Source: Prasinococcaceae sp. CCMP 1430 (lineage: Eukaryota > Prasinodermophyta > Palmophyllophyceae > Prasinococcales > Prasinococcaceae). Taken from it: 64,000 nt of DNA. Location: assembly GCA_013416795.1 (NCBI GenBank), contig RQSC01000031.1, positions 6,757-70,756 on the forward strand, read 5' to 3'. Positions 1 to 64,000 of this stretch are shown piece by piece. The notes under the pieces are model-generated. The model searched no databases and was not told the origin of the DNA. It saw only the letters and a list, made by a program, of their open reading frames with translations. Every line of letters starts with the position of its first letter. The first letter of the stretch is position 1. The position numbers were made by a program, and so were the translations under genes.

Positions 1-349
1 GCGGCGCGGGCGGCGCGGGCTGCGCGGGCGCGCGCAGCGCGCGCACCTTGAAGTACCTGAAGAACGGCGCGCGCACGAGCTCGGAGAGCGTCGGGTGCAG
101 CACGCGCTCGTTGAGGTCGTCAACAGTCGCGTAGTCGCAGCAGCAGTCGCCCACCTCGCCCTCCAGGCCGATGTTGGACACGGGGCAGCCGCACGACTCC
201 TCGCCTTCGGGACCCTTCGCGGCGGCCGCCGCGACGGGCGCCGCCGCCGCCGAAGCCGACGCGGCCGCGAGCGCGGCCGCGAGCGCGAGCGCGAGCCCGG
301 GATGGCAAGATCGCCGGCGCGGGCGCGGGCGCGCGCACGCCGCCGCCAT
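1..349 (-). CDS. ERO1: ERO1 endoplasmic oxidoreductin, first exon (partial)
   Basis: ERO1 is the ER flavoenzyme that reoxidises protein disulfide isomerase. The exon runs 349 to 47 on the minus strand and ends at an AAG/GTGCGC donor at 46-45; the rest of the gene lies beyond the window edge. From the ATG it encodes about 101 residues. They start with an Arg-rich tip, then an Ala/Leu run that reads as a signal peptide. Then follow the ERO1 N-terminal cysteines (ESCGCPVSNIG, GDCCCDYATVDDLNE) and the segment FFRYFK, which matches the FRYYKVNLKRP stretch of animal and yeast ERO1 exactly where the intron interrupts it. It is divergently arranged with the K+ channel gene, leaving about 225 bp between start codons. 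Family assignment is firm despite the short fragment. Confidence 0.82.
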   Translation of the reverse strand, partial: MAAACARPRPRRRSCHPGLALALAAALAAASASAAAAPVAAAAAKGPEGEESCGCPVSNIGLEGEVGDCCCDYATVDDLNERVLHPTLSELVRAPFFRYFKVRALRAPAQPAPPAP

Positions 350-574
350 CGGCTCCGCCGGCCCGATCGCGCTTCCAGTCACAGACAGTCACGCACGCGA
401 GAGAGCTAGAGAGAGAGCGCGTCGCCCTCCTCGTCCCAACGACAGCCAACACCCCCAGCAACCCCCCCCGCAGCCCACCCACCAATCAACCCACCCACCC
501 ATACAACTTGTCGCGGTTTCGCCCTCGCGCTCCGCAGCCCGGCCGCCACCGTCGGTGGAAAATTCGTGGTGTAC

Positions 575-2212
575 ATGCACGCGGCCGGGCAGACGAAGCG
601 GGTGTTCGTGCGCGATGGCGACAAGGACGTGCTCGCCGAGACCTATATCGCCATGTTCTACATCAACGAGGGCCGTCCCGTGCCCGAGGGCGTTGAACCT
701 GCCACGCTTGAGCTCTTCATGAAGGATCCCAAGCATGGCGTGTATTACGAAAACTTCATGTCCAACCACGTGTTGGAGGGTTCCGAGATCGCGGTCAAGG
801 ATCCCTCGAGGAAGGACATTCCTGTTGCGTCCTTCCAGGGCGAGGCACTCGCGGTGCTCTTCGGCATGAACGCCGAAGAGGTGCTTTCGAGCACCTCCAA
901 GCAGGCCGCTCTGGCCAGGATGGCGCTTGCTGCCGCGGGAGAGGACGACCCCGAGGCGGAAGGCGTAGGCGGCGGCGGGGCGCAGGGACAGGAGCAGGGC
1001 GCGGACGGCGCACCAGACGCTCGGAGGGGGGAGGGCGACGTGGCAGGGCAGGGGGCGGCGGACGGGAACAGCGCGCTCGGGAGCGAGGCGCTGAGGTCCG
1101 AGGTGCGCAGAGTGGCGGGCGACCTGAAGGGACCCACATTGCGCGAACGCATTTGGATCACGCTCGACGATCCGCAGAGCTCGAAGCTGGCAGCTGGAGT
1201 CACCCTTTTTACGCTGGCGCTTATCATGCTCTCCACGATCACGTTTTGCCTCGAAACGCTGCCGTTCTTTTACGAGGAGGAGACAAATTTCGACTCCAAG
1301 TGGTTCGTCATGGAGGCGGTTTGCATCGCGTTCTTCACCGTGGAGATCACCATGCGCCTCCTCACGTGCCCAGCCCTTGGACCGTACTTCAAAGACACGA
1401 TGAACATCATCGACATCGTGGCTGTGTTGCCCTTTTACATCGAGGTGACGGCCAGCTCTGCGTCGATCCCCGGGCTGAGCGTCCTGCGCGTGATCCGCCT
1501 CGTGCGCGTGTTCCGCCTGCTCAAGATGTCCAAGGGGTCCATCACCGTGTTTGCGTTGACGATGAAGCGCTCGGCGCGGCCGCTCTACATGCTTATCTTC
1601 TTCACGCTCATTGCCATGGTGGTGTTCGGCTCGCTCATCTACTTCATGGAACGCGGCGCGTTCGACTCGGACGTGCAGCAGTGGATGCGGACCGTCGGAT
1701 ACGAGTGTCCCCTCATCGTCGAGCGTGACGAACTCACCGCCGCGGACAACTCGTGGACAATAGATGACCGTGTGGCTGCTCTAGGGGAGGTGCCTCCGCT
1801 CAGTCTCAAAGAGAGCTCGTGCGTGTTCGTTCAGACGGTCAGGGACGCGGAAGGCGTCGTCCCAACCGAGGGCCCGTTCGAGGCGGAGTACTCCTGCCAG
1901 TTCACCTGGAAGCGCAATAGCGGGTGCGTGTCCATCAAGGAGGTCACGCCGTTCGAATCGATCCCCACAAGCTTCTGGTGGGCGCTAGTGACAATGACAA
2001 CTGTGGGGTATGGTGACATGTGGCCCGTCTACTGGTATGGCAAGGCGCTTGGCATGATCATCATGCTCAGCGGCATCCTGGTCATCGCGCTGCCCATTAC
2101 CGTCATCGGTGCGAACTTCGCCGAGGTGTACAAGGAGGCGATGATCTACCAGGACAACAAGGTGGCCCAAAGCAGCGGGCGAAGCAGCGGGCGGCGAGGC
2201 GCCGCGGCGTAG
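575..2212 (+). CDS. Voltage-gated potassium channel, six-TM Kv type
   Basis: Predicted plasma-membrane K+ channel of about 545 residues in one exon. S1 starts near residue 204. The S4 sensor LRVIRLVRVFRLLK (about residues 303-316) has a positive charge every third position. The selectivity filter TVGYGD is near residue 474, followed by S6 (LSGILVIALPITVIG). Two things are unusual. The N-terminus (about 190 residues, with an Ala/Gly/Glu-rich linker) shows no recognisable T1/BTB tetramerisation domain. The loop between S5 and the pore helix is about 110 residues and holds several cysteines, far longer than the usual turret. I chose the ATG at 575. The frame is open upstream, and a pyrimidine-rich CAG near 537 could be a splice acceptor, so a further 5' exon is possible. 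Confidence 0.88.
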   Translation: MHAAGQTKRVFVRDGDKDVLAETYIAMFYINEGRPVPEGVEPATLELFMKDPKHGVYYENFMSNHVLEGSEIAVKDPSRKDIPVASFQGEALAVLFGMNAEEVLSSTSKQAALARMALAAAGEDDPEAEGVGGGGAQGQEQGADGAPDARRGEGDVAGQGAADGNSALGSEALRSEVRRVAGDLKGPTLRERIWITLDDPQSSKLAAGVTLFTLALIMLSTITFCLETLPFFYEEETNFDSKWFVMEAVCIAFFTVEITMRLLTCPALGPYFKDTMNIIDIVAVLPFYIEVTASSASIPGLSVLRVIRLVRVFRLLKMSKGSITVFALTMKRSARPLYMLIFFTLIAMVVFGSLIYFMERGAFDSDVQQWMRTVGYECPLIVERDELTAADNSWTIDDRVAALGEVPPLSLKESSCVFVQTVRDAEGVVPTEGPFEAEYSCQFTWKRNSGCVSIKEVTPFESIPTSFWWALVTMTTVGYGDMWPVYWYGKALGMIIMLSGILVIALPITVIGANFAEVYKEAMIYQDNKVAQSSGRSSGRRGAAA

Positions 2213-4340
2213 CGGGCGCCACGCCATGCCTGCGCGCAGGACGACTTGAGGACGCTGCACACATGTTACATTTTGCCGCGGCTTCTCGAGGACCATCCCA
2301 CGCGCCTCGCGCCACGTCTCGCAAGCGCCGTGGCCTTGGCGCGCTCCAGCGCCTGAATCTGCGCTCGCAGCGCCATTGCGTGCGCCTCAAGCGCGGCCTG
2401 TGGCGACGTGCGCGTACATGCGCGCGCGCACACGTGTCAGCTCCTGGGGGCGTGCACCTGCGCATGCGCGTGCGCGAGCTGGAGGGGTTCGCGCACCGAC
2501 CTTGCCCTCGATGCGCACGCGTTCTTGTTCGCGCGCGCAGGTGCAAACGCACGCACGCCCCAAACATGCGGGCGGCTCACCAGCCGCTGCGCGGCGCGCG
2601 CGCTCATTGGCTCGTTCGGCTGCGTGGCGTGGCGACAGCAATTGTGGCGGGTGCTGCCGCGCGCATTCACTGGCTCGTCCTGACATGTCCAGCCACGTGG
2701 GGAGCGGCGGTTGAAGCTCTTCGCTGCTGGCGGAGCTCATGGTCGCGCGCGATGGCCACGCGGGCAGCGCCTCGGCAGCTGCGCGCGTGAGGGAACGCGT
2801 CTGACGCGCCGCGTCCGCGCCAGACAGCGTCTCGAGATCAACGCCCGCAGACTGGGGCTCGCGCACCGTGTTTGTCGTCGCTGGGCGGCCCCTGTGCAGA
2901 GTGCGCGAACGCAGGCGGCCCGGAGGAGGGCGTCCAGAGCGTGCACGCGGGCGTCAGCCGAGCGTGCACCGGTTGGTAAGACGCAGAGCCCGCCCTCCCT
3001 TCCTCACGCCCACGTACACGCACCTCATCCGTAACGGACGCTCTGTTTGCACCCCCCTCCACGCCCCCTCCGCCGAGCCCACGTCGGGGCGCGCGCGCGA
3101 GGCCGCGTGCGCCTGCGCGGCGCGGCGGTCGCGCGCGAGCAGGACCTCTTCCACCGACGCGGTCCCGAGCAGCCGGATCCGCGCCGACGCGACCGCGGGC
3201 GGCGTGCCGTCCTGCACCCGCCGCGGGCTCTCCAAGTGCATCATGGCGGCCACGCCAGCTCGCTCGCCCTCTCGCTCGCTCGCTCGCCGGCGCGGACGGA
3301 CTCCGCCAGCGCAAAGAGGTGCGCGCGGCCGCGCCTCGGCCCGGTGGGGGGGGGGGCGCACACCGGAACGGGCGCGGTCGCCCCCGTTTTTTTTTCCCCT
3401 TTTTTCGCAGGGACCACTCCGAGCCTAAAAAAAATAGCTCGGGTGCGCCGGCCTGTTTACACCTGGTTCGAATCACAGATCCGCGATCACAAACCCCCTT
3501 GCCGGGGTTTCCGCCTCGAGGCGAGGGGTCAGCTCGGCACACCGGAAATACAAATACACGTTCAGTTCTACATTTGTATACCCCATCCGATGGCAACCAA
3601 CGCCTGCTGTCACTCCCGTCGCTAGAGTTACGGTACACATCATGAAACCGAAACATCTCTGTATCATTATGAATGCGTGATAAAAATGGTTGGGATGTAG
3701 GGTTTATACATACTATTGTACGTACATGTACAGTACATCCTACGTATGTACGTGCGGTACAAAGTACGTGCCGTCTGCTGTAGGTACGTGCAACGGCGCG
3801 TGCGTGCCTGTGCGCGTGAGGCCCGCCTCGGTCGGATGGGAGCCCGGCGGACGCGGCGCCACATCAGCGGCGTGGCGAGCGAGCTCCCCCGCAGCGAAGC
3901 TTCCGACCTGGCGGACCGACCCACAGATCGACCCGGCCAGCCCAGCAGCAGAGCAGACGGACGGACAGACGGAGAAGAGGGCGCTCGTTTGATCCACGCG
4001 TCGCGTCGCGTTGGGGCCGTTTGTGACTGGCTGATCAAAAGGGAGCTTCTTTTTTGAAGTGGGGCGATATTTCGTCGTTGGAGAACCCTAAGTCGGTGCG
4101 CGCGCGTCGCGGGGCTCGAGGGGGGTCCGATGCGATTTGACGTGTGAGAGTGTCTCCCGTGGGGGAGTCTTACGCGCGCGCGGGCGGGCGCTGCTGCTGC
4201 TGCTGCTGCTGCGGCGCTGCGGGGGCGGAGGGGGAGGGTGTGGGGGTGTGGGGGTGTGGGGGGCGTCACTGGGCGCGCCGTGCGTGCGTGCTGCCTGTTG
4301 GCGGGGGTGTGGAGGTGGGACGGAGGGCGAGCGCGGCGTG
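2213..4340. other. Long intergenic stretch between K+ channel and SDHB
   Basis: No convincing gene. It begins with the channel 3' region (TTACATTTTG near 2265). The middle is very GC-rich with many antisense-open frames. From about 3420 to 3800 GC content drops and TACGTA/GTACATG-like words recur (3700-3790), as in a 3' UTR or promoter spacer. CTG-rich and GGGGTGT runs at 4190-4260 precede SDHB. Confidence 0.5.
2954..3244 (-). CDS. Possible small ORF, unassigned
   Basis: An open frame of 96 residues begins with two ATGs (3244, 3241) and reads MMHLESPRRVQDGTPP. A helix-friendly middle (RIRLLGTASVEEVLLARDRR) recalls the post-motif-VI segment of SNF2-type helicases (xRLLxxxxVEEKIL), but none of the helicase motifs is present around it. 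It could be an isolated exon or a chance GC-rich ORF. No splice partner was found. Confidence 0.18.
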   Translation of the reverse strand: MMHLESPRRVQDGTPPAVASARIRLLGTASVEEVLLARDRRAAQAHAASRARPDVGSAEGAWRGVQTERPLRMRCVYVGVRKGGRALRLTNRCTLG

Positions 4341-5395
<1,055 letters not shown>

Positions 5396-5691
5396 GCCGC
5401 GCCTCACACACACACCCCATGCGCCGTGCCTGTTGCGCGCGCGCGTGTCATTTTTACAGTTAAGGACGTCCTGATAATTGTTGGGTTGGTACACTCCTCA
5501 GCTGAAGCACCTCTTGCGCACTGCACGTGGCTGTGGGCACTGCAGACACGCGCGCGCGTCCCAGGGAGGCAATACAATCTTTGTACACACATGCGGCGCT
5601 AGGCATCGCACAGGTTGCACACGCGTCGGAAGCTTTGCCCCTTCCCCTCGCAGACGCGTGCTCGCCGGCGCGTGCGAGCGCCCGCTTGATT

Positions 5692-6717
5692 CTACTCCAC
5701 ATGCCCGCCGGCAGAAGCACGTGCGTCCGCCTCGGCCGCCGCCACGGCCGCCGCTGCGACAACCGCGTCCTCGCGCGCAGCGGCGAGTGCGGGGGCAATC
5801 ACGCTCTCCGATGCGCGTACGAGTGCGGCGGTGAGCTCCGACGCGCGGTGCACGCGCTGCACGGCGCCGCCCGACGCAGCCTGCGCCTCCGCAGCCTCCC
5901 TCTCCTCGTCGATGACCAGCCGAGCGAGCGGTGCTGTGCAGGGCGCGAATGCGGCACCAGGCGCGACCGCCGCGTCGGGCAGCACTCGCAGCGGCACCTC
6001 CACGTGCCCGGCCCCTCCCGCAGGATCCGCCGCAAAGCAGATGAGGTGCACACGTCCGGCGCTGACGCTGGCACTCGCCTTGCCTGCGGAGACCGAGCGC
6101 GCAGGGCCGGGTAGGCCGTCAGCCATGCCGTCACGCAACCAAAGCTGCTCTCATCGGGCGCGCTGGGCTCGGAAACGTCCACACGAATGCAGGCGCACGA
6201 GCATGCGCGACGCACCGTCAATGTGCGCGCCGCCGCAAGTTGGCAGGGTCGCAAGTACACCGTCTGCACGCGAGCTCGCTGCCGGCCCGCCGCGCGCGCC
6301 CGGGTGCGGCACTGCGTTGAAGACCGACGCTATGAGCGCAACGAAGCACGGTTCCATCTGCTCGTAGAGCTTCTGTGTGGCGACGTCCTGCCAGCTGGGC
6401 TGCACGGTGATGCGCGGGTGCGAGTGAAACCATCCGACGACGCGACACCCCGCGGCCTCGGCCGCGGCAGCCGCCGCTGCGAGGCTGGGCGCATCGACCT
6501 CGACGCGATCCTCGCGTCGCTCCGCTCGAGGCTGCGGCACGATGGACCACACGCGCGCACGCGGCCCACCTATGCCAGCGCGCGGTGCCTCCTCAACATC
6601 GCCGAGCAGCACCGCCATGACCTCCTCTCGATCGGTCGTGAGCGCGTGCGCGAGAAGCGACGCGTACGCGCGGCGCGCGACCACCACCTCGCTCAGCGCC
6701 GAGTGACTCGTCACCAT
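5692..6717 (-). CDS. BRCC3: BRCC36-type JAMM deubiquitinase
   Basis: A K63-linkage-specific deubiquitinase of the MPN+/JAMM zinc metalloprotease family, known from BRISC and BRCA1-A complexes. Proposed exons are 6717-6216 and 6083-5692 (297 residues), joined in phase 1 across a GTGCGT...CCGCAG intron. The JAMM zinc motif is intact: a Glu in DREEVMAVLLG and HSHPRITVQPSWQD, which fits HxHx7SxxD. VVGWFHSHP and QKLYEQMEPCFVALI match BRCC36 closely. The second exon begins near GRVHLICFAA and continues into an Ala-rich helical tail, where BRCC36 has its coiled coil. Upstream residues in frame lack an ATG, so MVTSHSAL at 6717 was taken as the start. It is convergent with SDHB. Confidence 0.88.
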
Positions 6718-6804
6718 CGCGTCTTCCGCCGACGGGCCAGCACGCCGCCGCTCGCCGCCACCGCCGCTCGTCGTCGCTGCCGAGCGCGCGCACGCGCACG
6801 CCAC

Positions 6805-7740
6805 CGCGGCATCCCCTTCGCCTCCCCAATGCCAACTCTCCTACAAGGATTCCACAAATATTGGATTCATTGCAATGGATTCCACACCTTTGAACACACA
6901 AACACAAGCATGCACGGCCAGCGCGCAGCACATTTTTCCCCATCGGGCGTGGAGGCGAAATCGTGATTGGGCGGGGGACTGGCTGCCGCCGTGACCTCAG
7001 TCGTGTGCGACGTCGGTTGTGATAGTGTGAAGATAGTTTCACATACGTTTTGACCACGCTGAGTTCATAGAGCCTTTCCTTTGCGCGGGGGGGGAAGGGC
7101 TGGCAGGCACATCAGACAGTCAGTAGTACTCTCTAGTCAGATGCCAACTACTCTCCAGACCAACTCAAAGCTTGGCCTGGCTAGCTACGATCGATCGATC
7201 GGTCGGTGCGTGTGGGTTGGGGCCTCCGCTGCTGCATGCCTGCCTGCCTGGACCCCCGACTGTCTCTGACCGACTGCCTGACTGACTGCCGCTGCGACCC
7301 GGCCGGCTGGTGGGGCGCGCGCGCGCGCGATCCCGATCCGCCCGGATCGGATCCGGGCGCGATCCGGGCGGCGCCTCGCGACCGAATTCCCCATCCTCAT
7401 CATGATCAGTCAGTCATCCGCATGCGGGCTGGCGGGCGCTGGCTGGCTTTTGCTTTATTGTATGAGGTATGATTCGGTCGCGGTGCGTTCAGGTTGAATG
7501 TGACGCGCGGCGGCCGGCGGCCGGCCGGGCGGCGCGCGCGGACGCCGAGGCCGCCGAGAGGGAGGACAAGCTGCGGAGGACCGCCGAGCATCCTGCCGCA
7601 TTGGGGCACGCCCCACGCCGCGCCCTCGCGTGGGCTCGTGCCGCGGCGCGATGCCTGGCGCTCCCCCGGGATGCGCCGCGCCATCCCCCCACCGTCGCGC
7701 GGCCCCCAGTCGTCGCGAGCCCGTGCTGACCTCTGCGCTT
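6805..7740. other. Intergenic, 5' of the JAMM gene
   Basis: It contains an AT-richer block at 6835-7080 with repeats of GGATTCCAC/GGATTCATTG, probably the JAMM gene promoter. GATCGATCGATCGGTCGGT runs near 7190, and CTGCCTG/CTGACTG low-complexity sequence fills 7240-7300. No gene is supported except a possible first exon of the small gene below (ATG at 7141 or 7469). Confidence 0.4.
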
Positions 7741-7747
7741 TCCCCAG

Positions 7748-8069
7748 GGTGTGTCCAAGGCCTTCGACGCGGCGTGGGAGTCGACCAACCGCGGCAAGCT
7801 GTACGCCGACATCCCGACACTCGGGAAGGTGAGCGTGCGGCCATATCGTCCTCTGGACGCGCAGGCACTCGCTGGCTGGCGTGCGGGCCGAGACCAGCCC
7901 CTTTGCCAGTGTACATGTTTCGTGCGTGTCTGACCGTCGCCCGCAATTCTGGCCGGACCGCCCCTGGCCTGGCTTGCCTCCTCCCGCTTGTGCACGCGCC
8001 CTCACACCCTGGCGTGCTTCACCTTCCTGCTTGCTGGCGCCCCACTACTAGTACGACCCCGATGCCTAG
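7748..8069 (+). CDS. Possible tiny spliced gene (two exons visible)
   Basis: A stretch flanked by CCCCAG and AAG/GTGAGC reads GVSKAFDAAWESTNRGKL then YADIPTLGK (7748-7828, 27 codons, phase 0 at both ends). A second acceptor (CTACTAG) gives YDPDA and a stop at 8052-8069, also in phase. The acidic C-terminus and good splice signals suggest a genuine small protein. The first exon is unresolved: ATGs at 7141 and 7469 are candidates, and only weak donors (GTGTGG or GTTGAA) keep phase. I do not recognise the family. Confidence 0.3.
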
Positions 8070-8693
8070 GCGTTGGCCAGCGGCGCCGCTGCGTAAGGCG
8101 CCCACCCATTTTTGTAGCTTCCCGCGGCAGTCGCGCGGCTCTCCGCCCACGCTGCGCCCGGCTCACCGCCCCGCGCTGCGCCGCCAGGCGCTCGGGCGCG
8201 CAACGCAGGGGCTCGCTCGCGCTCCACCCTCCGCGGCCACAGGGGCGCCGACGCCCGCGGCGCCCCTGGCTGCCTCCTGCCCCGCCCCACCTCCCCCAGC
8301 CCCCTCCTGCCTGAGCACAGCGCTGCCTCGCGCCCGCCTGCACAAGCTGGCACCGAGCCGCGCCGAGCGTCCATCAAAACGCATTTCGATACGTCAAAAT
8401 GAATGCGTTTGTTGCGTTTCGTGCGTGTGCGCTGTTAGCTGGGCAGCGCAGTGGTGGGTGTCGGGGGGGTGTTGGAGAGGGGAGGGGGGCAGTACGAGGG
8501 GGAGGGGCGCCACAGCGCGCGCGCTCAGCGCCCAGCGCCCGACGGCTCAGCCTGAGGAGGAGCCCGAGCGGCGAGGCAGGGCGCTCGAGGCGAACGGCCG
8601 GCGCGCTCGGGGCCGCGCGTCGGCCCGCGACCGCGGGGCGGCGCCCGAGCGCGCGCGCGCGCGCGCGCAAGGGCACGGAGCCGGTGGCAAGCG
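8070..8693. other. Intergenic before the amidohydrolase
   Basis: GC-rich spacer with an AT-richer island at 8375-8425 and G-runs at 8460-8500. A CGCGCG run sits at about 8650-8668, just upstream of the next start codon. Open frames here are compositional; no gene is supported. Confidence 0.4.
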
Positions 8694-10348
8694 ATGGCGC
8701 CGGCACCGGCGCCGCACTGTGAGCTGCTCGTGCTCCACGCAGAGCTGCTCACGATGCGCGGCGGCGGCGGCAGCGCAGCGGATTCGGCCGGCCTCGGCTA
8801 CGTCGCGTGCGGAGGCCTTGCCGTTGACGCCGCAGGCGTGATCGTCGGCGTCGGAGACGCGCGCACGCTGCGGGAACGCTTCACCGCCGCGGTCACTCTC
8901 GACGGTGCGCGCGCGCCGTTGCGCGCGCGCGTGGCTCTTCCTTGATGTGCGAAGCGCGGCGCGACCATCCTCGCTAGCTTCGAGCTGCGGGCGCTAGTGT
9001 CTGACGCGCGCAGGACCGCACGCGCCGTCGTCTGCGTGCAGTGAGCGGGTGCGTCGTGATGCCGGGTCTCGTCGATGCGCGCCTTGAGTCGCGTCACTCC
9101 ATCAGTCGCGCGGCCGCTGGCGATGCTGAACGCGATGGTGTAGACCCGCTTCCGCACAGCGCAATGCTCTGCGGCGCGCAACTCGCTGTGCTCGAGGGCT
9201 TGCGCGCAGGCACGACCACGTTCTGTGACGCCGGGCCGCCATTCCTCGGTTGGGCGGAGACGTATGCCGCCGCGGGCGCGCGCGCATGCCTGGCAGTTGA
9301 TGTGAGCGCAGGTGGCGCCGGGCAAAGCGGTGGAGGGGGGGCGCATGCAGGTGCGGCTGACGCAGCGGCCGAAGCTGACCTTCGGACGGCGGCGTCGTTC
9401 GCTGCGCAATACCATGGCAGTAGCGGCGGGCGTATTCAGTGCCAGCTTGCCCCATGTGCAAGTGCGTGCACTCAGGCACAGCTCAACGTTGCCGCGCGTG
9501 CTGCCAAGGCGTACGGAGGAGGGCTGCACGTGGCCGTGTGCGCGCCCGATGCGGAGGTCAACCTGCGCAACGATGCATTGCACGCTCAAGTAGCGCGGCC
9601 GGTGGGGGCACTCGACGCGAGTGGGGTACTGTCGCCGACGCTTTTGGCAGCGCACCTCACACGATGCACTGTTGAGGAGGCAGCCACGGTTGCGTTCAAG
9701 AGCGGGCGCATGGTCATTTGCCCAACCCAGGCCGCCATTGTGGACGGGAACATCGGGCCGGTGAGGGAGTTCCGAGCGGCAGGGGGCGCGTGCGGTCTGG
9801 GAACCGGCGCAGCGAGCCACGGTTGCGGACACAATCTGTGGAACGAAGCGCGCGCGGTGGCCCTGGCGGCGAAACTTGATGCGCGAGATGGCTCGGAGGC
9901 GCCCGCCACGGACGTCCTGCGAATGGCAACTGTCGAGGGCGCGCGCGCGTTGGGCCTAGCGGACAGGGTTGGCATGCTCGACGTGGGCATGCAAGCTGAT
10001 TTCATCGTCCTTCGGCTGGACTCGCCCTCCCTGCTGCTTTCGCGACCTTTGGCACATACGATGAGAAGTGACGAGGGCGTCAATGGCAGCCGGGGAAACG
10101 GAGAGGGACGCCGCAGCAGCGAAGGCGGTTCTTTGACGCCGAGTGCGGTGATCGAGCGCGAGCATGCGCGCGCGGCGCTCCTCGCGCGCGCGATACTGTG
10201 GAACGCTGGCGCTGAGAGCGTGTCGCACGTCTTCGTGGCGGGAAAGGTGGTGAAACGCTGCGGGAGCGTGCTGACAATGGACGAGGGCAAGGTCATCACC
10301 GAGGCACAGCGGCAGGCAGACAGGCTGCAGCAGTCGCAGACAGTGTGA
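8694..10348 (+). CDS. Amidohydrolase-superfamily protein, probably catalytically dead
   Basis: It resembles the MTA/SAH deaminase and guanine deaminase-like branch of the amidohydrolase superfamily. Proposed exons are 8694-8904 and 9042-10348 (505 residues), joined in phase 1 by GTGCGC...GTGCAG. The fold landmarks are present in order: an N-terminal beta segment (CELLVLHAELLTMR), GCVVMPGLVDA, LRAGTTTFCDAG, LLAAHLTRC, GLGTGAASHG, and the C-terminal ATVEGARALGLADRVGMLDVG, ending in a beta-sandwich part. The metal-binding HxH after PGLVDA is missing (it reads RLES). The Glu of the HLxE motif is missing (LHVAVCA), and the usual GTD Asp is Gly. Only two isolated histidines remain. A long Ser/Gly insert lies at about 10060-10140. 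Superfamily membership is confident; activity is doubtful. Confidence 0.78.
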
Positions 10349-10402
10349 CTTGTAATGTTGTACATACATAAGTGTATTTTATCTGCCATCAGCACATGCT
10401 GC

Positions 10403-11895
10403 TCATTCGCCGTCCGACGAGAAGTCCTCCATGTCCAGCGGCGGAGGGAGGTTGCTGGCGACCGCGCCACTGCCTGAGGCACCCCGCGCGCCGGCTCCGT
10501 CATCACCGGCAGTCTCGCATGCCATCATCTCGGGGTACACGAGTGGTACCGACGCGTCTCCGTCCATCAGCGCGCGCGCGTTGGCCACGACGAAATGCAC
10601 GCACTGGAGCAGCGTCGAGCGTTCCTTGCGAATCTCGCTGGCAAGGAGGCGTTGCAACAAAGTGTAAGGGCGCGGCTTGCTCCCAGCCTGCTGACCTCGC
10701 CCGCCGTCGCGCCCGCCACGGCCGCGCCCGCGGCCGCTGAGTGCACGCGCGCCGCGCAGGGTGAGACGTCGTCAGTGGGCGCGCCGACACGCCCGCACGC
10801 GCAGGCACGCACGAAGCTTCGCGAGGGAGGGCGCGAGGGAGCGCGCGGACGCAGCAAGCCCGCGACGTACCCGTTGCCCCTGCCGCCTCGACCACCGCGG
10901 CCACCTCTCCCACCTCGACCCGCCAGTGGCTGGCGCTCGGTCGTGGCTGCAGTCGCCGTCGCGGGCAGCTCGCCCTCCTCCGATTCGGTCACCGGCGGAC
11001 CCGTCGGTGCCTCGCCCGGCGGCGCGTCACTGTCCGAGTCGGAGCCGTCGCTGCCGTACGAGCACAGCGCGGCCAGACCTGCCGGCTTCGCGGTCGTGTC
11101 GGCCTCCTTCTGCGCCCTTGCGCGTTTGTCGTCGGGCCCCGTCAGCTTCTGCTGCTGCTGGCGCTGCTCGAGCGCCCTATGCTTGTGTTTGCTCTGCTGC
11201 TTGTGTTCGCCACGCTCAGAGCGCTCGACCCATCGCACGAGATTGTCGTCCCCACCCCCGACGGCGATGCCCAGGGCGCGCTGCTGCTCGAAGACGCGCC
11301 GCAGCTGCTGCATGCGGCGGCGCTTGGCATCCGGGCCGGTGTCACCGCCGCCACTGCTGAGCGCGCCCGCGGCCTCGGCGGCTCGCGCCTCCGCCTTGCG
11401 CTTTGCCGCCGTCGCGGCGGTGGGGTAGTTGCGCTTCCTCTCGTCGCGCCACCTGGCGACCTCGACCGGGTCCTGGCGCGCCGCGAGCTTCTTGAGCGCC
11501 GCCGCCTCCGCATCGGTCCCGCCGCCGGCGCCCCGATGAGCGTTCTTGCGATGCTCTTTCAGCGCGTGGCCGCTCGCCTCGAACGTGCAGCCATCGACGC
11601 CGCACGGCTCGTGCGTGCGCACGTGCGACGTATACGCCTTGGCCGAGGTGAAGTCGCGGTCGCACGCGTCGCAGCGATGCGCCCGCTGCTGCTGCTGGCG
11701 CTGCTGCTGCTGGCCGTGCTGCCACTGCCGCTGGCCGTGCGCGTGCTGCTGCTGGTGTGCCGAGTACGCGTATGCGCCGCCGTACGCGCCCGCATGCGGC
11801 AGCCCGTGGTGCGCGGGGCCGGCGCCCGCTCCCGCATACACTCCATGCGCCTGCGCTCGCGGCGGCCGGTAGAGCGCCGCGAGCGCGGGCGCGCG
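10403..11895 (-). CDS. NUFIP1: NUFIP1-like C2H2 zinc-finger protein (5' end in gap)
   Basis: NUFIP1 is an RNA-binding assembly factor for box C/D snoRNPs. The frame is open from the N gap (11895) to a donor at 10871, then resumes at 10736 after a GTACGT...CTCAG intron (phase 2) and ends at 10403. A His/Gln-rich region is followed by one C2H2 finger (HRCDACDRDF...HVRTH). Then comes the family signature RWRDERKRNYPT, a coiled Gln-rich middle, an acidic SDGSDSDSDAPP patch, and RGG repeats that continue across the splice junction. The last part (PRPYTLLQRLLASEIRKERS) matches the NUFIP1 C-terminal helix. No ATG is visible before the gap, so the first residues are missing. It converges with the amidohydrolase, leaving 54 bp. 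Confidence 0.83.
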
Positions 11896-11951
11896 NNNNN
11901 NNNNNNNNNNNNNNNNNNNNNNNNNNNNNNNNNNNNNNNNNNNNNNNNNNN
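11896..11951. other. Assembly gap (56 N)
   Basis: A run of 56 undetermined bases that hides the 5' end of the NUFIP1-like gene and probably the shared promoter with the channel gene downstream. Confidence 0.99.
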
Positions 11952-12004
11952 CCCCGCCGCGCGGGCGCGCGGGCGCCCGCCGGCGTGGGCGTGGGTGCGG
12001 GCGC

Positions 12005-12013
12005 GCTTCTCTC

Positions 12014-12044
<31 letters not shown>

Positions 12045-12052
12045 GTCTGTCT
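12005..12052 (+). repeat. TCTG/TGTC microsatellite
   Basis: An imperfect tetranucleotide repeat of TGTC units sits just after the N gap. Such repeats probably explain the assembly break here. Confidence 0.85.
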
Positions 12053-12306
12053 TTCGCGCGGCCGCCCCCCGCGGCGGCCGCGGCCAGCGCGCCCGTGTGC
12101 AGCGCTTCGCTCTGTTGACCGCTGCCGTAGCTCAGGTCGGCACGCAGGCAGCGAGCGCCCCTCTGCCCTGGCAGAGAGGGGCAGCCGTGGTCCCTGAGGC
12201 GCGGGGCCCGCGGTGAGGATGGGGATTCTCCGGAAAAAGAAGGGCGGCAAGGCCAACGGTGACGCGGCGGGCGGCAGCAGTGCGGACGGCCCAGCGCTCG
12301 CTCCGG

Positions 12307-15300
12307 ATGGCGCCCGACGCGGCAAGCGAAAGTTCTCCATGGTGCGACGTTTGCAGCTTGTCGCGCGCTCTACTGCGCTCGCGCGCTCGCGCGCGAGCGC
12401 GCGTTGGCGCTGCCACTTGCTTGCACGCCGCGTGTCCAGCCGGCCGCCGTCGCGCCCCCGCAGGCGCCACAAAACATAGCCGCGCATGCACACGGCCTCT
12501 GCTGACAGCGTGCTCGCACCGTGCCCGGTGAAGGGCGACCACATCGCCCCCGACGAGGATGCTGCGATGGATTTCTACCGAGCCAACCACGCGTTCGTCA
12601 CAATCGACGGTGAACCGCAGCTGCTGCCCATGTGCATAGGCAACGCCGACCTGGGCGCGCACTTCGGCACAGGGGTCGCGTGCTACTTCCTCGCGCTGAA
12701 GTGGCTGCGCAACGCCATGTTGATCATGTTCCTGGTCAACCTGCCCGTCATCATCATCAACAACGCCGCCAAATATAAGTCGAGCATCTCCTTGGTGGTC
12801 GACGCCGCCAAGTGCGCCAGCGCGCAAATGGATGAAGCCACAGGTGCTGGTGACGGGTCCAACGAACCAGACGCAGAAGAAGAGGCAACAATTCTGGGCG
12901 ACTCCTCGGTGGATGATGCTGCCCTGCAGGACGCCTGTGAGACCGCCAACGGCACTAGCACGTACAGCGAGTTGATATCGACGGCGTTGGACACGTTCAC
13001 GCTCGAGAGCACCACCTTTGCGCTCTTCGACAGGCCAAACCCCAACGCAGTCATCCCGGAGTGCGCGGCGGAGGGAGTCGAGTGCCCCGAGATCGTTCAG
13101 TTTTTTGGCTACGAGGCCACCAAGGAGGACGTCCTGCTCGGCGCGGCGCTGCTCGACACCCTCGCGACCTTATTCTTCATCGTCCTCACGGCAGTGTTTG
13201 CAGCCAAGATTCGTTCGCTCGTCAAGAACGTCGACGAGGACGTCATCGAGATCGCCGACTACACGGTGTACGTCAAGGGGCTCCCGTCCAATGTGGCCGA
13301 CCCTGAGGAGGTGCGGTGCTTTTTCGAACTGAAGTTTGGCAAGGTTGCCGACGTTCAACTCGCCAAAGCAGACGGCCCACTGCTCAAACTTTACTTCTCG
13401 CGCGGGAAACTGAAGCTCAAGCTGGACCGCATGCTGGGCAAGTTGGCCGACAAGGGCAAGGACCCAACGCCCGCATGCGACAAACTGGCTGACAAGATTC
13501 AGAGGCTGGACGCGAGCATCACCAAGCTGCGCGCACAAAAGTCCTTCAAATGCGTTGGCGCATTCGTGACGTTTGAACGCGAGCACTCGTACATGCGCTG
13601 CCTGAAGCAGTCGCCGCGTGGGTATATTGCCCGCATGAAGCTCAAGCCAGAGCACAGATTCAGGGGCGAGCACACCTATGTGGTGACGCCTGCCGACGCC
13701 CCCACAAACATCCTGTACGAAAACCTTGATGTTGGGGAAAAGGAACGCCTCCTTCGCCGTTGCTTCACCAACGTGGTGTCGATTGGCCTTCTGCTGATCT
13801 CGTTTGCTGTCATATACGCCCTCACCGAGCTCCAGGACCAGCAGCAGGACACGCAGCTGCGGCTCCGCGCGTACTCACAGTACTACACCGGCACGCTCGG
13901 CTACGAGTGGAACGCCGACGAAGCGCAGGAGAACGCCGACTACTACAATGCGTGCCCGCAAGTCAAGGAGGTGAGCTCGTGCAGCGCACAAGCGCGGGCG
14001 GTCGCGCCTGCCCGCCTGTGATTTTCGTGTGAGAGCGCACCCGCCCGCGTGCGCGCATGCGCGCCCGACCAAGTCGGCTCCTGACATCGCCAGCGCATGC
14101 GCGCCCATGCGCGAGGCAAGGACTGTGAAGGCACCCTCGGTGCGGACGAGGCGCACTTCACCGCGGGCGTACTCTTTGAATTCCCCGAGAATCACGGGTT
14201 CCTGCGCGCATTCACACCGCAACGCGCAGCCAGCAGTCCGGACGCCACAGCGCTCGCGGACGACGAGCTTGCGATGCACCGCGATGATGCTCTCCTCACC
14301 CTCGTGTCCAACTACGAAGGCAGCCTCGCCGGCAAGGATGCCCTGGCAATGTGCTACGACTGTTACTGCAGAGATATCCTGACGAGCAACGGCACGAGCG
14401 TGCTGTTGAACGACCAGTACCGCACCGAGTGCTACAGCGTGTTGCAGAATGTGGTCAAGCAGATGCTCGCGACATATGGCGCGCTGGTGGGTGTGGTGGT
14501 CGTCAACGCGCTCTTGCGGGTGCTGCTACAGGCCATCGTGGCGATGGAGGGCCACGAGACCCAGAGCAAAGTACAGAGCTCCATTTTCATGAAGATCTTT
14601 GTAGCACAATTCGTCAACACGGCGATACTCACGCTCGTTATTAACGGGCACGTCGAGAGTGTGGTAACGCCTATTTCTGTTGGAACTGTGTCCGTCTTCG
14701 ACGGCACGTACCCCGACTTCAACAAGGAATGGTACAAGACGGTCGGCATCCAGACGCTGCTGACGCTTTTGATCACTGGCCTCCTTCACGTGTTTGCTTC
14801 GCTCGGGGTGGCCTTCCTGGCGGTGATGAAGCGCTCCTTCTGCGTTCGGAGGAAGTACTTCACACAGCTCGAGATGAATGAGGCGCACCTTGGCCCGGAG
14901 TACCGCTTCGCCGTGAAGGTGAGGACCGCGCTGGACGCCAGGAGCGAGGGTCAGTATGGGCCCTCGTGCGCCCGCCCGTCGCTTTGAGTCGTACGCGGGC
15001 GCCCACGTCGTTACGTGCGAGCTAACACGTGTGCCTGCATGCGCACACGCCGTCTCGTGAATCCCTCACTCCGCAGCATGCTCAGATGGCACTCCTTCTG
15101 ATGCTCACTATGACTTACTCGAGTGGAATGCCACTCATGTACTTTTTTGCATTCATTGGGTTTGGCCTGGCGTCATGGGCCGAGCGCGCGTGTCTCTTCC
15201 GCACCTGCAGAATGCCGCCACGATATGGCGAAGAATCGGCCAAGTTGGTGGTGGGCATGATGATGACAAGCGCGATGTGGCACATGTCATTCGGCGTGTG

Positions 15301-16372
15301 GATGCACTCGTACTTCGAGACTAGGCGCGTCGACGAGGTGGCAGGGTCGCTCACGGAGAGTCTGGGCATCGGGACCGGCGTGGCCGACACGGTCAACTCG
15401 CTTTCGCAGTATCGCGAGAGCCTGGGCATTGAATTGGACAGGGAGGCAGCGGAAGTCACCCTCGATAAGATGATCGGGCGCGCGTTGCAAGTCAATGGCT
15501 TCCCGCTCTTCTTGTTGCTTCTTTTGTTTGTCGTGCTGCGTTTCGTGCTGGTGGAGCTCGTGTTCGGCACGCTGGGCGTTTTGCTCCGCCGAGTGGTGTG
15601 CTTCTGTAAGGAGCAGGAAGCCGAGGAGGTTGATTACGAGGGCTTGCCGCCCTTCTCTGAGGCCAAGGCAGGCGGCAAGACCCATGGTCTGGCCACGTAC
15701 GACTTGCGGGAGCATCCCAAATACAAGGCAGCTTTCTACGAGACGACCGAGGACGTCATAGAAAAAGAGGGTGACGTGGGCCTCGACGAACTCACCAACC
15801 TGATCACATCAAGTGCGTGCGCATGCGCGCGCGAAGCGCTACCCTGCACGCGCGGCCTTTGTTTCTGCTGGCATTGGCGTCTGCACATTGGATGCCTGCT
15901 CATTGTGCGCCTTCCTGCATGCGTGCGTGCGCGTGCTCTTGGCATGATTAGCGCACATGCTCGCGATGCTGACTGCCTCGTGCGATTTCCGCCTGCAGGC
16001 CAGCCACGTGCCGGCGGGCCGGGCAACGGGCGTGGGCGGGGTCCAGGGGCCTTTGGCATGGGCAGCGGTGGCGGTGGCGGTGGCATGGGCATGGGCATGG
16101 GGATGGGCATGGGCATGGGCGCACTAGATGCGCCTCACGGCATGCACATGGGCGATTACGACGGCGGCTACAACGGCGAATACGACGACGGCTATGGTGC
16201 GCATGGCGGTCGAGGTGGTGGTAGGGGCCGGGGCAGAGGCCGTGGTCGCGGCCGTGGACGAGGGCGCGGTAGGGGGCGCGGTCGCGGGCGTCAGAGGCCT
16301 GCGGTTCCTTTCAACGGCTGGGGCGACCGACGAGACGCGTACGCGCCGTACCCATACGACGGGTACGAGTGA
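12307..16372 (+). CDS. OSCA/TMEM63-like membrane channel with RGG tail
   Basis: A predicted Ca2+-permeable, osmo- or mechanosensitive channel of the DUF221 superfamily (about 1,143 residues). Proposed exons: 12307-12341, 12509-13970, 14094-14918, 15077-15812, 15999-16372; each junction keeps phase. After the first membrane segments comes the cytosolic domain typical of the family (DYTVYVKGLPSNVAD ... FVTFEREHSYMRCL), then a multi-helix pore region (VVKQMLATYGALVGVVVVNA, TVGIQTLLTLLITGLLHVFA, MPLMYFFAFIGFGLASWAE). The last exon is odd: a (GM)n run then about 15 GR/RG dipeptides (16210-16300), like an RNA-binding RGG box. The N-terminus is uncertain: ATG 12307 joins exon 2 in phase 2, while ATG 12486 would need no splice. 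The acceptor at 14093 could instead be 14120. Confidence 0.82.
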
Positions 16373-16810
16373 TCGCCATGTTCGCGCTCGCGCAGGTATT
16401 CATTTGAATTTCTCTGAATAACGAAAATGTTGTACGCGGGCGCGATTGGCGCGAGGCAGGCGCGCAAGCCGGTGGAGATGGGCTGGGCATTCGGCTAGAC
16501 GTCTGGGACGCTGCCTAGCTCAAGATGCTTCGAAGTACTTCGGTGGGGAACACTGGGGATTGGTGGGTGAAGTTTGGGGCTGCGGGTGGGGTGGGTTCGG
16601 CGCGCCGTCCGCGGCGCGCGCGCGCGGGGTGGGGGGGGGTGGGGGGGGGGGCACCCAACCCCCGTCTGCGTCACCTATGGTACTTACGAGGCGGGAGCGC
16701 CGGCTCGTTGGTCGCGGGCCGGTGACGCTAGCGGCACGCCGCGCACGCACACACTTTCCTGGCCTCTTTGCGGGTCAGATTCAGGGCGTGACCGAGGTGA
16801 TCGGCCGGTT
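16373..16810. other. Convergent intergenic spacer with poly-G
   Basis: It separates the 3' ends of the channel and permease genes. A GGGGTGGGGGGGG block (16627-16650) could form a G-quadruplex. TGAATTTCTCTGAATAACG near 16405 looks like 3' UTR sequence. No gene is seen. Confidence 0.45.
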
Positions 16811-19029
16811 CTACGCACGTGCCTCGACCACCTTCTCAGCCGCCACAGGCTTGCCCAGATCCTCGTCCTTGTCGTCGGCGATGATCTTGGGATCCTTCGG
16901 GAGGATGAGGTTGAGGAACATCGCCAAGAAGGTGCCGATGCAGTAGGGAGTGTTCAGGAAGATCAGCACGCCGCTGCGCCAGGCCTTCTCGGCTTTGCTG
17001 CAGTCGGTGCACGGCCAGAAGTTCGCGGTGAAGGCGCTCGCGCGGAAGTCGCCGAACATGTAGGGCACGATGGCCACGCCCATGCCAACGCCCATCGCCA
17101 CGGCCAGGATGAAGCGGTTGCGGCGGCTTTCCAGGTCGGCGCTGGACACGACGCGCAGGCCCGAGACGAAGACGTTGCAGACGAGGAAGGTGGTCATTCC
17201 ACCGAGGACTGCCGAGGGGATGCTCGAGATGACGCCGGAGATTTTGGCGATGATGCCCATGAAGATGAGCCAGCCGCCGCAGGCGATGCCCGCGTGGCGC
17301 GAGGCGCACTTGGTGAGGGCGATCACGCCGTTGTTCTGCGAGAAGGTCGTGTTGGGCATGCTGGTGGCGATAGCGGAGAAGAAGGAGCAGATGCCGTCCG
17401 ACAGGAGACCACCCTGGATGGACTTTCCGTAGTTCTCGGTGTCCAACTCGAGGCTCGAGCTCTCGTACGTGGCGCGGATGTCGCCGATGGACTCGACCGT
17501 GGTCACCACGAAGCAGATGAGCAGCGGGAACACAGCGGGCCCGTAGAAGCCAAGCTTGAAATTTTTCACCCACAGGAAGGTAATGTCCTCGGCGGAGTCA
17601 ATATTTGCAGACGTCACGTAGCGGTCGCAGACCTCGATGACCTCGCCGTCGTCGTTGGTCGTGTCGTAGCAGTGGCGCGAGACGCCCGCGACAAAGTAGC
17701 CGAAGAGCAGCGCGATGACCACGTTACAGTTCTTCATGAAGGGCGAGCCGAAGAGCTCGATGATCACCAGCATGCACATGACGGAGAATCCCAGCCCGAC
17801 GAGCTGGGCCGAGCCGAAGCCGAGCGAGGTCTCGCCTGAGGCGCACATGGGGCTAGGGACGGGGCTGAAGGCGGCGTCGGCGAGCTGCCCGTGCTGCTTC
17901 CACGCCATGTCGGCGCACACGGCGCCGCCTCCCCAGTACTTCATGCCCGTGCCCGTGAGCGAGACGCCGATGAGCATGACCGTGATGCCCGACACGATGG
18001 GCGGGAAGGCCTTCTTGAGCTGGAGGGGGGGGATGAAGCTGAGGAAGATCTCCAGGAACGCGCACACCATCACCGTGCCGAGCATCCTGCCGTAGGCGTC
18101 CATGCCCGAGTCGCCGTCGGCCTTCATCTGCCCGATGGCGGCTTGGAAGACGGGCAGGAAGGTGAAGCTGGTGCCCACCACGCTGAGCACGCCCGTACCG
18201 AGCTTGAAGCCCCCGGGCAGCGGGATCTGCACGCAGTTCACGATGGTGCACAGCCCCGACACGATGAGGCTCGCCGCAATGGCGTACTCGTGGAGGTCCG
18301 TGCGCGCGAACGGGAAGCCGTCCACCGAGAACTTCATCACCACCAGGGGCGGAGTAATCAGGCCGCCCAGCCTGTGATGATCAGCGGGTGGGTTTGGGCG
18401 CGCGCGGGGGTACGATGTGTGGGTGGGTGGGTGTGGTGGTGTGGTTGTGGTGGTGGGGATCAGGGGAAATGCGGGTGGGTTGGTGAGGGGGGGGGGGGCG
18501 AGGCGGCGCCGCGGCGAGGAGCGCCGTGGCGAGGAGCGCGTCAGCGAGCGCGTCAGCGGCCAGCCCTCCGGAGCGCGCGAGCGTCGCGCCCGCACGCGGT
18601 GCCACGGGCCGAGCGCCCATGCGCGCTGGGCCGCGGGCGCGAGCAATCGAACGCGCGAACGAGCGTGCGCGCGCGCGCGCGCGCGCGCGCGCGAACGACG
18701 CACATTGCGAAGGCGTGCTGCAGGCCCATCAGCAGGGCGAGGAAGACGGGCATGGCCTTGTTGGCGCCGAAGAAGGTCATCGTGCGCTCCGTCCGCGACC
18801 ACGGGACGCTGGGCATGAACAGCTTTGCGCGCGCGAAAGAGAGGGAGAGTCAGCCACGCGTCACCGCGCGCGCCCGCGAGCGAGCGAGCGCCCGCGAGCG
18901 CAGGCGAGCGCAGGCGAGCGCGGGCGAGCGCGCAGCCCCCTCCCCCCCAGCGGGCCGCGCCCGCGCGTGCTTGCGCACACGCACCGCCCCGTAGTCATAC
19001 TTGCCGAACCACTCGATGGGCTTCGCCAT
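16811..19029 (-). CDS. Nucleobase:cation symporter (NAT/NCS2), xanthine-urate type
   Basis: A plasma-membrane purine permease of the nucleobase-ascorbate transporter family, most like fungal UapA/UapC. Exons are 19029-18985, 18822-18704 and 18371-16811 (574 residues). The splices are phase-consistent (GCG/GTGCGT, CTTTCGCGCGCGCAAAG, AAT/GTGCGT, CACAG) and restore MGLQHAFAMLGGLITPPLVV across the second junction. The NAT signature motif QNNGVIALTKCASR lies in the transporter core, and the motif Q-H in GLQHAFAM is present. About 12-14 hydrophobic segments follow. The first exon is only 15 codons (MAKPIEWFGKYDYGA). The two N-terminal introns hold CG dinucleotide runs and poly-G. The acceptor of exon 2 is AAG, not CAG, but has a strong pyrimidine tract. 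Confidence 0.92.
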
Positions 19030-19157
19030 GGTGGAGGTCGCAGGCGCCGCGCGCCTCCTGGGGAGCCGGCCGGAGCGCCGCGTGCGCTGTGTGCCGCGCC
19101 GACCCCTCGCCCCGCTCCGCAATTCGCGCGCGCGCCACGCGCGCGCACGCGCCGCAC

Positions 19158-19418
19158 CTTCAACACGGCCTCTCTGAGTCTCAAAACATGGTACACGGCG
19201 CCCTCGGCGCCCTCGGAGCCCTCGGCGCCCTCGGAGCCCTCGGAGCCCTCGCCCTCGCCCTCATCCCCCCCCTCGCCCCCGCCGGCCCCGCGGGCGCCGC
19301 CGAGGCGCCCCGCGCCGTCGCGCTCCCACACCTGCACCGAGCCGAGGAAGTCGTTGGCGACGACGCGCGCGTCGCCGGCGAAGGCCGCGCCGTAAAAGCC
19401 CTGCAGGTTGGCGACCAC
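19158..19418 (-). CDS. Orphan WD-repeat exon resembling ELP2
   Basis: An 87-codon segment between GCGCAG and AAG/GTGCGG, phase 0 at both ends. It begins VVANLQGFYGAAFAGDARVV and continues NDFLGSVQVWERDG, matching the blade of Elongator subunit 2 that reads GGNTLGFYxxxFxxDGxxxxAHxxxGAxHLW. An acidic Gly/Glu/Ser repeat follows, then AVYHVLRLREAVLK. No other exon of this gene could be found on either side, and the permease start codon lies only 129 bp downstream on the same strand. It may be a gene fragment, a misassembled exon or a pseudogene. Confidence 0.45.
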
Positions 19419-19512
19419 CTGCGCGCGCGGGCGCGCGGGCGCGTGTGTGTGAGCGTGCGCACATGCGCGAGCGTTGACGCGCGAGCGCACACACACGCAC
19501 ACGCACATGCAA

Positions 19513-19619
<107 letters not shown>

Positions 19620-20344
19620 AACGCACACGCTCGCACACGCACACGCACGCGCACGCGCTCGCCAACCGCCAACCGCCAACCGCCACGCTCGCTCGCTCGC
19701 TCGCTCGCTCGCTCGCTCGCGCGCGCGCGCGGCGGTTGGGGCGCGGTGGACTGCGCGCAGCACCCTTCCGACGGCCCGCGCGCGCGCGCGCGCGCGGGGG
19801 AACGCGAAACGCTCCCGCAAAGGTGGACGCGCGGATTCGCGGGTCGGATCCGCGAAAACGCGCGCGCGAACGAAAATTCGCGGCCGGGCGAACGAACGAA
19901 CGCTCGCCCGCGGAAGGAACGAACGCGCGCGCGCGCGTCGCCGTCCCCCGCGAAACGACCGCCGCGGCCGAACCGCCGAACCGCGAAACGACCTTTGCGC
20001 AACCCAAGGGGCGCGCCCCTTACGATCTGACGAGCCACAACGAACCCACCACCCAACGGAATCGGCCAGATGAAACTGCAACGCGGAGTCGTAGGGCGAC
20101 GCCCACCAACGAGGCGGAAGGCATGCACAGACAGAGTGGCGAGACCACGCGTTCGAAAAATCGCTTCGCGCCCTCTCCACGGCTGGACTGGCGGTGGCTG
20201 GACTGGACGGGCTGGCGGCATGGCCGATCGCAACGGCGCCGCCTCTGCGCATCGCGCGCGATATTTGGGGATGTGTGTGCCGCGTCAGCGCTCGCTCGCG
20301 CGCTCGTCGGTCGGTCGGTCGATCGATACATCCAACCGACCAAC

Positions 20345-20489
20345 CAATCGCCACTCTCCTCTCTCTCTGCCTCCTGTCCGTCCGTCTGCCTGTCTCTGTC
20401 TGTCTCTGTCCTCTGTCTGCTCTGTCCGTCCGTCTGTCTGTCTGTCTGTCTGTCCATCTGTCAGTCCGTGTCTGTCTGTCTGTCTGTCG

Positions 20490-20523
<34 letters not shown>

Positions 20524-20560
20524 CCGTGTGTCCGTCTGTCTGTCTGTCTGCCTGCCCGTG
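20345..20560. repeat. TCTG/TCCG tetranucleotide array
   Basis: About 215 bp of imperfect CTGT and CCGT units. Every reading frame is open or nearly so, which creates spurious Ser/Val/Cys-rich ORFs. Confidence 0.9.
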
Positions 20561-21167
20561 CCCGCGGCCGACGCGGCGGGGTGCACCCCGAATTTGATCC
20601 ACGCCAGGCGCGGTCGAAGTCGAGCGAGTCGCGGCTGGCTGGCTGGCTGGCGTGCATCCTGATGGGCGGCTGGCTGGAGCCGACCGAAAAGGTCGATCGA
20701 AACAGGCCTCGCGAAAAACAGGCACATGGGAATTCGTCCGGAAATTCCATCAGAAATTCCCCACAAAAAAATGGCAGGGCGTTGTTGGTATCGCGCGGTC
20801 GGTCTGCGGGAAGGCGCGGCGCGCGGCGCGCGGGCCGGGCCGGTGCGCGCCAGCGACAGGGAGAGAGAGAGAGAGAGAGCGGCTCGCCAGCCAGCCGGCT
20901 GCGGGAGGGGAGCCGAGAGGGGACAAGGCGCCTGCCCAGGTGGCGACCCGCCCCAAGCCAGCGGCGCGCGGGGCGACGTGAGTCGGTGGCGCGGCGCGGA
21001 CCGGGCCGCGGGCCGGACGGCCACGCTGCCGCGCGTGCCCGCGACTCGCCTGCTGCGCGGGGGCTGGGCCGCGCGCCGCCGCGCAGCGCGGTCCGGTCGC
21101 AGCTACAGGTCTCGTCATTTAACTAAGGGAGATCGCAGACGCGCCCGCAGCCCAGCGCCTCCGCCCA

Positions 21168-22082
21168 CTAGAGTGGCGCGAAGAACGCCAGCAGGCCGTA
21201 CTCGCAGTAGAAGATCTTCCATATGAAGGCGTAGAACCTCTTGATGGCCTCCTGGCTCCAGTCGGCGGCCCGCAGGTTGGCCACGGCGGCGGCGATGAAG
21301 CCGCAGATCGCCAGGTGCCACGTCGACATCCAGCCGTGGAAGGCGCCGGGCAGCACGTACGGCAGCGCCGCGGCGCCGCCGTAGAGGGCGAGCAGCATGC
21401 CCGCGGCGATGTAGGACATGCGGGCCGCCCCTAGCCGCACGGCGAAGGACTCGATGCCCGCCCGCTTGTCGCCCTCGATGTCGGGGAGATCCTTCGAGAT
21501 GGCGATGACCGTCGCGAAGGACGTGACGAAGGTGGTGGCGAAGAGGATCGTGGGGCTCCACACGAAGGGCAGGCCCATCGCAGCGCGCGCGGCGCAGTAC
21601 ACGCCGAAGTTGAGCAAGAAGCCGCGCACGGTCGCGATGATCATGAACGCCAGCACCGGGAAGCGCTTGAGATAGAAGGGCGGCACCGAGTACACGGTGC
21701 CCAGCGCCAGGCCGAAGGCGTACAGCCCGGAGATGACCGGGCCGAAGTTGACGTGCGCCAGCATGAGGCCGGCGGCGGCGAGCGCGGCGCACAGCACCCA
21801 GGCGGTCGCCTTGCTGAGCTCCCCGGCCGCGATGGGGAGGAAGGGCTTGTTGACCTTGTCAATCTCCACGTCGTATATCTGGTTGATGCCGACGATGTAC
21901 CCGTTCCCGCAGAGCAGGCAGAGCACGCCGAGCGCCGCGCGCGGCAGCAGCGAGCTCACGTCGGCGAGCGCCGCGGGGTTCTCGAGCACCGCGCGCAGCG
22001 TGACCGCGCTGCTCCCCAGGATGGTGCCGCGAATGGTGTGCGGCCTGAGGAACTTCCAAAAGGCCGCGCGGAAGCGCTCCAT
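21168..22082 (-). CDS. HST: Homogentisate solanesyltransferase (plastoquinone biosynthesis)
   Basis: A UbiA-family prenyltransferase that joins homogentisate to solanesyl diphosphate in the plastid envelope, committing it to plastoquinone-9. From the ATG at 22082 it has 304 residues. FWKFLRPHTIRGTILGSSAV and GNGYIVGINQIYDVEIDKVN hold the first Asp-rich prenyl-diphosphate site (NQxxDxxxD), followed by KPFLPIAAG. KDLPDIEGDKRAGI is the second (DxxDxxGD). TVYSVPPFYLKRFP and ATVRGFLLNFGVY favour HST over the tocopherol enzyme. The C-terminus FIWKIFYCEYGLLAF is typical. The ATG is right at the domain start, so a transit peptide must come from upstream sequence. The frame is open to about 22325 with Arg/Ala-rich residues but no ATG, and a 5' exon may be missing. 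Confidence 0.9.
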   Translation of the reverse strand: MERFRAAFWKFLRPHTIRGTILGSSAVTLRAVLENPAALADVSSLLPRAALGVLCLLCGNGYIVGINQIYDVEIDKVNKPFLPIAAGELSKATAWVLCAALAAAGLMLAHVNFGPVISGLYAFGLALGTVYSVPPFYLKRFPVLAFMIIATVRGFLLNFGVYCAARAAMGLPFVWSPTILFATTFVTSFATVIAISKDLPDIEGDKRAGIESFAVRLGAARMSYIAAGMLLALYGGAAALPYVLPGAFHGWMSTWHLAICGFIAAAVANLRAADWSQEAIKRFYAFIWKIFYCEYGLLAFFAPL

Positions 22083-22300
22083 CCCCTGCACGTCCGCCCC
22101 GAGCACGCGACCGCCCTCCACGCCGCCGCGGTTGGCGTCGGCGCCCGCGGCGGCGGCGCACGTCGGTGTCCTCGCCCTCGCTCCCGCCCTCACCCTCGCC
22201 GTGCCGCGCGCGCGCGCACAGCGGCGTGTGGCGGCGCGCCGTCGCTGCGCACTGCCTCGAATCTTATCCGGCTCCCGCGGCGCACGGGCCGCGCTGCTGG

Positions 22301-22600
22301 CCACGTGCGCTTTGACCTCCCCCACACCACCACCCCCAAAACACGCACCGAGGCCAAAGCCAACGATACCAGTTTTTAAAAGCAGTTTGGAGTGTCGTTA
22401 CCACGTGCGCTTTGACCTCCCCCACCACACCCCCCCAAAAAAACGCACCGAGGCCAAAGCCAACGATACCAGTTTTTAGTCTAAAAGCAGATTTGAGTGT
22501 CGTTACCACGTGCGCTTTGACCTCCCTCCCCCAGCCAGGCCGGCGCAAAGGACACACACAACGCGCGATACCAGTTTTAGCTTGGCTGTGTACGGCAGTT
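22301..22600. repeat. Tandem repeat of about 100 bp, three copies
   Basis: Units start at 22301, 22401 and 22506 with CCACGTGCGCTTTGACCTCC. The first two are near-identical through GAGGCCAAAGCCAACGATAC and CAGTTTTTA; the third has diverged in its middle. Each holds the palindrome CACGTG. The array sits in the divergent promoter region between HST and the MRS2-like gene. Confidence 0.9.
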
Positions 22601-22817
22601 CCACGAACAGGGAATATGCGCCGCTCCGCGACCTCCCTCCTCGCGCCCGTGCGCCTGAAACCGAACTTTCCGCTCTTCCAAATGCTCGCGAGATGATCTG
22701 TTTTGAACGAACATCGCGGGGTTTTCTGCGGCGCGCTCCGCGCGTTTTGTGTCGTCGTCCCGCGTGGCGTGGCGGGCGGCGGCTGCGCGTGCGGCGGCGG
22801 GGCCCCGGCGGCGGCGG

Positions 22818-22818
22818 N
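22818..22818. other. Single N
   Basis: One undetermined base 60 bp before the MRS2-like start codon, in a GGC-rich run. It may be an ambiguous base or an unsized join. Confidence 0.6.
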
Positions 22819-22877
22819 TACGAGCCGAGAGCGGGCGAAGAGCAGCCGGGCGCGGCGCGGGGCGGCGCGGCGCAGGC

Positions 22878-25030
22878 ATGGCGGGCGTGGGCGCGCGGAA
22901 GCCGCCGGTGGTCCCAGTGCCCGGAGGCGCGCCTGACGCAGGCCAGGAGACCACGCCGCCGCAGGGGACGCCGGTGGCACGGCTCAGGAGGATCGACACG
23001 CCGATGGCCGCAGCCTCCGTCGGGCGCACGTTCGACGGCGCCGCCGGGGGCCTGGACGGCGGCGCGCAAGGGGCCGCGGGCGGCGGTGGCGTGGCGGCCG
23101 GCGCCGCGGCGCCCCCGCGGCACCGGCGTTCCTCGAGCGGATACGCGTTCCCCTTGCTCGGCAGCATGGCGCGCATGGGCAGGGGCAGTATGGGCAAGAC
23201 GACGCGAATGACCCCCAACAAGTGGTCCTTCGACGACCTCGCCACCAAGGTGTACGGCGACGCCGCGCGTGCGCCGATGCAGGGGCCGGGCGCCGTGGGC
23301 TCGTCGGTCGGCTCAGTCGGAAGCAGCGGCGGCGCAGGCGCAGGCGGAGGCGGCGGAGGCGCCAATGGGAGCGCGGGGGTTGGCGGCTCGGTCGCGGCGC
23401 CGCGCCAGCGCACGTGGCTCGTGTTCGAGTCCAGCGGCGCCGTGCGCAAGTACTCGGCGGAGAAACACCGCCTCGTGAGACGACTCGCAGTGCCCGCGCG
23501 CGACCTTCGCGTGCTCGATCCGGCGAGCCACACCCCCGCGGCCATCCTCTGCCGTGAGAAGGCGCTGGTGGTCAACCTCGGCTTCATTCGCATGGTGCTC
23601 TGTGCCGACGAGGCCTACCTTCTGTACTCAGGCTTCGACCAGCTGCAGTCGAGGCAGGTGCGCGCGTTCGCCGAGAGGCTGCGCGTGCAGCTGGAGGCAC
23701 GCGCGGAGGTGAGCCACCCGGCCGTCGCTGGCGCGAACCGCGACTCTGGGTACGCCTCCGATGGCGACCTGAGCGCCGGCCGTGGCGGCAGGCGCTTTGG
23801 TGGCTACAGCTCCGACGCCAGCGACGTGTCGGCGTCTCCCGCGAAGCAGGTGCGTAAGTCGTCCGAACCTGACTGCGACCAGCTATCCCCCGGGGACGAC
23901 GGAGGCATCGAGGCTGAGCTGCTGCTGGGGAGTGCTGCCCTTGGCGCGATGGGGGGGCACGACGGCAGAGCGGGGGATGGGCGCGACTCAAGTCGCGACA
24001 GCGAGATGAGCAAGTTCGGGGGCGGCCTCTTCCGCCAGCGTCAGCAAAACTTCTTCGAGTTCCGAGTGCTCGAGTCCGCGCTTGAGCGCGTGGTGAGTGA
24101 CCTCGAAAACGAGACGGACGAACTCGAGCGCCTGGCGTATCCGGCGCTCGATCAGCTCACCTATGATGTCACAAGCTCCAACCTGGATAGTGTACGCAAG
24201 ATCAAGGGCAAGATGAACCGCCTGCACAATCGCGCGACGCAGTTCCGCGATGAGCTCGAGCAGCTTCTGGCCAATGACGACGACATGAACGAGATGTACC
24301 TCACGCGCAAGCTGGTAGCGGAGGCTGACGAGCCGCTCTCCACGCCTTTCGGGGATGGTGACGAGCGCTTCGGCGGGTCCGACTCGGAAGACGAGGGCAG
24401 TGTTCGGGGGGGCGTTGGCGGAAGTGGTCGAGGGGGCGCCTCGGCGCAACGGTTGCTACACGAGGGCAAGCTGCAGCAGCAGCCGCAGCAGGTGTACGAC
24501 GTGGAGGAGATAGAGGACCTGCTGGAGACATACAACGAGCAGGTGCTGGCCTGCGTGTACAAGCTAAGCACGCTGCGCGAGTACATCGATGACACAGAGG
24601 ACTACATCGCCATCATGCAGGACTCTCACCGAAACAGGCTCATCCAAATGGACCTCATGATCTCATGCGGCACGTTCTGCCTGACGGTAACCGCGGTGGT
24701 GGCGAGCCTCTTCGGCATGAACATCCCAAACCCGCTCGGAGGGCTGCTCAATGGCGACGACGAGGATTGTGCGTTTGCGCGTGCGCGCTCTCGCCAGCTG
24801 CGCGCCCAACCGCGATGTGGCGCCTGTTGGCACGCGTGGTGCCCTACATCGAGCTGCGCTCTGCTCACTGGCGCGCACTTCGCCTCTGACACCACCGGCC
24901 CGGCCATGCACGCGCACATGGACGTGCAGACTCACGTTGGTACGCCATCACGTGGTCCTTCATTGCGCTAGCGCTGGTGGTGTTCGTCGTGCTTGTCTAC
25001 GTCGCCAAACGGCGTGCGGTGCTCCGATGA
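22878..25030 (+). CDS. MRS2: MRS2/CorA-type magnesium transporter
   Basis: A Mg2+ channel of the CorA superfamily (663 residues). Exons are 22878-24768 and 24930-25030, phase 1, GTGCGT...GTGCAG. A low-complexity Gly/Ala N-terminus (about 180 residues) leads into the conserved start of the MRS2 soluble domain (PRQRTWLVFESSGAVRKY, RRLAVPARDLRVLDP). A long helical region with an acidic insert (DGDERFGGSDSEDEG) follows, then DVEEIEDLLETYNEQVLA. The first membrane helix ends in the diagnostic GMN motif (SLFGMNIPNPLGG). The short second exon encodes the second helix (WYAITWSFIALALVVFVVLV) and a basic end. The N-terminal extension does not look like a classical mitochondrial presequence, so the target membrane is open. 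Confidence 0.92.
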
Positions 25031-26072
25031 ACTTGCCGCGCGCGCGCTGCACGCACGAGCTTCGCGGCACGAGGAGCGGCCGCGCGCAGGGGCTATCTGG
25101 GAGCGCGCCCGTCGGCGCGGCGCCCAACGAGTCTGTCAACACGTAAGCCCGCACTGTTCAGTGACACTCCCCTCGCCATAGCCATCGCGCGCGCGCGTTC
25201 CGACGTCCGGGGCTCACGCGCGTTTCTCCCACCTCGGCCCTCCCGACCAGCCCCGCCCGCGGGCTTGGTGAGAGCCCAACGGTCCTTGACAGGGTGGGTG
25301 AGTGGATTGCGTGCTGCCACGTTTTTCCACGCGCGCTCTGCTGGCATGGGATGCGAAGGGGCGCGTGTCCCGAAATTTACATGGAGAATTCATATCAAAA
25401 CCTCGGCTCGCGAAGGGGCGCGGGCACGCTCCGCCCGCGCGCGCTGGCTGTCGCTGTCACCCACTGCTTGGTGTGACCGGCGCGGCGGGGCGCGTGCGAG
25501 CGCGCGCGCGCAGAGAGGGGAGGGGAGGGTATGTCACCCATAGCGCCATCAACCGAGCGTGCTGGCCGTTCCGAGCGCGCCAGGGCGCATGGTGTAGGGT
25601 CTGCGCACGCGCGGGCCCTTGCGCACGAACGCGGGCAACCGTTTTCTTGTTTCGACGCTGTCGCGGCCTGCCTGCTCGCCGCGGGATATTAAGGATAATA
25701 AGGATATTAAGGATATCGCGCGGACGTTTAGGACGCAGAGAGAGGGGCTGGCGTGGATAAGCATGCGTAACGTCAGCGCTGCGAGAGAAACGGTCGCAGC
25801 GCGAGCTGGCGGGCGCCGGTTCAGCTGCCTGGGTCGGCATGGGAATGAATGAGCGGTTACAAATTCTGCTGTTGCATTCTGCGGCGGGCGCGCACGCGCG
25901 CGCGCGCCCGCAGCGCAGGCGGGTGGATGCGTGCATGCACGGGCGCGCGGGTGCACAGGTGCCACTGTGCGCATTGCGAGCACGTGCATTCCACTGCCCG
26001 CGCTCATCAGGCGCGTCCCCGCCCACATCGCTTCCACACTCTGCACCGAGACGCCTACTTGCAGGAGCACAT
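25031..26072. other. Intergenic between MRS2-like and ubiquitin-like genes
   Basis: No gene is supported. An AT-rich direct repeat (GGATATTAAGGATA, 25684-25722) stands out against the GC-rich background. CGCGCGCGC runs occur at 25500 and 25895. Confidence 0.45.
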
Positions 26073-27213
26073 ATGCCTGGGACCTTGGCCGCCGCCCTCG
26101 AGGCGCAGGCCGAAATGCACGATGCTGCTTTCGCCGTTACTGCTCCTGCGAATGCCATCGCTGAGGAGGTGGTCAAGGTGCGTGCGCGTGCGCCCCGCGT
26201 TGAGCGCCAGCGCGTGCACACGCACTCACGCGCAAATGCAGACACTGCCCGCGTATTGCGAGGTTCAGCGATGGGGACAAGCAAGTCATCGCATCCCCGA
26301 GTCCATTCCAATTTGCGTCGAGAACGTGACTGACGCCCGAAGGCCAACGCGCCAACGCGCTTACCACTGCGCTTGTAGCCCGAGCTCGGTGAGATGGACA
26401 TCGGCGAGGACTTCGTCGCTGTGAGAGACTCAGATATCAGTGGTTCCTCTGATGATGGTGCGGGCAGCGACGACGGGGCCGTGCTGGTGACGAGCCCGAA
26501 GAAGCGCCCCGCGACCAACGCCCCATGCACACCGGAGAAGGCCACGCGCGCGCGGACTGGAAGGTTCACGCAGAGGCTACTGTTGCCGTCCACTCCGCCG
26601 AGGCAGCTCTTCGGCTCGGACCCGTACGTGGGCGCCCACATTTCCGACGCCCCGCCTCGCATTCGAACCGCCGCGGCCGCGCCCCGTGAGCTTGGCCCGG
26701 TCAAGGTGCGTATCATACACGCGCAGACCGACAAGGCGACGCTCCAGATGAACTTTTCGCAAGATGACACCATTCGCAAGGTCAAGAACGACATAGCCAG
26801 CGCGGTTGGCGCGCCGGCTGCGGCCCTCATGCTCACGTTTGGTGGTCGCGTGCTCGGCCGCAGACACAGGTGCGACTGCGCATGCATAGATCCAGACTTT
26901 GCGCGCAGTCGCGCTAGGCATGCGCGCATCCAGCGAGCGACGAGACAGATTGGACGGCGTGTTGACCCATCGACTTGATTTGTGCTCCTTCCGCACGCTC
27001 GTGCCGACCTCCAGGCACGATTACCTCCACGATGAGGCCGTCATGACCCTTGGGGACTACCGCGTCTTCCAGTGGTTGGCGCGCTTTCCGGACTGGGTAC
27101 TCGACTGCGACCTGATGGTGGACACCCCCCCTGAACTTGCTCTCACGGAAGATGCGGAGGTCACCACGGCGGACACCGATCCTGGCATCGCGCGCGTGGT
27201 TGCGCAGATTTGA
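26073..27213 (+). CDS. Protein with a C-terminal ubiquitin-like domain
   Basis: Proposed exons are 26073-26177, 26379-26869 and 27015-27213 (264 residues), all phase-consistent (GTGCGT...TTGTAG; GTGCGA...TCCAG). The N-terminal part is acidic and polar (MDIGEDFVAVRDSDISGSSD), then a basic proline stretch (SPKKRPATNAPCTPEK). The second exon contains a beta-grasp sequence, VKVRIIHAQTDKATLQMNFS then DDTIRKVKNDIASAVGAP and ALMLTFGGRVLG. It is completed in exon 3 by HDYLHDEAVMTLGDY, as in ubiquitin (LxxxxTLxDYxI). There is no C-terminal di-Gly; after the domain comes an acidic tail, so it is a domain protein and not a conjugated modifier. The specific family is not recognised. Confidence 0.7.
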
Positions 27214-27516
27214 GGTGCACGCTGTGTTCGGGCGGCCGCAGGTCCGACTTGGCACGCGGAGCTCTCATCGGTGCGCTGACACTGTGGAGAGAGCAAGAGG
27301 GCGCGAACGTCACACTGCGCGACAATGTAAGAGAGGGATTGATAGAAGGGCGAGCAGGCCAACTTGCGTCACCCCTCTCTGCGCTTGCCTGCGCCGTGCC
27401 TGCGCGAGCGCGAGCACGCGCGCGAGTGCGCGTACGAGTGTGCATGTAGCACTCCATGAGCTCTCCTGCGTGTCTACTTATAGATTGATGCAAGGGGTGC
27501 GGGCCTGCGTCCCTCC

Positions 27517-28248
27517 TCAGATCCTGAACGCCCTGTAGTGGCCTGGCCCCCCGCCGCCCATGTACGGCGAGTACGGCCTCACCGAATTGTACGACGGCAG
27601 CTGGCGCAGGCTGGCGTCTCCCCCCCTAGCGCCCCCACCGCTGCCGCCATAGTACTTGCGGGACGCGCCGCTGGCCGTCGACATCGCCGTGCCAGGGCGC
27701 GACGGCAAGTCGCCGAGGAACGCGCTGGGCGCATCGACCTGCAGAGCGCGCAGCCCGCCACTGAGCACGTAGATGTTGTCCACCCCCTTCTCGAAACACA
27801 AGTTTGCCGCGGGGCCGGCCACGCGCTCGTCATTGTCCACCAGAATGATGGCCGCGCCCTCGCGGTTCTTGTAACGCAGCACCTCGGCGCTGAAGGGGTG
27901 GCAGCTGTGGGTGAAGAGCGTGGCGGGGTACGAGATGGAGCCGCGCGCGTGGCCAGCCTCGTACTCATCTGTCCCACGCACGTCGAGCACGAGGTACTCG
28001 ACCGCCTCCTCGGCGAGCATGCGCGCAAAAGTAAGCGGCTTGAGGCGCTTGAAGTGCTCGCCACGGAGCGCGCGGCCGGCGCGCGAATTTTCGGACCGCT
28101 TCAGCGCCTTCGAGAGCGTGAGGCCCGTATCGAGCGAGCTCTTGACGCGGTCATATTTGTGCGAGGTGTAGACGCGCCTCTGCAACACATCCTTGTCGCC
28201 GATGCCGCGCGAGCTTGCGCCGATGTTGCGCGACGACGGCAGCACCAT
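27517..28248 (-). CDS. CEP41: CEP41-like ciliary rhodanese-domain protein
   Basis: CEP41 is a basal-body and axonemal protein needed for tubulin polyglutamylation in animals. One exon, 243 residues. The N-terminal box RVYTSHKYDRVKSSLDTG matches the CEP41 signature (NPKYxxVKSRLDTG), and EHFKRLKPLTFARML follows. The rhodanese domain runs from about residue 85 (VEYLVLDVRGTDEYEAGHAR) to 185. At the active-loop position (AAIILVDNDERVAGPAA) there is no catalytic Cys, as in animal CEP41. YVLSGGLRAL closes the domain. The C-terminus is Gly/Tyr-rich. It implies that the organism builds cilia. Convergent with the ubiquitin-like gene. Confidence 0.88.
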   Translation of the reverse strand: MVLPSSRNIGASSRGIGDKDVLQRRVYTSHKYDRVKSSLDTGLTLSKALKRSENSRAGRALRGEHFKRLKPLTFARMLAEEAVEYLVLDVRGTDEYEAGHARGSISYPATLFTHSCHPFSAEVLRYKNREGAAIILVDNDERVAGPAANLCFEKGVDNIYVLSGGLRALQVDAPSAFLGDLPSRPGTAMSTASGASRKYYGGSGGGARGGDASLRQLPSYNSVRPYSPYMGGGGPGHYRAFRI

Positions 28249-28657
28249 GGCGGCCGACCTCCTCTCCCCACAACCCCCACCCCCACCACCGAACGCGCGC
28301 GGCACGCTCCCCCTGCGCGCGTCGCCTCCCTCTTTCTTTCCCCCCTCACCCGGCGCCCCGCCGTCGGCGCCGCGCGCCGCGCGTCCTATGCCGCCCCGCG
28401 GACAGCCCCGCGCCGCCAGCACTCGCGCGCGCGCACGCGCTCGCCGCGCGGACATCGCGCTCCCCGACGCCCGGGCACAGGCATGCGCCCCCCTCTCGTC
28501 GCCCTTTTTTTTTGGCATTCTTTTTCTTCACGCGGGATACGCCCACACCGGACGGCCAGCGGCGGCGGCGCGTGAGCTCTGCGGGGTGTGAGGAAGGGGG
28601 GGCGGGGGGCGGCGCCGTCGGCGACAGGCTGCGGCGATGGGCACGGCGAGCGCCGCC
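28249..28657. other. GC-rich spacer between CEP41 and POLH
   Basis: Upstream region of CEP41 and 3' flank of POLH. It is dominated by CCCCACC and GCGC runs plus a T-tract at 28505-28530. Long antisense frames occur, but no gene is supported. Confidence 0.4.
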
Positions 28658-30457
28658 TCACTCGACGCCTCGCTTCGCGAAGAACGCGGCCACGCTGCGC
28701 TGCTTCTTCCCCGCGTTCGGCGGGTGCGACGCGCGGGCGCGCTTGCCGCCAACGGGATGGCCGGCGCCGCCGTGCGCTGTAACTCCCTGCTGAGGCGGCC
28801 CGCGGCGCTCGCGCTCGATCTGCGCGAGGAGCAGCCTTTGCTCGGCCATGTCAATGGCGCTCAGGTCAAACGAGCCCGGCGAGGGAGCCTCAGTCGCGGT
28901 CGGCTGGCCATCCCGCGGCTGCCGCGGCGCGTGCGCCTGGCTGGCGGGCTTCGCGGGACGTGGGGCCTCTCTCATCTTGGCGGCGAAGCTCATCAGCGTG
29001 GGCTGGGCTGTGTCGACGCTCTCGAATCGACTCGCACCCACGCTCATGCACGTCACCTCGAGTGGGGCGCGAGCTGGCCCCAGCGTCGAAGAGGCCCACC
29101 TGCGAAGCGCCTCGGCGCACGGCTCTGCGAGCGCCGCGACGGCAAACTCCTGAGAACCGCCCTTGCGGGGAGGGAAGGGCAGCGCGCGGCTGCACCAGCC
29201 GCCCTTGTTGGTCACGGCAGGCGAGCGCCAGCCGACGTTCAGCGAGCGTGGCTCTCGGCCCTTTTTGAGCTCGTCCCGAAGCCGGGCTGCCAGCTGCCCC
29301 GCCAGTTGCGCGAGCCAGTGCTCGACGGGCTCCCAGCTGCGCAGCGTGTTGGGACCGACGAATGTCTTGCTGTAGCCGACCTGTGTTGCAGAGCCTCTGT
29401 CCTTGACGGCTTCTGAGTCCTCCCCTCTCGCGCATGCGAGCACCCACGCGGCAGTTTTGTCACTGCCGCACGCGGCACGCACCCTGGCCTCGCTGACGCG
29501 CGCGAGCTGACCCGCCGTGGACACTCCGAGCTCTCGTATCAACACCTCACCGAGGCCGCCGCCGAGCCCCCTCAGTCGTGCCAGCGGCAGGTCCTCCAAC
29601 ATCCGGTGGATGCCACCCTCCGGAATCAGCGTTTGTTGGTTCGGCTTGTGCACCCCGCTGGCGAGCTTCGCGAGGAGCTTGTTGTGCGCAACGCCGCAGC
29701 TCGTCGTGAATGTCAGTCGGCGCTCGACCTCCTGGCGCGCCTCGTACGCAATGGCGGCACCGGCCACCAGCAGAGCGTCGCCAGGCGATACGCACGCGCG
29801 CGCGCGCGCAAACAGCGGGCACGCCGAGCTGCCGTGCGTGCCAGCACTCACGTCGGCACCACCGTGCACGGACACCTGCTCCGCGGGCTGTGGCGCCGCG
29901 TATCCGTTTCGCGCCTCCTCGCGACCGTGGTGCCGCGTACGTGCGCCACCCTCGAGGCCCTCAACGTGCGTGCCAGCTTCGCGTGCGAGAGACACAAGCT
30001 GCTCCCAAGGACGCCGCTGCAGCGCGCGGCGCGCGGCGGCGGTCACGTCGGCGTACGCCTCGTCAACGCTGGCCTTCTCTATGACGCAATCATCGCCGAA
30101 GCACTCAGCCAGCGTTGCCAGCACCTCCTCCCCAGCCTCCCGATAGTGACGGATGTCAGCCTTGCCGTGGGCGGTGGGCACGCGCACGAGCGCGAGCTGC
30201 GGGCAGTGCGTGCGCGCCTCAGCGCCGCGCATCTGGCGGCGCACACCCGCCGCTCTCGCCTCGTAGCTGACCGCGATGAGGCTGCCGTCGGAGCGGTCGT
30301 CGCGGCGTGCGTCCGAGGAGGGGCAGTCTGCGACATGCAGCGAGCGCGCGTCGTATTGCACGACGGCGAGCGGCACACCGCGCAGCTCTGGCCGCAGGCG
30401 CCGCTCGACCGCCACGTAGAACGCGTCTTGGTCGATGTGCAGCACCACGCGATGCAT
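28658..30457 (-). CDS. POLH: DNA polymerase eta (Y family)
   Basis: A translesion DNA polymerase that copies past UV dimers in the nucleus. Single exon, 599 residues from MHRVVLHIDQDAFY. The first catalytic motif is DQDAFYVAVE; the second acidic pair is in SVDEAYADV. The Tyr/Arg finger region SYEARAAGVRRQMRG matches eta, as do TSCGVAHNKLLAKLAS and KPNQQTLIP. A polymorphic Gly/Arg insert sits in the palm (about residues 155-205). The C-terminal third lacks a recognisable UBZ zinc finger. The protein ends with a clean PCNA-binding PIP box (QRSVAAFFAKR). The missing UBZ and the insert are the unusual points. Divergent from the CTD-phosphatase gene. Confidence 0.93.
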   Translation of the reverse strand: MHRVVLHIDQDAFYVAVERRLRPELRGVPLAVVQYDARSLHVADCPSSDARRDDRSDGSLIAVSYEARAAGVRRQMRGAEARTHCPQLALVRVPTAHGKADIRHYREAGEEVLATLAECFGDDCVIEKASVDEAYADVTAAARRALQRRPWEQLVSLAREAGTHVEGLEGGARTRHHGREEARNGYAAPQPAEQVSVHGGADVSAGTHGSSACPLFARARACVSPGDALLVAGAAIAYEARQEVERRLTFTTSCGVAHNKLLAKLASGVHKPNQQTLIPEGGIHRMLEDLPLARLRGLGGGLGEVLIRELGVSTAGQLARVSEARVRAACGSDKTAAWVLACARGEDSEAVKDRGSATQVGYSKTFVGPNTLRSWEPVEHWLAQLAGQLAARLRDELKKGREPRSLNVGWRSPAVTNKGGWCSRALPFPPRKGGSQEFAVAALAEPCAEALRRWASSTLGPARAPLEVTCMSVGASRFESVDTAQPTLMSFAAKMREAPRPAKPASQAHAPRQPRDGQPTATEAPSPGSFDLSAIDMAEQRLLLAQIERERRGPPQQGVTAHGGAGHPVGGKRARASHPPNAGKKQRSVAAFFAKRGVE

Positions 30458-30797
30458 CCCGCCGGCGCTGAAGCCGGCGCGGCGCCACCTCCGCGCGCGC
30501 GCCGAGGTGTGGCATTCGCGTCGCCGCTGCGCGCTGCTGTTTCCCTGGACCCTCGTATTCAAAACCACCGGACTGCCGCCGAGCGACTACGCACCGGTGC
30601 CGCGCCACAGTGCCACGCGGGGCGCGCTGGACGGCGGGGTGGGCGGGGTGGGTCTGGAGCAGGCGTGGAAGGGGTCGGACGGGGCCGGGCCGCTCGTGCG
30701 GCGCGCCGCGCTCGCCGCCAGTCGCCGCCTGTCGCCGCCAGTCGCCGCCCCCACCCTCCCCGCATGTCCTGGCACGCTGCGGTGGCTGGCGTCCGCG
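30458..30797. other. Divergent promoter region POLH / CTD phosphatase
   Basis: 340 bp between two start codons. GGGGTGGGCGGGGTGGG and repeats of CGCCGCCAGTCGCCG are visible (30630-30760). The downstream frame is open throughout, so the phosphatase could begin a little earlier, but there is no in-frame ATG after 30457. Confidence 0.4.
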
Positions 30798-33700
30798 ATG
30801 CAGGAGGGCGAGATGGAGGAGATTGAGGAGGGGGAACTGCCCGCCGAGCGAGGGGGCGAATGGAGTGCGGTGGACGCGCCCGTGCGCACGCCGCCGCCGC
30901 CGCCGCCGCCGCCACCTGCGCAGGACTTGCCTGGTATGCACCCGCTCGGGCAGCACGCGGACGCACGGGGTGGTGTGGGGGCAGCAGGCTCGCAACGGGC
31001 CAATCCACAGCTGCAGAGTTTGGCGCGGTTACCCCCTCCGCCACCGCCATCGTTCGTCCCGCTTCGACTCCAGCCCAACGCGCCTCGCCCCGCCGGCCCA
31101 CTGCAAGGACATCCGGTGGCCTCCACCAGCATGCAATCCGTGCCGCCTCCTTTGCCTCCGCACCCGCCGAGAATGCCGCCGCCAGCTGTACCGCAACAGA
31201 CAACGGCGAGGCCAACGCCGCCTGCCATGCCGCCTGCTATGCAACCGCCCATGCCGCCCCCCACCATGCCGCCAACGCACATCGTACCACCTCGCCCGAG
31301 CGTGCCACCGCCCACTGGGCGCTCGCTTCCGCCGCCTCTGCCGAGCGCGCCACCGCCGCACGCCCCGCCGCTGCCGCTGTCGAATGCACCGCCGCAGCTG
31401 CCACCCCCAGGGATGCTGCCGCCCCCAGGGATGCTGCCGCCTCCAGGGATGCCGCCCCCTCCCGAGCAGCAGCAACAACCGCAGCGGCGCCATGAGCAGC
31501 CGCAGCAGCAGCAGTCACAACAACAGCAGCGCGAAGCAGCTACGGCGCCCGCGCTGCCTGAGGGAGGCGCGGGCGCGGGCGAGGCAATACCATGCAAAAA
31601 GAAGAGGCGGCGAGGGACCAAGAAGGCGCGGGGCAGCAGGGCCAAGAAGACCGCGGAGGAGCCGGCACACGAGCAGACAAATCCACACGCGCAAGAGCAG
31701 ACACATATAGACAAGGCGCCAGGAGCGGAGAACGAAGGTGCTGGGACAGAACGGCCGCCTTCGCTTGTGGACCCGACGCAGAGTGGGCTCCCAGTCTTGC
31801 CGCTAATGCAACGCCATGGAAATCAAGTCGAGCACGAGCAGCAGCACGAGACAGATGACGAGAACGCCAGGGCCAGGTATCCCCTTATGGCCCCCACGGC
31901 CTCACAGGCGGGCGAAAACTCCCATGCACGTGCGTTGTCATCTGTGCCGTCTGCGCACCACATGCAGCATCTACCAATGGCAATGTCTGTTGGAGAGCAG
32001 CTTCGCGTGCAACAGCAGAGCGTCGGACCACAGGTTGCGCAGGCGATCGTCACTGCGCCTACTGCTGAGCAAATGCAACTGCCGGCCGAGGATGCGCAGC
32101 GGCACCTTAATGAGCTGATGGCGGCAGTGCAGGCCGCGCGCGAGGCGGCGACAGGCACGCCACAGCAACTTGAAGCGCTGTCGGCGGCAATGGCCGCGGC
32201 AACCGCTGCTGCGGCACTCTCGCGACGCGTGGGTGGAGACAATGCCAATCAAAGCGTTGACAAGAAACGTGCGCGGCCGCCACCGCCACCGCCGCGGCCG
32301 CCGCCTCCGCCTCCGCCGAGTGCGCATGCAGAGCTGCTTCCATTGGAAAGCCGAGAGAAAGCAACGGCGCCAGTGACAACAGCGGACGGGGCGCCTCCCA
32401 TTGCGCGAGACTTGTTGAGTCGTGACCCGCGCGTGCGTGCACGTGCCGCTGAGGATTGGAGAGCAAGCAGTGCGTCAGATCAGGATGCGGATGCAGACGC
32501 TGGCGCAGGAAAGGAGGCACAAGCTCTGACATCGACCAAGGGCCCCCCGCGCGCGCCGTCCCCGTCTCTCCCACGATTGCTATCCCAGCGCAAGCTCAGC
32601 CTGGTCCTCGACGTCGACCACACCTTGCTGAATTCTGTGACCGTCGAGGCCCTTGAGGAGCGCGACGAAGGTGTGCTTGCGGAAACCGTGCGACAGATGG
32701 CGGCTGCCGAGGCGCAACTTGAGTTCGACCAGCGCAGTTTTTTCAAGTTCGAGCGACTGGGTCTGTGGACGAAGCTGCGTCCTTACGTCCGCGAGTTTTT
32801 GCTGGGGGCGTCGAAGATTGCAGAGCTACACCTGTTCACCATGGGAAGGACGCAGTACGCGAATGAGGTGGGCAATCTTCTCGACCCGGATGGCGCGCTC
32901 TTTGGCGTGGAGCCGCGGCGGCGCATTGTCGGAAGGGAAGGGCTCGCAGTCGACGCAGAGGGGAAGAGGTCGTGGAAGGTATTCAAGCCTGCCCTGACGC
33001 TGACGTAGGGGGCTGATGTGCGTCTTGAGTGCGCCTCTGCTGACACGTGCGCATGCTTGCCGTATGGAATCCTCCGCACCCGTCTGCGGCGCGACCTTGC
33101 TTGCCTAAGGACCTTCGCTGGGTGGATTCGGATGAGCGTCATGTATTGATCGTCGACGACACCGAAGAGGCCTGGCCAGGTCACGGCGCCAACCTCATCG
33201 CAGTCGAGCGTTACTCGTACTTTCCCCCGGACGATGAGGGCCTCGGCGGTCCTGGCGGTGGTCGAAAGGGTCCCTCGCTCCTGCGTGCAAGCCGCGACGA
33301 GTCAACTGCGGATGGCCAGCTAGCAGCGACTCTGTCTCTGCTCAAGCGCGTGCATGCGCGCGCGTTTGCAGATCTCGACGCCGCTATCGCATCGCGTGTG
33401 GGCGCACCTCTGGGGGGCGAGGGCGTCGACGGCGTTGACAGCGTCGAGGGCGCCCTCGACGTGTGCAGGAGCCTTGGCGAGGAGCGGGCGACGCACCTGG
33501 CTGGTGTCGTCGTGCTCTTCTCTCGCCTCATCCCACTTGGCGACCCGAATCCTGAGCGCCACCCACTGTGGCGACTCGCGCTCGCGCTCGGGGCGACGGT
33601 GGTAGAGCAGGTGTGTTAGCACATGCGCGTGTGCGCGTGCGCTGTGCTTGCCTGAAGGTGCGCGTGGAGGGATGCGCGCGCGCTAACTTCGCCCTCGCTG

Positions 33701-33871
33701 TCCCGGCTGCAGGAGTGCCCCGCTGTCACACATGTGGTGACCTCGAGCGGGGGCACGTCCAAGGTCGCGTGGGCTCGTTCCACCGGCCGCTACGCAGTTC
33801 GCCCCGACTTCCTGCTTGCGGCCAAGATAATGGGTAGGCGCATGGACGAGGCGGCCTTCGCGGTGAGCTAG
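30798..33871 (+). CDS. FCP1/CPL-type RNA polymerase II CTD phosphatase
   Basis: A nuclear Ser phosphatase acting on the RNA polymerase II C-terminal repeats. Exons are 30798-32978, 33110-33610 and 33713-33871 (946 residues), all phase 0. About 590 residues of Pro-, Gln- and Ala-rich low-complexity sequence come first, with one basic patch near CKKKRRRGTKKARGSRAKK. The HAD catalytic motif is LVLDVDHTLLNS (nucleophile Asp about residue 605). Then KLRPYVREFL, LFTMGRTQYA and, in exon 2, DLRWVDSDERHVLIVDDTEE then NLIAVERYSYF follow. The C-terminus carries a BRCT domain split by the last intron (ECPAVTHVVTSS ... YAVRPDFLLAAK). The acceptor before exon 2 is TAAG. Plant CPL3/4 and FCP1 share this order; the very long disordered N-terminus is unusual. 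Confidence 0.9.
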
Positions 33872-34057
33872 CGCCAGCCTCGAGGACCGCACTGGGTAAT
33901 CACGAGCCCCCTCGGGCTGTCCACCAGAATTCGACGCGCCTATTTTGGCGCGGCGAGCGCGCGGCCGCGGGGTTCCCCGAGAGCGCGCGTGTCACTGCGC
34001 GCGCGGCCGCGCGGCCCCCCTGGCGCCGCCCCCGTCCCCAACCGCGGCAGGGGGGCG

Positions 34058-36028
34058 ATGGGGGACGACGTGCAGCTGCAGCGAGCGATATTTGCATCGC
34101 TGCAGTCGCAGCGTGCGCCCGCACCTGCGCCCGCCTCGCGTGCGCCCGCTGGCGGCGGCGGGCCGCGCGACTCGAGGCTGCCCGGGAGGCGCAGCTGGGC
34201 TCCCGCGTCGACGCCGTGGTCGGGCGTGCCCCTTGCCGCGGCAATCAACGCGGCCGTCACAGAGGCCGGCGGCGGCGCCCATGGGAGCCAGCGCACTCGA
34301 CGTGGCGGAACGACCGACCACGCGCCCAGCGCCAGCGGCAGGGGACCCGCCGGCGCGGGCGCCGCTCATTCGGGCGGTAGCGGCGGCCCTGCCGGAAGCG
34401 GCGACGGCGTGGGCGGCGCGCTCTCGTGGCATGTGTGCGACGGCTCAGCTGCCGGCGCCGCCCTGTCGGAAGGTGCGCGAATGAGCGGCTCCTTGGCAGG
34501 CACCTCCGCGTCCAAGGCGGCGTGCGCCGAGTGCTCACTCGACGACGTGCCGCACTCCAGCGCGCGCGAGGCGTTGCGCGCCAGGCGCTACGAGTTGCGC
34601 TGTCGCCTGCGCGTGCCACACACGCCACCGGGATCGGATGCTTCGCCCATGTGCTGGCTGTGCCTCTGGCGCGGCTCAGGCGGCGAGTTGGTCTGCCTGC
34701 GGCTCGATTGCGCGCAACGAGAGTGGCTGCTCGAGACGCGGCGCGGCCCGGCGGGGTCGCGCGTGGGGAGGGTGCTCGCTGAGAGGAAGGACAAGGAGCT
34801 TAGGCCCGGCGCGTGGCACGACATGCATGTGCGGGTGCACGCGAGCTCGGGCGACAGCGGCGGCAGCGGCGGCGGCACTTCTGTGACTGTGCGCACCACA
34901 GGTGGGGCCTCCGTGTTCGACGTGCCCTCGATGATGCCAGCCGACGAAGTCGCGAGTGCCGAACCATTCGTGGGCGTCGGGGTGTTCAAAGGCAGCGTGC
35001 AGTGGAGGGGGTGGGAAGTGACGGCCGCGCAGAGCGGCGGCAGCGGTGGCGGAGAGCGAAAAGTCGCTCCGTACTCGGGAGACGACCCGCACCTCGTCGA
35101 GGCTCTGGAGCGCGACATCCTCGACCGGGAGCTTGGGGTCACGTTCGACGATATCGCGAGCCTCGAGGATGCCAAGGCGTTGCTCAATGAGGCCGTCGTG
35201 CTGCCTCTTATTATACCAGAGGCGTTCACGGGCATCCGCGAGCCATGGAAGGGCGTGCTGCTCTACGGACCTCCGGGGACGGGCAAGACGCTGCTCGCGC
35301 GCGCGGTGGCGGGCACCGCCGGCTTGACCTTCTTCAACTGCTCGGCCGCCACGCTGACGTCCAAGTGGCGCGGCGAGAGCGAGAAGATGGTGCGCGCGCT
35401 CTTCGGCCTCGCGCGCCACCACGCGCCGAGTGTCATATTCATTGACGAGGTGGACGCGCTCGCCTCCACACGCGGAGCAGACGGCGAGCACGAGTCATCG
35501 CGGCGCTTCAAGGCGGAGCTCCTCGCGCAGATGGATGGCATCGCGAGCACGAATGCGCAGGCTGGTGGAGCGGTGGGCGGTGGAGGCGCCAGTGCCAACG
35601 TCATGGTGCTGGCGACCACCAACGCGCCGTGGGATCTGGACGAGGCCCTCCGGCGGAGGCTCGAGAAGCGCATCCACGTGCCCCTGCCCGACGCTCCTGC
35701 GCGCGAGCAGGCGTTGCGCATCCACCTGCGGGACGTCAACGTGGGCGAGGGCGTCGACCTCGGGCGCGTGGCGCGGGACTGCGAGGGCTTCAGCGGGGCG
35801 GACCTCAAGGTCGTGTGTCGGGACGCCGCGATGCGGCCCATGCGGCGATTGGCCTCGGGGAAGACTCCCGAGCAGCTGCGTGCGATGCGCGACGGCGGCG
35901 CCCTCTCTCTGGACGCCGCACTCACCGCCGACGACTTCGCGCAGGCGCTCGGTCGCACGCGCCCCTCCGTCGCGGCCGCGGACACCGCGCGCTTCGCGGA
36001 GTGGGCGAAGGAGTATGGCAGCACGTGA
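34058..36028 (+). CDS. Katanin-p60-like AAA ATPase with novel N-terminus
   Basis: A AAA ATPase of the meiotic clade (katanin, spastin, fidgetin, VPS4), predicted to sever or remodel microtubules. 656 residues, single exon. The ATPase part begins near residue 345 (DDPHLVEALERDILDREL, VTFDDIASLEDAK). Walker A is GPPGTGKT (about residue 404), Walker B VIFIDEVDAL (about 459), and the RRRLEKRI arginine fingers are present. The C-terminal helix is SVAAADTARFAEWAKEYGST. The N-terminus is not the usual MIT domain. DDVQLQRAIFASLQSQ (residues 3-18) looks like a ubiquitin-interacting motif. Residues about 165-335 (YELRCRLRVP ... GAWHDMHVRVH ... FVGVGVFKGSVQWRGWEV) look like a LamG-type beta sandwich. 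The domain combination is inferred by eye. Confidence 0.87.
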   Translation: MGDDVQLQRAIFASLQSQRAPAPAPASRAPAGGGGPRDSRLPGRRSWAPASTPWSGVPLAAAINAAVTEAGGGAHGSQRTRRGGTTDHAPSASGRGPAGAGAAHSGGSGGPAGSGDGVGGALSWHVCDGSAAGAALSEGARMSGSLAGTSASKAACAECSLDDVPHSSAREALRARRYELRCRLRVPHTPPGSDASPMCWLCLWRGSGGELVCLRLDCAQREWLLETRRGPAGSRVGRVLAERKDKELRPGAWHDMHVRVHASSGDSGGSGGGTSVTVRTTGGASVFDVPSMMPADEVASAEPFVGVGVFKGSVQWRGWEVTAAQSGGSGGGERKVAPYSGDDPHLVEALERDILDRELGVTFDDIASLEDAKALLNEAVVLPLIIPEAFTGIREPWKGVLLYGPPGTGKTLLARAVAGTAGLTFFNCSAATLTSKWRGESEKMVRALFGLARHHAPSVIFIDEVDALASTRGADGEHESSRRFKAELLAQMDGIASTNAQAGGAVGGGGASANVMVLATTNAPWDLDEALRRRLEKRIHVPLPDAPAREQALRIHLRDVNVGEGVDLGRVARDCEGFSGADLKVVCRDAAMRPMRRLASGKTPEQLRAMRDGGALSLDAALTADDFAQALGRTRPSVAAADTARFAEWAKEYGST

Positions 36029-36573
36029 GTGGCCACCTCGGCATCGAGGGGCCGCAGCACGCGGGCCACCGGCGTGCGTGGCGACTGCGTGCACGCGCGC
36101 GTTCCACGATGCGTGCCACCCCGAGGGTACGTCCCACCTTACGTCCCACACACGTTGCCCTGAGGAGACTGGAACGTCTGACGCTAAATAAATAAACGCA
36201 TTGATGACATGAATTGGAGCGTCGTCTTCGGTGCGAAAGCCGCAGCATCGGTAAGTGGCTTCGTGGCGGCGCTTCTTGTCACACACGTGTGGCTGGCGCG
36301 GCGTTGGGTATTTGGGGTAGGGTTTAACATCCCTTGTTCGATGAATGCTTTGTGGCGTGATTTCGCGCTGGGGAGAGGTTCGGGGTTGGAACGGTGCCGG
36401 CCGGCGGCCCGCGCCGAAATATCTCTTGCGGAATGGGAGCGAGTGCGCGCCAGAAAGCGGGGGAGTTGGCAGCGCCACAGCGCGCGCGCGCGCGTGCGTG
36501 CGCGGCGCGGCGCGGCGGCGAGCAGGCCTGCGATCGGCTGCCCGGCTACCTGCGGGGAGGGATCGCGGAGACG
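36029..36573. other. Intergenic between katanin-like and E1 genes
   Basis: AATAAATAAACG at 36186-36197 looks like the katanin-like gene's 3' processing region. A consensus GTAAGT at 36252 has no matching exon. CG-alternating sequence occupies 36480-36510. Confidence 0.45.
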
Positions 36574-39158
36574 ATGGCGTGTGCAAGGGCGGCCGCGGCC
36601 GCGCGCGGGGCGGCGCCCGCGGGGGCGAACGCCGCGGCGCGCGGCCGCGCGCGCAGTGCTGCACCCGCGGCGGGCGGACGCCGACATGGAGCGGGAGCGC
36701 TTCCCAGGCAAGTTTGTCGGCGAGGCGCCGCCCGAGGACATGCCGCTCCACCTGCAGGAGCGCGGGCGCATCAAGACGCCGTGGGACGACGTCAAGGCAG
36801 AACTCGCGGAGAGGTTCGGCACCTCGCCCGAGGCCCTCGAGAAGGCGGGCACGATCACCGATGAGGAGATGGCCAAGGCGTACACAATGATGAAGGTGCG
36901 CAGCCGGGCCGCGGCAAAGGGCAGCGGAGGCTCGGGTGGAGCGCCCGCGCATTCGAGCGCTGCGGAGATCGAAGCGACGCGCCCCCGAGTGACGGCGTGC
37001 GCGCTGACACGCCGCCCGCCGCCAACGGTCCCGCTCCTGGCCTGCGTTGCCGCAGCTTTGCCGCGAGTTCGAGAACGAGTGCAGCCAGTCTTACATGAAG
37101 GGCAACATCCGCGGCTTCATGCACCTTGACAGCGGCCAGGAGTCCGTCCCCGCGCTGCTCGCCGACTCCATCCGCACGGACGACATCAAGCACTCGAACT
37201 ACCGCGACCACTGCCACGCGCTCGCCTCGGGCGTGGACCCCGGCGCGGTGATGGCCGAGCTGTACGGCAAGGACGGGGGCACGTGCCGCGGCACGGGCGG
37301 CAGCATGCACATCCACGATCCCGCCACGAACTTCCAGGGCGGCTGGGGCCTGGTCGCCGAGCAGCTGCCATACGCCGTGGGCGCCGCGCGCTCCATCCAC
37401 ATGGACCGCTGCCTCGGCTACCCGGGTAAGCAGCACCGCCTGCACGAGTTCGATAAGATGGAGAAGGATGACCGCATCTGCGTGGTCTTCCTGGGAGATG
37501 GCGCCGCTCAGAACGGTCGCATGGCCGAGTGCCTAAACGCCGCGTCCAAGGAAAATCTGCCGATCCTCTTCCTGGTTACTGACAACGGCCGCGCCATCAA
37601 CACTTTCACTGGGGACGTTGCGGCCAACCAGGCGGTGTACCGCATGGGCGAGCACTATGGTGTCCCGGGCGCGCTGGTGGACGGCCAGAGCATGGAGGAC
37701 ACGCTCAAAGTAGGCCGCGTGGTGATCGACTACGTGCGCAACGAGGGCCCAGCCATCCTGCAGGTGCACTCCTTCCGCTTCAACGGCCACTCCCCCGCGG
37801 ACCCCGAGCACGAGCGCAACCGCAAGGAGGAAAAGCGCTGGGCGCGCAAGGAGGCCGATCCCATCAAGATTTTCAAGGCGAGCGAGGCCGCCACGCGCAT
37901 CAATATCGAAGAATGCGACGCCGAGGCTGCGAAGATCGTCAAGGCAGCAATTGACTTCGCCGACGCGTCGCCGGACCCGCCCTCGACGCTCGCGCACGAT
38001 TTTGAGTACCCTGACCCGGTGACCACCGACTACGCCGCGCGCGAGCCTGTCGACGGGCTGGCAGTTGCCGAGCTGCTCACCACGAGCGCCAACCCCGCGT
38101 ACGCGCTCGACGCGTTGCGTGCGACCATCGATCAGCTGCGCGCGAAGGCGGCAGACAAGTCGCCCAAGGGCGGCCTGTCGATCGGCGACGCCGTCAACCT
38201 GGCCATCCTCGAGGAGATGTTGCGCGACCCGACGACCACCATCCACGCAGAGGACCTCCAGGCCGGCTCGTCATACAACGTGCCCGCGCACACGCAGCAG
38301 GCCTTCGGTCGCATCCGCGCGTGCGATGAGATCATCGACGAGGGTCACTTCATAGGCAAGGCCATCGGCGAGGCGATGAACGGCTACCGTCCCATTGTGG
38401 AGATGATGAACATGAACTTCGCCATCTACGGCATGCCGGAGCTCTCGTGCGCGGGCGGCATCTACGGGACTACCGGGGGCAAGTTCATCCTGCCCATGAC
38501 CATAATTGGCGCGGGCGGCACGGCCCCCAACCAGTCGCTTGGCTCCGAGCACTCGCAGCCGCTCCACGCGTACATCATGGGCTTCGCTGGCCTCAAGATT
38601 GTGTCGGCAGCGAGCCCCGACGCGGCCTACGGCTTGGTGAAGAGCGCCATCCGGGACAATGGGCCATGCGTGGTGCTTCTGCCCGTCAAGATGATGAAGG
38701 TGAAGGGCGAATGCGACCTCGACGTCTTCTACCCGCTGCATAAGGCGCGCTACCTGCTGCGGGCGCCTGACGCCGCGCTGGCCGCCGGCAAGGGCGTGAC
38801 GCTGCTCACGTACCTGCACGGTGTCAAGGAGGCGCGCGACGCCGTGGCCGAGCTCGGCGATGAGGCCGGCGTCGATCTCATCGAGTTGACCAGCCTGAAG
38901 CCGCTGGACATGCACACCATCCGCGAGTCGCTCTCGCGCACGCACCGGCTGGTCATCCTGGACGAGTCGACGCACTCGGGCGGTGTGGGCGCGACCGTGT
39001 GCGCGCGCGTCTCGGAGGAGTGCTTCGACGAGCTCGACGCGCCGATCATGCGGCTGTGCATGGAGGACGCGCCGGTGCCGTACTCGACGGCCATCGAGAA
39101 GGCCGTGGTGAAGCGCCGCTCGGACGTCGTGGAGGGCATCCGCAGCCTCTTCCAGTAG
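36574..39158 (+). CDS. Fused E1 alpha-beta of a 2-oxo acid (pyruvate-type) dehydrogenase
   Basis: E1 is the thiamine-diphosphate decarboxylase of the mitochondrial or plastid 2-oxo acid dehydrogenase complexes. It normally consists of two polypeptides; here both lie in one 790-residue chain. Proposed exons are 36574-36655, 36708-36895 and 37056-39158. The alpha part has GTGGSMHIHD, the ThDP motif GDGAAQNGRM...VTDN and the loop RFNGHSPADPEHERNRK. The beta part starts near residue 365 (LSIGDAVNLAILEEMLRD) and contains HAEDLQAGSSY, GKAIGEAMNGYRPIVEMM, EHSQPLHAYI and DLIELTSLKPLD. The ATG at 36574 gives an Ala/Arg targeting peptide that reaches the conserved frame through a 52-nt intron. Alternatively MERERF at 36688 could start without it. 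Substrate is inferred as pyruvate. Confidence 0.9.
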
Positions 39159-40033
39159 CTCCGCAGCAGGAGGGGCGCCCCGCCCGCGTCGCGCGATTCG
39201 CGACGCGTGCGAGCCCGAGGCTGTCGTGCTGAGCCTGAGGCCGAGCGCGCGGGGGCATCGCGTCCGACCATTTAACATCCGTTCTGTCTGTACTGCTGCG
39301 CCGACGTCCGAGCCTTGCCTGTGCCCTCGCGCTCGTGCCTCCCCGCGCCCCCGCCCGTGCTCTTTCCACGCGGCCCGTCAGTCCCCTCCCCCTCCCGACG
39401 ACGCTCGAGGTGTGCGACGATGCGCGAAACGCACCGTGCGCGAAACAGATACGATGAACGAAACACTCGGCACACTCGTGTCCACACACACACGGCATCT
39501 TTCGGCGAAACGAAACGGCCTCAATGAATCCATTCATATGTCCCAAACGGCGAAACAGACACGGAAAGGGCCTCAATTCAGAAACGGCCTCACTCAACCA
39601 CATTCGATTTGCCGTACCGCCACCCAGCTCAACCGAATTCGTCACTTATTAATCCGCTGAAGTCTATGGCGACGGCGAGGCATCCGCGCGGGGCATCTCC
39701 CCCCGCGCGGAGTAGCAGCGCAGCGCGCGTGCGCGCACGCCCGCGCGCGGGGCGCCGCGCCAGTCAGCGGCAGCAGCGCTCGCGGCGGGCGCCGGGGTGG
39801 TCGCGCTGGCGCCGCAGGCCATCGGGGCGCGGAGGGGGGCGATCCGGACGGAATGGGGAGCGGAGGTGCGAGCGAGCGCGCGTGCGCCGGCCGCTGACGT
39901 GCGAGCACGCGCGCGGTGACACACGCACGCCGCTCGTGCGCAGGACGGAGGAGGGCCTCCGCCGCGGCGTTGCTGACAGTCACCCGCGGCCCGCCCGCCC
40001 GCGAGCGCCAGCAAGGCCAACGAGCGCTTCGAG
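39159..40033. other. Intergenic between E1 and glycosyltransferase
   Basis: AT-richer sequence with repeated GGCCTCAATNNA and ACGGCGAAAC words at 39500-39620. A GC-rich block follows before the next start codon. No gene is seen; a frame beginning ATG at 39667 is Arg/Ala-rich and not conserved-looking. Confidence 0.4.
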
Positions 40034-40993
40034 ATGCCTCCTATGCCTCAGCGCTTCCAGGATATTCACACCTACATCCTCAATCTACCAGACCGCGCCG
40101 ACAGGCGCGAGCACATGCTCGCGCTCATGGAATCGCTGGGCGTTCCACAGGACAAGTACGAGTTTGTCACGCCACCGGACCCGTCGATAGCGTGCACCGC
40201 CGAGGCGTGGCTCGACGGCGCCACCAGCGCGCTCACGAAGGGCAAGTGCTCACGCGCGCTCGTGGTCAAGCAGGTGTTCGACATCGCGCGCGCGCGCGGC
40301 CAGGACTACTTTTTTGTCTTGGAGGACGACATCGTCGCAGCGAGCCCTCGCGTCAAGTTCAACGAGATGCTCGCCGCCTTCGCCGCAGCTGGCAGCGATG
40401 GCAAGCGCCCGCCAGTCTTCCACGCGCTCTTCCTGCAGCCTTGCTCTGACTGGTGCACCTCGTTGCCCTGGGGATCGGGACGCACCAGCCGACACACGCA
40501 CCGCGAGAGCCATTCGCACTGCCTCGGAGGCGTGCTGCACTCGTCGACCACCTCGGCCGATGTCATCAAGCGCATCACAGATACGTGGCACCCCGGCGGC
40601 CCTCAGGCCAAGTCCTCCGCGGCCGCTGGCCTGTTCGCCGAGGCCGACGGCATAATCACGTACGCACTACCCGAACCCGTCTACGCGCAGGACTCGTCGT
40701 ACGGCACGAACCTGCCGCACGCCAGCCGCGTCGCGCGGATTGTCAACCAGAACATGATCCCTCAGCACGAGTGCGAGGAGGCGGTGGTGGCAACGGGGAT
40801 CTTTGTGGCGTCCTCTCTTGTCGCTGTGGCGCTGTGCATCAGCGCGTGGCGCGCGTGCATCGACACTCGCGTTGCGATCGCGGGTTATGGCATACGCGGC
40901 GACGTGGAGTCAGGCAGCACCAACTTTGGCAGTGGCAAACAGGCGCCGGCGGAGTGTGTACCAGGCCGTAGGCGACATGGTACAGTAGTTTGA
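40034..40993 (+). CDS. GT25-like glycosyltransferase with C-terminal membrane anchor
   Basis: A predicted sugar transferase of about 319 residues in one exon. The N-terminus YILNLPDRADRREHMLALM is the typical opening of family GT25 (LPS-type and collagen galactosyltransferases). YFFVLEDDIVAASPRV contains the acidic DD motif that binds metal and nucleotide sugar. A Cys-rich stretch, CSDWCTSLPWGSG, and a histidine cluster come next. Near the end, IFVASSLVAVALCISAWRA (about residues 256-275) is one clear membrane helix, followed by a polar tail. GT25 enzymes usually anchor at the N-terminus or are soluble, so a C-terminal anchor is unusual. It ends 35 bp from the lipase stop on the other strand. 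Confidence 0.72.
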   Translation: MPPMPQRFQDIHTYILNLPDRADRREHMLALMESLGVPQDKYEFVTPPDPSIACTAEAWLDGATSALTKGKCSRALVVKQVFDIARARGQDYFFVLEDDIVAASPRVKFNEMLAAFAAAGSDGKRPPVFHALFLQPCSDWCTSLPWGSGRTSRHTHRESHSHCLGGVLHSSTTSADVIKRITDTWHPGGPQAKSSAAAGLFAEADGIITYALPEPVYAQDSSYGTNLPHASRVARIVNQNMIPQHECEEAVVATGIFVASSLVAVALCISAWRACIDTRVAIAGYGIRGDVESGSTNFGSGKQAPAECVPGRRRHGTVV

Positions 40994-41028
40994 ACGCGTA
41001 ATATGCACCACATCATTTTGGTTCAAAA

Positions 41029-43563
41029 TTATGTTGTCTGATCCTCTGCCACGACGCCCGAGCTCTCGCTGTCGACTGTTGTGACTCGCGTGACTCGCGT
41101 GCGGGTTCTGGTGCTGCGGAGCGGAGATGCCGGCGGTGATGAGGCGGGCGCGCTCAGGGGCCCTTCGCGCTCCTCCTCTATGATCAGGCGTGGCCCGTCG
41201 TAGTCCGGAGGAGGGGTCAGCCAATCTGATGCTGTTCTGTAGAACGGCCACGGCGAGCTCGCCTGGGGCCAGTCTTCAACCTCCCAAATTGAGTAAAGGT
41301 ATCCGGCGAAGCAGGACGGGTCGAACTCAGTGGAGGTGACGACGAGCGGCGTATGGGCTGATGTCGTCGAGGGCATTTCCACAGCTGCAGCGCCCCCGTC
41401 AGCACTATTCGCATCCGTCGACTCCATCTGGCCTACCATTTTAGCAATCTCTGAGCCGCTCTTCGCACGCGTGACGACGCCGTCGCCACCGCGCGGGCGT
41501 CGACTTGCAGATTTTCCAGGCGCGCGTCCGTCGCTGACGCCGGTCTTCGTCGTCTCCGAGTCGCTTTCGACTTCGCCAACAGGCTCTACGTGCGACCCCA
41601 TGCACGGAGTGCACATCTGCGCGGCGTCCGCCCACTTGATGTCGCGAGCGGGTTGGCGTTCCTGGTACACTCCTAGCAAGTGGTCCCGGACAGACATGTT
41701 GCCGCACATGCAGTTGGTATGGCAGCCGGCGTCGAATCCATCTTGGCTGAGCTGAATGCCGCCGTTCGGTTTCAGGTGTATCAAGATGCCGGCGTGTTCG
41801 TAATTCACGAAGGGCACCCGCGGCACGACATCGTGGCGATTCACGACCCGCCAAAGTGTGACGTTGTCCAGCGCGTCGAATGCGTCTGCAAAGCCAGGCG
41901 ACCCCACCCGGGGCGCCCCAAAGGTCACGACGTATATGTGCACGCTGTCAGGGAGGATCGCGTGCCGTGCGAGCCTCCAAGCGAGGATTGTAGCCAGCGC
42001 GCCGCCCAGCGAGTGCCCTGTGATCCAGAGCTCATGGTTGAAGTCCGCTGCGCGCTCTCGGAAGAGCTCCGCAAGGCGTGTCTCCAGCTCGAAGGCCACG
42101 CCGCCCCTGTAGTACGCGGTGTGGAATCCCTCGTGGATGTGGGGGCCACTCGTGCCGTGCCGGTTGTCTGCACCCACTTTGAGTATGTTGAGGTCGGTGT
42201 ACACGTTCGCCAGCGACGCCGTCCCGCGGAAGCTCACGAGCACGCGCCGCATCGCCCCGTTGATAACGATGGCCGCGTTTGTGTCAATCTCGCTGCGCAA
42301 TTCCTCGACGGTGTGAATGAAGTGGATCTCTTCCGCCAGGGCCGCGTTGTTGATCTGCGGCAACAGACGGGTTGCGACGTCGTTGAAAATGCACTCGCGC
42401 AGTACGTCCGCGCGCTCGTCCTTTCGCATGGTAGGCTGGGTCATGCCTCCCCCTCCTGCCACTCCTGTGCGAGCAGAAGGCGGCGATCCAACGACATTCG
42501 ATTCCGAGACAGGCTCTGAACCCCCTCCCACCTCTGGGGATTGCCCGCCAGCAAGAGTAGCACCGTCCGCGCCGCCCATTCTTGCCACAGACAGCGTGGC
42601 CTGCGTCTTCTCGTCCTCGGTCGGGCTGGTGGCTGCGGCGCCGTGCGCGGCCCCGCTTTCGCGTCCAGGAACGACGTTGCTGACCGCACTCGCGGGTGGT
42701 ACGGTCATGCCTTCGCCGGTGGCTGCCTGCAGGATCGCGTCGTCTTCCTGCACAGCCTCCTTGAGGCCTTCCTCGAAACCCGTTTCCGCGAGAAAGTAGG
42801 CAAGGCGTGCAGCCACGCAGAGAAAGAGCACGACTTCCTTCGGGGGGATGCCTGGTTGCTTCCCTGCGCGCAGCCCCATTTTTGCAGCGAGGCGCCCGCC
42901 GTACTGCTCAGGCCATAGTAGCTTGCGCACGCCAATTCGAATCGGGTTGACAATGGTAGACAGTAGCTGGGCCAAAAACACCCCGGTGCGGCACGGGCAA
43001 CAGGCCACGCGAAAGGCCGCAAAGTTGTTGGTGCGGCATTCGTAGTACAGCTCGCGCTGCCACGGCGCTTTCTTCACGGTGTCCGCCCCCATCGCTGCGG
43101 TGCGCCCGAACACCCTCGCGTTTGCCTCCCTGCCAATCACAAGCTGGGCGCCGCCAGCCACTGCCGCAGCGGCGCCCTCCATGACCGCATCTGCTGCGGC
43201 AGCGGCGATGTCGCCAGGCAGCTGGGCGCCCGCCGCCACGCCAGCTTCGTAGTGCCCGTACGCCGTGCGCCGCCGCATGTATCCCCGGGTCGGAGTGGGC
43301 GTGCTCTCGTCCGACCACTCCGTGTCGGAGGACTCGGTAGACGTCGACGCGGCGACCTCATGGATATCGACTCTGGCGCTGTCCTCTGACTGCTCCGCGG
43401 CCGCGTTAGCCCCTTCAGCATCTCGAGCCACGTCGATGGCATGCGAGGCAGATGGATCAACTTCGTTGGGTGGGGCGCTCGGCTCACCATGAGTGTCCCC
43501 ACCACGGCCGCTTCTCTCCTCCGCGTCTTCGGGCGGCGCTCTCTTGGAGCCACGCGCGCCCAT
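41029..43563 (-). CDS. Class 3 (triacylglycerol) lipase-like protein
   Basis: An alpha/beta-hydrolase of the Lipase_3 family, about 844 residues in a single exon from the ATG at 43563. The frame stays open to 43800 without another ATG. The catalytic core spans about residues 490-690. It contains RRVLVSFRGTASLANVYTDL (oxyanion region), HEGFHTAYYRG, the nucleophile elbow ITGHSLGGALATILAWRLA, VVTFGAPRVGSPGFADAF, and NRHDVVPRVPF, which gives the Asp. A His-rich stretch (VRDHLLGVYQ) probably supplies the catalytic His. Upstream are long acidic disordered regions and a hydrophobic segment (KEVVLFLCVAARLAYFLAET, about residue 320). A Cys-rich run, YYECRTNNFAAFRVACCPC, precedes it. The C-terminus is disordered. 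Substrate is not inferable. Confidence 0.85.
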   Translation of the reverse strand: MGARGSKRAPPEDAEERSGRGGDTHGEPSAPPNEVDPSASHAIDVARDAEGANAAAEQSEDSARVDIHEVAASTSTESSDTEWSDESTPTPTRGYMRRRTAYGHYEAGVAAGAQLPGDIAAAAADAVMEGAAAAVAGGAQLVIGREANARVFGRTAAMGADTVKKAPWQRELYYECRTNNFAAFRVACCPCRTGVFLAQLLSTIVNPIRIGVRKLLWPEQYGGRLAAKMGLRAGKQPGIPPKEVVLFLCVAARLAYFLAETGFEEGLKEAVQEDDAILQAATGEGMTVPPASAVSNVVPGRESGAAHGAAATSPTEDEKTQATLSVARMGGADGATLAGGQSPEVGGGSEPVSESNVVGSPPSARTGVAGGGGMTQPTMRKDERADVLRECIFNDVATRLLPQINNAALAEEIHFIHTVEELRSEIDTNAAIVINGAMRRVLVSFRGTASLANVYTDLNILKVGADNRHGTSGPHIHEGFHTAYYRGGVAFELETRLAELFRERAADFNHELWITGHSLGGALATILAWRLARHAILPDSVHIYVVTFGAPRVGSPGFADAFDALDNVTLWRVVNRHDVVPRVPFVNYEHAGILIHLKPNGGIQLSQDGFDAGCHTNCMCGNMSVRDHLLGVYQERQPARDIKWADAAQMCTPCMGSHVEPVGEVESDSETTKTGVSDGRAPGKSASRRPRGGDGVVTRAKSGSEIAKMVGQMESTDANSADGGAAAVEMPSTTSAHTPLVVTSTEFDPSCFAGYLYSIWEVEDWPQASSPWPFYRTASDWLTPPPDYDGPRLIIEEEREGPLSAPASSPPASPLRSTRTRTRVTRVTTVDSESSGVVAEDQTT

Positions 43564-43992
43564 ACCCGCTGGTCCCGTGCCGCCGGCCCCGTTCGCACAC
43601 GCGCCGTGCTGCGCCGCCGGCGGGCGTGGCACGCGCGTGCGGCGGCCAGCCGCGGCCGCGGCCGCGGCCGCGCCGCGTGGGCGGTGTGGCCACCACACTG
43701 GCTGCGCGGCGCCCCGTCGGCTTGCCTGCCATGTCAGCAGCCTGACTGACAGCGGCACGGCACATTCACATTCATCATAATCAATCTCAATCAAAGACAA
43801 AAAAGCCTCCTGTATGAAATAGTAGAAAGCTGAGCAGCCATCCCGTGAGTAAATGTAATGTACTTTTTAACTTCATATGAAGGGCTCGACGTGGAGGCGC
43901 CTCGCGGGGTTTGAGCAGCGGGAGCGGGGGGCGGGGCGCCAGAGCGCGCGCGCTCGGCGCGCTTGCGGCGTGGCAGGGCGGTCGCGGGCACC
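43564..43992. other. Divergent spacer lipase / RF3
   Basis: AT-rich centre at 43770-43880 (TCATTCATCATAATCAATC, ATGAAATAGTAGAAAG) flanked by GC-rich sequence. It probably holds both promoters. Confidence 0.4.
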
Positions 43993-46474
43993 ATGCTCGC
44001 GGGCGGGGCGAAAGGGGCACGCGCCGCGCCGACGGCGGCGGCGGCCGCGGGCGCCGAGGCAAGCGTCGCTGAGGCGGATGCGGCGGATGGTGCTGCAGCC
44101 GGAGGGGATGGTGAGAGCGGGCCATCAGCCCCCGATGCACCCGCGAGCGACGCGCTGGCACCTGAAGTTGCCCGCCGTTGCAACTATGCCATCATCGCGC
44201 ACCCAGACGCCGGCAAGACGACGCTCACGGAGAAAATGCTCCTGTACGGCGGCGCGCTGCGCGAGGCAGGCGAGATCAAGGGCAAAGGAGCGGACAAGGC
44301 GACCAAGTCCGACTGGATGGACATCGAGCAGCAACGAGGCATCTCAGTAACGGCAAGCGCGCTCATGTTTGAGGTGCGAGTGTGCGCGCGCAGAGCACGA
44401 GCGAGCCGCGCGAGCCGCGCGAGCTGCGCGAGCTGCGCGAGCCGCGCGGGCTGCGCGAGCGGCGCAAGCGTGTGCGTTGGCTGACCCGAGGGGCTGCGCA
44501 CTGTCGGGCTGTCGCTCGTGTGCTCGCCCTTCCGTCGTCCGCAGGCCCGCGGGCGCCAGGTGACGCTGCTGGACACGCCCGGCCACAAGGACTTCAGTGA
44601 GGACACGTATCGCTCGTTGGCTGCTGCGGACAACGCGCTCATGCTCGTGGATGCCGGCAAAGGCCTTGAGCCACAGGTGCGCTCATGGGCGCCCTTGCGC
44701 CCCGCGGACGCGCGCGTGTTCCGTGGCGCCCCGTCGTGCACCTACGTTCGCGTGCTCGCGCACCCGAGCTGACTCCTGCCGCCTCCCCGCCTGCAGACGC
44801 ACAAACTCTTCGAGGTGTGTCGCCTTCGCCACCTGCCCATCTTCACATTCATGAACAAGCTCGATAGGCCTGCGCTCGAGCCTCTTGAGCTCCTCGAGGA
44901 GATTGAGAACGAGTTTGGCATGGCCACGTTCCCCGTGGTGTGGCCCCTGGGCTCGGGCGACCGGTTCGCTGGCGTCATCGACCGGTTGGAGCGGAGCGTG
45001 CATCTTTACACCAAAAGTGGACGCGATGGCAAGTCCAAGGGCGCCATCACCGAGGTGCTGAGCCTGGACGACGACATGGACCGCATCGAGGAGCTCGTTG
45101 ATAGCGAGGTGCTCTCGGTAGCGCTGGAGGAGGTTGAGCTGCTCGATGACGCTGGCGCCGAGCTCGACATGGAGGCTGTGATCGCCGGTGACATGACGCC
45201 GGTGTTCTTCGGCGCGGCTATCAACAACTTCGGGATCGAGCTGCTCCTGGACTACTTCCTCAAGTTTGCGCCGTGCCCGGGCGCCAAGGACACGTCCGCC
45301 GGCGTGAGCGTGCAACCAACGCAGGAAGCCTTCACTGGCTTTGTTTTCAAGCTTCAGGCCAACATGGACAAGCGCCACCGTGACAAGCTGGCCTTCTGCC
45401 GCGTGGTCAGCGGCAAATTCGAAAAGGGGATGAAGGCGACCGTAGCGCGCACTGGCAGGACTTTGTCGATGAGCGCGCCGCAGAAGCTCTTCGCGGAGGA
45501 TCGCGATACCGTCGAAGTCGCCTATGCAGGAGATGTCATCGGTCTGAACAATCCCGATGCGTTCGCCATCGGAGACACGCTGTATGCTGCGGGCACGCCC
45601 AAGGTACGGCGACACTGCATGATGCCGTCAGCATGCGCGCCCCGACGCGCACTCGCACGCCCGAGCCCGCGATCATGCCCGAGCGCGCTCTGACACACGG
45701 GCCACCTCCACACGCGCTGCGCGCGCGAATAGGTCTCGTTCCCCCCGATCCCAGCATTTTCCCCCGAGCTTTTCGCCTACCTACGACTGGAGGACCCCGG
45801 CGCGCGCAAGGCCTTCACCAAAGGCGTCGACCAGCTGCTCTCTGAGGGCGCGGTGCAGGTGCTCAGCGGGCGCAACGAGCTGAGCACGCAGGCGCCCATC
45901 CTGGCGGCAGTGGGCGAGCTGCAGTTTGACGTGGTGCTCGACAGACTCATGTCCGAATACAAGGTCCGTGGAGTTACTCAGTGCGCGCGTCGCGCGCTTG
46001 GCGCTTGTTGCGTGGCGCGAATGGTGGGCTGACCCAGACCCCGCCCCCGAATCTCCCCGCTTCCCGGTGCGTGCAGGTGGCTGCTCGGCTGGACCGCATG
46101 CCGTACACTGTCGCGCGCTGGGTCAAGGAGGGCGGCTGGGAGGCCGTCGACGCCGCCGGCGACCTCTTCGGGGTGGAGACAGTGCAGGATGTGTACGGGC
46201 GCCCTGTGTTGCTCTTCAAGGTCCGTGGCCATTCGCTCTCACTGCCGTGCCAGTGTCCTCAGCGCGTGCGTCCGCAACACTCGCGCTGACTCTCTCGCGC
46301 GCCGACGCTCGCACACGCTCGCGTCACGGGATGCGCGCGTGTCCTCAGAACGTGTGGGCGGTGAACAGGCTCATGGACGACGCGCCTGAGCTCTACGAGC
46401 GCTTGCTTCCGTACTCATTCGCCCCCACAGACGAGGAGCAGGCCGCGCTGGCGAAAGCACAGAAGAAGCGGTAG
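43993..46474 (+). CDS. prfC: Bacterial-type peptide chain release factor 3
   Basis: RF3 is the translational GTPase that removes RF1/RF2 from ribosomes; eukaryotes with it would use it in organelles. Six exons, all phase 0: 43993-44373, 44545-44676, 44797-45603, 45733-45963, 46077-46220, 46349-46474 (606 residues). The G motifs are intact: [20 protein letters not shown], the switch segment [35 protein letters not shown], and FMNKLDR. The RF3-specific region includes [33 protein letters not shown] and [19 protein letters not shown]. The C-terminus is [17 protein letters not shown] and MPYTVARWV. The first 60 residues are Ala-rich and acidic, unlike a standard presequence, so organelle targeting is inferred only. 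An acceptor at 45731-45732 (GAATAG) was chosen because it preserves the conserved IPAFSPELF. Confidence 0.93.
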
Positions 46475-46621
46475 CGCAGCACAGCCGGCAATGCCAGCGA
46501 TGGTAATGGGTGATTGTCTGTGACAGCAGCCAGGAAATACGCACGCCTTTAGAGCGCGCTCAACCGTGGCACCTATGAAGGAGCGAGCGAGCGAGCGCGC
46601 GCGCGCGCGAGCGGGCTAGGC

Positions 46622-47599
46622 TCAGCGCTTCCCCCCGACGTTGATCTTGGACTGGAGGTAGCCAAGGAGGGCGAACGGGCAAACCTCCTCGCACTGCTCG
46701 GCCGTGATCGCAACGCGCTTCCCGCTTTTCTTGAGCGTCGCAGTGAAGAGCAACGCGCCCTTGCTTGTTGTCTGTCCGTCATACTCGATCCGTTCGATGT
46801 GCTCCTTCTCAGCCTTCTTGGCCATCTTCAGCGTCAAGTCCAGGATCTTCTTGCACTCGTCAAGGTCGCTGTGCCAGCTAGGCAGTTCCGTGGGAACCAC
46901 CGGCGAGGGCGTGCGGCGGGGCTTCTTCTTGGTCGCGCCCTTTGCGGGAGGAGCGTCGGCGGCGCCGCGTTTGCGCTCCTTCTGTGCGCCGTTGCCCGCG
47001 CCCTTCGGTGGGCGGCTGCCAGAGCGGCTTGCCTGCTTGAGCGATGCCTCATAGGCTGCCACCAGATCGTCGCAGTCGAGGTTCGCCCGAGGTTCCCAGG
47101 TGTCCCACTCCGGTCCGTAGCCGACCCATTTTACCTTATAGTAGCAAACCCTCTTGGTCTTGTTGCCTCGGCGCGCCTTCTCGTCCACGTACCTCTTGTC
47201 GAGGATCTTCTCCACCTCGTACTCGCCTTCGACGACCTCACCGGTGTCCACCTCCGTCGCGAAGCCAGGCGCGCCCTCCTTGACAACGCCCGGCGCTTTC
47301 TCTCCGTCGAGCGTAGTCGCTAGCACGACTTTTTTGGCCTTCTTCGGGGACGACGCCTCACCGTCCTCCTCGCTGGCCTCCTTCTCGCCGCTGCCTCCGT
47401 CTCCCGTCGCTGCCCCCTGCTTGTCCCCGCCTTCGCCGCCGTCGGTCTCGGTGGCAGTGCCGCCGCTGCTGCCGCCCTTCACCCCGCCGGAGGTATGAAA
47501 GCTCTTCGAATCGCTCTTGGTCGGGGCATCGTCCGCCTGCCACACCGCGTGGGGCTCATCAGCGTCCGCTGAGGGCGCGCCTGCCGCATCCTCAGCCAT
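46622..47599 (-). CDS. HP1-like chromodomain protein
   Basis: A nuclear heterochromatin reader, 325 residues, single exon. The N-terminal third is acidic and Gly/Ser-rich. The chromodomain is at about residues 122-180: [35 protein letters not shown], with the aromatic cage Tyr, Trp and Tyr/Trp positions present. A basic hinge ([10 protein letters not shown]) follows. The C-terminal 60 residues ([20 protein letters not shown] ... [15 protein letters not shown]) have the pattern of a chromo shadow domain, which dimerises HP1. The shadow domain is divergent, so HP1 is the best fit but CBX/CMT3-like alternatives remain. Convergent with RF3. Confidence 0.83.
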
Positions 47600-48917
47600 G
47601 CCCTCGCCGCCAATCGCCGACTGGCGTCTGGCTGGCCGGCTTTTGGCGCCTGCGCCGCGCGTCCCGGTTGCACGCCTTTGCCGCGCCGGCAGCTGGCGCA
47701 GCGGCCGCGGCCTCTCCTGCGCCGGGTTGCGCAGGGGGAGGCCCTCGGGGGCACGCGCTCGCACGCGCCGAAGCCGTCTGCTTGCTCCCGCGCGCACTGT
47801 GGCGCCCCCCGACCGCGGCCGGTGCCCGCACTCGCGACGGGGCGCGTGCGCTCGCGAGATCTTTTCCGCCCCGCGCCGTTTCAGTTCCGGGGTCCCTGTG
47901 GCGCCCTGCGCGCGAAAAACGCGCGAGCGCGCCCTACGCGCACACGCGCAGCCGACCGTGCCCGCGGGCACGGCCTCTCGAGTATGCCAGGAATGAATTC
48001 GCCAGAGGCATGCACGGCCATCGTGACATGGCCTCACCGGCTGGTGGGCAGTTGACTACGATGTGGGTTGCGCATGTCGCGGTACGCCTCTCTACGATAG
48101 ACGGCCGCCGGCGACGATGTGCGTGCGCCGCGCGTCAACACAAGGCACGCGTCGACGGAGCGCCCGGCGGTGACCGCCGGCGCTCGAACAAACCGGGCGT
48201 AGGGGGCGAGCGTGCGCGGTTGCAACACGCAGACACTTGCTCAAGAGCGCGTGGGAGCATCACGCAACCGCAATTGGGGTACACGGTCATGTGTGTGGGC
48301 GTGGCGGTGCGTACGCCTTTGGGCCACGTCGTCCATGAGGCCACGCTCGTGGAGGACACGGCCGCCCTCGCCGACGGCGCGGTCGGCGCCCCCCGCCGGC
48401 CGCGGCGGCGTCAACGGCGGGCGCGCGCGCGCGCGCCCCGCACCGCCGATTCGGATTCGCGGCGCGCAAACGCGAACCGTAAACTGCAGCTGGCACTCAC
48501 CTCGCAACGCCTTGCGTTCGGAACCACCGGTGTCGACAACGACAACGCAAATAGCCTCGCAGCCCGGCGAGCTGTTTCCCGCTCCAAGCCAGCCCCCACC
48601 CAGCGCCGGTGCCGCGCGCGAAAACGAAATGCCGCAGAGCCGCCGGGCGCGGGTCGGAGCAGAGACCCATCGGCGAACCCTCGTGTCTCAGCCCCAAAAC
48701 AAATGTGAGAGGTGTTTGGGTTCACGCTGCAGCGCCGCCCGCGGGCGGCACCGGTTGCACGCGCGTCGAGTCGACCCGAACCATTTGCGGTAGGGTTTGC
48801 ATCGATCGGATCGGAGGGGGGACGCTGCGCGGGGCGACGGGCGCCCCGCTGGCGGCGCCGACGCCGGCGTTGTGCGTGTCCCCGAGGGGAGGGGCGGAGG
48901 GCGCCACACGCGCGCAG
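47600..48917. other. Long spacer upstream of the xylulokinase-like gene
   Basis: 1.3 kb without a supported gene. It should hold the HP1 promoter and any first exon of the kinase. An ATG at 48290 opens CVGVAVRTPLGHVVHEATLV, which has the rhythm but not the residues of an FGGY N-terminus (no DxGT). CG-alternating runs occur at 48420-48440. Confidence 0.35.
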
Positions 48918-50244
48918 GGTGACCGGCGCCGGTCCTCCGGGCGGCACGCCCGGGGCCGCGCGGCGGGTGCGATGCGTCGGCGTGAGCGGCCAGCAGCACG
49001 GCCTGGTGGCCGTGGACGGCGACGGTGTCCCTGTGCGGCCGTGCAAGCTGTGGTGCGACACAGAGTCACGCGCCGAAGCCGCCGAGCTCAGCGCCGCCTA
49101 TGGTTGGGCCATGGCCGCGGGCTTCACCGCGTCCAAGGCGCTGTGGCTCAAACGCAACGAGGCACACAACTGGGAGCGCACGCGCACGGTGCTGCTGCCG
49201 CACAACTACGTCAACCTCTGGCTGTGCGGCGTGGCCTCCGCGGAGGCAGGGGACGCCTCGGGCGTCGGCGTCTTGGCCGAGGTCGACGGCGCCGCCGATG
49301 GCGGCGCGCGCTACGACGCGGCAAAGTGCGCGGCCGTGGACGAGCGCTTCCTCGCGATGCTGCCGCCGCTCGCCGGGCACGACGATCTGCTCGAAAGGGA
49401 CGGCGCGCCCGCGTGCGTGCTACCCGAGGCGCTCGAGGCGCTGGGCCTCCCTTCGAACGCGCGCATCCGTGTGAGCGCCGGCAGCGGGGACAACATGTGC
49501 AGCGCGCTCGGTGCCGGGGCGTGCGTGCCCGGCCGCATGGTGCTGTCGCTGGGCACGAGCGGCACGCTCTTCGGATGCTCGGAGGCGGCCGTGAGCGACG
49601 CCACCGGCACCGTGGCGCCCTTCCGCGACGCAACGGGCCACCATCTGCCGCTCCTCTGCCTGCAGAACTGCACATCTGCGCTCAATGAGGTGGCGCGGGG
49701 CTACGGCATGCCGCACGAAGAGCTCGCTCGGCTGGCCGCGGACGAGCCCCCAGGGTGCGGAGGGCTGACCTTCCTGCCGTACGTGAGTGGAGAAAGGACG
49801 CCAAACTGGCCACACGCCACTGGCGCGCTGCTCGGCGTGTCGCCCGGGCTGCTGCGCCCGGGGGCCGTCTACCGCGCGGCGCTCGAGGGGGTGACCTTTG
49901 CGCTGCTCGCAGGGTACGACCGCATGCGCGAGCTCGGCGTCGACGCGAAGGAGCTCAGGCTCGTCGGCGGAGGCTCGAGCAACAAGCTGTGGAGACAGAT
50001 CATCGCGGACGCCTTTCAGCTTCCTCTCCGATTTCCGGCAGAGCCCGAGAGCGCGGCTCTGGGCGCCGCGCTGCAGGCAGCCGCCGCCTTCGCCAGCGCC
50101 GGCGTGGGCTCGTACGTGCGCGACAAGGCCGACCCGCCGCTGCTGCCTGAGTTGGTGGAGCCCGACGCGGCGACCGCCGCGCACTACGCGGCGGCCTTCC
50201 AGCGGCACCAGGCGCTCGGCAAGAAGCTCTTCGATGGCGAATGA
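48918..50244 (+). CDS. xylB: Xylulokinase-like FGGY sugar kinase, N-terminus not found
   Basis: A predicted D-xylulose kinase (ATP-dependent). The visible part, about 442 residues, starts after a CGCAG acceptor at 48917. It begins RRVRCVGVSGQQHGLVAV, then LWCDTESRAEAAELSAAYG, TRTVLLPHNYVNLWLCGV, the catalytic-base region SAGSGDNMCSALGAG, the glycine loop VLSLGTSGTLFGCS, PYVSGERTPNWPHA and the C-terminal ATP-binding motif LRLVGGGSSNKLWRQIIADA. The first 70-80 residues, with the GxDxGT phosphate loop, are absent from any frame upstream. Either a distant exon was missed or the gene is truncated. Sequence is of the bacterial type. Confidence 0.8.
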
Positions 50245-50817
50245 CGAGCAAGGAGGCGTGCAGGGGCCGCCTCCGCGCGTGCAGGTGCCGTGGCTGCGCG
50301 TCGTAATAATCCGCCCATGGCTGCCACGCCCATCATTTCTATTCGAAGAATGAGAGTGCATGCATTCGACGCCGCTGCAAAAAAAAAAACGATCAAATGT
50401 GTTGCATCCACGGTGGTGTCAGGGTCAAGACGAAGGCATGTCGCAGCGGCAGGCAGCCGAGTGCGTCGACACGCGCGCGCGCAGCGTAGTGTGCGGGGGT
50501 CCCTGCGGCCCGGGCGCGGCCGCCGCTGCGCGCGCAGGCAGCGCAGGTCGCGCGGGCACCCCCCCGTCCACATCAAAACGAAACAATGTCTCCACTCCAT
50601 GATGAAATCACACGAGGGACCCGGGCGCCGGCGAGCGCATTTTTGCGCGCGCCGGTGTGCGCGTGCGCGTGCGCGTGCGCGCCGCCGCACGCCGCGACGC
50701 GCCGCGACGCAGCGGGGGCCCCGCGGCGCGGCGTGCGCTGGTGGAGGGGGAGGGGTCACATGGCGCGCGCTGCGAGAGGAGAGCGCGGCGAGGCGGGAGC
50801 GCGGCGAGGAGACATCG
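50245..50817. other. Spacer between kinase and AP2-repeat gene
   Basis: It contains a poly-A tract (50380-50389), GC-rich sequence and a GCGTGCGCGTGCGCG run at 50660-50680. No gene is supported. Confidence 0.4.
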
Positions 50818-51712
50818 ATGGGGTTCTTGACCAAAGTCCAGCTGGGCGCCATGCGGGGCTGGGCGAAGCGCAGGGTGGCGGCCGTGACCTTACCTAGCGC
50901 GCATGTGCATGAAGAGGAGCGCGCGCGGTCCGATCAAGAGGTGCACGCCGCAGTGGGCACGGGCGCCAGCGCTGCCTGCGCTGCCAGGGCTGCCAGCGCT
51001 GGCGGCGCTGCCAGCGCGGATGGCGCAGGCGCCGCGGCCGGCGGTTCTGGCTGCGCGCTAGCAGTCATGCCGCCGGCCCTGCCTGCCGCGGTCAAGGCCG
51101 GCGGCGCCGCAGCGGGCGCCGGCGACAACGCAGGGATGCACGTGGGCGGGTGCCCCACGCACAGCGGCACCGCCCCCCATACAATGGCCCCACAAAGCGT
51201 AGGGGGAGGAGAAGGCGCCAGCCATGCGGTGGCGGCGCAGCGGTGTGCCACGGCGCCGCGCCGGGAGAAGGAAAAACAGAAGCAGGACCCTGTCCAGCAC
51301 AAGGAGCGCTCCTCGCAGGCCAATGACGCGGCGACGAGATGTCCAAGCATGCGACGCGGCACGAGCTCGCATGCAGCACCGCAGCAACAGCGAGCTGTTG
51401 GCAGCTCTGAAGACGATGGTGCCGCGTCCCCCCGATGCGAAGGCGAAGGCACAAAGAGCAACGAGCGTCGCAAGTGTGCTGAGTTCCTCGCAGAGAGCGG
51501 ACACAAAGTAGTTGGCGTGTATTGGAGCATACGCCAGCGGCGATGGATTGTGCGCATTCCCAAGGGTCATCGCGCGCAGAAGCATCTTGGCTCATTCGTC
51601 AAGAAGGCTGATGCCATCGAGCGGCGACTTCGATATGACGATGAACGGGAGCGCGCACGGGCGGGAAACCAGAAGCAGACCGCTGTTCAGCGCAAGCAGC
51701 GCCCATGTGGCC

Positions 51713-51770
51713 GCGCGCGCGGTGTGGCCGCGCGCGCGGTGTGGCCGCGCGCGCGGTGTGGACCTGTGTG
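51713..51770 (+). repeat. Short tandem repeat at the insertion edge
   Basis: Three to four copies of a roughly 17-bp unit (GGCCGCGCGCGCGGTGT) lie where the AP2 reading frame ends and antisense retroelement sequence begins. Confidence 0.7.
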
Positions 51771-51773
51771 CAC

Positions 51774-52643
51774 GGCCCAGGGTGTCGAACGCCAGCGTGT
51801 GGAACTGGATGCGGTGGTGCTCGCAGATCTTCGCGTAGCGCTGGACGTGGACCTTGTAGAGGTGCTCCAGGCCTGCCGCCGTGGACGGGTTCGCGCCTGC
51901 CATGTTGACCTTGGCTGACGGATCCGTGAAGGTGACGTCGAGGCAGTGTCTGAGTGAAAGCTAGCTATCCGCCCGCAGCGCTGCCGCGTGAGCGGCGCCT
52001 GGGGCGGTCGTGTGTGACAAGGACAACGAGATGCATCGCACGTTCGCGCACCCCGTCTACAGAGACCGCTTCGGCTCCCCACAAGACCTGCTCATGCCTC
52101 GCACCACAGAGCGCGGCTACTGCATGGCCTGGTGTCGTCGCTTCGGGCTTCAGTCGACGCTCGTCTCTCCGGACGCCCCACACGCTCCCTCGTGCCACTC
52201 TGCAGCAGGCATCAACGGCGCCCACGCCACGGTCTGCTCGTCGGCAGCTGGGGAGCGCGCCTACCGCCACAACCGCCTCGTGCGCAACTTCGCGAAGGTC
52301 GCTCGCCGCACCGGCTACCACGTGCACACCAACGGCCCCAGCTCCACCAACTCGTTCGAGTACTCGTTCGGTACTGACGAAAATGGCCAGCCCACTGACC
52401 TGCGCTCGNGTTGGTGTCGGTGATGACTAGGTCCGAGCGCAGGTCAGTGGGCTGGCCATTTTCATCAGTACCGAACGAGTACTCGAACGAGTTGGTGGAG
52501 CTGGGGCCGTTGGTGTGCACGTGGTAGCCGGTGCGGCGAGCGACCTTCGCGAAGTTGCGCACGAGGCGGTTGTGGCGGTAGGTGCGCTCCCCTGCTGTCG
52601 ACAAGCAGACCGTGGCGTGGGCGCCGTTGATGCCTGCTGCAGA
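51774..52643. mobile_element. Fragments of a non-LTR-type retroelement polyprotein C-terminus
   Basis: Three pieces are present. Minus strand 51960-51774 reads LDVTFTDPSAKVNMAGANPS ... LEHLYKVHVQRYAKICEHHR. Plus strand 52010-52408 and minus strand 52643-52417 are near-identical and read GINGAHATVC ... YRHNRLVRNFAKVARRTGYH ... GQPTDLRSDLVI. The order (a Gly/Ala/His-Cys box, RHN, then a region ending LRxDLVI, then DVTxxDP) follows the post-reverse-transcriptase C-terminus seen in many algal retroelement ORFs. No RT catalytic motif is present, so these are dead fragments. The two long pieces are inverted around the N at 52409. Confidence 0.55.
52200..52643. repeat. Inverted repeat with arms of about 210 bp around an N
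   Basis: The left arm (52200-52408) and right arm (52434-52643) are reverse complements with only a few differences, for example GACGAAAATGG against CCATTTTCATC and TCGTCGGCAGC against GCTGTCGACAA. The base at 52409 is N. Confidence 0.93.
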
Positions 52644-54012
52644 GACTTCAATATGAGGGCCGCGCGAAAGGTACACAGACGCAGATCCCTGCTCAGCCAA
52701 CGCAGCGCCCATCCGTGGCCAGTGGCGCGGCGACGCGGCGGCCAAACAAGCGCCGCCGCACGAGCACGAGTCCACCGTCCAAGCAACAGCAAGGGGCCGG
52801 CAGATCTAGGCGCGACGGCGCGAATGCAACCGACAGCGAAGATGAGGGCGCAAGCTGCAGCGAGATCCGCAAGCGAGCTGAGCTCCTCGCGGCAGCAAAG
52901 GGCGCAAAGGGTAAGAGAGCGCCGAGAGTACCTGGCGTGTCATGGCATTCGCCTGTGAAAAAATGGACTGTGTACGCTACTGCTCGTAGTAGTGTAGGGT
53001 GCGATTACAATACGAGAAGACGCAAGCGCAAGGTTGCGTAGCGCGCGTGTGTAAGATCTAGGTGCATGTGTGAGAGCGAGCTATCCACCCGTAGCGCGGC
53101 TGCGAGAGCTGCGCCTTGGGCGGTCGTGTGTGTGCACGCCGCACGCGCGGAGCACGCATGCCGACGATGAACTGTGCAGGCCGTCGGCTCGTACTGCGCA
53201 TGGCAAGATGACTCAGTTGCACCTCGGCTACTTTCAGACGAAGGCTGATGCCATCGAGCGGCGACTCCGATATGATGCCGCACGGAAAGGGAAGCAGAAG
53301 GAGACCCCTGCTCAGCGCAAGGGGTCTCCCGCAGAGGCAATGGGCGAGGCGACGCGACAGCGCAACAACAGTCAATTGACGACAACGCCGCCAGCGCCGC
53401 CAGCGCGAGATGTTGGCACCCCTGATCAGGGAGGACAAATTTTCCAGACTCAATCAGGCACGCGTGATCTCGATGCTTATATGGAGCGGGCGTCGAACTT
53501 AGCGGACTCGCTGCAGCGAAGCGCACGTGAGGCTGTTGTGTTGGGGCAAGAGATGCGCCGCCTGATTGAGGGGCTTCAGCAAGAAAACGATGCCCTGCGA
53601 AAGAAGCATCGGGACTTGGAGCAGACGCTGCGACTTTCACACGCGCGCAATGAGGAAGCTACCTACGTCAATGCGATCGATGATGGCGGATGCGCGCGCA
53701 CACGCTCTTACGGGTGGCGCTACAGGCGCTTGCGTCTTCCCGCACTGTAATCGCACCCTTAGCAGCAGCAGCAGGTGGTGCGCACGGAGACGCAGGTGAA
53801 GAGCTCGCATAAGAGGCCGTAGCTAGCCTGGCGAACGCAGCGCTGCCGTTTGTAGGCCGCCATGGCCGTATGTTGGTTCGCAGCATGATCTTCGTAAGCA
53901 CACACGCTGCGGAGTGTTGCATCCACGCAGCGCGCTTTGTCGCTCCAAGCAAGCTTCGCACCCTCCCCACAAGTTGTCAGGACATGTTGCCCTGTGCTCA
54001 GGGCGAGTGCGC

Positions 54013-55899
54013 TCACGATCGGATGCCGCACTGGGCCTCTTCCTCCGCGCAGGAAGCCATCCAGGCAGCAAGGACCTTCTGCTGCTCGGTGAGCCCTCCA
54101 GCGAAGTAGTACTCTGCGTGTGTCGGGTCAGCGTCGACCTCCATCTCGAGGAGCCACTCAAACTTGTCGTTGCCTTGGCCCATGACTCTGCAGTTTCCGA
54201 GGTAGGCGATGGTCGTAGGGCTCTCTCCTCGCCATGTGATCGGGCCGAAGCATCGAACGCTTGTCCTCTTCTCATGGGCGACACGCATGTAGAGAGAGTT
54301 CGGCGTGTGCCTGATGCGTTCAGCGAGGAACCAAAACCTGCGCGTGTGTGTGTGCGCTGCCGAGCGTGTGCGTGCACCAATGTGCCCACGGGTTACGTAT
54401 GGTCCATACTCTGGCTTGACAAACGCTCTGCTGAAGAACAGATAGACTGCACCATCTCTGCCGTTGCCCTTGACCGCGCCGCTGAATGAATGTGGCTCGA
54501 GGCCGAGAAGCACCGTCGCCTTTGGGTGCACGAAGGTGTCACCAGGTAGCCACACATCCTCTGACTGCGAAGTGCCCGTGAGCTTGACTCCAAACTCCTC
54601 GTTTGCGCGCAGCAGCGCGCGAGCGTGCACGTCCTTGCGGACCCGCCCCCCGCAGACCACTCGCGAGTGGTGAATGCGCGACGCACTGGGGTGCGCTGGG
54701 TCGAAACGTATGCCCAACAGATCCAGACGAGGCTGCTCCGCCAATCTCCGCACAGCGTCTGGGGCGCATCGCGTTCCCCTAAGTTCATGGAGCACGCGTA
54801 TGATGACACTTATCGCGACCTGCCCTTCGATCAGCGTTGGACATCGCCTCGAGTGCTGCACTTGGCGATCCGCACCTGGCATGAGCACGGTGCACCCTCC
54901 TTGCGCGACTTCAAACTCGATTCCGCCGCGGCGGCTGCGAAGACGCTCGTTGAGACGCAGGCCCGCCTTGCCACCATTCTTGACATACGCGTGCACGATG
55001 GGGTATTCCAGCGACACTGAGTCGCCGTCGCTATGGAAATCAATGCCTTCGTTCTTATGAGCGAGCGCATGGCCGCGGTACACGTTCAGTTGGACGCACA
55101 GCCTATCCTTGGCGGCACTCCAGTCCCACCTGCGCAGTGCGTCGGACCGAAGGGTCGCTTCGACCAACTTGCGCAGCTCTGGCAAGTCCTCCAGAAAGGC
55201 GCTCACCGCGAAGCCCCCCTTGAGGCAGTGCTTGCTTCCCTGCTCTGGCTGCGACCCATGAAAAAGCGTTTTGCCCGTGGCATACGCGCTCATGAAGTTG
55301 AGGCGGCCAAATGGCACGTAAATGCCGCCGACCATGTGGAACTGCTGCTGGAGGGGCAGCCTGCTCGCCTCGTACGCGCCCACGAGCGCCGCGCACAGGG
55401 CTCCGTCCAGTAAGTCAGGATAATGCGCTTCCACGAGCTCGCCACTTTTTGCGATGCGAACCAGCCGAGTTCCAGAGTCCATTGCGACGGCGAAGGCCAC
55501 ATTCGCGCTGGCAACGTCGTCGTCGTCTGTGGACGTTTCTGCGACGTCCACGTCCGTGAGCGTGTCGGCACTCGCAGACGCAAGCGGCGGCATGGGCGCC
55601 GACATCGCTCGCGTCTTCTTCTTGCGCACGAGATGGGCGTCCATCTTTCTCGCGGCTGTTGCGCCTGCGTCGCCAGGGCCTGCGAGCGGCCACCCTCTCC
55701 GACCGTCGATCGCACGCGCCGCCGCAGTCCTCACGGCGCCCACTGCTACCGAAAGGAACGAGAAAAAAGCTGCTTTGTTGAGACATGAGGCATACCAGCT
55801 GCAGGTGTCCAAGTCGCCGTGGCGCCCTTTTGAGCTCGCGCGTCGATCGTAGCGATCGCGGCCGTCGTCCAGCACACTCTGATCCCGCGCGCGCTTCAT
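54013..55899 (-). CDS. 2OG-Fe(II) oxygenase-like protein with unknown C-terminal domain
   Basis: 628 residues, single exon from MKRARDQSVLDDG. The central region (about residues 190-375) fits the double-stranded beta-helix oxygenase fold, nearest in style to AlkB. It has a lid-like segment (GGIYVPFGRLNFMSAYATGK), then NVYRGHALAHKNEGIDFHSD with the HxD pair, a distal His in DRQVQHSRRC, and the 2OG-binding Arg in VAISVIIRVLHE. The N-terminal 140 residues are basic with an Asp-rich patch. The C-terminal 240 residues (VWLPGDTFVHPKATVLLGLE, GAVYLFFSRAFVKPEYGPYV, HTPNSLYMRVAHEKRTSVRC, GQGNDKFEWLLEMEVD) are not a domain I recognise. Substrate is unknown; nucleic acid is suggested only by the AlkB resemblance. 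Confidence 0.6.
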   Translation of the reverse strand: MKRARDQSVLDDGRDRYDRRASSKGRHGDLDTCSWYASCLNKAAFFSFLSVAVGAVRTAAARAIDGRRGWPLAGPGDAGATAARKMDAHLVRKKKTRAMSAPMPPLASASADTLTDVDVAETSTDDDDVASANVAFAVAMDSGTRLVRIAKSGELVEAHYPDLLDGALCAALVGAYEASRLPLQQQFHMVGGIYVPFGRLNFMSAYATGKTLFHGSQPEQGSKHCLKGGFAVSAFLEDLPELRKLVEATLRSDALRRWDWSAAKDRLCVQLNVYRGHALAHKNEGIDFHSDGDSVSLEYPIVHAYVKNGGKAGLRLNERLRSRRGGIEFEVAQGGCTVLMPGADRQVQHSRRCPTLIEGQVAISVIIRVLHELRGTRCAPDAVRRLAEQPRLDLLGIRFDPAHPSASRIHHSRVVCGGRVRKDVHARALLRANEEFGVKLTGTSQSEDVWLPGDTFVHPKATVLLGLEPHSFSGAVKGNGRDGAVYLFFSRAFVKPEYGPYVTRGHIGARTRSAAHTHTRRFWFLAERIRHTPNSLYMRVAHEKRTSVRCFGPITWRGESPTTIAYLGNCRVMGQGNDKFEWLLEMEVDADPTHAEYYFAGGLTEQQKVLAAWMASCAEEEAQCGIRS

Positions 55900-56549
55900 C
55901 GGATGCGCCCTGTCCGGCCGCTACACCGAGCCCGTGGCGTCGGTCGACGGCACGGCGCGGCGCGCCGAGCACCGCGTCACTCTTGCTGCGCCAGCCGGCG
56001 GCGTCCCTCCCTACGCCCTCCCAATATCTGCTCGGCAGGTTGCGCGCGCGTGCGTCACTGGCACGCCCGCATCTATCTGCAGGGGCGGCAGCGCGCCGAT
56101 TGCCTCTCAGTCGCGCGCCCCCTCCGTCGCCGCGCACGCCGCCGCTCCGCTTCTCCGCGCAGCACCGCCGGCGCGCCGCGCGGCCACTGGCGATACGTAC
56201 TTCTTCGATGCTTCGATTGCCTCCCGGAAGTCGCGCTCGCGCCGCCGCGCCGCCGCGCCGCCCGGCTCCTAGGAAGTGATTAGTTAGGGGTCAATTGCCC
56301 TCACCGTCGAGAGCGCCATTAAGGGTCAAATCTTACATTAGGGTTTAAAATCGAATTGTACCGTTCGATGCCTCCTTTGCGTTTGACCACCCCCGGCGGT
56401 CGGGGGCGCGTTCCCCCGGCGATGTTGTTGACCGGCGGCGTTCGAATGCGAGGGGGCGCCCACTGCGGCGGGGGCCCGGGCGCAGGGGGCGCGCGGCACG
56501 GGAAGAGGGAGGGCGCGGGGGGTGAGCGGCGCCACACTGGCGCGCTCGT
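55900..56549. other. Divergent spacer oxygenase / PLAT gene
   Basis: It includes an AT-richer block at 56270-56360 with GGGTCAA and GGGTTTAAAA words, probably the promoter core. A GTGAGC donor-like site lies at 56522. An upstream coding exon for the PLAT protein may lie here (ATG candidates at 56422 and 56446), but I could not join one in phase. Confidence 0.4.
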
Positions 56550-59492
56550 GTGTGTGTGTTGGCGCGGCGGCGGCATGCGGCGCCGCCCGCCGCCACAAAC
56601 GCCTCGACCGGCCCGCGGGCGCGCGCCCGCGCGCCGGCGGCGACGCCGACCGGGGTGGGGCGCGCGGCGTACGAGCACACGCGACGACGGGCGGAGGAAA
56701 AGGCGCGCAGGCACAAGGCGGCAGCCACGGGCGGCATTCTCGTGCGAGTGTACACCGCCAACGCGCGTGGCGCTGGCACCGACGGCGGCGCTATCATTGT
56801 GCTGCACTACCAGAAAACTGGGGCGACCGCTAGCGACGACGGCGCATGCGACTCGCGCCCGCTGCGCCTCGGCGCCGCGAATGACATCGACGCAGATGAT
56901 GGTGGCGACAGCGATGGCAGCGAGAACATAGGCAGCAAGAAGGAAGCAGCTGACGCATTGCGATCGTCGTGCTTCGCGCGGGGCTCTGTGCGCACCTTCC
57001 GTTTCGGAACGGAGGCGTGCGCGCCGCGCGGAGGCGCCAAGGCGGTGACGCCCTCTGCAAACGATAGCGACGATGACAGCGCGTCGCCGCTGGCGGCGGG
57101 CGTGCGCGCACCCATCGGTCTGACGCTCGGCCTCGACCCGAGCGGCCTAGACAACTCCTGGCTCGTGGAGCGCATTGAGGTGGTACTCCCCGCCCAGGCA
57201 GAGGGAGGCGCGCGTAGCAAGGGCGGCGAGTACAGCATTGGCGGCGACCGCCGCGGCACTGCCGCCTCGCGGACTTTGAGCTTCACATGCGGCGAGTGGA
57301 TCGGCAAAGACACGCCCGCCAGGAGGCTCGCGGTAGTCAGGAACGCGAGTGGAGAGGGCGACAGTGGCAGCAATGGCGACAAGGGCGACAAGGAAGGAAA
57401 GAGCGGCGCGGACGCTGCGGGCAGCACGGGCGCGACGGGTGGCACGCTGCCTCATCCGCAGTCGGGCGGAGCTCCCGGCAAGGGCTCTAGCGAGGAAGCC
57501 GTGCGGTCCCTCAGACCCGGCGTGTCGCTTGACGATTTTCACGTGAAGGTCGTGACCAGCGACGTTCGCGGCGCAGGCACGGACTCGCCCTCGGTGACCA
57601 TCACCCTCGCGGGCGATGGATGGGACTCCGGGCCGAGGGAGCTCACGCCCGACGCCGCAGAGAGCGAGCAGGCGCAGGCCCAGCAGCATTCGCTGGGACA
57701 CACGGCTGGTGGTGTTGACGGGGGTGCTTTTGACAGCGGGGAACAGTTCGCCGGCGCCATCGCCCCCTCACACGCCACCCCCGGAGGCGCGCCACGCGCG
57801 CTCTTCCGCCGCGCCGCCTGTGACTCTTTCACGCTCCATGTGGCTGCGGCCGGCGCGGCCGCGCGAGAGGCCGCCGCGCTCGCACGTGAGGACGCGCCCG
57901 GAACGGAAGCTCTGCAGGCCGCGACTGCGGCGGCCGTGAGACGCGTGGTCGTCAGCCACAGCAGTACTGGCGAGGCCGAGCGAGCAAGCGGTAGCAGCGG
58001 CATGGTGGGACTAGATCCCCGCTGGCACCTCCAGCGCATCGATGTTACGCACGTGGCTACGGCCGAGAGCGCGAGCTTCGTCGCGGGCACGTGGATAGTC
58101 GCAGACGCCGGGTCGCTCACCTTGTTGCCAGCCGAGGAGACTGTCGGCATGGGATTCACGGACGAAACGGTGCGCGGTGTCTCTGGTCTGCCGTCGATGC
58201 ATGACGCAAACGGCGGCGCTGGCAGGGGCATTGGGTGGCGGCTCGAATCGTACGAGCTGCGCTTGTTTACTGCGAATGCACGCGCCGCGGGCACCATGGC
58301 GGGCGTGTGGGCAGAGATCATCGGTAGGGACCATGCCGGCAGGCCATGTAGGTCAGGCCTTCACAGGCTACCTGCGGGCCCCGACCCACGAGGCAATCCC
58401 TCGGACGCATCCTCTTCTGCACCCTCCGCCCCTGGTCGCACCTTCAGCCGAGGCTCTGAGGACTGCTTCGAGGTGCAGTGTGTGGCTCTCGCCGAGGTGG
58501 AGGCCCTGCGTTTGCGGACGGATGGTGCGGGGCTCTCGCCCGAGTGGCTGTTCGCGCGTGCGGAGCTGCGCGCCCCGAACGCCAAGGCGTTCGCGGATCG
58601 CAAGAACGTGTGGCACTTCCCGTACCACAGATGGATAGGTTACCCGGCTGACGGGGGTGCTATCGAATGCGACGTCCTCGTGCCAGTGGGCGAAGCGCCT
58701 CATGACCATGACCAGGAGGTGGAGCAGGCAACGGACGCGCCCACGCATTCGCGCGTGCACGATCTGCGTCATGCCAATGCAGCCACGGCCACCACGACCA
58801 CGACCGCCGCAGCGGCTTGCCGACCGGGGCTACCCGCATACAGCCAAGCGCCACCGCAGGCGCCGGCCGCGTCGACGTTGCTGCCACAGGTGCAACCGCA
58901 GCTGGCTGCCTTTCCGCCGACGACCGTGTCTGCCGCCGCAGCAGGGTTGCAAGTGCTTGATGGGATGCAGCCCGTCGAGGCGCCGCCCCGCGCGTCGCAG
59001 CCGTCGCTGGTGCAGCCGCCGCAGTCTGCCCGGCCTGACGCGTGGTCATCCGCTCCACCCGCCCAGATGCACGCCCTGTCCGCGCAAGTGGCAGACTCAT
59101 CCACGCGCGCGGTGGCAATAGAGAATCTGCCAACCATTGCGCCTCTGCCGAGTGCGCCTGGGGGAGCGTCATCGCGCCAACTCGCGGCTCGTGCTAAGCA
59201 GCAGAGCGCGGCTGCTGCGCGAGCGCTGGCGGCCATCGCGCCACTCCCCGAGCCGGCGCCGCCGCAGCAGGCATCGAGCGCGGCATCTGGTGCCTCGGCC
59301 ACGCGCCGTTCGTCGCGGCGCACCAAGGTGCCCAAAGCGACTATCGGGGGGCGTGCGCGCGGCGGCGCGCGTAGAGGCAGCGTCGACGTGTCGGCGCTGC
59401 CACCCGCGCGGCCCGAGCTGCCGGTGGGATACGACCCGAAACGCTTCGACGTCATCGAGCCGCGCACGACGGCAGCCAGCGACGCGGCATGA
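56550..59492 (+). CDS. Protein with three PLAT/LH2 domains
   Basis: About 980 residues, start unresolved: the frame is open from 56550 without an ATG before the first domain. PLAT domains are beta-sandwiches that bind lipids or proteins, as in lipoxygenases and the stereociliary protein LOXHD1. Copy 1: LVRVYTANARGAGTDGGAII ... DNSWLVERIEVVLP ... FTCGEWIG. Copy 2: FHVKVVTSDVRGAGTDSPSV ... WHLQRIDVTHV ... FVAGTWI. Copy 3: SYELRLFTANARAAGTMAGV ... EWLFARAELRAP ... WHFPYHRWIGYP. Long Gly/Ser/Ala inserts occur inside and between the domains. The C-terminal 250 residues are Pro/Gln/Ala-rich with a basic patch (ATRRSSRRTKVPKATIGGRA). No catalytic domain is present. Confidence 0.8.
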   Translation: MCVLARRRHAAPPAATNASTGPRARARAPAATPTGVGRAAYEHTRRRAEEKARRHKAAATGGILVRVYTANARGAGTDGGAIIVLHYQKTGATASDDGACDSRPLRLGAANDIDADDGGDSDGSENIGSKKEAADALRSSCFARGSVRTFRFGTEACAPRGGAKAVTPSANDSDDDSASPLAAGVRAPIGLTLGLDPSGLDNSWLVERIEVVLPAQAEGGARSKGGEYSIGGDRRGTAASRTLSFTCGEWIGKDTPARRLAVVRNASGEGDSGSNGDKGDKEGKSGADAAGSTGATGGTLPHPQSGGAPGKGSSEEAVRSLRPGVSLDDFHVKVVTSDVRGAGTDSPSVTITLAGDGWDSGPRELTPDAAESEQAQAQQHSLGHTAGGVDGGAFDSGEQFAGAIAPSHATPGGAPRALFRRAACDSFTLHVAAAGAAAREAAALAREDAPGTEALQAATAAAVRRVVVSHSSTGEAERASGSSGMVGLDPRWHLQRIDVTHVATAESASFVAGTWIVADAGSLTLLPAEETVGMGFTDETVRGVSGLPSMHDANGGAGRGIGWRLESYELRLFTANARAAGTMAGVWAEIIGRDHAGRPCRSGLHRLPAGPDPRGNPSDASSSAPSAPGRTFSRGSEDCFEVQCVALAEVEALRLRTDGAGLSPEWLFARAELRAPNAKAFADRKNVWHFPYHRWIGYPADGGAIECDVLVPVGEAPHDHDQEVEQATDAPTHSRVHDLRHANAATATTTTTAAAACRPGLPAYSQAPPQAPAASTLLPQVQPQLAAFPPTTVSAAAAGLQVLDGMQPVEAPPRASQPSLVQPPQSARPDAWSSAPPAQMHALSAQVADSSTRAVAIENLPTIAPLPSAPGGASSRQLAARAKQQSAAAARALAAIAPLPEPAPPQQASSAASGASATRRSSRRTKVPKATIGGRARGGARRGSVDVSALPPARPELPVGYDPKRFDVIEPRTTAASDAA

Positions 59493-59783
59493 GCTGCGAC
59501 AGGACATGCCTGCGCGCACGAACAATTGTGAAGGAGGTGTCACTGTACCCAGCGCCCGAACGATCCCGCTTGTGAGAGCTGGTCGGGCCCGCCTTGCGCG
59601 AGCTGCCCCTCCGCCGCGCCTTCCTCTGTGCGGCCCTTCGGATATTGAAGGGGATTGCGCCGTCTCAGTTACATTCGGCTGGGATGCTGCCGCGTTCGCC
59701 AAAAAGGGCTACATGGTACACGGGTGGGGGGCACGTGCGCGCCTACAGATGGCCGCTCGCAGCGCGCGCTGCGACATGCTGCC

Positions 59784-60521
59784 TTAGCTGCCTTGCGTTT
59801 GCACGTCCACCGCGAGGGCACCGTCTCCCCCCTCAGCGAGAGCAATCTCGCCCGCGCCAGGCTCGTGCGTCTCTCCACCGCCCTCCATGCGGTCCGCCTC
59901 GGCAGCCGCGCGTGCGGCGCGGCGCGTGGCGCGCATCGCGCGCCGCTCGGCCTTGCGGCGCTTGCGCTCGAGGTGCTCGTCGACGGCCCACTGGTACTGT
60001 AAAAGTGAGTGCGGTGCGGTGGGCGATGTTGCGAGTGATGTGACGGAGGGGCAGTCGCAGCGGTAGCGGGTGCCGCGGTGACGACGGGGATCGGATGGTG
60101 GGGCCAGCGGGCGTGAGTGGGCGCAGGTCCGCATTCGAAGCGCACACAATTGCATGTCCGCTGGAGGCACCAGTCTCGGGCGGCCTCACGCCGCAGGCGC
60201 CGCGCGGCCGGCGGTGCGCGCGCGCTCGCGCGCTCGCGCGCTCGCTTCGCGCACCTTGGAGTCGTTGAGGCCGAACACGTCTGCGAGGTGGTCGCCGGCG
60301 TACTCGAGCCACGACAGCACGCTGCGCCCGACGCGCGTCAGCACGGGGGTCGCAGCTCCGTCGGCGTGCGGTTGCTCGGCGGCGCCTCCTCCGCCCGCGG
60401 CGGCGCCCTCTGTCGCCTCTGCGCTCGCGGCCGTGGCGCCGGCGCTCGCAGCCTCGCCCTCCCCTTCGCCGCCCGCGACGCGCTCGGTGAGCTCGACCTG
60501 TTCGACGTCGCCGCCCATCAT
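59784..60521 (-). CDS. FAM177: FAM177-family protein
   Basis: A small conserved eukaryotic protein of unknown function. Exons are 60521-60255 and 59996-59784 (159 residues), joined at AAG/GTGCGC and TTTTACAG in phase 0. The splice restores the family core: VLSWLEYAGDHLADVFGLND then SK/YQWAVDEHLERKRRKAERR, matching DYLGEKxASxxGIxxPKYQYAIDEYxRxKxEE of FAM177A1. The N-terminus is acidic and Ala/Gly-rich, and the C-terminus is a basic then acidic helix. Two adjacent ATGs (60521, 60518) can serve as the start. Confidence 0.82.
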
Positions 60522-60940
60522 CGCCGCGCCGCCCGTCTGCGCCCCGTCCCGCCCCCCCTCCACTCCCGGCGCCCCACTGCGAGCTGCGCCCCGCTCGGTG
60601 CGCGCGCGCTTCCCCCGCGCCCGCCCGCCGCGTCCGCACGCTCTGGCGTCGCCCCGCCCCTCGCCCCTCGCTGCGCCTCGCTCCCTCCTGTGCGCGCGCT
60701 CGAATTCGGAACGGCAATCGTTCGCGCCAAAACGAATGAAACCCTAACCCTTACTACTGTCGAATGCGTGCATTCCGGCCTGGCTGGACCTACCATCGAT
60801 GATGATGGTACCATGACGGTATAGCCCGCCCCCTTGGTTGGGCGTCATCGCAACCCAAACCTCGGGCGGCCGCCGGTGCCGACGGGGGCCGCGGCTGCCG
60901 CGCCACACTGCCCGCGCGGGCGCGCGCGATCCTCGCGGCG
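60522..60940. other. Spacer upstream of the translocator fragment
   Basis: GC-rich, with a short AT-richer segment at 60700-60790 (GAAACCCTAACCCTTACTACT). The N-terminal half of the translocator was searched for here by eye and is not present. Confidence 0.4.
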
Positions 60941-61460
60941 ATGGGGCCGCTCACGCAGGACGAGGCGATCATGGTGGCGGCCATGGGCGCCGCGGTGGTC
61001 ATCTGGGTGGGCGGCTTCGGCCTGCCGGGCGCCGTGGGCGCCCTGCTGGGGCTCAGCGTCCTGCTGGCGACGGGCGTGCTCTCGTGGGCGGACTGCATCG
61101 ACGAGGAGCCCGGGTGGTCGACGCTCACGTGGTTCTCCATCCTGGTGGGCTACTCCACGGCGCTCAACGAGCTGGGCGTCATCGGCTGGGTCGCAAGCAG
61201 CTGCAGCGGCCTCGTGGCGAGCCTCGGCCTGCCCACCGCCGGCGCGGTGGCGCTCATCCTCGCCGCCTACGCGCTCATCCACTACATGTTCGCCAGCCAG
61301 ACGGCGCACGTCGCCTCGCTCTTCGGCGCCTTCCTGAGCATGATGGTGCTCGCGGGCGGCGCCGGCCTGCCGGCCGCGCTCGCGCTGGGCTTCCTGACCA
61401 ACCTCTTCGGCGGCATCACGCACTACGCCGCGGGCCAGAGCGTGGTCTTCTACAACGCCG
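60941..61460 (+). CDS. DIT1: Plastid 2-oxoglutarate/malate translocator, C-terminal half (partial)
   Basis: A DASS-family dicarboxylate carrier of the plastid inner envelope, which exports malate for 2-oxoglutarate in nitrogen assimilation. Only the second half is visible: MGPLTQDEAIMVAAM, LGLSVLLATGVLSWADCIDE, GWSTLTWFSILVGYSTALNE, LGVIGWVASS, HYMFASQTAHVASLFGAFL, and FLTNLFGGITHYAAGQ. The frame ends at the single N (61461), before the last helices. Upstream the frame is open (RARAILAAMGPLT), as in plant DiT1, so an earlier exon should exist, but none is found before the FAM177 gene. It is truncated at both ends, by assembly or in reality. Confidence 0.75.
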
Positions 61461-61461
61461 N
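61461..61461. other. Single N between two genes
   Basis: One undetermined base. The translocator reading frame stops making sense here and another protein begins mid-sequence right after it, so it probably marks an assembly join of unknown size. Confidence 0.7.
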
Positions 61462-62422
61462 CTCGCCGCGCCGGCGTTTGCGCCTCGGGCGGCGTCCGCG
61501 GCCGCCAAGCGCTTCGCCGCCTCCAAGGCGGGCGGCGAGGTTGCCGGTGCGGGCGCCGCAGCCGCCCCGAAGGCCGCCGAGTCCTGGTGGACGTCCGCAG
61601 CGTGGTGGGGCGGCGCGGGAGCGATCGCCGCGTGGGGCATGACCGGTAGCGCCATATATGACGCGCTCACAGGTGCGCGCGCGCGCGCGCTCCTGCGCGC
61701 GCACCCTGCTGCGAACGCGCGCTGAGAGCGGCGGCGGCTGACCCGTCGCGTCCGTGCGCAAATTGCGTGTTGCCACCCCCCCCCCCACACACACACACCC
61801 TGGCCCGCTCGGCCCGCTGCGCGCAGCTGGCCCGGAGCTCATCTCGCTGCCCATGACTGGCGTCCTCATCGTTTACTCGTCACTGTTCGCGCGGTGGGCG
61901 TGGATCGTCGAGCCGCGCAACCTCGCGCTGTGCGCGTGCCATGCGACCAACGTCGTCGCGCAGTGCAATCAGATCCGGCGCGCGGTGCAGGCCAAGTACG
62001 ACAGTGGCGATCCGGCGGAGCGAGAGGAGGTCATCCTGCAGGGCACGCGGGCGGCGGGCGCGGCGGCCGCGGGTGGCGTGATCATCCTCGGCGCGCCCTC
62101 GCTGCAGGCGTGGCTCGTCGCCGCCGAGCTCGGGCCCATTTCTGCGATAGCCGCGGCGCCGGCGGGGCCCTTCTCGGTCCACTTCTGGGCGCCCATGTCA
62201 AAGTGGTTCATCTCGGGCGCGTCCTTCCTGGAGCTCGACCGGCCGACGGACAAGGTGTCACTGACGCTCTATTCGGCGCTCACGCTCACGGGCCTCTTCT
62301 TCACGCGCTACTCGCTGCTCGTCACGCCGGTGAACTACATGCTCTGCGGCGTCAACGTCGCGCTCTTCGGCAGCTCGGCGTGGCACCTCGGCCGCAAGGT
62401 CAAGGCAGACTACATCGACTGA
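61462..62422 (+). CDS. MPC: Mitochondrial pyruvate carrier, MPC1-MPC2 single-chain fusion (5' partial)
   Basis: MPC1 and MPC2 normally form a heterodimer that imports pyruvate across the mitochondrial inner membrane. Here both lie in one frame. Exons are 61462-61672 and 61827-62422, phase 1, CAG/GTGCGC...GCGCAG; the start is lost at the N. The MPC1-like part is WWGGAGAIAAWGMTGSAIYD, then PELISLPMTGVLIVYSSLFA, RWAWIVEPRNLALCACHATN and VVAQCNQIRRAVQAK. A linker with an extra hydrophobic stretch (GGVIILGAPSLQAWLVAA) follows. The MPC2-like part is SVHFWAPMSKWFISGASFLE, DRPTDKVSLTLYSAL, FTRYSLLVTPVNYMLCGVNV and LGRKVKADYID, then the stop. The HFW of the MPC1 half is degenerate (AWW). Confidence 0.83.
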
Positions 62423-62630
62423 TGGCGCGCAGCCGCGAGCGGGCCTGCGAGCACGCGGGTGGAGGCGGCCGTCCTGCACCCGCCCACCACGGCCGCGCCG
62501 ACGGGCGCCTGCGACATGCCTTGCGCGCCTGACCTAACTCGCCAGTGGCCCCGCGGGGCACGCGGCGCTCTCTCTTGCGTGCGGGCCGCAGGCCGCTGTC
62601 AAAAATCGGGAATATTTCTTACACAGATAG

Positions 62631-63899
62631 TCACAGCTTTGCGGCCGCCGCGTACGGCGGCGGCGCGTCACCAAAGAGCTCCTCCTCCGGCGTGGCCATC
62701 GGCTCGAAGAAGCGCTTGACGCTCTGCAGCGGCACCTCGTCGAGCGACGCGTTGGCCCACGTGGGCCTGTTGTCCTTGTCGACGAGGAGCGCGCGCACGC
62801 CCTCCTTGAAGTCGGGCTCGGCGCACAGTCGCGTGACGACGCGGTACTCCATCGACAGGCAGTCGGCGAGCGACGATGCGCGCGCACCAGCCTCGAGCAC
62901 GGCATGCGTGACGCGCAGCGAGAGTGGCGAGCCCTTTCGGATGCGCTCGTCCGCCACGACCGCCCAGGGCGCGTCCTCGCGCGCGAGCGCTTCGAGCGTG
63001 CCCTCGACGGTCATGCCCGCGCCGAAGCAGCGCTCGATACCAGCGAGGTCCAGCGAGCCCTCGACACCAACGTCGGCGGGCGGCGTGGAGAGCGAGTCGA
63101 GCGCGCGGCCGACAGCAGCAACGCCCTCGGGCATGCCTGCAAGGGCCGGCACGTCCACCGCGCTCACCACGCGCTCGCAGTCCGCCGAGCGCATGAAGTG
63201 CGTCGCCGCGCCACACGCGAGCGCATCGGCGCCGTTGATTGAGGCCCCCGTGAGCGCGAGGTACCAGCCGACGGAGTGCGCGAGGCGTGGCAGCACCCAG
63301 CTGGCGCCCACGTCGGGGAAGAGGCCGATGGCGCACTCGGGCATGGCGAGCTTGGTGTTTTCCGTGGCGACGCGGTACGCGCCATGCAGCGCCACGCCGC
63401 AGCCGCCACCCATGGTCACGCCGTCGAGCAGCGCGACGTGCGCGGCGCGCAGCGAGCTCACCGAGCAGTCGTGGCGGTACTCGCGCTTGAAGAAGCGCGC
63501 GCTGGCATCGTGGTCGTCGCCCATGGCCAGATCTTTGACGTCGCCGCCTGCGCAGAAGCCGCGCCCGGCGCCAGACAGCACGACGGCTCCGACGCTGGGC
63601 GTCGCGTCCCACTCGCCGTACTTGCGCGCGAGCGCATCGATCATGCCCTCTGAGAGCGCGTTGAGCACACGTGGGCGGTTGAGCACCGCGTGGCGCACCG
63701 ACGCAACACCTGTCGCGGGGAAGAGAACCTCCGGCTCGGGCGCCGCTGCAGTTGCCGCTGCCGACATCGCGAGCTGCCGCGTCGACGCGGGGGCGCCGTC
63801 GGCGCCGCCCGCGTCCTCGTACTCGAGGATGACCGCCGGCGGCGAGAGCTTGACGCCGAGGCGGCGCGCGCGAGAGGGGGCCGACGGCGCGTACGACAT
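62631..63899 (-). CDS. HIBCH: 3-hydroxyisobutyryl-CoA hydrolase, peroxisomal type
   Basis: A crotonase-superfamily thioesterase of valine catabolism, 422 residues. NRPRVLNALSEGMIDALARK and GRGFCAGGDVKDLA form the first oxyanion-hole region. TMGGGCGVALHGAYRVATEN holds the second. MPECAIGLFPDVGASWVLPR contains the catalytic Glu and the HIBCH-specific DVGASW. CLSMEYRVVTRLC, FKEGVRALLVDKDNRPTW and the WANASLDEVPLQSVKRFFEP region match HIBCH and Arabidopsis CHY1. The chain ends AAAAKL, a PTS1 peroxisomal signal. The start at 63899 (MSYAPSAP) gives about 60 residues before the domain; 63768 is an alternative. The frame runs on into the terminal microsatellite without another good start. Confidence 0.92.
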   Translation of the reverse strand: MSYAPSAPSRARRLGVKLSPPAVILEYEDAGGADGAPASTRQLAMSAAATAAAPEPEVLFPATGVASVRHAVLNRPRVLNALSEGMIDALARKYGEWDATPSVGAVVLSGAGRGFCAGGDVKDLAMGDDHDASARFFKREYRHDCSVSSLRAAHVALLDGVTMGGGCGVALHGAYRVATENTKLAMPECAIGLFPDVGASWVLPRLAHSVGWYLALTGASINGADALACGAATHFMRSADCERVVSAVDVPALAGMPEGVAAVGRALDSLSTPPADVGVEGSLDLAGIERCFGAGMTVEGTLEALAREDAPWAVVADERIRKGSPLSLRVTHAVLEAGARASSLADCLSMEYRVVTRLCAEPDFKEGVRALLVDKDNRPTWANASLDEVPLQSVKRFFEPMATPEEELFGDAPPPYAAAAKL

Positions 63900-63939
63900 C
63901 GGCCGCGCGCCGCCAGACGGCGTGCGGAGCGGCTGGCAG

Positions 63940-63940
<1 letters not shown>

Positions 63941-63996
<56 letters not shown>
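63941..63996. repeat. CA microsatellite at the window end
   Basis: About 28 perfect AC units. Translations across it give meaningless Cys-Val repeats. Confidence 0.97.
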
Positions 63997-63997
<1 letters not shown>

Positions 63998-64000
63998 GGT

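Follow-up and report, generated by a model that had tools for sequence, protein, structure and literature searches.

Both subunits in one predicted chain

Can both subunits of the mitochondrial pyruvate carrier (MPC) be encoded as one polypeptide? A locus in the window, by which we mean the whole 64,000-nucleotide stretch of DNA analyzed here, raises this question. The canonical carrier is a heterodimer in which MPC1 and MPC2 are separate proteins; at this locus, both lie in one ORF. On the evidence below, the locus is very probably a nuclear algal gene encoding a single-chain MPC, with MPC1 and MPC2 joined via one extra transmembrane (TM) helix.

The two MPC-like segments share one open frame (window 61742-62422, plus strand) with no stop between them. 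PF03650, the Pfam MPC profile, matched this ORF in two stretches (137.3 bits, E = 2.8e-40, against a curated cut-off of 27) and was the sole Pfam profile to do so at E ≤ 10, the SWEET/MtN3 domain (PF03083) giving no match. A sequence-only reading had placed both subunits in one polypeptide, which was confirmed. It had also described an MPC1-like domain followed in the same frame by an MPC2-like domain; this was correct in both frame and motifs, with the refinement that the first helix of the MPC1 half is carried by an upstream exon in a different frame until the intron is removed (Table 1); that reading mentioned neither the intron nor the missing 5′ end. The splice product (...AIYDALT joined to AGPELISLP...) has the same letters as database protein P0002, itself an odd sequence in which 15 residues of the MPC1 half, the F71 position included, are absent downstream of the junction. 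Exon 1 alone had no Pfam match at E ≤ 10; it is similar to the Pycnococcus provasolii protein P0004 and to a paralogue on contig C62.

The spliced product comprises 268 residues and lacks a start Met. Because exon 1 abuts a single N at 61461 and no in-frame Met precedes TM1, the 5′ end of the gene is missing from the assembly. A partial DASS/Na_sulph_symp transporter (window 60806-61460, plus strand; profile positions 255-435 of 472) ends at the same N. The missing transporter end and the missing MPC gene start together suggest that unassembled sequence is hidden at this position. Further single-base Ns stand at window 22818 and 52409, and assembly joins may hide there too.

Table 1. Features of the MPC locus (window positions)
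Feature	Position	Strand	Description	Basis
Exon 1	61462..61672	+	5′-incomplete; basic/Ala-rich N-terminal extension and TM1 of the MPC1-like half	Splices into exon 2
Intron	61673..61826	+	154 nt, GT-AG, phase 1	Junction matches P0002
Exon 2	61827..62422	+	Remainder of MPC1 half, followed by the linker helix, the MPC2 half, and the stop codon	ORF, Pfam
TM1 (MPC1 half)	61597..61671	+	AWWGGAGAIAAWGM...; human MPC1L counterpart HFWGPAFSWG	By-eye transfer from P0106 model helix 47-71
TM2 (MPC1 half)	61847..61906	+	Y64 and F68 equivalents; W at F71 position	Structure alignments, P0106 model
TM3 (MPC1 half)	61922..62002	+	CHATN; His at 61940-61942 corresponds to H86 of human MPC1L	Structure alignments, P0106 model
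TM4, linker helix	62012..62122	+	Extra hydrophobic segment	Hydropathy; P0106 model helix 134-167
TM5 (MPC2 half, first helix)	62177..62227	+	FWAPMSKW; Lys at 62201-62203 corresponds to K49 of human MPC2	Structure alignments, P0106 model
TM6 (MPC2 half)	62261..62320	+	T78 and Y85 equivalents; F at W82 position	Structure alignments, P0106 model
TM7 (MPC2 half)	62336..62416	+	L96 equivalent; Asn at 62354-62356 corresponds to N100 of human MPC2	Structure alignments, P0106 model

Copies in the same genome

PF03650 gave four matches in the alga's own genome (24.5 Mb, 145 contigs), two in the window gene and two in the frame on C62. A six-frame, exon-by-exon profile search of this genome, an assembly of unstated completeness in which a finely split subunit could escape, returned no separate MPC1 or MPC2 gene; the check for separate subunit genes that the earlier reading had proposed thus yielded a fused paralogue as the sole other locus. 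A query with a standalone MPC2-like protein (E ≤ 1) likewise returned the window gene and the C62 locus and no third, and a superoxide dismutase query recovered its target, showing that the search works on this genome. From residue 46 onward, 151 of 220 aligned residues are identical between the two copies. Identities at the three codon positions are 171, 170, and 131 of 220; with third positions least alike, as expected for two genes under protein-level constraint, the likeness is not due to chance. The paralogue (L001 1471-2349, minus strand) is one unbroken 292-aa stop-to-stop frame; its N-terminus is basic, and KADKL repeats in its tail.

Predicted fold

The helix count of the window protein is based on hydropathy and on the AlphaFold model of a relative, P0106, which is 70% identical to exon 2. 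The structure prediction proposed at the outset is thus available for this relative, where it gives a 3+1+3 fold, and not for the window chain itself. The first structure model had a pLDDT of 64.0. Each half of the P0106 model has three predicted helices, the number of TM helices in an MPC protomer, and the model supports a layout for the window protein of MPC1-like half, extra TM helix, and MPC2-like half. The suggestion that an additional hydrophobic stretch in the linker could give the second half the right topology was supported by hydropathy and by the model helix. The linker has a nearly constant length among relatives, the window gene being three residues longer.

In a 3+1+3 order, one chain would contain seven helices, the linker helix would return the second three-helix bundle to the membrane side of the first, and the halves could thus pack as a parallel pseudo-dimer, like the separate human MPC1 and MPC2 chains. 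A single linker helix requires two parallel three-helix halves; this agrees with the 2025 human structure and goes against the older two-helix MPC1 proposal cited there, as far as the available text of that report describes them (PMC12007569).

Fused relatives

The window ORF has 602 related database proteins at E ≤ 0.001. In all of the best 120 of these, the MPC1 half has a C[HR]..N motif and the MPC2 half has an HF.AP motif; the count is uninformative on the frequency of separate MPCs because only proteins between 0.55 and 1.75 times as long as the query were admitted. Named entries in the best 120 include those of the diatoms Cyclotella, Thalassiosira, Nitzschia, and Cylindrotheca, of a pelagophyte, and of the green alga Pycnococcus provasolii (72%). 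For 11 or more of the 120, the source or the label points to an MMETSP transcript. We built a 121-row tree from 119 of the 120 listed homologues (P0002 omitted), the window protein, and the C62 paralogue. These last two fell into one group (100/96) with P0004 from the chlorophyte Pycnococcus and three further proteins. Judged from this tree of one gene, the host is probably a green alga related to Pycnococcus. Residue counts below refer to alignment A2, whose 119 rows comprise window exon 2 plus 118 homologues from the list of 120, P0095 being omitted for its odd N-terminus and P0002 for its 15 missing residues.

Pyruvate pocket

The MPC1 half of the window protein lacks the HFWGP motif, as had been read from the letters. 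Of the aligned rows, 119 in all, 104 retain W (14 gaps), 99 retain G (14 gaps), and 2 retain P (13 gaps). An altered HFWGP is therefore common to the aligned fused relatives and is no sign of specialisation in the window gene, so the proposal that motif loss marks a specialisation of the halves was not upheld.

The available text of PMC12007569 names the human MPC pocket residues, two essential charged residues among its findings, and reports docking that puts an Asn on the ketone. We mapped 11 human pocket positions through solved-structure alignments (S35 and L38 in TM1 lay outside the query). Nine are identical in the window protein: Y64, F68, L82, and H86 of MPC1L and K49, T78, Y85, L96, and N100 of MPC2. 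The other two differ, with W in place of F71 and F in place of W82, and both replacements occur in 119/119 rows. The window protein retains the pocket His of the MPC1 half, present in every row, as well as the Lys and Asn of the MPC2 half, each present in 118/119. Carried over from the human work, the mechanism would be proton-coupled pyruvate transport by alternating access, with the His protonated on the acidic side and pyruvate held by the Lys and Asn; the fused carrier would presumably reside in mitochondria. Together with the Pfam match and the predicted helices, these comparisons support membership of the MPC family (PF03650, SLC54, TC 2.A.105), and mitochondrial pyruvate transport is the predicted function.

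A search with the C half alone returned 116 matches. Two residues ahead of the RY motif, at the position of human MPC2 W82, 91 of these have F, one has W, and four have some other residue, while 20 lack the RY motif. The match with W is P0345 (47% identical), which resembles a standalone MPC2; of 15 matches inspected, several are visibly pieces of fused proteins. The aromatic replacements may separate fused from separate MPCs, a weak claim because the comparison consists of human and this one standalone-looking protein. Four divergent MPC2-half relatives (P0308, P0318, P0321, and P0347) have HPWPP replacing HFWAP and no RY motif; they are possibly a distinct fused-carrier subtype.

N-terminus, import, and orientation

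The membrane side of the MPC N-terminus is disputed: going by the available text of each report, it is the matrix in yeast (PMC6945462) and the intermembrane space in the 2025 human work (PMC12007569). Yeast Mpc2 and Mpc3 are described in the same portion of PMC6945462 as having no cleavable presequence and following the carrier route (TIM22). We compared this with 102 of the 120 listed relatives, those with a Met start and at least 250 residues. Their first 30 residues are basic, acid-poor, and presequence-like (mean K+R 5.46, mean D+E 0.62), and in 89/102 the first 20 contain no acidic residue. Set against the yeast carrier route, such a start suggests that fused forms may use a different import path. 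In a positive-inside count, K+R was higher on the C-terminal side in 106/106 usable rows (13/119 were left out for gaps); net charge was higher there in only 36/106, because acidic residues are equally frequent on that side.

Taken further, the fused carriers could make up a biologically distinct subfamily, marked by the presequence-like extension, an implied switch from the TIM22 carrier route to the TIM23 presequence route, and W for F71 together with F for W82. We put this forward tentatively, as a doubtful but plausible extension of the sequence comparison. If this is true, nature has run an experiment from which the contested orientation of MPC in the membrane could be decided.

Alternative explanations

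An imperfect assembly, evident in the N directly upstream at 61461, could invite the view that two adjacent genes were joined by the assembly or the gene model. The join nevertheless lies within one unbroken exon free of N, and both parts are present in the paralogue on another contig and in 120/120 listed homologues; exon, paralogue, and homologue evidence refutes an artefact, to which we assign practically no probability. The chain might instead be a precursor that, once imported, is cleaved within or close to the linker to yield an ordinary MPC1/MPC2 heterodimer. Processing is common among mitochondrial precursors, and the linker is less conserved than both halves, as cleavage would allow. 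Against this, the linker is a predicted TM helix of nearly constant length that cutting would leave needless, and the whole-chain model is similar to the uncut SWEETs, making cleavage very unlikely.

The nearest solved structures give a clue to how the halves arose. The N half matches MPC1L and MPC1 of human (best 3.5e-14), the C half MPC2 (best 3e-13), and the best MPC1L chain scores just 4.0 bits against the C half. Halves nearest to different human subunits fit a fusion between an MPC1 and an MPC2 that had already diverged, and speak against a recent duplication of a single subunit. Medrano-Soto et al. 2020, in the available text, favour duplication for 3+1+3 MPC proteins and leave fusion possible (PMC7176098). 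Applied here, their preference would mean that one four-helix MPC precursor was duplicated within the gene and later diverged, with no joining of MPC1 and MPC2; with each half closest to another existing human subunit, we think this quite improbable. A last alternative concerns function. Two pocket aromatics unlike human in 119/119 rows could alter specificity or direction, and the C. cryptica authors proposed export for the diatom protein (available sections of PMC5124317), so that the main job of a derived carrier might be pyruvate export or the transport of another monocarboxylate. The essential charged residues and the ketone-docked Asn are, however, kept in at least 118/119 rows (roles as given in the available text of PMC12007569), and the own-genome searches gave no other kind of MPC gene to do import. 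A main role other than import is accordingly unlikely, if somewhat less so than the duplication.

Relation to known systems

MPC fusion is already in print, and the window gene adds another example. In the portions available, Traller et al. 2016 (PMC5124317) report for Cyclotella cryptica and other diatoms a gene, g13004.t1, with both MPC1 and MPC2, and Medrano-Soto et al. 2020 (PMC7176098) describe 7-TMS MPC proteins of 3+1+3 organization in which TM1-3 are MPC1-like and TM5-7 MPC2-like. The single chain, which the sequence-only reading said would be notable, was supported, but as a kind it was already known. As in the diatom form, both halves align with homologues that include C. cryptica P0067; in contrast, the window gene groups with Pycnococcus and not with the named diatoms and has an intron between TM1 and TM2 (gene structure read in the window gene alone), and its genome has a second fused copy. 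P0004 shares the fused layout, with 72% identity across 88% of the window ORF, although its database name, "mitochondrial pyruvate carrier 2," omits the MPC1 half. TCDB entry C5K6B0 (2.A.105.1.8), compared by description, likewise has seven helices and the same half order.

The two halves match the subunits of human MPC1/MPC2 and MPC1L/MPC2 (PDB 9giv, 8yw6, 9mnw, and others) in sequence and, through the P0106 model, in fold. Whereas the human carrier consists of two chains, the fused form adds the linker helix and the two aromatic replacements, and the relatives of the window protein have a basic N-terminal extension unlike human MPC. The SWEETs AtSWEET13 (5xpd) and OsSWEET2b (5cth) have the 3+1+3 fold in common with the P0106 model but just 11-14% identity to it. 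A literature search of titles and abstract openings found no MPC fusion in green algae. The available parts of PMC7699257, PMC7761412, and PMC10909473 mention no natural MPC fusion, and PMC6198282 and PMC5715807 name MPC in their reference lists alone. Fusion sets the MPC1:MPC2 ratio at 1:1 and gives expression and structural studies a carrier encoded by one gene. Fused carriers also bear on the membrane side of the N-terminus, and the window gene can serve to test ideas on MPC topology and import; the gain is modest because fusion is already published.

A fused E1 dehydrogenase in the window

A second fused protein lies at window 37008-39158 (plus strand), a 716-aa single-chain E1alpha-E1beta dehydrogenase (E1_dh, Transket_pyr, and Transketolase_C). 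Its nearest solved structures are of pyruvate dehydrogenase E1, as are its best NCBIfam models, every one of which scored below its curated cut-off. It is a second normally heteromeric, probably pyruvate-handling protein in single-chain form. A literature search with strict term matching returned no report of a fused E1 dehydrogenase. It has at least 818 relatives, and Bathycoccus, Nannochloropsis, Guillardia, and Tribonema are named in the best 120. An E1alpha-like frame of ordinary size (394 aa) on contig C81 indicates that the fused E1 is additional, and a second fused-looking E1 copy lies on contig C2 (72266-73903).
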